A program made the position numbers and the translations under genes. 33,694 nt of DNA from Microcystis elabens FACHB-917 (GTDB taxonomy: Bacteria > Cyanobacteriota > Cyanobacteriia > PCC-6307 > Cyanobiaceae): contig NZ_JACJSZ010000035.1 of the NCBI RefSeq assembly GCF_014698445.1, forward strand, positions 1-33,694, written 5' to 3'. The notes beneath the pieces were generated by a model. That model did no database searches. It had not been told where the DNA came from and worked only from the letters and a program-made list of their open reading frames with translations. Positions 1 through 33,694 of this stretch are shown here, piece by piece; position 1 is the first letter of the stretch, and each line of letters opens with the position of its first letter.

Positions 1-1
1 C

Positions 2-208
2 CTGCGGGCCCTGCTGGAGCAGCTGCCGGAACTGCAGGGACGGGTGCTGAAGATGCGCTACGGCATCGACGGCGAGGAGCCGATGAGCCTCACCGGCATC
101 GGCCGCATCCTGGGCATCAGCCGTGACCGGGTGCGCAATCTGGAGCGCGACGGCCTGGCGGGTCTGCGCCGCCTCAGCGACGCCGTCGAGGCCTACGTGG
201 CCATCTGA
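2..208 (+). CDS. RNA polymerase sigma-70 family factor, C-terminal fragment
   Basis: Only the last 68 codons are inside the window; the 5' part lies upstream. The visible residues are sigma region 4: a helix-turn-helix that binds the -35 element, with LPELQGRVLKMRYGIDG followed by the recognition helix ISRDRVRNLERDGLAGLRRL. Primary and group 2 sigma factors of cyanobacteria carry this pattern (QR.VL.LR(F/Y)G, then SRERVRQLE). Variant positions such as N in RNLE and the short tail ending AYVAI suggest a group 2 (stress or adaptation) sigma factor rather than the housekeeping SigA, but the fragment is too short to decide. It ends in TGA, 95 bases before the next start, on the same strand. Confidence 0.88.
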   Translation: MRALLEQLPELQGRVLKMRYGIDGEEPMSLTGIGRILGISRDRVRNLERDGLAGLRRLSDAVEAYVAI

Positions 209-303
209 GGCCCTCCCGGGCGCTCTGTTTGCGAGGCTTGGAACCGCTCGCACCTCCTCCTCCCATGGCCGGCATGCCCCCCGTAGCCTCGGAGGACCCC
301 ACC

Positions 304-1035
304 ATGGAGGTGATCAGTCTCTTTCCCCGCTATCTGCTGCAGGGTCAGCTGCCGCCGGCGCAGCTGGCCGATCTGCAGGCCATGGCCCGGGCGGTGCTGG
401 CGGCCCCCGAACGCAGTCCCGATGCCTCGGTGAAGCTGGCCGGCCAGCTGACCCAGCAGCGGGAGCTCGGGCCCGACCACCCCGCCGCCGCCGAACTCTG
501 CCGCTCGGTGATCCTGCCGGCCTGCGAGCGCTGGATCCGCCACGTGATCGACCAGCAGCCGCCCCAGGGGCGCGGCCCCTGGACCCCCGGCCGCTACGGC
601 CTGCAGATGATCGACCTCTGGCTCAACGCCCAGCGCGCCGGCGACTACAACCCCACCCACACCCACGGCGGCAGCTTCTCCGGCGTGCTGTTCCTGCAGG
701 TGCCCCCCCAGATCCGTGCCGCCAGCTTCGACGGCCAGCTCTGTTTCCACGGCCCCGAGGAATGGCACATCCAGAGCTTCCGCACCGGCATGGCCCACTA
801 CGTGCTGCCGGTGCCCGGTGACTTCTATGTGTTTCCGGCCTGGCAGCCCCACTCGGTGCCGCCGTTCCGCGGTGAAGGGGAGCGCTGGTCGATCGCCTTC
901 AACGTGGTGGCCGTGCCCCAGCCGCCACCGCGCCCTACCCCGCCGCCGGCCTCTGCCCAGGGGGCAGGGCAGGGCCCCTTGCAGGGCAACGTCTCCCTCT
1001 CCAGCGGCCGACCCCGACCGGGGGGATTCGTTTAA
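304..1035 (+). CDS. Putative 2OG-Fe(II) oxygenase (TIGR02466 / 2OG-FeII_Oxy_5 type)
   Basis: A protein of about 243 residues. The ATG at 304 is chosen because GGAGGA (291-296) sits seven bases upstream; in-frame ATGs at 265 and 274 lack such a site. The core shows the family pattern: a beta strand LWLN, then NPTHTHGG with SFSGVLFLQVP (two His near residues 119 and 121), then VFPAWQPHSV (His near 183) and RWSIAFN (Arg near 194). Those His would bind iron and the Arg the 2-oxoglutarate carboxylate. The acidic iron ligand is not obvious. The substrate is unknown; relatives occur in picocyanobacteria and cyanophages. The last 40 or so residues are Pro/Gly/Ser-rich and probably disordered. It follows the sigma factor on the same strand. 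Confidence 0.75.
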   Translation: MEVISLFPRYLLQGQLPPAQLADLQAMARAVLAAPERSPDASVKLAGQLTQQRELGPDHPAAAELCRSVILPACERWIRHVIDQQPPQGRGPWTPGRYGLQMIDLWLNAQRAGDYNPTHTHGGSFSGVLFLQVPPQIRAASFDGQLCFHGPEEWHIQSFRTGMAHYVLPVPGDFYVFPAWQPHSVPPFRGEGERWSIAFNVVAVPQPPPRPTPPPASAQGAGQGPLQGNVSLSSGRPRPGGFV

Positions 1036-1666
1036 GGCGTTGATAACAAGTAACCAGGACTAATGAAGGGAGAATTGGGGTTTAAGGATGTGCGGGAGGC
1101 AGATCCAGAGGTGACCTACAGGCAGGGACCCAAAGGGGACATTGAGTGCACCAGCGCTGAGCTGGTCTCGCCTCGCCTTGAAAGCCAACAATGGAACTGA
1201 TGAGGCTAATCGCGAGAGCTGCTATTGCAAGAACACTTCCTTGGGATTGAATGTTGTACAAGGCTTTCCAACGGCATGAAAGTTCCTTGTGGTGAGGATC
1301 AAGTGTGCTGGCTGAATCCACTCCATTGCGAACATGGTTGCCAGCGTGCACTGCTCCACTTGTAAGGCAACGCCACCGAGCTCTGGATTTTCATCAACAC
1401 TTGTCTTCGCAGAATAGGCGCAACAGGCGCTGAAGGTCTGTTTTGTTGAATTGCTTCAATGACTGATTTTGTTAATGTGTTTAGCTGGGGTGATGTAAAG
1501 AGTGATTTCCGAGGTGATAAGGGCAATGCAGGTATGGTCAGAGAGCATCACGCTTGCTTCTTCTTCTTCTTCTTCTTCTTCCTTGCTTGGAGCTCTGACT
1601 CAGGTGCTCTTCCTGGGCGTGTCTGGTTGGTTCTGATAAAGTGAAATATCCGATTTGGCTGAGCGC
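1036..1666. other. AT-richer intergenic stretch, no convincing gene
   Basis: About 630 bases with visibly lower GC than the flanking core genes. Short open frames occur on both strands (for example minus 1082-1351 and 1299-1526), but none has a recognisable domain, a clear ribosome binding site or the codon bias of the neighbours. It contains the (TTC)8 repeat listed separately. I read it as non-coding or decayed DNA at the edge of the lower-GC patch carrying the broken glucosyltransferase gene. Confidence 0.5.
1558..1581 (+). repeat. (TTC)8 trinucleotide microsatellite
   Basis: Eight perfect TTC units in tandem, upstream of the GtrII-like gene (ATG at 1667). It reads as poly-Phe in one frame and GAA repeats on the other strand. 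Perfect trinucleotide tracts of this length are uncommon in bacterial chromosomes and can change length by slippage. Confidence 0.95.
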
Positions 1667-3266
1667 ATGTTCTGGTCAGTTGATTTCATTGCCGATGAAA
1701 GTGAGTTGCTGGAGCATCTGGCGCTTTCGGGTGGAGGGGCAAGGCGCCAATTTTTGACCTGCCTAATGGCTGGATCCCTGCTGATCCTGCCGATTATTCT
1801 ATTTGTTCATCGCCACGTCGACGACTATGGCCGTTCGATGGATGGAAGTTACGCTTGGACCCAAGTCGGACGCCCTCTGGCGGAGGTTCTGTTTGGCCTG
1901 CTGAATCTGGGTGCGCCAGCGGTGGCAGTGGCACCTCTGAATCAACTGCTGTCGCTTGCCATACTGTCTTTCGCTGCTGTCATTGGGGCACGGGCCTACG
2001 GGCTGCGTTCGGCGGTCTGGACGCCTGCGGCCACCCTCCCCATCATCGGACAGCCCTACAGCCTTGAAAATCTGTCCTATGGGTTTGATTCCATCTTCAT
2101 GGCCACGGCCCTGAGCTTGGCTGTTATCGCCTCTGTCCTTCTCCATCGGTTACCGACCTGGCGTTGTGTTTGGGTGGTGGCTGCGATGTTGCTTGCGTGT
2201 CTGTGCCTCTATCAGCCTGCCGCAGGGGCTTTTCTGGCGTTTGGGCTGATGTTGGTTGTGGCAGAGATTTTGGGTCTCTCGGCTGCGGTGAAGACGGCTC
2301 AGAGTGCTGGATGCCGCATCACTCGGATGCTGGCCGGCTATGGGTTGTCCCTCGCCGCTTACGGCCTGCTGATGCGGCTGGTTTTTCGAGAGCGCACGCC
2401 TTGTGCCTCTGAACAGGGTCAACTTCTTTCCATGGATTTTACCCTGCCGGGAAAATTCGTAGGCCATGCACTGGGGTTCTGGACGGTCATCTTCGACGAC
2501 TGGCACCGTTGGCCGGCGGTGGCTCCATCGTCGCTGCTGGTCTTGGCTTATGCATTGGTGGTCTGGATCACATTGGGGCGTCTTCCTCTGGCTCGGCGGG
2601 GAGTCATAGCCAGGCTGGGTCGCTGGGTCATGGTTCTCGCGGCAGTTGGTTGGACTGATTGCATTGGTTTCTCCAGGGGCCCTGCTGTGTTTGGCGGATC
2701 CGATGGCCCAAGTCCCGCGGTTGATGCTTTTTCTGGGTCCCCTGCTTAGTGCGTTGGCTCTGCAGATCGTGGTGGCGGTTACACAGCCTTGCCGACGTGG
2801 CTATCGGGCTGCACTGGTCATGGTGCTGCCTTTGGTGGCGGTGGGCGCCTTCGCATGGTTTCTGGTGGTTGTGTCCTATGCCTACGGCCATGCCTATGCG
2901 GCCCAAGCGATCAATGAACACGGGCGGATCTCACGGTTGATTGAAGGTATCTCCCGGCTGCGAGTGCAGCTGCCGCAGGATGCCCTGACGACGATCAGCA
3001 TTGAAGGAGAAATGCCCATATCCCCGGTTTTGAGCAACAGCCAGGCAAAGTTCCCCCTGCTTGCTCGGCTGGTGCCGCGCCTGGTCAATCATGACTGGTC
3101 CTGGGGTCCCAAGCAGCTTCTGTTTCATGGATTGCAGCTCAATCGCAAGCCTCTGGAACCCTGCGCTTTTGCCCAAGGGCCATGCGTTCCCTCCACCACA
3201 ACGGCTTGCACCGCCGAATACAGCCTGAAGTTTCAGGGCCGAGATCTCCTGGTGCGGATGTTGTGA
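1667..3266 (+). pseudogene. Frameshifted GtrII-family membrane glucosyltransferase
   Basis: Two frames together make one polytopic membrane protein of about 530 residues. The first (from ATG 1667) has a short cytoplasmic start, a TM helix and the motif HVDDYGR followed by WTQVGRPLAEVL. This matches the DD....GR(P/F) region of GtrII-type glucosyltransferases, which transfer glucose from polyprenyl-phosphate-glucose to surface polysaccharide. After about residue 328 it runs into unrelated residues and stops at 2749. The other frame continues the hydrophobic helices from near 2646 (VGLIALVSPGALLCL) through a soluble C-terminal domain to the TGA at 3266. One extra base (or two missing) around 2640-2655 explains the switch. 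The restored length is close to the intact paralogue at 25544-27157. Codon use is less GC-rich than in neighbours. The stop overlaps the proposed mutY start (GTGA). Confidence 0.8.
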
Positions 3267-4444
3267 TTGATTCTGTCAGTGAGAGATTCTCAGAGCTGGA
3301 AACAGTGCCTGATCTGGCGGTTCAGAGTTTGCGCTGCGACCTGCTGGTTTGGTGGGAGTCCAACGGCCGCCACGACATCCCCTGGAAGCTCCTTCCTGAT
3401 GGATCTCGCCCCAGGCCCGGTGAGCCGCTGGATCCCTTCGGCGTATGGGTCGCCGAGGTAATGCTGCAGCAGACCCAGCTGGCGGTGGTGCTGCCCTACT
3501 GGCACCGCTGGATGGCGGCGTTTCCCAATCTGGGCGCCCTCGCCGCCGCCAGCGAGCACGACGTGCTGATGCTCTGGCAGGGCCTGGGCTACTACGCCCG
3601 GGCCCGGCGGCTGCACGCGGGGGCCCGGCAGCTCGTCGCCGCGGCCCCGCCATCGCCTGCGGGAAACGGCGACCCCTGGCCGCGCATGCTCGAGGGCTGG
3701 ATGGCCCTGCCGGGCATCGGCCGCAGCACCGCCGGCAGCATCCTCTCCTCCGCCTTCGATCGGCCCTTCGCGATCCTCGACGGCAACGTCCAGCGGGTGC
3801 TGGCCCGGCTGGTGGCTTACCCGGTCGCGCTGAAACGGGAGCTGGCCGGGTTCTGGCGGCTCAGCGAGACCCTGCTCGACCCGCGGCGGCCCCGCGCCTT
3901 CAACCAGGCCCTGATGGACCTGGGCGCCGGCGTCTGCACCCCCCGCCAGCCCGCCTGTGGTGCCTGCCCGTGGCAGCCGCACTGCGCTGCCTACGCTGCC
4001 GGCGACCCTGGCCGCTTCCCCGTGAAGGACACCCCCCCGCCCGTGCCGTTCCAGGTGATCGGGGTGGGGGTGGTGTCGGACGCGGCGGGCCGGGTGCTGA
4101 TCGATCAGCGGCTTCCGGAGGGCCTGCTGGGGGGCCTGTGGGAGTTTCCGGGGGGCAAGCAGGAACCGGGCGAAGCGATCGAGGCGACGATCCGGCGCGA
4201 GCTGCGTGAGGAGCTGGCCATCGAGGTGACGGTGGGGGAGGAGCTGATCATCCTCGAGCACGCCTACAGCCACAAGCGGCTGCGCTTCGTGGTGCATCTC
4301 TGCCGCTGGCGCTCGGGGGAGCCGCAGCCGCTGGCCTCCCAGCAGGTGCGCTGGGTGGCGCCCCAGGAGCTCGCTTCCTATCCGTTTCCGGCCGCCAACG
4401 CCCGCATCATCGCGGCGCTGCAGGCGAGGATCGCGGCGGGGTGA
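3263..4444 (+). CDS. mutY: A/G-specific adenine glycosylase MutY with C-terminal NUDIX domain
   Basis: Removes adenine mispaired with 8-oxoguanine in base excision repair. With the GTG start at 3263 the protein has 393 residues. Visible features: catalytic Glu near 65 in VAEVMLQQTQ; helix-hairpin-helix LPGIGRSTAG (148-157); catalytic Asp near 173 in AILDGNVQRV; a 4Fe-4S loop with Cys 225, 232, 235 and 241 in the canonical C-x6-C-x2-C-x5-C spacing; and a MutT-like domain with a full Nudix box (about 299-320, GGKQEPGE then RELREEL). The start is uncertain. An ATG at 3182 would put 27 extra residues inside the upstream pseudogene, so I prefer the GTG that overlaps its stop codon, although no strong Shine-Dalgarno is seen. 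The 3' end overlaps tsaE by 38 bases, convergently. Confidence 0.93.
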   Translation: MIDSVSERFSELETVPDLAVQSLRCDLLVWWESNGRHDIPWKLLPDGSRPRPGEPLDPFGVWVAEVMLQQTQLAVVLPYWHRWMAAFPNLGALAAASEHDVLMLWQGLGYYARARRLHAGARQLVAAAPPSPAGNGDPWPRMLEGWMALPGIGRSTAGSILSSAFDRPFAILDGNVQRVLARLVAYPVALKRELAGFWRLSETLLDPRRPRAFNQALMDLGAGVCTPRQPACGACPWQPHCAAYAAGDPGRFPVKDTPPPVPFQVIGVGVVSDAAGRVLIDQRLPEGLLGGLWEFPGGKQEPGEAIEATIRRELREELAIEVTVGEELIILEHAYSHKRLRFVVHLCRWRSGEPQPLASQQVRWVAPQELASYPFPAANARIIAALQARIAAG

Positions 4445-4940
4445 CTTCTGGCGGCGTGAAGCCTGGCGGCGTGATCAGTGCCAGGCGGCCCTCGCCATCC
4501 TCCCGGTGGCTCAGCACCACCTCCCAGGCGCCTTCGGGCCGGAAGCTGAGCCGCTCGGGCCACTCCACCGCCAGCACGGCGCCGAGGCCACGGGCGTCCT
4601 CCTCCTCCTGGGCGAACAGCTCATCGGCCGCGGCGCCGGGCTCCAGCCGGTAGAGATCCAGGTGCACCAGGGCCGTGGTGCCGGCGTCGGAACCGCTGTC
4701 GGTGTCGTAGTGCTGGGCCAGGGCGAAGGTGGGGCTGGTGACCGGTTCGCTGATGCCCAGGGCGGCGGCCAGACCCTGCACCAGCGACGTCTTGCCGGCC
4801 CCGAGCTCCCCCCGCAGCAGCAGCAGGGCGCCGTCACCGCCCCCTGCGGCGATCAGCTGCCCCGCCAGCCTCCGCCCCAGGGCATCGGTGGCGGCGGGAT
4901 CCGCCAGATGGCACACCTCGATCGCATCATCGGATTCCAT
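4407..4940 (-). CDS. tsaE: tRNA threonylcarbamoyladenosine biosynthesis ATPase TsaE
   Basis: P-loop ATPase that works with TsaB and TsaD to install t6A at position 37 of ANN-decoding tRNAs. The protein is about 177 residues from the ATG at 4940 (MESDDAIEV). It has the Walker A motif GELGAGKTSLVQGL, the following switch region SPTFALAQHY, and HLDLYRLEP and AVEWPERL, both typical of the YjeE/TsaE family. A longer reading to 5033 would overlap the ahcY start and add residues not expected in the family, so it was not used. The last residues (TPPEVTPPRSSPAAPR) extend past the usual end and lie antisense to the mutY 3' end. It is divergent from ahcY with about 90 bases between. Confidence 0.92.
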   Translation of the reverse strand: MESDDAIEVCHLADPAATDALGRRLAGQLIAAGGGDGALLLLRGELGAGKTSLVQGLAAALGISEPVTSPTFALAQHYDTDSGSDAGTTALVHLDLYRLEPGAAADELFAQEEEDARGLGAVLAVEWPERLSFRPEGAWEVVLSHREDGEGRLALITPPGFTPPEVTPPRSSPAAPR

Positions 4941-5007
4941 CGATGTAGATTGCCCCGCGGCGAGCCCGAAGCCTCGGCGTCTCTGCAGATATTTCCACTT
5001 TTTCGTC

Positions 5008-5021
5008 CTCCCGTGAGGGAG
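5008..5021 (+). promoter_or_regulatory. Hairpin with GUGA tetraloop overlapping the ahcY ribosome binding site
   Basis: CTCCC (5008-5012), loop GTGA, GGGAG (5017-5021): a perfect five-pair stem closed by a GNRA-type tetraloop. The 3' arm is the likely Shine-Dalgarno of ahcY, ten bases before the ATG at 5032, so folding could limit ribosome access. A second ATG at 5028, out of frame, overlaps the leader and encodes only nine residues. The structure is read directly from sequence; regulation is inferred. I could not match the consensus of the SAH riboswitch. Confidence 0.5.
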
Positions 5022-5031
5022 CTTTCCATGC

Positions 5032-6474
<1,443 letters not shown>

Positions 6475-6479
6475 GCGGC

Positions 6480-6514
6480 GACGGCCCGGCGCCGCTGGCC
6501 GCGACCGGGCCGTC
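6480..6514 (+). terminator. Perfect 10-bp inverted repeat after ahcY
   Basis: GACGGCCCGG (6480-6489) is exactly complementary to CCGGGCCGTC (6505-6514), with a 15-base loop, starting five bases after the ahcY stop. The stem is very GC-rich and would be stable. There is no T-tract, so it may be a 3' stabilising hairpin or a weak or factor-assisted terminator between ahcY and the DedA gene. Confidence 0.5.
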
Positions 6515-6548
6515 ATGGAAGACTGGCGCCTCCGATTCGGCTGGCCCG

Positions 6549-7205
6549 ATGGCGATCGAACTGGTCCAGAAGCTGCCCGAGATGATCGGCGCGGCGGTGG
6601 AGGCCAACCCGGCGGCGGGATATGGCGCGATCATCGCGGCCATGTTCCTGGAGAACCTGTTCCCCCCCATTCCCTCCGAGCTGATCATGCCGCTCGGGGG
6701 TTTTTTTGTGCAGCAAGGCAAGCTCTCCTTGGTGCCGGTGGTGCTGGCCGGCCTGCTGGGCACCGTGCTCGGCGCCCTCCCCTGGTACGGCATCGGCCGG
6801 CTCGTGAACGAGGAGCGCATCGAGCACTGGCTCGGACGCCACGGCCGCTGGATCGGCATCAGCCCCCAGGAGCTGCACCGCAGCCGCCGCTGGTTCAGCC
6901 GCCATGGCACGGCGCTGGTGTTCTGGGGCCGGCTGGTGCCCGGCATCCGCACCCTGATCTCCGTGCCCGCCGGGATCGAGATGATGCCGCTGACGCCGTT
7001 CCTGATCTGGACCACCGCCGGCAGCCTGATCTGGACCCTGCTGCTGACCCTGGCGGGCCTGGTCCTCGGCGAGAGCTACACCAACGTGGAGATCTGGATC
7101 GAGCCGGCCGCCCGGGTGATCAAGGTGCTGCTGGTGCTGGCGGTGCTGGCGGGGGCCGTTTGGCTGGGGCTGCGGATCTGGAAGCAGAGCCGCCCCCGAT
7201 CCTGA
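6549..7205 (+). CDS. DedA family (SNARE-associated/VTT domain) membrane protein
   Basis: An inner-membrane protein of 218 residues. Family hallmarks are ENLFPPIPSELIMPLGG (about 35-51), a re-entrant loop with acidic and proline residues, and GRLVPGIRTLISVPAG (about 127-142), with the conserved Arg residues and the PAG turn, followed by two or three hydrophobic helices to the C-terminus. Some DedA proteins recycle lipid carriers such as undecaprenyl phosphate or act in proton-dependent membrane homeostasis; which applies here cannot be told. It starts at ATG 6549, 74 bases after ahcY. The ssb terminator lies just downstream on the other strand. Confidence 0.92.
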   Translation: MAIELVQKLPEMIGAAVEANPAAGYGAIIAAMFLENLFPPIPSELIMPLGGFFVQQGKLSLVPVVLAGLLGTVLGALPWYGIGRLVNEERIEHWLGRHGRWIGISPQELHRSRRWFSRHGTALVFWGRLVPGIRTLISVPAGIEMMPLTPFLIWTTAGSLIWTLLLTLAGLVLGESYTNVEIWIEPAARVIKVLLVLAVLAGAVWLGLRIWKQSRPRS

Positions 7206-7244
7206 GCCCGGTCCTGCAAAGGCCCTGGCCCCGCCCCGGACAGT

Positions 7245-7268
7245 AAAAAAGGCGCCCCGGGGGGCGCC
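7245..7268 (-). terminator. Rho-independent terminator of ssb
   Basis: Read on the minus strand, GGCGCC, CCCCGG and GGCGCC form a strong GC hairpin followed by six T residues (the AAAAAA at 7245-7250 on the plus strand). It lies about 80 bases beyond the ssb stop codon, in the correct orientation. The plus-strand side has no T-tract, so it should act mainly on ssb. Confidence 0.85.
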
Positions 7269-7345
7269 TCCTCTGGCTTCGGACGCTTGATAACCCGGCT
7301 GCGCCACTGGCACAAGCCCCCCGGCCCGAATCCGGGCCCGCCGCC

Positions 7346-7753
7346 TCAGAACGGCACTTCCTCCTCGCTGGGTTCGCCGCCGCCGAAACCACCCCCGAAG
7401 CCGCTGCCCCCGCTGCCGCCGCCACCGCTTTCGGCGTCCCGCTTGCTGCCGAGCAGCTCCAGCCGATCGACGCGGATCACCGGCTTGCTGCGCTCCTCGC
7501 CGCTGGCCCTGTCCGTCCAGCGGTCGAGTTTGAAGGAGCCGATGATGCCGATCAGGGCCCCCTTGCGGACGTAGTCGGCGGCCACCTGGGCCTGCTTGCC
7601 CCAGATCTCCAGGTTGAACCAGTCGGGCTCGTCGTCGCGGCTGCGGCGGTTCACCGCCAGGGTGAGGTTGGCGACCATGCTGCCGGATTCGAAGTAGCGG
7701 ACCTCCGGGTCGCGGCCGGCCCGGCCGACGAGGGTGATGGAATTGACGCCCAT
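7346..7753 (-). CDS. ssb: Single-stranded DNA-binding protein
   Basis: Binds and protects single-stranded DNA in replication, repair and recombination. The protein is 135 residues from the ATG at 7753, which has AGGAG six bases upstream. The N-terminal OB fold is clear: MGVNSITLVGRAGRDPEVRY, ANLTLAVNRRSRDDEPDWFN, EIWGKQAQVAADYVRKG. A short glycine-rich linker (GGGGSGGSGFGGGFGGG) leads to the acidic tip EPSEEEVPF, the partner-binding tail of bacterial SSB. It is divergent from mreB, with 158 bases between them, and ends in its own terminator. Confidence 0.97.
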   Translation of the reverse strand: MGVNSITLVGRAGRDPEVRYFESGSMVANLTLAVNRRSRDDEPDWFNLEIWGKQAQVAADYVRKGALIGIIGSFKLDRWTDRASGEERSKPVIRVDRLELLGSKRDAESGGGGSGGSGFGGGFGGGEPSEEEVPF

Positions 7754-7881
7754 GGCGTGCTCCTGGAACGAATGGATCAATGATGCGGCACCCCGATCGG
7801 GGGCCTCTCCCTTTCCGTTCCACCCTTCGTCCCGGTTGTCACACCAGCCGGGTCCCCGGGGGCTGCCGGGAATGACCCCCC

Positions 7882-7887
7882 TATGAT
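7882..7887 (+). promoter_or_regulatory. Possible -10 element for mreB
   Basis: TATGAT lies 24 bases before the mreB GTG, in the 158-base divergent space between ssb and mreB. No good -35 hexamer is found at 16-18 bases, so this is a weak prediction. Confidence 0.3.
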
Positions 7888-7911
7888 TCACCGCTGCCAG
7901 AGGCCTCGCCC

Positions 7912-8958
7912 GTGTTTTTCCGCCGCTTCCAGTTCTCCCGCGACATCGGCATCGATCTGGGGACGGCCAACACGCTGATGTACGTCTCGGGCAAGGGGAT
8001 CGTGCTGCAGGAGCCGTCGGTGGTGGCGATCGATCTGGAGCGAGGCACCCCCCTGGCGGTGGGAGAGGAGGCCAAGCTGATGCTCGGCCGCACGCCCGGC
8101 AACATCCGCGCGATCCGGCCCCTGCGCGACGGGGTCATCGCCGACTTCGACGCCGCCGAGCAGATGATCAAGAGCTTCATCCAGAAGGGCAACGAAGGGC
8201 GGGGGGTGATCGCCCCCCGCCTGGTGATCGGCATCCCCAGCGGCGTCACCGGCGTCGAGCGCCGCGCCGTGCATCAGGCCGGCCTGGCCGGGGCCCGGCA
8301 GGTGCACCTGATCGATGAGCCGGTGGCGGCCGCCATCGGCGCCGGTCTGCCGGTGACCGATCCGGTGGGCACGATGATCGTCGACATCGGCGGCGGCACC
8401 ACCGAGGTGGCCGTGCTCAGCCTGGGCGGCACCGTGCTGAGCGAGTCGGTCCGGGTGGCCGGCGACGAGCTCAGTGACGCCATCAGCGTCTATCTCAAGA
8501 AGGTCCACAACCTGGTGGTGGGCGAGCGGACCGCCGAGGACATCAAGATCCGCATCGGCTCGGCCTTCCCCGACGACGGCCACGACGAGACCTCCATGGA
8601 CGTGCGAGGCCTGCACCTGCTTTCGGGGCTGCCGCGCACCATCAACATCCGGGCCGGTGACATCCGCGAAGCCATGGCCGAACCGCTCAACGTGATCGTG
8701 GAGGCGGTCAAGCGCACCCTGGAGCGCACCCCTCCGGAGCTGGCGGCCGACATCGTCGACCGGGGGATCATGCTTGCCGGCGGCGGTGCCCTGGTGCGGG
8801 GCATCTGCGACCTGATCAGCCATGAGACCGGCATCCTCACCCACGTGGCCGAAGACCCCCTGCTCTGCGTGGTCAACGGCTGCGGCATGGTCCTGGAGGA
8901 CTACAGCCGGCTCGAGCGCGTGCTTGACACCCCCGAATTCGTCCGTCAGACCGCCTGA
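7912..8958 (+). CDS. mreB: Rod shape-determining protein MreB
   Basis: Actin-like ATPase that forms membrane-associated filaments guiding cell wall elongation. The 348-residue product starts at a GTG (7912, MFFRRFQFSRDIGIDLGTANTL), consistent with family N-termini; FFRRFQF resembles the membrane-binding segment. ATP-site motifs are present: phosphate 1 DIGIDLGTANTL, connect 1 near GVIADFDAAEQMI, phosphate 2 MIVDIGGGTTEVAVLS, and the adenosine motif IMLAGGGALVRGI. It is the first gene of mreB-mreC-mreD, all on the plus strand with 5-base or smaller gaps. Confidence 0.98.
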   Translation: MFFRRFQFSRDIGIDLGTANTLMYVSGKGIVLQEPSVVAIDLERGTPLAVGEEAKLMLGRTPGNIRAIRPLRDGVIADFDAAEQMIKSFIQKGNEGRGVIAPRLVIGIPSGVTGVERRAVHQAGLAGARQVHLIDEPVAAAIGAGLPVTDPVGTMIVDIGGGTTEVAVLSLGGTVLSESVRVAGDELSDAISVYLKKVHNLVVGERTAEDIKIRIGSAFPDDGHDETSMDVRGLHLLSGLPRTINIRAGDIREAMAEPLNVIVEAVKRTLERTPPELAADIVDRGIMLAGGGALVRGICDLISHETGILTHVAEDPLLCVVNGCGMVLEDYSRLERVLDTPEFVRQTA

Positions 8959-8963
8959 TCCCC

Positions 8964-9704
8964 ATGCCGGCATGGCGCTGGCTCCGCTTCGTCCAAGGCA
9001 CCTCCCTGCGACGCCTCCTGCCCTGGCTGCTGGTGCTGCTGGCGCTCGTGGCGGTGCGTCTCAGCAAGGGGGCGTTGCTCACCGACGCCTACGCCTTTCT
9101 CAGCCGACCCTTCTGGCCGGGGACGGCCCAGGCCGAATGGCTGCGTTCGGCCCGCCGGGTGGAGGACGGTGCCCGGCTGGCCCAGCTGGAACGGGACAAC
9201 CAGCGGCTGCGCTCGCTGCTGGAGCTGCAGCGGAAGAATCCCAACCGGGTGACCGCGCCGGTGATCTCCCGCGAGGTCTCCGGCTGGTGGCGCCAGCTGC
9301 TGCTCGGGCAGGGGGCCCTGAGTGGCATCCGGGCCGGCCAGGCCGTGCTCGGCCCCGGCGGCCTGGTCGGCCTGGTGGGCAGTGTCACCCCCAGCACCGC
9401 CAGCGTCACCCTGCTCACCGATCCCAGCAGCCGGGTCGGGGTCTGGGTGGGGCGCACCCAGCACCATGGCCTGCTCACCGGCATCGGCACCGCCCGGCCC
9501 CTGCTGCGCTTCCTGGAGAAGGACCCCCAGGCCCGTCCCGGTGACGTGGTGGTGACCTCCCCCGCCAGCACCCTGGTGCCCCCCAACCTTCCGGTGGGCG
9601 TGATCCAGTCCATGGACGCCAATGCCGATCCGGCGCCGGAGGCGGTGGTGCAGCTGATCGCGCCGGTGTCGGCCCTCGACTGGGTGCAGGTGCAGGTGCG
9701 CTGA
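8964..9704 (+). CDS. mreC: Rod shape-determining protein MreC
   Basis: Bitopic periplasmic partner of MreB and the elongasome. Of 246 residues, the N-terminus has one transmembrane helix (LLPWLLVLLALVAVRLS, about 17-33). A coiled-coil segment follows (RRVEDGARLAQLERDNQRLRS, written here as its visible heptad region around residues 63-85). The two beta domains contain PVISREVSGWW, GPGGLVGLVGSV, TDPSSRVGVWV and DVVVTSPASTLVPPNLPVG. It begins five bases after mreB and its TGA overlaps the mreD ATG by one base, pointing to coupled translation. Confidence 0.94.
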   Translation: MPAWRWLRFVQGTSLRRLLPWLLVLLALVAVRLSKGALLTDAYAFLSRPFWPGTAQAEWLRSARRVEDGARLAQLERDNQRLRSLLELQRKNPNRVTAPVISREVSGWWRQLLLGQGALSGIRAGQAVLGPGGLVGLVGSVTPSTASVTLLTDPSSRVGVWVGRTQHHGLLTGIGTARPLLRFLEKDPQARPGDVVVTSPASTLVPPNLPVGVIQSMDANADPAPEAVVQLIAPVSALDWVQVQVR

Positions 9705-10312
9705 TGGATCTGCTCACCCGGCAGCCCCTGCTCGGCGCCTCGGTCCTGCTGGTGCCGCTGCTGGCCCTGGCCTCGCCCGGCTGGCTGGCCCTCGACGGCG
9801 TCGGCCCCTGCTGGGCGGTGCTGTGGCTGCTGCCCTGGGCGCTGTGCGACGGCCCCTTCTCCGGGGCCTGCGCCGGGCTGGCCGTGGGACTGCTGCTGGA
9901 TGCCCTCCATCCCGGGGGCGTCACCCAGATCCCCGCCCTGCTGCTGCTGGGCTGGTGGTGGGGGCGGCTGGGACGGCGGGCGGCGCCGATCCAGCGCAGC
10001 TTCAGCCTCGGCCTGCTGGCCCTGCTGGGCACGGCCCTGCTGGGATTCACCCTGATGCTGCAGTGGGGGATCCTCGACTGGATCGGCACCCGCGACGCCC
10101 TGCAGCAGGCGGGTCCGCTGGCCGGCCGCAGCCGGGAGCTGGGGATCGATCCCGCCCTGCTGGCCCTGCCGGGCTGGCGCTGGGATGATCTGGCGGGATC
10201 CGGCCTGCGGGTTCTGCTGGCCCAGACCCTGCTCACGGCCCTGCTCGCACCGATGCTCTGCTCCCTGCAACTGCTGCTCTGGCGGCAACTGGGCTCCGGC
10301 TGGCGCCGCTAG
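9704..10312 (+). CDS. mreD: Rod shape-determining protein MreD
   Basis: Polytopic inner-membrane member of the elongasome. The 202 residues are mostly hydrophobic with several predicted helices (LLGASVLLVPLLALA, WAVLWLLPWAL, GLAVGLLLDALHPG, and more). The G.DLL.D. region typical of MreD is represented by GLAVGLLLDALHPGGV. The assignment rests on position after mreC (TGATG overlap), length and membrane pattern rather than strong sequence motifs. The next gene starts three bases after its stop, so it probably shares the transcript. Confidence 0.88.
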   Translation: MDLLTRQPLLGASVLLVPLLALASPGWLALDGVGPCWAVLWLLPWALCDGPFSGACAGLAVGLLLDALHPGGVTQIPALLLLGWWWGRLGRRAAPIQRSFSLGLLALLGTALLGFTLMLQWGILDWIGTRDALQQAGPLAGRSRELGIDPALLALPGWRWDDLAGSGLRVLLAQTLLTALLAPMLCSLQLLLWRQLGSGWRR

Positions 10313-10315
10313 GCC

Positions 10316-11656
10316 ATGGCCAGGATGTTCCCCCGCTCCAGCCGGTCCTCCCGCCAGCCCCGCCGCCAGGCCCTGCGGCTGCTGGCCGCCCCGTTCGCCC
10401 TCGCCCTCGGCGCCGGGGCCTGCGCCCGCCTGCCCGCGCCCGGCCGCGGCAAGGTGCTCAACGTCTGGACCCTGGATCTGGCGCCCCGCTTCAACGCCTA
10501 CATGGGGCGGGTGATCGCCGCCTGGGAGCAGGCCCATCCCGGCGTGACGGTGCGCTGGACCGACGTGCCCTGGGGGTCGGTGGAACGCAAGCTGCTGGCC
10601 TCGGTGTTCGCCCGCACCGCGCCGGATCTGGTCAACCTCAACCCCAACTTCGCCGCCAACCTGGCCAGCAAGGGGGGCCTGCGGGACCTCACCCCCCTGC
10701 TGCCCCCCGACGCCGCCGAGCGCTACCTGGCCGGGATCTGGACCTCCGGCCGGCAGGGGGGGGAGCAGTTCGGTATTCCCTGGTATCTGACGGCCCGGGT
10801 GACGATCGCCAACCGCCGGTTGCTGCAGAAGGCCGGCCTGGCCGCGCCGCCGCGGCGCTGGGAGGAGGTGCCGGCCTACGCCGAGGCCGTCCGGCGCCGC
10901 ACCGGTCGCTACGCCCTGTTCGTGACCGTGGTCCCCGACGACTCCGGCGAGCTGATGGAGGCGATGGTGCAGATGGGGGTGCGGCTGCTGGACGACCGCC
11001 AGCGGGCGGCCTTCAACAGCCCCGCCGGCCGCCGGGCCTTCGCCTTCTGGAGCGACCTCTACCGGCGCGGCCTGCTGCCCCGGGAGGTGGTGAGCCAGGG
11101 CTACCGGCGCGCGATCGAGCTCTACCAGGCCGGCGACCTGGCCCAGGTGGCCAGTGGCCCCGATTTCCTGCGCAACCTGCAGACCAACGCCCCCGGCATC
11201 GCCGCCACCTCCGCCCCGTTCCCGCCCCTGACCGGGGCCAGCGGCGAGGCCAACGTGGCGGTGATGAACCTGGTGGTGCCGCGCCAGAGCGCCATGGCCC
11301 CGGAGGCGGTGAGCTTCGCCCTCTTCCTCAGCGATGCCGCCAACCAGCTGGCCTTCGCCGAGGAGGCCCGGGTGCTGCCCTCCTCCCGCGGCGCCCTGGC
11401 GCGGCTGGAGGGGCGGCTGCGGGCGGCGGTGCCCACAGGCGGGCAGGAGCGGCTGGTCCACAGCGCCCGGCTGCTCTCGATCGAGACCCTGGCCGCGGCG
11501 CGGGTGCTGGTGCCCGCGACCCCGGGGGTGAAGCGGCTGCAGGCGATCCTCTACACCCAGCTGCAGCGGGCGATGCTGGGGCAGCTCGACAGTGACCCGG
11601 CCCTGGCCGAGGCCGAGGTGCAGTGGAACCGTTACGCCGCATCCCGCTGGCCCTGA
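10316..11656 (+). CDS. Sugar ABC transporter substrate-binding lipoprotein (family 1), orphan
   Basis: A 446-residue periplasmic binding protein. The N-terminus is basic, then a hydrophobic stretch ending in LGAGACA, a lipobox-like site with a lipidation Cys near residue 36. The body follows MalE/UgpB-type proteins: LNVWTLD, WEQAHPGVTVRWTDVPWGSV, APDLVNLNPNFAANLASKGGL, FGIPWYLTARVTIANRRLL and a C-terminal hinge region. These proteins usually bind sugars, polyols or glycerol phosphates. No permease or ATPase gene is nearby; instead it sits three bases after mreD. The partner transporter may be encoded elsewhere, or the protein may serve the cell envelope. An ATG at 10325 is an alternative start. 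Confidence 0.85.
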   Translation: MARMFPRSSRSSRQPRRQALRLLAAPFALALGAGACARLPAPGRGKVLNVWTLDLAPRFNAYMGRVIAAWEQAHPGVTVRWTDVPWGSVERKLLASVFARTAPDLVNLNPNFAANLASKGGLRDLTPLLPPDAAERYLAGIWTSGRQGGEQFGIPWYLTARVTIANRRLLQKAGLAAPPRRWEEVPAYAEAVRRRTGRYALFVTVVPDDSGELMEAMVQMGVRLLDDRQRAAFNSPAGRRAFAFWSDLYRRGLLPREVVSQGYRRAIELYQAGDLAQVASGPDFLRNLQTNAPGIAATSAPFPPLTGASGEANVAVMNLVVPRQSAMAPEAVSFALFLSDAANQLAFAEEARVLPSSRGALARLEGRLRAAVPTGGQERLVHSARLLSIETLAAARVLVPATPGVKRLQAILYTQLQRAMLGQLDSDPALAEAEVQWNRYAASRWP

Positions 11657-11745
11657 TCTCGCCTGCGCCGGAGCCGTTTCCCTCGTCGCGGCCCGAATCA
11701 GCGTCGCGTTATGGTTACGATTCTTCATCCGGTCGGACAGGAGCG

Positions 11746-12600
11746 ATGCCCACGCCCTCGGTTGCATCCTCTGCAACGTCTGCCTCGGCCTGCACCGACG
11801 GGGCGGATCCGCAGGACTTCTCGAGTGGCGCCTCCTCCGGCCAGCAGCCCGCCCAGCCGATCGCCACCCTGCTTGTCGTCGACGACGAGGCGGCGGTGCG
11901 CCGGGTGCTGCTGATGCGCCTGCAGCTGGCCGGTTACCGGGTGCTGTGCGCCGAGGACGGCGAGGAGGCCCTGGCTCTGTTCCACAAGGAGCAGCCCGAC
12001 CTGGTGGTGCTCGACGTCATGCTGCCGAAGCTGGACGGCTTCGCCGTGTGCCGCCGGCTGCGGGCCGAATCCTGCGTGCCGATCATCTTCCTCTCCGCCC
12101 TCGATGCGATCGCCGAGCGGGTGGCCGGTCTGGATCTCGGGGCCGACGACTACCTGCCCAAGCCCTTCAGCCCCAAGGAGCTGGAGGCCCGCATCTCCAC
12201 GATCCTGCGCCGCATGGGCCGGGGGGCTGCCGCCAGCGAGCCCCGGGAGCTCCCCACCGGCTCCGGAGTGCTGCGGGTAGGCGATCTGGTGGTCGATACC
12301 AACCGCCGCCAGGTGACCCGCGAGGGACAGCGCATCGCCCTCACCTACACCGAATTCAGCCTGCTGGAGCTCCTGTTCCGCGAGCCGGGGCGGGTGGTGC
12401 CCAGGGCCGAGATTCTCGAGCAGCTGTGGGGCTACCCGCCCCGCCGGGCCGCCGACCTTCGGGTGGTGGACGTCTATGTGGCCCGGCTGCGCGGCAAGCT
12501 CGAGCCCGACCCCCGCAACCCGGAGCTGATTCTCACCGTGCGGGGCACGGGCTATGCCTCCCAGCGCATAGGTGAGGGCACCCTGGCCGCCGCCGGCTGA
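11746..12600 (+). CDS. OmpR/PhoB-family response regulator, RpaB/Ycf27-like
   Basis: DNA-binding two-component regulator, 284 residues from ATG 11746 (AGGAG two bases upstream, tight spacing). The first 40 residues are Ser/Ala-rich and look disordered. The receiver domain has the acidic pair D46-D47 (VVDDE), the phospho-acceptor D90 in LVVLDVMLPKLDG, S117 and K139 (PKPFSPKELEARI). The winged helix covers about 175-275 with LTYTEFSLLELLF, RAEILEQLWGY and RVVDVYVARLRGKLEPDPRNPELI. It resembles RpaB strongly, yet RpaB as I remember it has LTALGDVADRI and DDYVVKPFSP where this has LSALDAIAERV and DDYLPKPFSP, so I treat it as a paralogue. No histidine kinase is adjacent. It lies 89 bases after the sugar-binding lipoprotein. 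Confidence 0.9.
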   Translation: MPTPSVASSATSASACTDGADPQDFSSGASSGQQPAQPIATLLVVDDEAAVRRVLLMRLQLAGYRVLCAEDGEEALALFHKEQPDLVVLDVMLPKLDGFAVCRRLRAESCVPIIFLSALDAIAERVAGLDLGADDYLPKPFSPKELEARISTILRRMGRGAAASEPRELPTGSGVLRVGDLVVDTNRRQVTREGQRIALTYTEFSLLELLFREPGRVVPRAEILEQLWGYPPRRAADLRVVDVYVARLRGKLEPDPRNPELILTVRGTGYASQRIGEGTLAAAG

Positions 12601-12669
12601 GTTTCCGGCCCGGCGCCGCCGGCCGGTCCTGCAGGATGGCTGCGACTCTTCACCACTGCCCTGCCTGCC

Positions 12670-14190
12670 TTGTCGGATCTGCGTGAGACCCGTCTGGAGA
12701 AAGCCCGCACCCTCGAGTCCCTCGGCCGGGCTCCCTACGCCCTCGGCTTCGCCCCCAGCCACCGCACCGCCGAGCTGCAGCAGGCCCATGCCGACCTGCC
12801 CAACGGCGAGGAGCGGGCGTTGACGGTGGCCGTGGCCGGCCGGGTGATGACCCGCCGGGTGATGGGCAAGCTGGCCTTCTTCACCATCGCCGACGAATCC
12901 GGTCCGATCCAGCTGTTCATCGAGAAGGCCGCCCTGCTGGCGGCCCACCCGGACGAACCCGAGGCCTTCGCCCGGATCACCTCCCTGGTGGATGGCGGCG
13001 ACTGGATCGGGGTGCACGGCAGCCTGCGCCGCACCGACCGGGGCGAGCTGTCGGTGAAGGTGACCGACTGGGTGATGCTCTCCAAGGCGCTCCAGCCGCT
13101 GCCCGACAAGTGGCATGGCCTGGCGGACGTGGAGAAGCGCTATCGCCAGCGCTACCTGGATCTGATCGTCTCGCCCCACACCCGCGAGACCTTCCGCCGC
13201 CGGGCGCGGCTGGTGAGCGCCATGCGCCGCTGGCTCGACGAGCGGGGCTTCCTCGAGATCGAGACGCCGGTGCTGCAGACGGAGGTCGGCGGTGCCGACG
13301 CCCGCCCCTTCGCCACCCACCACAACACCCTCGATCTGCCGCTCACCCTGCGCATCGCCACCGAACTGCACCTCAAGCGGCTGGTGGTGGGGGGCTTCGA
13401 GCGGGTGTACGAGCTCGGCCGCATCTTCCGCAACGAGGGGGTGAGCACCCGCCATAACCCGGAGTTCACCTCGGTGGAGATCTATCAGGCCTTCGCCGAC
13501 TACCACACGATGATGGAACTCACCGAGCAGCTGCTGGCCGCGGTCTGCCGGGAGGTCTGCGGCGACACGCGGATCACCTACCAGGGCACGGAGGTCGACC
13601 TCACGCCCCCTTGGCGGCGGGTCACCATGCACGAGCTGGTGGAGCAGGCCACGGGGCTGGATTTCAGTGGCTTCCCCGACCGCGCCGCGGCGGCGGCGGC
13701 GATGGAGGCCGCCGGCCTGGCGGCCCCCGAGGCCGCCGACAGCGTGGGCCGGCTGCTGGTGGAGGCCTTCGAGCAGGCGGTGGAGACCACCCTGGTGCAG
13801 CCCACCTTCGTGATGGACTACCCGGTGGAGAATTCGCCCCTGGCCCGGGCTCACCGCAGCAAGCCGGGGCTGGTGGAGCGCTTCGAGCTGTTCATCGTCG
13901 GGCGGGAGACGGCCAACGCCTTCAGCGAGCTGATCGACCCGCTGGATCAGCGCGCCAGGCTCGAGCTGCAGCAGCAGCGCCGACAGGCGGGGGACCCCGA
14001 AGCCCAGACGGTGGACGAGGATTTTCTGCATGCCCTGGAGGTGGGCATGCCCCCCACCGGCGGCCTCGGCATCGGCATCGACCGCCTGGCGATGCTGCTC
14101 ACCGACAGCCCCTCGATCCGGGACGTGATCGCCTTCCCCCTGCTGCGTCCGGAGCCCCGGGAGAAGGCCGGAACCGACGCAGTGGGATAA
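12670..14190 (+). CDS. lysS: Lysyl-tRNA synthetase, class II
   Basis: Charges tRNA-Lys. The protein has 506 residues and a TTG start (12670), chosen because [19 protein letters not shown] matches the usual cyanobacterial N-terminus; no ATG fits. The N-terminal OB fold ([21 protein letters not shown]) binds the anticodon. Class II motifs follow: motif 1 around [18 protein letters not shown], motif 2 [20 protein letters not shown], and motif 3 [20 protein letters not shown]. The start codon and the lack of a clear Shine-Dalgarno suggest modest initiation. It follows the response regulator by 69 bases. Confidence 0.97.
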
Positions 14191-14229
14191 TGGTCTTCAG
14201 TAGGCCTTCTCCCCCCTCGGGGCTCTGGT

Positions 14230-14493
14230 ATGAGTGGTGAGCGCGTCGGTTTTCGCTTTCAACACGCCGATGCTGTGGTGAAGCGCAATCCCCAGGGGCG
14301 GTCCCGCCGTGGCTGGGTCATGGAGCCCGTGGAGCAGACCACCAGCCGGGGCACCAAGATGCCCGCCTACCGCATCCGTTGGCGGGACAGTGAACGTCCG
14401 GAGATCGTTCTCCAGCACATGCTCATCGCTGATCCCGACCCCACCCCGCCGCCCGAAGGGGTGAGCCTGGTGCCCCCGGCACCGAAGAAGTAA
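14230..14493 (+). CDS. Small conserved-looking basic protein of unknown function
   Basis: An 87-residue protein starting at ATG 14230, 39 bases after lysS. The body is basic and compact: FQHADAVVKRNPQGRSRRG, then WVMEPVEQTTSRGTKMPAYR and IRWRDSERPEIVLQHMLI, ending in a proline-rich tail. I recall similar short hypothetical proteins in picocyanobacteria, but no named domain is recognised. The strong codon bias, the match to neighbouring GC and the ordered central segment argue that it is real. It ends 28 bases from the convergent YdcF gene. A GATAAT at 14186-14191 could serve as its own -10 box, but this is weak. Confidence 0.75.
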   Translation: MSGERVGFRFQHADAVVKRNPQGRSRRGWVMEPVEQTTSRGTKMPAYRIRWRDSERPEIVLQHMLIADPDPTPPPEGVSLVPPAPKK

Positions 14494-14521
14494 GTCCTCC
14501 GCGGCTGGCCGCCGACCCCGC

Positions 14522-15322
14522 TCAGATCCAGCCCCGCAGCCGGTAGGCCAGCAGGCCGAGGTGCTCCCGCATCGCCGTGGTGGTGAGCACCAGGGCCTCG
14601 GCACTGGGCAGCACCCCCATCAGGGTGCCGGCCAGGGTGGGGGTGCCGAAGGAACGCCGTTCGGGCAGCTGGAAGTCGCAGGCCACCGGGATGATCCGCA
14701 GATCCGGGGCGGCGCGGCGCAGGGTGGCCAGGGAACGGGGCAGGTGGGTGGCGCTGGTGACCAGCAGCAGGGAGGTCCAGCCCCGCTGCCGGGCCACCCG
14801 CACCAGGGCGCCGGCCTCCTCGCCGGTGTTGCGTCCTTCCTCGCTGGTCACGATCCGATCGGCCGCCACCCCCAGGCTGGTGGCCAGGGCCTTGGCCAGC
14901 CGCGCCTCCCCGGCCGCCGGATCGTTGGCCATGAAGGTGACCTTGCCGCCGGTCACCAGCAGCCAGGGGGCCTTGCCTTCCCGCATCAGGGCCACGGCGC
15001 GCAGCAGCCGGTCGCCGGCCTCGTTCACCTCCACCCCATGGCGGGGCGGCAGGGCCGGCCGCAGGCCGCCGCCCAGCACCAGCACCGCATCGGCGCCGGG
15101 GATCGTCGACGGCGTCAGCCGGGCGGCCCGCTCCTCCAGGCTCCACACCAGCTGCCGGCTCAGCAGGGGCGTGGCCGCCAGCCAGAGCAGGGCGATGCCC
15201 ATGCCGGAGAGCACCGGGCCGAAGCGGCGCTGGCTACCCAGCAGGCCGGCGAGCTGGAGCAGCAGGGCCAGGCCGAGGGGGTAGAGGCCGAGCGGCAGCA
15301 GTTTGGTGAGCAGGAAACCCAT
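14522..15322 (-). CDS. YdcF family (DUF218) envelope protein
   Basis: A 266-residue protein with two N-terminal transmembrane helices (LLPLGLYPLGLALLLQLAGL and GPVLSGMGIALLWLAATPLL) followed by a DUF218 domain: ADAVLVLGGGL, LLRAVALMREGKAPWLLVTGG, SEEGRNTGEEA, LLLVTSATHLPRSLATLRR and IIPVACDFQ. Members of the family such as SanA and ElyC act on envelope integrity or lipid carrier metabolism, and the biochemical activity is unsettled. It starts 13 bases after the upstream egt-linked gene on the same strand, so it is likely the last gene of that operon, although nothing ties it to ergothioneine. Confidence 0.88.
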   Translation of the reverse strand: MGFLLTKLLPLGLYPLGLALLLQLAGLLGSQRRFGPVLSGMGIALLWLAATPLLSRQLVWSLEERAARLTPSTIPGADAVLVLGGGLRPALPPRHGVEVNEAGDRLLRAVALMREGKAPWLLVTGGKVTFMANDPAAGEARLAKALATSLGVAADRIVTSEEGRNTGEEAGALVRVARQRGWTSLLLVTSATHLPRSLATLRRAAPDLRIIPVACDFQLPERRSFGTPTLAGTLMGVLPSAEALVLTTTAMREHLGLLAYRLRGWI

Positions 15323-15335
15323 GGGGCGGCGGGAC

Positions 15336-15824
15336 TCAGCGCTGGGTGCGGCGCTTCAGCTCCTGCAGCTCCTGCTGGGCCTCGAACCGGGCCCAGTCGG
15401 CCTCCAGATCGGGAGTGGGGGCGGCGCCCGGGCGTGGACGGCTGGTGAGCTCGGCCAGCTCCTGCTCCACGCCGGCGAAGCGCTGGCCCAGATCGGCCAG
15501 GGCGCGCCAGCGGTGGCGGCCCTGATCCATCAGCCCGGCGACATGCTGCTCGGCGCGGCCGGCCAGGTCCTCGGCACCGGCGGCCCGGGCCCGGCCGATG
15601 CGCTCCTGCCACTGGCGGATCTCCTCGGCCAGCCGCAGCAGTTCGCGCCGCTGCTCCTCGGCCTGCTGGCGCAGCCGCACCCGTTCGGCCAGCAGTTGCC
15701 GCTGCCGGTCGCGGGCGGTCTGTTCCCGCAGCAGCTCCTCCTGCTGGGGATTGGTGCACAGAAAGCCCTCCAGCTGCTGGTCCAGCCGCGCCTCCAGTTC
15801 CTCCAGCCAGCTGCTGCCGCTCAT
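15336..15824 (-). CDS. Coiled-coil protein linked to egtBD (hercynine metabolism protein type)
   Basis: A 162-residue, highly charged protein from ATG 15824 (MSGSSWLEELEARLDQQLEG). Most of it is predicted alpha-helix rich in Glu, Gln, Arg and Leu (ARDRQRQLLAERVRLRQQAE and onward), so coiled coil is likely; two Cys-free stretches surround one Cys in FLCTNPQQEEL. It has no catalytic motif I can name. Its ATG overlaps the stop of the preceding small gene by four bases (ATGA). From memory, picocyanobacterial genomes annotate a gene in this position as 'hercynine metabolism protein', a name based on neighbourhood, not biochemistry. A scaffold or chaperone for the EgtB/EgtD step is one possibility, but this is inference. 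Confidence 0.8.
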   Translation of the reverse strand: MSGSSWLEELEARLDQQLEGFLCTNPQQEELLREQTARDRQRQLLAERVRLRQQAEEQRRELLRLAEEIRQWQERIGRARAAGAEDLAGRAEQHVAGLMDQGRHRWRALADLGQRFAGVEQELAELTSRPRPGAAPTPDLEADWARFEAQQELQELKRRTQR

Positions 15825-16057
15825 GGCACTGGTTCGTCGGGGGCGCGGGTGATCAGGGGCGCCTCGATCTCCTCCTGCAGGGGGGTGATCGCCGCCTCCC
15901 GGGAGCGCAGCAGCAGCTGGGTGAGGCGGGCGATGGCCCCTTCGCCCAGGTCCTGCTCGCCGATGCGGTCGAAGGCCCGGCGGTAGAGATCCTCGAGCTC
16001 CTCGATCAGACCCTCCCGCACCCCGCGCATGGCCTGGCGCTGCTCCTCCCTGCTCAT
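15821..16057 (-). CDS. Small egtD-linked protein (hercynine metabolism small protein type)
   Basis: A 78-residue acidic helical protein starting at ATG 16057 (MSREEQRQAMRGVREGLIEE). Repeated hydrophobic spacing (LEDLYRRAFDRIGEQDLGEG, ARLTQLLLRSREAAITPLQE) suggests two amphipathic helices. The ATG overlaps the egtD stop by four bases and its own stop overlaps the next ATG by four, so three genes are chained by ATGA junctions. No domain with known function is recognised. It matches the position of the gene that I remember being named 'hercynine metabolism small protein' in related genomes. Confidence 0.8.
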   Translation of the reverse strand: MSREEQRQAMRGVREGLIEELEDLYRRAFDRIGEQDLGEGAIARLTQLLLRSREAAITPLQEEIEAPLITRAPDEPVP

Positions 16058-17025
16058 GGCTCGCTCCGGTGCTGTTCCGAGTCTGCCTGCACAAGCAGAT
16101 GCAGACAGACATCGCCGGCGGCATCGCTCCAGCGGCCTGCGCCCTCCCAGCCCGCTGCGGCGGCCAGGGCCAGGAAGGACTCGGGGGTGTACTTGTGGCT
16201 GTACTCGGTGATCAGGGGCTCGCCGGCCGCGAACGGCCAGCAGCGTCCCGCCAGGTGCACCTCCAGGTCGCGGCGGCTCACCAGGGCCATGGCGATGCGG
16301 GACTGGCGGGCGTCCCACCAGGCCCGGTAGTCGAAGTCGTCGGGGTGGAAATCACCCGCCAGATCCCGGTTCAGCCGGGTCAGCAGGTTGCGGGCGAAGG
16401 CCTCCGACCAGCCGGCGGCGTCGTTGTAGGCCGCCTCCAGCCGCTCCACCGCCTTGGGCTGGTCGACGCCGATCAGCAGCCGGCTTCCCGGCCCCAGCAG
16501 GCGGCGGAACTGCCGCAGCAGGTCCCGGGCGCCGGCGGGATCGAAGTTGCCGATCGAGCTGCCCGGGTAGAAACCCAGCCGGCGGTGGCCCTCCAGGGCG
16601 GGGTGGTCGGGCAGGCGCTCCAGGCGGCTGTAGTCGCAGCAGATGCCGAGCACCGGCGGATCGGGATGGCGTTGCTGCAGGGCCCGGCAGGCGGGGGCCA
16701 GGTGGTCGGCGCTGATGTCGAGGGCCACGTAGGCGGCGGGCCGCAGGGCGTCCAGCAGGGGGCTCACCTTGCGGGCGCTGCCGGCCCCGAATTCCACCAC
16801 CACCCCTGGACCCAGGGCGGCGGCCAGCTCCGGCGCCCGCGCCTCCAGCAGGGCCGTTTCGGTGCGGGTGAGGCCGTACTCCGGCTGCGCGCAGATCGCC
16901 TCGAACAGGCGGGAACCCTCGGCGTCGTACAGCAGCCAGGCAGGCAGTTGCCTGGGCTGGCGGGCCATGCCGTCGACCACCACCCGGGCCATGTCGGCCG
17001 GCTCGGGATGCAGATCGATCAACAT
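16054..17025 (-). CDS. egtD: L-histidine N-alpha-methyltransferase EgtD
   Basis: SAM-dependent enzyme that trimethylates histidine to hercynine, the first step of ergothioneine synthesis. The 323 residues from ATG 17025 (MLIDLHPEP) match the family length. Visible: LLYDAEGSRLFEAICAQPEY and GLTRTETALLE in the N-terminal histidine-side domain; the Rossmann SAM loop VVVEFGAGSARKVSPLLDAL; LGFYPGSSIGNFDP; LLIGVDQPK; and FNR-like RNLLTRLNRDLAGDF. The start overlaps the egtB stop by seven bases. It sits second in the minus-strand operon egtB-egtD-small-coiled coil-ydcF. S-adenosylhomocysteine made here would be cleared by AhcY. Confidence 0.96.
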   Translation of the reverse strand: MLIDLHPEPADMARVVVDGMARQPRQLPAWLLYDAEGSRLFEAICAQPEYGLTRTETALLEARAPELAAALGPGVVVEFGAGSARKVSPLLDALRPAAYVALDISADHLAPACRALQQRHPDPPVLGICCDYSRLERLPDHPALEGHRRLGFYPGSSIGNFDPAGARDLLRQFRRLLGPGSRLLIGVDQPKAVERLEAAYNDAAGWSEAFARNLLTRLNRDLAGDFHPDDFDYRAWWDARQSRIAMALVSRRDLEVHLAGRCWPFAAGEPLITEYSHKYTPESFLALAAAAGWEGAGRWSDAAGDVCLHLLVQADSEQHRSEP

Positions 17026-18284
17026 GGGGTACCACTGCCGTCGTCGGCGCCGTCGCGGGCCAGCCGCAGCCCGGCGGCCATCCAGCGGCAGTGGGGTCCG
17101 AAGAAGTTGCGGTAGGTGGGGCGGGCGTGGCCCGCCGGGGTGAGGAAGCTGCTGCCGCGGAGCACGAACTGGGAGGACATGAACTTGCCGTTGTATTCCC
17201 CCACGGCGCCGGCGACGGGGCGGAAGCCCGGGTAGGGCCGGTAGGGGCTGGCGGTCCACTGCCAGAGGGCGCCGAAGGCCTGGGGCAGGGGGCGGCCACC
17301 GGGCTCGGCCGCCTCGGCCACCACCAGCTCCCATTCCGCCTCGCTGGGCAGGCGGCCGCCGCTCCAGCGGGCGAAGGCATCGGCCTCGAACCAGCTCAGG
17401 TGCCGCACGGGGGCCTGCGGATGGCGCGGCCGGCGGCCCGCCAGGGTGAACTCCCAGTCTCCGCGCCAGTAGCGCGGCGCCTCCCAGCCTCGCTGCTGCA
17501 CCATTGCCCAGCCCTCGCTCATCCACAGCTCCGGCCGCCGGTAGCCGTCGTCGGCGATGAAGGCGGCGTAGGCCGCGTTGGTGACCAGGGTCTCGGCGAG
17601 GCGGAAGGGTTCGAGCCACTGCCGGTGCCGGGGGGCCTCGTTGTCGAAGTGGAAACCGCCGCCGACGTGGCCGATCTCCCCCAGGCCGCCGGGGTGGGAG
17701 CGCCAGCCGCCGCTGACCTCCGCGGCCCCGGCTCCGGCCCCGGCCCCGGCAGGTTCGGTGCCGTAGGCGGGCTCCAGCGGGTTGCGGCTGAAGCCGTCGA
17801 GCAGATCCATCAGCAGCAGCTCCTGGTGCTGCTGCTCGTGCTGCAGCCCGAGCTCGACCAGCTCCAGCAGGGGGGCGGCGCTGCCTTCGGGGCGGCGATC
17901 CAGATCCAGCAGCAGCGCCTCCAGCCCGGCATCGACGCGCCGGCGCCAGGCGAGCACCTCGCCGATCGCCGGCCGGGTGAGCAGGCCCCGTTCGGGGCGG
18001 GGGTGGCGGCTGCCGACCGCCTCGTAATAGGAGTTGAACAGATGGCCCCAGCGGCGGTCCGGGGTCGCATGGACCGGCAGGTGGGGCTCCAGCAGGAAGG
18101 TCTCGAAGAACCAGGTGGTGTGCCCCAGGTGCCACTTCGCGGGGCTGGCATCGGCCATGCCCTGGAGGCAGAGGTCCTCGGGTTCGAGACCCTCGATCAG
18201 GCGTTCACTGTGCTCGCGGACCGCCTGGAGCCGTCGCAGGAGGCAGGTGATGTCCGCCGGCGCGTGTGCCCTGGAACCCATCAT
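17019..18284 (-). CDS. egtB: Hercynine oxygenase / sulfoxide synthase EgtB
   Basis: Non-heme iron enzyme that joins hercynine to a thiol (cysteine or gamma-glutamylcysteine) with O2. The 421-residue protein has an N-terminal DinB-like domain with HLGHTTWFFETF and the iron motif HEQQHQE, then a formylglycine-generating-enzyme-like domain with LVTNAAYAAFI, HLSWFEADAFARW, GRLPSEAEWE, GALWQWTASPY and RGSSFL. Two ATGs in tandem (18284 and 18281) follow GGAAGG; the second has better spacing. A short Ala/Gly-rich insertion (PAGAGAGAGAAEV) marks the domain linker. It is the first gene of the operon and divergent from the cysteine synthase-like gene. The thiol donor cannot be told from sequence. Confidence 0.96.
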   Translation of the reverse strand: MMGSRAHAPADITCLLRRLQAVREHSERLIEGLEPEDLCLQGMADASPAKWHLGHTTWFFETFLLEPHLPVHATPDRRWGHLFNSYYEAVGSRHPRPERGLLTRPAIGEVLAWRRRVDAGLEALLLDLDRRPEGSAAPLLELVELGLQHEQQHQELLLMDLLDGFSRNPLEPAYGTEPAGAGAGAGAAEVSGGWRSHPGGLGEIGHVGGGFHFDNEAPRHRQWLEPFRLAETLVTNAAYAAFIADDGYRRPELWMSEGWAMVQQRGWEAPRYWRGDWEFTLAGRRPRHPQAPVRHLSWFEADAFARWSGGRLPSEAEWELVVAEAAEPGGRPLPQAFGALWQWTASPYRPYPGFRPVAGAVGEYNGKFMSSQFVLRGSSFLTPAGHARPTYRNFFGPHCRWMAAGLRLARDGADDGSGTPC

Positions 18285-18321
18285 CCTTCCGTTATCTGGG
18301 GCCGACCTTAGGGATGTTCCC

Positions 18322-18327
18322 TACGAT
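18322..18327 (+). promoter_or_regulatory. Possible -10 element of the cysteine synthase-like gene
   Basis: TACGAT lies in the short divergent space between egtB and the cysteine synthase-like gene, about 32 bases before the preferred ATG at 18360. No confident -35 box is seen. It is a weak call, but this space must hold promoters for both directions. Confidence 0.3.
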
Positions 18328-18359
18328 CCGGCCACGCAGCGATGGAGAAGGCCAGCCGC

Positions 18360-19388
18360 ATGGGAGCCCAAAGCGACGGCATGAGCACCGGGATCACCGA
18401 GGGCTTCAGCGGGGCGGTGGGCCACACGCCCCTCATCCGGCTCCATGCCCTCAGCGCCCTCACCGGCTGCGAGATCCTGGGCAAGGCGGAATTCATGAAC
18501 CCCGGCGGGTCGGTGAAGGACCGGGCCGCCCTGGGCATCCTCCAGGAGGCGGAGGCCGATGGCCGGCTGACGCCGGGGGGCACGGTGGTGGAGGGGACCG
18601 CCGGCAACACCGGCATCGGCCTCACCCATCTCTGCAATGCCCGCGGCTACCGCTGCCTGATCGTCATCCCCGAGACCCAGTCGGCGGAGAAGATCGGCCT
18701 GCTGCGCAGCCTCGGCGCCGAGGTGCGCACGGTGCCCGCCGTGCCCTACAGCGACCCGGCTAACTACGTGCGCCTCTCGGGGCGCATCGCCGAGGAGACC
18801 CCCGGCGCCGTGTGGGCCAACCAGTTCGACAACCTCGCCAACCGGCGGGCCCATTACGGCAGCACCGGCCCGGAGATCTGGCAGCAGACCGGGGGCCGGC
18901 TGGATGCCTGGGTGGCCGCCACCGGCACCGGCGGCACCTACGCCGGGGTGGCCCTCTACCTCAAGGAACAGGACCCCCGGATCCGCTGCGTCCTGGCGGA
19001 TCCCTGCGGCAGCGCCCTCTACAGCTGGGCCACCGAGGGCACCCTGAAGAGCGAGGGCAACTCGATCACCGAGGGAATCGGCAACAGCCGCGTCACCGCC
19101 AACCTGGAGGGGGCGCCCATCGACGACGCGGTGCGCATCGACGACCCGATGGCCCTGCGCACCATTTACGGCCTGCTGTGGCAGGAGGGCCTGTTCATGG
19201 GCGGGTCGGTGGGGATCAACGTGGCGGCGGCGGTGGAGACGGCCCGGCGGCTGGGGCCCGGCCACAGCATCGTCACCGTGCTGTGCGACAGCGGCGATCG
19301 CTACCGCTCCCGCCTCTACGACCAGGCGTGGCTGGCGGGCCGCGGCCTCGAGCAGCCCCAGCGCAGCGGGGCCGCCCTCATCCCATGA
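18360..19388 (+). CDS. Cysteine synthase-like PLP enzyme (O-acetylserine sulfhydrylase family)
   Basis: A fold-type II PLP enzyme of about 342 residues. The ATG at 18360 is preferred because GGAGAAGG ends eight bases upstream; ATGs at 18342 and 18381 are alternatives. Motifs: IGHTPLIRL-like GAVGHTPLIRL; NPGGSVKDRAALGIL, whose Lys forms the Schiff base; EGTAGNTGIGLTHLCNARGY, the phosphate and substrate loop; ATGTGGTYAGVALYL; and GGSVGINVAAA with the C-terminal VTVLCDSGDRYRS. The loop reads EGTAGNTG where typical CysK has TSGNTG, so this is a divergent subgroup and the exact substrate is uncertain. It is divergent from egtB, and its stop overlaps the next ATG by four bases. Confidence 0.88.
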   Translation: MGAQSDGMSTGITEGFSGAVGHTPLIRLHALSALTGCEILGKAEFMNPGGSVKDRAALGILQEAEADGRLTPGGTVVEGTAGNTGIGLTHLCNARGYRCLIVIPETQSAEKIGLLRSLGAEVRTVPAVPYSDPANYVRLSGRIAEETPGAVWANQFDNLANRRAHYGSTGPEIWQQTGGRLDAWVAATGTGGTYAGVALYLKEQDPRIRCVLADPCGSALYSWATEGTLKSEGNSITEGIGNSRVTANLEGAPIDDAVRIDDPMALRTIYGLLWQEGLFMGGSVGINVAAAVETARRLGPGHSIVTVLCDSGDRYRSRLYDQAWLAGRGLEQPQRSGAALIP

Positions 19389-21553
19389 GCGCCGCCCAGG
19401 GCCAGGTGATCGGCGGTCGCTACCGGCTGGAGCGCCGTCTCGGAGCGGAGACGGGCGGGCCCCAGGGGGAGCTGTGGCTGGCGAGCGACCAGCTGGCCGC
19501 CGATGCGCCCGTGGCCCTGCGCCGCATCGGGCCGGAGCAGGACCAGACCCGGGCCCGGGAGCTGTGGTCGCGGCTGCAGGGGGTGCTCCATCCCCAGGTG
19601 CCCCGCATCGGTGCCGTGATCGAGGAGGGCGACCAGCTCTGGCTGGTGCGGGAGTGGCAGGCGGGACGCACCTACCAGCAGCTGCTGGATCTGCGGGCCG
19701 AGCGCCAGCTGGTGTTCGGTGCCGGGGAGGTGCTGCTGCTGCTGCGCCAGCTGCTGCCGGTGCTCGCCGCCCTGCACAGCCAGGATCTGCTGCACGGCGA
19801 CCTGAGCCCCGCCAACCTGCTGCGCCGTGACAGCGACGGCCTGCCGGTGCCGCTCGATTTCGGCCTGGTGCGCGGCACCGCCGGCAGCGGCACCGGGGAG
19901 CGGGCGCTGGGCGCCACCCCGGGCTATGCCCCGCCGGAGCTGGCCCGGGGGGAGCCCGCCCAGCCCTGGATGGATCTGCACGCCCTCGGGGTGGTGTCCC
20001 TGGTGCTGCTGAGCGGGGACGGGCCGGAGCGCCTGCTCGATCCGGCGACGATGCAGTGGCGCTGGCCGGCGGCCCTGGAGCACGAGCCGGAGCTGCTGCG
20101 CCACCTGCAGCGTCTGCTCAGCCGCCACCCCGAGGAGCGCTTCGCCTCCGCCGGCCAGGCCCTGGTGGCCTTCCAGTCGCTGGCGATGCCCGACAGCACC
20201 GGCCCGGTGCCGCGGGCCGACCGCACGGTGGTACTGGTGCCGGAGGCCGCCGCGCCGCCGCCCCTGCCCCAGCCCCCGCAAGCCCCCCCTGGGGGATCCG
20301 AACCGGCCCGGGAGTGGCGTCCGGAGGAGGTCGCCGGCCAGGGGGCACCGATCGGCTCCGGCCCACCGCCCCCGGCGGAGCGGGTGGAGCCCCAGCTGCC
20401 GCCGCGGGCCGCGGCCACCCCACCACCGCCGCCGCCGGCCGCCGTGGCCGTCACCGACAGCGTGCGGCGCCGCCAGGAGGAACGGGAGGAGGAGGCCGAG
20501 GGGGGCTTCTGGCCGGTGCTGATCGCCCTGGTGCTCTCGGCGGTGGTCGGCACCGCGGTGGGCTGGTGGTGGCTGAGCCGAGGCAAGGTGGCCGCCCCGG
20601 CCCCCGGCGGGCAGAGCGAGCTCCCCAGCAGCCTGCCGCCCTCGGAGGTGGATCGGCGCCAGCAGCTGCTCAACCGCCTGCGGGCGATGCAGGTGGACCG
20701 GGCCTGGTTCCTGAGCCTGGTGGATGCGGCCCTGCTGGCCCAGTACCCGGAGCGCAACGGCCGCCTGCCCTCCGACAGCCTGGAGGATGCGCCGCTGCGG
20801 CGGGTGTGGAACGAACTGGCCGAGGAATGGCTGGCGCGGGTGGAGCAGTTGCCCCTGCCCCTGCGTCGCCGGCTGGGCAGCTTCAGCGCCAGCGACTGGG
20901 AACAGCGGCAGGGCGCCTTCGTGCGCCAGGGGCTGAGCCCGGCGGTGCTGCGGGAGCTGGTGTCGGCCAGCGTCCAGAACCTGCTCCCCAGCCGCGCCTC
21001 CCAGGCGATCCCCCCCGAACCCTTCCGCCAGATCTGGTACGCCGCTGCCGACCTGACCCTGGAGAACCTGCGGATCGAACCGATCGAGGCCCCCTCCGGC
21101 ACCGCCCAGGTGCTGACGGCGGAGGTGCCCGCCAACGGGGCGCGGCTGTTCCCGATCCGCCTGCCCGCCGGCCACGGCCTCGCCCTTGGGGTCAGCGGCT
21201 CGCCGCTGCTGCAGATGAGCGTCTATGGGGCCGGGGGCACCCAGCTGGAGCCGAGGGGGCCGCTGCGGGTGGTCACCCTCGATGGCCAGAAGAGTTCGCC
21301 GGTGCAGCTGCTGCTCACCAACGACGGCGTCGCCCCGGCCCTGATCCGCCTGTCGCTGCGGGCCGATCCGCCGGCCCCCACCCCACCGCCCCCTCCGGAG
21401 GCGCCACCGGCCCCCGAGGAGCCCCAGGACACGGCGCCCGCGCCCGACCCGTCGACGCCCGTCCCAACCCCGGCTCCTGCCGCCCCGGCCCCCGCCGCCC
21501 CGGCGGCGCCGGCCCCGCCCCCTGCCGCGCCGGCGCCGCCCACCAACCCCTGA
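19385..21553 (+). CDS. Atypical Ser/Thr protein kinase-like membrane protein
   Basis: A 722-residue protein from ATG 19385, overlapping the upstream stop (ATGA). Residues 10-270 have a protein kinase fold: GGRYRLERRLG, VALRRI, LLHGDLSPANLL, LDFGLVRG, GATPGYAPPE and HALGVVSLVLLSG. The catalytic Asp (139), Asn (144) and DFG (158-160) are present, but the strand-3 Lys position is Arg (46), HRD reads HGD, and the glycine loop is irregular. A Pro-rich linker follows, then one transmembrane helix (about 375-397, FWPVLIALVLSAVVGTAVGW). The outer part has a helical region and a beta-rich region ending in a long Pro/Ala tail. It may be a weak kinase or a pseudokinase sensor. The ligand and targets are unknown. 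Confidence 0.83.
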   Translation: MSAAQGQVIGGRYRLERRLGAETGGPQGELWLASDQLAADAPVALRRIGPEQDQTRARELWSRLQGVLHPQVPRIGAVIEEGDQLWLVREWQAGRTYQQLLDLRAERQLVFGAGEVLLLLRQLLPVLAALHSQDLLHGDLSPANLLRRDSDGLPVPLDFGLVRGTAGSGTGERALGATPGYAPPELARGEPAQPWMDLHALGVVSLVLLSGDGPERLLDPATMQWRWPAALEHEPELLRHLQRLLSRHPEERFASAGQALVAFQSLAMPDSTGPVPRADRTVVLVPEAAAPPPLPQPPQAPPGGSEPAREWRPEEVAGQGAPIGSGPPPPAERVEPQLPPRAAATPPPPPPAAVAVTDSVRRRQEEREEEAEGGFWPVLIALVLSAVVGTAVGWWWLSRGKVAAPAPGGQSELPSSLPPSEVDRRQQLLNRLRAMQVDRAWFLSLVDAALLAQYPERNGRLPSDSLEDAPLRRVWNELAEEWLARVEQLPLPLRRRLGSFSASDWEQRQGAFVRQGLSPAVLRELVSASVQNLLPSRASQAIPPEPFRQIWYAAADLTLENLRIEPIEAPSGTAQVLTAEVPANGARLFPIRLPAGHGLALGVSGSPLLQMSVYGAGGTQLEPRGPLRVVTLDGQKSSPVQLLLTNDGVAPALIRLSLRADPPAPTPPPPPEAPPAPEEPQDTAPAPDPSTPVPTPAPAAPAPAAPAAPAPPPAAPAPPTNP

Positions 21554-21589
21554 GAGGCAGCGGAACAGCCCGCCTAGGCCGGAGGGCGC

Positions 21590-22090
21590 TCAGAGCCGGG
21601 CGACGGCGGCCCGGGTCTCCTTGGCGATCTGCTTGTTCTTCTCGTCCTGGCGCTTGTCGTGCAGCTTGCGGCCCTTGCCCAGGCCGATGGTCATCTTGAT
21701 CCAGGACCCCTTCAGGTGCAGGTTGAGGGGGATCAGGGTGAGGCCCTTCTGGTCGAGGGCGACGCGCAGCTTGTCGATCTCGCGGCGGTGGGCCAGCAGC
21801 TTGCGCACCCGCAACGGCTCGTGGTTGAAGAAGCGACCGGCGTGGCTGTGGGGGGAGATGTGGACGTTGTGGAGCTGGATCTCGCCGTTGCGGATCAGGC
21901 AGAAGCCGTCGCGCAGGTTCACCTGGCCGGCCCGGATCGATTTCACCTCGGTGCCGAGCAGTTCGATGCCGGTTTCCAGGGTTTCGAGGATCTCGTACTG
22001 GTGCCGGGCCAGGCGGTTGTCGGCCAGCAGCCGGTTGGCCGGGTCGGCACTCTTGGCGCCACCGCCTTTCCTACCTGGCCCTTTCGCCAT
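21590..22090 (-). CDS. smpB: SsrA-binding protein SmpB
   Basis: Partner of tmRNA in trans-translation, rescuing stalled ribosomes. The 166-residue protein has the oligonucleotide-binding beta barrel signatures [64 protein letters not shown] and [20 protein letters not shown]. The C-terminal [20 protein letters not shown] is the tail that mimics mRNA in the decoding channel. It is convergent with the kinase gene (36 bases between) and its 5' side faces the AT-richer gtr block. In the picocyanobacterial genomes I recall, smpB and ruvB are close neighbours, which suggests the block between them was inserted. Confidence 0.97.
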
Positions 22091-22918
22091 CAGATCCTGT
22101 CGTTGACCAACGGGTCGAGGCTACCCCCTTGTTCAGGCTCGGATCGATGACAACACACAGGGGGAAGTGGGTTGATGATGATCTGGTTCGCCGAAAAGCA
22201 TCAGCCCCGTTCGGGACATCTGCCGGTTGATCGGCGTGGATCAGAGGTAAGAACATCACGCCTTCACCAGGGTGGATAAAGGATGCTGAAGAGACCGAAT
22301 CAGGCAAGGGAAGGGCATAGGCGCCGTAGGAAGAATTTGAGACTGCGGATAGCAGAGCTGCTCTCAGCCCGAGAGGACAACCTTCCCGTACTTCAAGAGT
22401 GCCAAGAAGGTGCAGGTGAGTCACGGCAACAAAGGTTCTGTGCAGGTTCTGTTGCGATGAAACCAATAGGGATGGATTGCATCAATCTGCCTGATCTACG
22501 AGAGAGCGGACGATGGAAGTGAATGCGGCATAGGGTTGACCAGGACATGGATCCACAGCAGGATGACTGTCTTGGCAGTGGGTAAGGTGGCGGTTCGCAG
22601 CGATGGATCGAGCCGATGGGGGCCTAGACAAGAAGTGATCGGGAATAGAGGGAAGGGGCAGATTCGCAATTCCTGAACAATCCAATTGACTGACTTCATC
22701 GAGCTTACGGCCGCTGTGGGCAGTCTCCGCCAATCATTATCCGTCAGGCTGGCAGACATGGATGAGCCAGGGGGAGAGAGCCAGAGACGAAATCGTCTCG
22801 CCACGATTCCATGCTCGCCGTGAAGCCTGGTTTCCGTTGCGCTCGGCGTCAGTGTCATGATGAAGGGAGAGTCTTCCCCGGTTGAATCTTTGCGGGTGCC
22901 ACTGGCACCTTCAGTCAC
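22091..22918. other. AT-richer stretch without a convincing gene; possible gene relic
   Basis: About 830 bases of lower GC. Short frames exist on the minus strand, including a 140-codon one starting at GTG 22918 directly after the gtrA stop, and others at 22071-22466 and 22482-22733. Their products have no recognisable domain, irregular composition and no ribosome binding site. A third gene commonly follows gtrB and gtrA, so this could be the remains of one, but I cannot show homology. No tRNA or terminator was seen. Confidence 0.45.
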
Positions 22919-23287
22919 TCACTGACGAAACATCGGCAGCCCTGAGGTCACGTAGAAGAGGCCATAGTTGATGGCAGCAGGAACCAGGGGAAGGAGTGCT
23001 CGGTACAATCCTTCCAGCATCGATCCGAGAGCTGCCGCCGCGCCTAGATTGAAGACAAAGATGATCGTCAAGGCTAACGGATTGAGGGTCTGCTTCCCAA
23101 GCCTGTCCTTGAAGGTGAACACCTGCTGAGCCTTGAACGAAAAGCAAAAGGCGATCACAAAGCTCATCAGATTGGCCATACCTCCCGCTAAGGTGGTCAG
23201 CGAGGACAGCAGGATTAGGCAAGCTGCGTGGATTGCCGTTGAAATCAGTCCCACTGTCCCGAATCGCAGGATGCGAATGCGTCTCAC
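22919..23287 (-). CDS. GtrA family membrane protein (lipid-linked sugar flippase-like)
   Basis: A 122-residue protein with four predicted transmembrane helices. Family features: LRFGTVGLISTAIHAACLIL, then ANLMSFVIAFCFSFKAQQVFTF and a final helix pair (IIFVFNLGAAAALG, INYGLFYVTSG). GtrA proteins are thought to flip polyprenyl-phosphate-glucose across the membrane for glucosylation of surface polysaccharides. The start is the GTG at 23287, overlapping the gtrB stop (GTGA), so the two genes are translationally coupled. Base composition is lower in GC than in smpB and ruvB on either side. Confidence 0.87.
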   Translation of the reverse strand: MRRIRILRFGTVGLISTAIHAACLILLSSLTTLAGGMANLMSFVIAFCFSFKAQQVFTFKDRLGKQTLNPLALTIIFVFNLGAAAALGSMLEGLYRALLPLVPAAINYGLFYVTSGLPMFRQ

Positions 23288-24249
23288 TCCACTTCGGTGA
23301 TGTATTCGATGATGTACTGAGGCCTTTTCTTCGTTTCCATGTAGGTGCGCCCGATGTATTCGCCCAGGACGCCGATGCCGACGAGTTGCAGCCCACCGAG
23401 AAAGGTCACAGCAGTAAACAGCGAGGCATAACCTGGCACTTCAATCCCAAAGAAGAGTGTGCGTACCATGGCGATCATGCCGAGGCTGAAGGACAGCAGC
23501 GTAACAATTGCGCCAAGATAGCTCCAAATTCTCAGTGGTGCCGTTGAAAAGCTGAAAATCCCGTCCAAAGCGTAGTTCCAAAGCTTCCAGCCGCCCCACT
23601 TCGTGGTTCCATCCTTTCGTGGTGGACGGTTGAAGTATACATTAGCTTGCCTGAAGCCGACCCAGGCGAAGAAGCCTTTGGAAAATCGTATGCTTTCATG
23701 ACAGGACAGGATGGCGTCAATGGCGACTCGGTCAAGCAATCTGAAATCTGACGAATTAAATTGAATATCCAGGTGGCTGAACTGATAGAAGACCATGTAG
23801 AATACTTTTGCCGTGAATCGCTTGATCAAAAGGTCCTCGGACCGATCCTTGCGAACGGCGTTGACGACCTTGTAATTGTTCAGCCATAGACGGATCATCC
23901 TGACAAGGAGTTGGGGTGGATCCTGTAGATCCGCATCCAGGATGATGCAGGCCTCGCTGGGGCTGTGTCGCAGGCCTGCCAGCAAGGCGGCCTCCTTGCC
24001 GAAGTTTCTGCTCAGGCTGATGAGGCTTCTGCGGTCGTAGCCCTGGAGAGCCTCCAGCTCCCGGGTAGCCACCAGGTGGGTGTCATCGGTGCTTCCATCA
24101 TTCACGATCAGGATGCCCAGGCTGAGAGGCTCTTCGAAGGAAGCGGCGATTGTTTCGCCAATGCTGGCCATCTCTTTCAGCAGGGAGGGAATGCTCTCCT
24201 GCTCGTTGAAACAGGGCACCAGGCAATCAATGCGACGTCTGGATGTCAT
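23284..24249 (-). CDS. GtrB-type family 2 glycosyltransferase (polyprenyl-phosphate glycosyltransferase)
   Basis: A 321-residue protein with an N-terminal GT-A domain: RIDCLVPCFNEQESIPSLL, ILIVNDGSTDDT, SLSRNFGKEAALLAGL and the metal-binding ILDADLQDPPQLL. Then come FNSSDFRLLDR and GFFAWVGFRQ with the amphipathic helix region. Two C-terminal transmembrane helices follow (WSYLGAIVTLLSFSLGMIAM and LFTAVTFLGGLQLVGIGVLG), with the closing EYIGRTYMETKKRPQYII. It probably moves a hexose from a nucleotide sugar to a polyprenyl phosphate, for use by GtrA and a GtrII-type transferase. Codon usage is markedly less GC-rich than in ruvB beside it. It is divergent from ruvB. Confidence 0.92.
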   Translation of the reverse strand: MTSRRRIDCLVPCFNEQESIPSLLKEMASIGETIAASFEEPLSLGILIVNDGSTDDTHLVATRELEALQGYDRRSLISLSRNFGKEAALLAGLRHSPSEACIILDADLQDPPQLLVRMIRLWLNNYKVVNAVRKDRSEDLLIKRFTAKVFYMVFYQFSHLDIQFNSSDFRLLDRVAIDAILSCHESIRFSKGFFAWVGFRQANVYFNRPPRKDGTTKWGGWKLWNYALDGIFSFSTAPLRIWSYLGAIVTLLSFSLGMIAMVRTLFFGIEVPGYASLFTAVTFLGGLQLVGIGVLGEYIGRTYMETKKRPQYIIEYITEVE

Positions 24250-24477
24250 GTCAATTGAAAGGCGAGTACTGCCACATGTTTTGAAGGAGAAAGGAGAATC
24301 GACGATCTTCCCTGTCGGAAGTGAGACCGGGATTCATGAACCTTTTCCTGCTTCGTACCCACCTTACTGCGGTCTTCAATTCTCGTCAGGAATCTTCCCT
24401 TCCGTCCGTCAGCATGCCCACGGCCGACGGCTCCCGGCCCTTCACCATCCGGGGCTTCAGGCCGGTACCCTCCACCC
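24250..24477. other. Divergent gtrB/ruvB intergenic region
   Basis: A 228-base spacer that should hold promoters for gtrB (minus) and ruvB (plus). The half beside gtrB is AT-richer; the last 60 bases before ruvB return to core GC, which places the edge of the foreign block near 24410. I see no clear -35/-10 pair, operator or RNA gene. Confidence 0.4.
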
Positions 24478-25596
<1,119 letters not shown>

Positions 25597-27290
25597 GGGG
25601 TTTGGCCTCCTCAGAGAGTTTCAGGAGCAGCACATCACCTTCCAACCGCAGGGAGCCGGGATCGGGCCAGGGGCGCATCGCGCTGAACTGATCGATGACC
25701 CTGTCGCTTGTGGCCCCATCGCCTGCCGTGAGGTTGGTGATGCCCAGGGTGCGCAGATAGGCCACGATGCGCCCCGAGCTGCCATCCGCCCAGTTGAAGA
25801 AGGATCCGTTGGCCGTTGAGTACCAGGCGGAGCGGGTGAGCTGGGGACGTTCGAGTTTGCCCTGCACCACCAGGCTCAGGGGCCCCTGCCCCTGGAACTC
25901 AGGCCGGTTCAGCATGGCGGAGGCGATGGTGGAGGCGGTGACGAGATCCGCTCTGGCGTTGTAGTGACGGGAGAAGAAGTACTCCGAGGTGGCATTGAGG
26001 CATTGGAAGCCCAGCAGACCTGTCACCAGGGCCGAGGCCAGGAGACTCCCGCGCCGCAGAATCCTGGCCTGATGCAGCCAGAGCATGGCGAACACCCAGA
26101 TCACATAGGGCAGGGAGACGTAGGAGCGGAGGGGAAGACGGTCGGGCGTGGACAGCATATTGAGCAGAAACGGGGAGAGAAGCAGCAGCACCACCAGGCC
26201 GGCCTGGATGGGCGGAGTGCCTGACGGCAGGCGTTTCCTCGTCACCCACCAGGTGAGGATCGCTCCTGCGACCAGGAGCGGAAGGGCCCAGAGATCCGCC
26301 CCGTAGGAGTAGCCCGGGTGCACGTAGGTGCGCAGGATCTGGCTGCTATGGCCCAGCAGGTAGTCGAGCGGCCTGAAGCGCAGCATGCCGAGGGTGTTAC
26401 GCGTGTATTGATCGATGTGCGCGGGCTCGAGATCCTGGATGAAAAGGCTCAGCTTGACGACCAGGCGATGCAGCAGGATCGCGATGACGCCGTAGCCGAA
26501 GACGTAGGGCAAGGCGCTGAGCCGGTTGCTGGCTTCGGCCCGTGTCGCGTCCCCGTCCAGCAGGACGGCGCCGATAGCGATCGAGACGTACAGCAGCAGG
26601 AAGGACTGAAAGAAACCCGTCAGGATCACCAGCAGGGCGATGGTGACCAGCGAGAGACGCCACCGCGGCCTCTCCCGGGTGGCCTCTCCGGAGTGGACCC
26701 TCAGGGTCTCGATGACGGCCACGGGGGCAAGCACCAGCCCGAAGGCCAGCGAGAAGGCGGTGACTGGAAACTCCTGCAGCAGCCAGTTCGTCGGGAAGGC
26801 GAGGAAGATGAGGAACCCCAGGGTCGTCCTCCAGGAATGGCGGAGGTTGTGGATGCCGATCAGCAGGGCATAGGACGTCACATAGGCCACAGCCAGGCAG
26901 GCATAGGCCACGAAGGGATGGGTGCTCGGCCAGAAGCCGCGGCGCAGCAGGCCTAGCATGAATCGACCCAGCTGGAAATGCCAGAGGATCGACTCCTCTC
27001 TGTGGATGAGGATGAGCTCATCGTCGATCGATACCGTGTAGGAAAACAGGAACCCGCCCAGGCAGAGGATGACGATGCCGAGCAACACTCCAATCGTTCC
27101 GCTGGACAACCCCGTGCGGCGCGGAATCGCTTGGATCGAATCGAGCAGGTTCTCCATGGCAGGGTGAATCCAATGCTCTCAATAATCACCCGGTGACCCC
27201 GGTCGCTTCCTCCGGGGCTGTCTTTGTTTCGGCACGCTAAGCGCCGGCCGCCGCTTCTCACCGCCTGGCCGCCGTCGTTACTCTCGGTCG

Positions 27291-28166
27291 ATGGGACGCA
27301 AAAGAGCGCCGGGAATCACTTCTCCACGGCGCCGTCGAGACCATCAGTTTCGCCCCGGCCCCGTGGGACAGCTGCTGGTGCTGCTGCTGGTGGGGCTGCT
27401 GGCCTGGCCGCCGGCGCTGCGGGCCGATTCCGGCCCAGCGGCGGGCCTGGCGGCGGCAACGGCGTCGCTGCCGGCGCTGTTCGAGCAGGCCCTGACCGCC
27501 AGCCGCGAGGGGCGCTTCGGCGACGCCCTGCCCCTGTGGGACCGGGTGGTGGATCTGGCGCCCGAGGACGCCTCGGCCTGGAGCAACCGGGGCAACGTGC
27601 AGCTAGCCCTGGGGGACGCGGCGGCGGCGATCGCCGACCAGGACAAGGCCATTGAGCTGGAGCCCGCCAGCGCCGACCCCCACCTCAACCGCGGCACCGC
27701 CGAGGAGGCCCTGGGCCTGTGGAGCGCCGCTGCTGCGGATTACCGGTGGATCCTGGAGCGGAATCCCCAGGAGGCCTCCGCCCTCTACAACCTGGGCAAC
27801 GTGGAGGGCTCCCGGGGCGACTGGCCATCGGCCCGCGCCTGCTTCGAGGCGGCCGCCGCCGCCCGTCCGGGCTTCGCCATGGCCCGCTCCAGCGCCGCCC
27901 TGGCCGCCTTCCAGCTGGGCGACGTGGCGACGGCGGAGAAGCAGCTGCGCGACCTGATCCGCCGCTATCCCCTGTTCGCCGATGCCCGCGCCGGCCTGAC
28001 GGCGCTGCTGTGGCGGCGGGGGGCCCGGGGTGAGGCGGAGAGCCACTGGGCCGCGGCCTCCGGGCTCGATCCCCGCTACCGGCAGGAAGAATGGCTGCTG
28101 CAGATACGGCGCTGGCCGCCCGTGCCCGTGCAGGCTCTGGCCCAGTTTCTGGCCCTGGCCTCCTGA
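27291..28166 (+). CDS. Exported tetratricopeptide repeat protein
   Basis: A 291-residue protein. The N-terminus has a long basic region, then a hydrophobic core LLVLLLVGLLAWPPALRADS, which fits a signal peptide cut near ALRADS, so the rest probably lies in the periplasm or thylakoid lumen. From about residue 62 there are at least four TPR units: FEQALTASREGRFGDALPLW, AWSNRGNVQLALGDAAAAIA, PHLNRGTAEEALGLWSAAAA and ALYNLGNVEGSRGDWPSARA. Two more degenerate units follow. TPRs bind other proteins, and the partner is not evident. It begins a run of four same-strand genes up to 30252 and lies 133 bases from the divergent GtrII-like gene. Confidence 0.87.
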   Translation: MGRKRAPGITSPRRRRDHQFRPGPVGQLLVLLLVGLLAWPPALRADSGPAAGLAAATASLPALFEQALTASREGRFGDALPLWDRVVDLAPEDASAWSNRGNVQLALGDAAAAIADQDKAIELEPASADPHLNRGTAEEALGLWSAAAADYRWILERNPQEASALYNLGNVEGSRGDWPSARACFEAAAAARPGFAMARSSAALAAFQLGDVATAEKQLRDLIRRYPLFADARAGLTALLWRRGARGEAESHWAAASGLDPRYRQEEWLLQIRRWPPVPVQALAQFLALAS

Positions 28167-28179
28167 ACCACCCCCGTCC

Positions 28180-29388
28180 ATGACGCCTCCCCCCCTGTCC
28201 CCCACGGCCCCGGCAGATGCCACCTGGGACGCCCTGGGGCTGGAGGCCACCCTGCAGGCGGCGCTGCCGGAGCTGATCCAGATCCGCCGCCACCCCGAGC
28301 TGAGCGGCCACGAACAGCAGACCGCCGCCCTGGTGGCCGGTGAGCTGCGGCGCTGGGGCTGGGAGGTGCGCGAAGGGGTGGGCCGCACCGGGGTGGTGGC
28401 CGAGCTGGGGCCGGTGGGGGCGCCGCTGGTGGCCCTGCGGGCCGACATGGATGCCCTGCCGATCGAGGAGCGCACCGAACGGCCCTATGCCTCCAGCCGT
28501 CAGGGCCTGATGCATGCCTGCGGCCACGACATCCACACCGCCGTGGGCCTGGGGGTGGCGCGGCTGGTGGCCGGCGTTGCGGATCGGCTCACGGCCCGGG
28601 TGCGGCTGCTGTTCCAGCCGGCGGAGGAGACGGCGGAGGGGGCGGCCTGGATGCGGGCCGACGGGGCGATGGACGGGGTGCAGGCCCTGTTTGGGGTGCA
28701 TGTGTTTCCGAGCCTGGAGGTGGGGACGGTGGGGGTGCGCAGCGGCAGCCTCACGGCCGCGGCTGGGGAGCTGGAGGTGGAGGTGCTGGGGGAAGGGGGC
28801 CACGGCGCCCGCCCGCACCAGAGCACCGACGCGATCTGGATCGCCGCCCGGGTGGTGAGCGGGCTGCAGGAGGCGATCAGCCGGCGGCTGGATCCGCTGC
28901 ATCCGGTGGTGGTGAGCTTCGGGCTGATCGAGGGGGGCAAGGCCTTCAACGTCATCGCCGACCACGTGCGCCTGCTGGGTACGGTGCGCTGCCTGGATCT
29001 GGAGGTGCACGCCCAGCTGCCGGGCTGGATCGAGGACACCGTCCATGCGCTCTGCCAGGGCCATGGCGGTGAGGCCCGGGTGCATTACCGCTGCATCTCC
29101 CCGCCGGTGCATAACGACCCGGAGCTCACCCAGCTGGTGGCCGATGCGGCCGTGGCCCTGCTGGGCCGCTCCCGGGTGCAGTGGCTGGAGCAGCCGTCGC
29201 TGGGGGCCGAGGACTTCGCCCAGCTGCTGGAGGGCACCCGCGGCACCATGTTCAGGCTGGGGGTGGCCGGGCCGGGGGGCTGCACGCCCCTGCACAGCAA
29301 CAGCTTCGATCCGGACGAGGGCTGCCTGGAGGTGGGCATCAAGGTGCTCACCCTCAGCCTGCTGCGCTGGATGGAGCAGCCGGTTTGA
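28180..29388 (+). CDS. M20 family amidohydrolase (hippurate / IAA-amino acid hydrolase type)
   Basis: A 402-residue metallopeptidase-like amidohydrolase from ATG 28180, 13 bases after the TPR gene. M20D motifs: IRRHPELSGHEQQTA, LRADMDALPIEE, MHACGHDIHTAVGLGVA (metal Cys and His), LFQPAEETAEGAAWM (metal and general-base Glu), GEGGHGARPHQSTDAI in the lid domain, GGKAFNVIAD and SLGAEDFAQLLE with the C-terminal PLHSNSFDPDE. Such enzymes remove N-acyl groups from amino acids; the natural substrate here cannot be read from sequence. The stop overlaps the TTG of the next gene. Confidence 0.94.
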   Translation: MTPPPLSPTAPADATWDALGLEATLQAALPELIQIRRHPELSGHEQQTAALVAGELRRWGWEVREGVGRTGVVAELGPVGAPLVALRADMDALPIEERTERPYASSRQGLMHACGHDIHTAVGLGVARLVAGVADRLTARVRLLFQPAEETAEGAAWMRADGAMDGVQALFGVHVFPSLEVGTVGVRSGSLTAAAGELEVEVLGEGGHGARPHQSTDAIWIAARVVSGLQEAISRRLDPLHPVVVSFGLIEGGKAFNVIADHVRLLGTVRCLDLEVHAQLPGWIEDTVHALCQGHGGEARVHYRCISPPVHNDPELTQLVADAAVALLGRSRVQWLEQPSLGAEDFAQLLEGTRGTMFRLGVAGPGGCTPLHSNSFDPDEGCLEVGIKVLTLSLLRWMEQPV

Positions 29389-29660
29389 GCGGCCGTCGGC
29401 CCTCCCGCTTCCGGGCGGCGCTGCTGGCGCTCTCCTCGCCGCTCCTGATCCTGCTGGCCCTGCTGGTGCTGTTCACCCGCCAGGGCACCGACCGGCTGGC
29501 GGCCGTGCCCGCCCTGGTGATCGGCGCCGGCCTGCTCACCACCAGCTGGATCCGGCGGCGGCGGCGGCGGGCCGAGCTGCTGCGGGCCCTGCGCCAGGCC
29601 CCCCAGCCGGCGGCGAGCTGCGCCAAGGTGAAGGATCCCCGCCCTGTGCCCCGTGAGTGA
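29385..29660 (+). CDS. Small two-helix membrane protein (DUF3188-like)
   Basis: A 91-residue protein. It starts at a TTG (29385) that overlaps the amidohydrolase stop (TTGA). Two transmembrane helices are clear (ALLALSSPLLILLALLVLFT and LAAVPALVIGAGLLTTSW), separated by a short loop, then a strongly basic RRRRRRAELLRALRQ segment that should lie in the cytoplasm. Length, order and position fit what I remember of the cyanobacterial DUF3188 family, whose function is unknown. The last 8 bases overlap the GTG start of the HEAT-repeat gene, so translation is probably coupled across three genes. Confidence 0.7.
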   Translation: MSGRRPSRFRAALLALSSPLLILLALLVLFTRQGTDRLAAVPALVIGAGLLTTSWIRRRRRRAELLRALRQAPQPAASCAKVKDPRPVPRE

Positions 29661-30252
29661 GTCCACCCCCGATCTGGAGGCGGCGCGGCAGGCGATCGCC
29701 TCGGGCGATCCCAGCCGGGCCATGCCGGCCCTGGCGGGGCTGCGGGGGGTGGAGCCGGAGGCGGCGATTCCGCTGCTGCTGCTGGGGCTGGAGCAGACCA
29801 CCTTCGTGATCCGTTCGCTGGCCTGCGCCGGCCTGGGGGTGAAGCGCAGCGAGGCGGGCTGGGCGGCCCTGCAGGCGGCGGTGCGCCAGGACGAGGACGC
29901 CAACGTGCGCGCCGAGGCCGCCAACGCCCTGGCCAGCTACGGGGTGGAGCGGGCCTGGCCCCTGCTGCGGGATGCCTTCGTGGCCGACGACCAGTGGCTG
30001 GTGCGCTGCAGCATCCTCTCGGCCCTGGCCGAGCAGGAGGACATGCCTCCGGCCTGGCTGCTGGAGCTGGCCCGGGAGGCGGTGGCCGATGGCGACGGCA
30101 CGGTGCGGGCCGGCGGGGCCGAGATCCTCGGGCGCCTGGTGCGCGAGGGCCGGGGGCCGGAGGCGGCCCAGGCCCGCGAGGCCCTGGCGGCCCTGCAGGG
30201 CGACGGTGACCACCGGGTGACGGCCGTGGCCCTCGACGGTCTGCAGACCTGA
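29653..30252 (+). CDS. HEAT-repeat protein
   Basis: A 199-residue helical repeat protein starting at GTG 29653 (MSESTPDLEAARQAIASGDP). Four or five HEAT-like units are visible: EAAIPLLLLGLEQTTFVIRS, SEAGWAALQAAVRQDEDANV, AEAANALASYGVERAWPLLR, CSILSALAEQEDMPPAWLLE and AGGAEILGRLVREGRGPEAA. Cyanobacterial HEAT proteins of this type include bilin lyase relatives such as CpcE, but the conserved residues of a lyase are not evident and no phycobiliprotein gene is near, so I keep the general name. It is upstream of the TPP riboswitch on the same strand. Confidence 0.85.
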   Translation: MSESTPDLEAARQAIASGDPSRAMPALAGLRGVEPEAAIPLLLLGLEQTTFVIRSLACAGLGVKRSEAGWAALQAAVRQDEDANVRAEAANALASYGVERAWPLLRDAFVADDQWLVRCSILSALAEQEDMPPAWLLELAREAVADGDGTVRAGGAEILGRLVREGRGPEAAQAREALAALQGDGDHRVTAVALDGLQT

Positions 30253-30273
30253 GATCTTGCTAGCGTCAGTGGG

Positions 30274-31818
<1,545 letters not shown>

Positions 31819-31822
31819 CGTT

Positions 31823-31837
31823 GCGGGCGTTGCCCGC
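31823..31837 (+). terminator. Hairpin after thiC
   Basis: GCGGGC, loop GTT, GCCCGC: a six-pair stem starting five bases after the thiC stop. No T-tract follows, so terminator function is uncertain. Confidence 0.35.
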
Positions 31838-31884
31838 CCCCATCGATGTGTTTATGGTCCAGGCGTCGTTGCTGACCGCATCGA

Positions 31885-32451
31885 TTGGGCTTCCTCCTCC
31901 CCAGTGGCGTCACGTCCTATCTGGCCGGGGGACTGTCCCTCGGACCTGGACTGATGGTCATGAACCTCACCCTCGGCGTCAAAGCCGGGGCAAGTTCCGT
32001 CCTGAGCTCCACCCTCACCTATTTCATGCCGCTCACGGCTGAGCGCAGCTCGCGCCAGTGGCGGCTGCTGTTTGCCCTGGCCATGGTGCTCGGCGCCTGG
32101 CTGTAGGCCGCCACCCACCAGGCGTTCTTCGTCACGGCCGTGGGCTGGTGGCGGCTGGCGCTGGGGGGGCTGCTGGTGGGCTTCGGCACCCGGCTCTCCT
32201 CGGGCTGCACCTCTGGCCACGGCATCTGCGGCGTCGCCTCGTTCTCGCGGGCCTCGCTGCTGTCGGTGGCCGTGTTCATGGCGGTGGCGACGATCGGCTT
32301 CCGGCTGGCCCCGCGGCTGCGGCAGACCACGCTGCTGGGGCTGCCCTTCTCCCATGAGGTGAAGCCGATGCTGATCGGCCTGGCCGGGATGCTGGTGGGC
32401 GCCTACCTGCAGGGGGTGCTGGCCGAAGGCCGAACCAGGGTGCAGGGCTGA
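31885..32451 (+). pseudogene. YeeE/YedE family (thiosulfate/sulfur transport) gene with in-frame stop
   Basis: One frame encodes a YeeE/YedE-like membrane protein: LPSGVTSYLAGGLSLGPGL, ASSVLSSTLTYFM, WRLLFALAMVLGAWL, then a TAG at 32104-32106. The same frame then continues with AATHQAFFVTAVGWWRLALG, GGLLVGFGTRLSSGCTSGHG with the conserved Cys of the family, ICGVASFSRASLL and a last helix to the TGA at 32451. Nothing suggests a programmed event, so it reads as a nonsense mutation near codon 74. The 5' end is also unclear: the TTG at 31885 has no ribosome binding site, and an ATG at 31854 lies in another frame. Relatives import thiosulfate or related sulfur species. It is followed by a truncated persulfide dioxygenase-rhodanese. 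Confidence 0.8.
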
Positions 32452-32464
32452 GGCCCCAGGCGCC

Positions 32465-33319
32465 ATGGCTCCCCACGCTCCCTTCCCCCTGGCGGCCGTC
32501 GCCGGGGCCGAGAACGTGACCCTGCCCCTGCGCCACGGGGATCGGGTGGGCTTCGGCGGCCGCCATCTGGAGGTGCGTGCCACCCCCGGCCACACCGACG
32601 GTTGCCTCAGCTTCGTGCTCGACGACCACACCATGGCCTTCACCGGCGATGCCCTGCTGGTGCGGGGCTGTGGCCGCTGCGACTTTCAGCAGGGGGATGC
32701 CGCCACCCTGTTTCACTCGATCACCGGCCAGATCCTGTCGCTGCCCGACCACTGCCTGCTCTACCCGGCCCATGACTACAGCGGCCGGGCGGTGAGTTCG
32801 GTGGCCGAGGAGAGGGCCTACAACGCCCGGCTCGGGGGTGAGGCCGACGAGCGCGACTTCGTGGGCTCCATGGAGAACCTGCACCTCCCCCACCCCAACC
32901 GCTTCGCCGTGGCCCTGCCGGCCAACCTGCGCTCCGGCCGGCCCGCCGACGGTGGCCTGGAGGAAGCGGACGACTGGGCGCCGATCGAGCGCAGCTATGC
33001 CGGCCTGCCGGAACTGACGGCCGACTGGGTGGCCGACCACCGCGAGACCCTGACGCTGGTGGACGTGCGCTCCGAAGCGGAGGTGCAGGGCCCGGATGGC
33101 CGCATCCCTGGCAGCCTGCTGATTCCCCTGCCCGAACTGCCGGCGCGAGCCGACGAGATCCCCACGGATCGGCCCACGGTGGTGCTCTGCCACTCCGGCA
33201 GCCGCTCCGCCCTGGCCACGCAGCAGCTGCAGAAGAAGGGGCTGACCCAGGTGGCCAACCTGCGCGGCGGCCTGCGGGCCTGGAAGGCGCAGGGGCTGCC
33301 GTTGGAGCAGCCTGGTTGA
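32465..33319 (+). pseudogene. Persulfide dioxygenase-rhodanese fusion lacking the N-terminal metal motif
   Basis: The readable 284 residues begin inside a metallo-beta-lactamase fold of the ETHE1/persulfide dioxygenase type: AAVAGAENVTLPLRHGDRVG, then TPGHTDGCLSFV (His 43), FTGDALLVRGCGRCDF (Asp 62) and LYPAHDYSGR (His 103). The rhodanese domain has ETLTLVDVRSEAEVQG and VVLCHSGSRSALA with catalytic Cys 242. The HxHxDH motif, which should lie about 50-70 residues before AVAGAE, is absent, and the DNA just upstream is the YeeE gene. So a deletion has removed the start, including key iron ligands. The ATG at 32465 may be used, giving at most a rhodanese-active remnant, but dioxygenase activity is unlikely. 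Confidence 0.78.
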
Positions 33320-33694
33320 ATCACGGTATGGCGCTCTGGTGTAGCCGAGGACACAGGTGATTCGCGGAGCCGTTAACCACCGCTGGGATTCGTGTCGCTG
33401 GATAGAGTGGCCTTGCGGGCCAAGGGTTTCAGAGACTGTCTGCTGTGAACTCAGTTGGCTTATCTGGAATGCGACTGCCGGCTGGGGGTGGTTCACGGAT
33501 CCGCCGAAGAACAAGTTAGGCTTCTTTCAATCCTGCATGCAACTGAAAGCATGATGCAGATGTCCGAACAATGATTGAATCCGCAACCGTATTTAGGGCT
33601 TGCTGAGGAAGCCAGATCCGCTGCGGGGCAGTTGATTCCAGCGGCAGTCTCAGGCTAGGATGGATTCTAATCAGCCTTTTTTGGCTTAGAAGAA
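33320..33694. other. Intergenic DNA to the window end, no gene seen
   Basis: About 375 bases, AT-richer than the upstream genes. An open frame at 33357-33554 has no recognisable features. At the far end, AGCC, TTTTTT, GGCT (about 33674-33686) forms a small palindrome around a T-run that could be part of a terminator or promoter region for a gene beyond the window. No tRNA or repeat was recognised. Confidence 0.4.

Follow-up and report, generated by a model that had tools for sequence, protein, structure and literature searches.

Does the kinase-like receptor encoded at this locus still act as a protein kinase, or has its cytosolic domain lost that activity while the rest of the molecule kept its work? 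The first-pass annotation of the window (the whole stretch of 33,694 nucleotides of Microcystis elabens FACHB-917 DNA that was analysed) offered both a pseudokinase sensor and a lineage-specific variant kinase. Comparison of sequences leads us to consider it likely that the 722-aa protein is a single-pass pseudokinase receptor, whose conserved work would be done outside the cytoplasm.

Results

Read from its N-terminus, the encoded protein has a kinase domain of Hanks type, a linker rich in Pro, a single transmembrane (TM) helix and an extracytoplasmic part of about 270 residues (Table 1). Its ATG shares the bases ATGA with the TGA of the upstream cysteine synthase-like gene, in agreement with the four-base overlap noted earlier. 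The protein matches Pfam Pkinase with 65 bits against a cut-off of 31.7, and for residues 12-263 AlphaFold2 predicts a full kinase fold (mean pLDDT 88.4), the best solved structural match of which is the kinase domain of PknA (Z 26.1, 249 residues aligned, rmsd 2.6). Judged from sequence and model, this segment is a two-lobed Hanks-type (eukaryotic-like) Ser/Thr kinase fold.

Table 1. Features of the receptor gene and its neighbours (positions in the window)
Feature	Position	Strand	Basis or remark
PLP-dependent enzyme gene upstream (PALP, cysteine synthase-like)	18342..19388	+	4-base stop/start overlap
Putative pseudokinase receptor gene, whole, 722 aa	19385..21553	+	ORF from ATG to end of stop codon; N-terminus presumably cytoplasmic
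Putative pseudokinase domain, residues 12-263	19418..20173	+	Pfam Pkinase and AlphaFold2 model
Arg46 at the ATP-anchoring beta3 Lys position	19520..19522	+	family alignment
Leu64 at the alphaC Glu position; four residues between it and HPQ are deleted	19574..19576	+	alignment
HGD (137-139) replacing HRD	19793..19801	+	family alignment
DFG (158-160), retained here, altered or deleted in several lineages	19856..19864	+	
Pro/Ala-rich linker, residues 275-360	20207..20464	+	
Transmembrane segment, residues about 373-396	20501..20572	+	hydrophobicity
Helical domain on the extracytoplasmic side, residues 419-560, predicted to have seven helices	20639..21064	+	dN/dS 0.06
Extracytoplasmic beta-sandwich, residues 571-663	21095..21373	+	predicted structure comparison
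Pro/Ala-rich C-terminal tail, residues 664-722	21374..21550	+	
smpB, convergent neighbour downstream, synteny anchor	21590..22090	-	

The motifs described in the first-pass annotation were all recovered. Strand beta3 reads VALRRI, with Arg46 occupying the Lys position, HGD stands in place of HRD, the glycine loop reads LGAETGGPQGELW and not GxGxxG, and Asp139, Asn144 and DFG are all there. The replacement of the alphaC Glu by Leu64, with four residues deleted before HPQ, is a feature beyond that description. Among the features of a competent kinase, the beta3 Lys, the alphaC Glu and GxGxxG are thus absent, and the catalytic Asp, Asn and DFG are present. No Lys occurs within residues 1-275, which disposes of a conserved Lys elsewhere in the strand and rules out a WNK-like relocated Lys for this protein. 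Likewise, 80 of 132 rows have a Lys-free kinase-like domain (these 132 include the protein's own copy, L004, and the meaningless row L223), and rescue by a relocated Lys is therefore out in those as well.

Conservation was counted in the GTDB family of the host (f1), in 132 relative rows drawn from 149 distinct outer-domain rows, which with the 722-aa protein make 133. The own copy L004 was left out, as were rows cut by contig or locus ends (L041, L045, L123, L088, L093 and L114), rows with frame breaks (L026 and L116), two removed by the upstream-length filter, both having a kinase part with Arg (L150 and L153), and six whose kinase part is missing (L054, L055, L056, L166, L167 and L223). The beta3 position is Arg in 129 of the 133 rows, Thr in two, His in one, Leu in one and Lys in none. 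Arg46 is thus nearly fixed, the point on which an alignment had been proposed earlier, and is not confined to the 722-aa protein; a chance origin is excluded by this near-fixation. The alphaC Glu occurs in no row and Asp139 in every one. Asn144 is kept in 122 rows and lost in 11, Asp158 is kept in 129 and absent or Glu in four, and the Phe159 position is Gly in six. At position 160, where the DYD motif would have its second Asp, that residue is absent (Gly in 130 rows, a gap in three). Glycine loops vary across the family in length and in their glycines, and Arg46, Asp139, Asn144 and DFG co-occur in most rows. The marks of the family that we propose, namely Arg46, absence of the alphaC Glu with the four-residue deletion, HGD, the shared outer domain and the egtB/smpB/ruvB neighbourhood, were found. 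Frame breaks affect L026/L071 and L116, and in G357 most of the gene is deleted, leaving a remnant. Three pattern matches in viruses included no relative.

The G+C content is 77% in the receptor gene and 69% in the window, and base composition may have contributed to the change from Lys to Arg. GC-driven drift as the explanation was rejected, since it accounts neither for the loss of the alphaC Glu nor for the four-residue deletion, and of the only five family rows below 60% G+C four still have Arg (the fifth has His). The kinase L001 of the same genome keeps VAVKRLK; it is useless as a composition control, because its locus has 50% G+C against 77% for the receptor gene.

Selection was estimated from 18 independent close pairs of relatives, after removal of L071 and L116 (an earlier run of 19 pairs had included the frame-broken L071). 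The dN/dS ratio was 0.13-0.14 for the kinase region, indicating purifying selection, and 0.05-0.06 for the outer domain, which is held more tightly; the Pro/Ala-rich linker evolves fast (0.43). Over 2190 pairs, with saturated dS, the values were 0.31-0.33 for the kinase lobes, and 0.24 and, for the beta-sandwich, 0.34 for the outer domains, so that this run does not separate kinase and beta-sandwich.

The single TM helix was upheld: the most hydrophobic 19-residue segments start at 373-379, and the next, weaker one (109) falls within the kinase domain. A conserved juxtamembrane motif, AEGxxWPV, lies immediately before the TM segment and extends into it. The earlier statement that the extracytoplasmic part has no known domain holds by sequence and is qualified for the distal half by predicted structure. 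Pfam gave no acceptable match for this part of the 722-aa protein (best E 0.043), and for the outer parts of 53 relatives its best E was 0.0046, to unrelated families; PASTA or another Pfam domain was accordingly rejected, no PASTA repeats appearing in the Pfam scans. The NCBIfam model PknB_PASTA_kin covers the kinase part only, scoring 52 bits where the cut-off is 450. When PDB sequences were searched with a profile of the outer part, five matches came back (best E 0.065), and sequence searches assigned the helical domain to no family. On the other hand, structure comparison of the predicted beta-sandwich gave Z 13.5 with the TMED1 GOLD domain, 11.7 with PliG and 10.3 with PPC, and about 10 also with CUB, collagen-binding and clostridial binding domains. 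The distal half is thus predicted to be a beta-sandwich, putatively of GOLD/PPC/CUB-like kind.

Of 291 genomes of the class, 149 have a match to the profile of the outer domain, 20 in the family of the host and 129 outside it. From 27 of the latter we took 28 frames, which are related by architecture, one-to-one orthology not being implied. These membrane Hanks kinases (e.g. G034 and G112, of 724 and 746 aa) likewise consist of kinase, linker, TM segment and helical plus beta-sandwich outer domain; unlike the picocyanobacterial family, all 28 keep the beta3 Lys and the alphaC Glu, and all have HR, Asn and DFG, with the catalytic Asp in 27 (one reads HRN). Four apparent kinase-less copies outside the family were rejected, G320 and G327 because each has an intact kinase immediately upstream, in a different frame, and G352 and G120 because contig ends truncate their frames.

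Within the family, the six rows without a kinase domain retain the TM segment and the outer domain; L223, the long frame of which runs antisense to egtB upstream, is placed among them. Their orthology is supported by the neighbouring genes, egtB, smpB and ruvB in three, smpB and ruvB in two, and in one egtB and smpB within the stretch covered. Below the cut-off, PF00069 matches a single frame, 621-679 aa long, in each of these genomes. Relocation of the kinase domain was rejected, as nothing in the rest of the six genomes matched the kinase part at E 0.001, in a search run without a positive control and with G066 only 77% complete. On the tree, kinase absence needs three changes, and core change or loss needs six. 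A single clade for the six rows is rejected (AU p 0.003); how many losses occurred is uncertain, given that L054-L056 sit on long branches, and the starred branches force only two.

Discussion

The pseudokinase reading is favoured over an active variant kinase because the alphaC Glu is gone too, the core has been altered repeatedly and the domain is missing in six rows. Sequence shows the protein to be a relative of cyanobacterial membrane Ser/Thr kinases with an intact kinase and the same extracytoplasmic domain. In the picocyanobacterial family the elements that grip ATP, namely the glycine loop, beta3 Lys and alphaC Glu, have been lost, the kinase fold and the catalytic Asp staying. The cytosolic domain has probably given up substrate phosphorylation and would serve instead as a binding or regulatory module. 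Conserved work would rest with the TM segment and the helical/beta-sandwich domain across the membrane, in the periplasm or thylakoid lumen, which would explain how the kinase domain could be dispensed with in some lineages without loss of the remainder. Since some relatives did shed it, keeping anchor and outer domain, it is probably the outer part that the cell requires. Against the pseudokinase reading stand the invariant Asp139 and the Asn and DFG of most rows, features that would fit nucleotide binding or a weak activity.

The first of these leads to a special case of the pseudokinase, which overlaps the receptor explanation: a non-catalytic nucleotide sensor, KSR- or DYD-like, taking up ATP through Arg46, Asn144 and DFG and passing a shape change across the membrane. 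We regard it as possible, though rather unlikely. The joint presence of Arg46, Asp139, Asn144 and DFG in most rows speaks for it, and so does the modelling of ATP, in the account of a review (PMC12599244), in DYD and ActPs2 pseudokinases, both of which have the beta3 Arg; the degenerate glycine loop and the lost alphaC Glu disfavour tight binding, and the second Asp after DF is missing. As described there, DYD pseudokinases resemble the receptor family in being membrane-associated, with a beta3 Arg and no alphaC Glu, but are actinobacterial and firmicute proteins with DYD for DFG, the second Asp being the proposed partner of the Arg, where the family has Gly160. ActPs2 proteins share the beta3 Arg and a TM segment C-terminal to the kinase, and differ, by the same account, in having Asn for the catalytic Asp, a mostly deleted DFG, large insertions and a mainly actinobacterial distribution. 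EssB/YukC and MviN, by their description in that review, are also membrane proteins with a pseudokinase domain, with different outer parts and functions. The cyanobacterial and proteobacterial CP1 pseudokinases are presented as linked to a COG3899 domain and devoid of TM segments (PMC12599244); the 722-aa protein, unlike them, has a TM-like segment and no ATPase domain among its Pfam matches.

That the protein is a lineage-specific, still active kinase, working through Arg46, Asp139, Asn144 and DFG and perhaps switched on by some partner, appears improbable. Lys to Arg is a classic kinase-dead substitution, both members of the Lys-Glu pair are gone from a domain that in the 722-aa protein is Lys-free, and the gene persists in several lineages with an altered core; this weighs against the retention of Asp139, Asn144 and Asp158, the purifying selection on the kinase region and the complete predicted fold. 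A further argument for activity, and against the pseudokinase reading, comes from Synechocystis SpkE (slr1443), an unusual cyanobacterial STK described as near to the marine STKs and as missing conserved residues (PMC2176072), which was inactive in its first report and later reported active (PMC2176072, PMC11863333). SpkE, as portrayed in PMC2176072, differs in being without the catalytic Asp, present in all 133 family rows. Least probable of all is a relic, a kinase domain decaying and functionless in the host organism: repeated core changes and domain losses, the G357 remnant, the frame breaks and an unconstrained Lys position would fit it, against which stand the dN/dS of 0.13-0.14 and the full predicted fold.

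Returning to the pseudokinase receptor, its family would be new, although pseudokinase receptors are an already known kind. The STKs PMT0154, Syncc9902_0160, Syncc9605_0116 and sync_0122 appear in a 2007 survey as the sole STK of each genome, with motif deviations 'deemed tolerable' (PMC2176072). We infer that these marine Prochlorococcus and Synechococcus proteins probably belong to the family; the survey, in its treatment of them, counts them as kinases, and STK-free strains as merely lacking one. Hanks-type kinases tallied in picocyanobacteria may thus be non-kinases. Some genomes have no protein above the Pfam kinase cut-off other than the pseudokinase, which there, if the reading is true, would act without a partner Hanks kinase.

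Relatives form a natural series, from intact kinase through conserved pseudokinase, altered core and TM plus outer domain only to loss of the gene, so that one can ask in which half of a receptor kinase the selected function lies; the series also draws attention to an undescribed outer domain retained after the signalling head was shed. Tentatively, a cyanobacterial receptor kinase with a role in signalling may have become a pseudokinase-capped protein of the envelope or thylakoid lumen at the base of the picocyanobacteria, its cytosolic domain then being amputated several times. In picocyanobacteria the outer domain would then act by itself, as an uncharacterised factor.

Architecture and active site of the receptor

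The receptor gene begins within an ATGA that it shares with the stop codon of the upstream PLP-dependent enzyme gene, which is the overlap with a cysteine synthase-like gene described in the first-pass annotation. Residues 12-263 match Pfam Pkinase at 65 bits (cut-off 31.7) and form a kinase domain of the Hanks type, and the solved structure closest to its AlphaFold2 model (alignment of 61 sequences, mean pLDDT 88.4) is mycobacterial PknA (Z 26.1, rmsd 2.6, 249 residues aligned). A Pro/Ala-rich linker then leads to a single transmembrane segment, as had been proposed, and past it a seven-helix domain and a beta-sandwich are predicted (mean pLDDT 85.3, 53 sequences). The receptor and PLP-enzyme genes are divergent from adjoining genes for a histidine-specific methyltransferase (Methyltransf_33) and an FGE-sulfatase/DinB_2 protein, which we take to be an EgtD/EgtB-like ergothioneine pair.

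Features of the window
Feature	Position	Strand	Detail
Methyltransf_33 and FGE-sulfatase/DinB_2 pair	16054-18284	-	
Pseudokinase receptor gene	19385-21553	+	722 aa
TPP riboswitch	30269-30385	+	63.8 bits

The residues that grip ATP are lost. In the window protein the beta3 Lys is replaced by Arg46, the alphaC Glu by Leu64 and the Arg of HRD by Gly138, alongside a degenerate glycine loop. Asp139, Asn144 and DFG are retained. Arg for Lys, HGD, the irregular loop and the retained residues had all been read correctly in the first pass, and Arg46 proved to be almost fixed: among 133 rows of the family, the window included, position 46 is Arg in 129, Thr in 2, His and Leu in 1 each, and Lys in none. 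Position 64 is Leu in 121, Met in 10, Ile in 2 and never Glu. Asn144 is kept in 122/133 and Asp158 in 129/133, while Asp139 is present in all 133, including rows devoid of the Asn or the DFG region.

The outer-domain profile matches 149 of 291 genomes of the class, 129 outside the family and 20 inside. Since Lys, Glu, HR, Asn and DFG are found in 28/28 frames from 27 of the 129 outside genomes (the catalytic Asp in 27/28), the loss of Lys and Glu looks, on this sequence comparison, like a derived state that the family shares. One outside frame, L197 (genome G209), has HRN for HRD with intact Lys and Glu, and is possibly a separate pseudokinase.

Base composition may have contributed to the change from Lys to Arg, as the gene has 77% G+C against 69% in the window. 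Five relatives below 60% G+C have Arg (4) or His (1) at position 46 and never Lys, but may have inherited that residue. Base composition does not explain the lost alphaC Glu or the 4-residue deletion after it. The second Hanks kinase of this genome, L001 (G000:C105, a 4.6 kb contig), has VAVKRLK and HRD; it provides no control for an effect of G+C on the Lys because its own DNA is 50% G+C, and it is possibly acquired or foreign.

Selection and loss of the kinase domain

Among close pairs the kinase-like domain is under constraint, which is about twice as tight in the outer part. When dN/dS was pooled across 18 close, independent pairs of named relatives, the kinase lobes gave 0.139 and 0.128, the linker 0.429, the transmembrane stretch 0.077, and the two outer domains 0.061 and 0.052. 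A run of 2190 pairs, with dS saturated, did not separate the kinase (0.31-0.33) from the beta-sandwich (0.34).

Several lineages depart further from the canonical core: HGDVNPRH and DGG (L052, L160), CGD or CAD with DFG missing (L048, L227, L228), Thr or Ala for Asn (L053, L162), DIG (L037, L257), and HTD with DVG (L051). Some of these departures are mild. The kinase domain is also separable from the rest of the protein, being absent from six rows: L054, L055 and L056 (genomes G063, G066 and G091, 1.5-1.9 Mb) and L166, L167 and L223 (G294, G321 and G437, 2.1-2.3 Mb). The neighbouring genes egtB, smpB and ruvB adjoin the kinase-less gene in G063, G066 and G294, and smpB and ruvB do so in G091 and G321; the short sequence available from G437 shows egtB and smpB beside it. 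A search of these six genomes for the kinase part elsewhere, run without a positive control and with G066 77% complete, gave no match at E 0.001.

On the outer-domain tree, kinase absence requires 3 changes and core change or loss 6; with L055 and L056 omitted the counts are 3 and 7. The starred branches alone force 2 kinase absences (one row is mislabelled in that count). Because the branches of L054-L056 are long, the number of losses is soft. A single clade of the six kinase-less rows was rejected (AU p 0.003).

Genus g32 contributes 11 of the no-match genomes listed (1.6-1.7 Mb), and these have no outer domain at E 0.001; a further 122 genomes likewise gave no match. In G357 (L274, L275) most of the gene is gone: a fragment of kinase-region residues 3-109 remains, with the last 30 profile positions nearby, beside a partial match to smpB. 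The kinase and outer-domain parts of L026 (L026/L071, Synechococcus sp. BO 8801) sit in different frames, and the kinase part of the L116 frame (GFB01) fails to align; these defects are either real breaks or sequencing errors. L095 (CALPNT020000037.1), titled as a Bifidobacterium breve MAG, carries the cyanobacterial gene with an outer domain 77% identical, and its title is probably wrong.

Outer domain and possible function

The claim that the outer part has no known domain was borne out by sequence: its best Pfam match has only E 0.043, and a family profile found nothing better than E 0.065 among PDB chains. Structure prediction, which the first-pass annotation had called for, yielded the helices and the sandwich and, for the sandwich, pointed to no single fold family. 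The predicted sandwich resembles GOLD domains at Z 13.5, PliG at 11.7 and a PPC domain at 10.3; CUB, collagen-binding and clostridial receptor-binding domains also score near 10. The comparison barely covered the helical half. As the sandwich resembles several fold families, none is singled out and no function can be deduced.

The family resembles other membrane pseudokinases with Arg at the beta3 position. As far as the parts of the sources consulted describe them, it lies outside the definitions of DYD and of CP1, the latter being cyanobacterial and proteobacterial, devoid of a transmembrane segment and associated with COG3899 (PMC12599244); ActPs2 is set apart by its description, its published motifs differing from those of the family. 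In the portions consulted, a 2007 survey lists single STKs for MIT9313, CC9902, CC9605 and CC9311, reports none in four Prochlorococcus strains or WH8102, and describes the departures of four marine STKs from the canonical motifs as 'deemed tolerable' (PMC2176072); a literature search found PMT0154 only there. The sections consulted of two reviews (PMC12599244, PMC11863333) do not describe the family, and the literature on cyanobacterial pseudokinases, Synechococcus and Prochlorococcus included, gave, in the parts consulted, no account of it as pseudokinases.

The likely working of the receptor is that the cytosolic domain performs no phosphotransfer and would act through binding. Of ten chosen genomes searched, two (G072 and G207) have no PF00069 match above the cut-off other than the pseudokinase, so in these it cannot act by steering another Hanks kinase above that cut-off. 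The outer domain would carry the main function of the protein, in the periplasm or the lumen.
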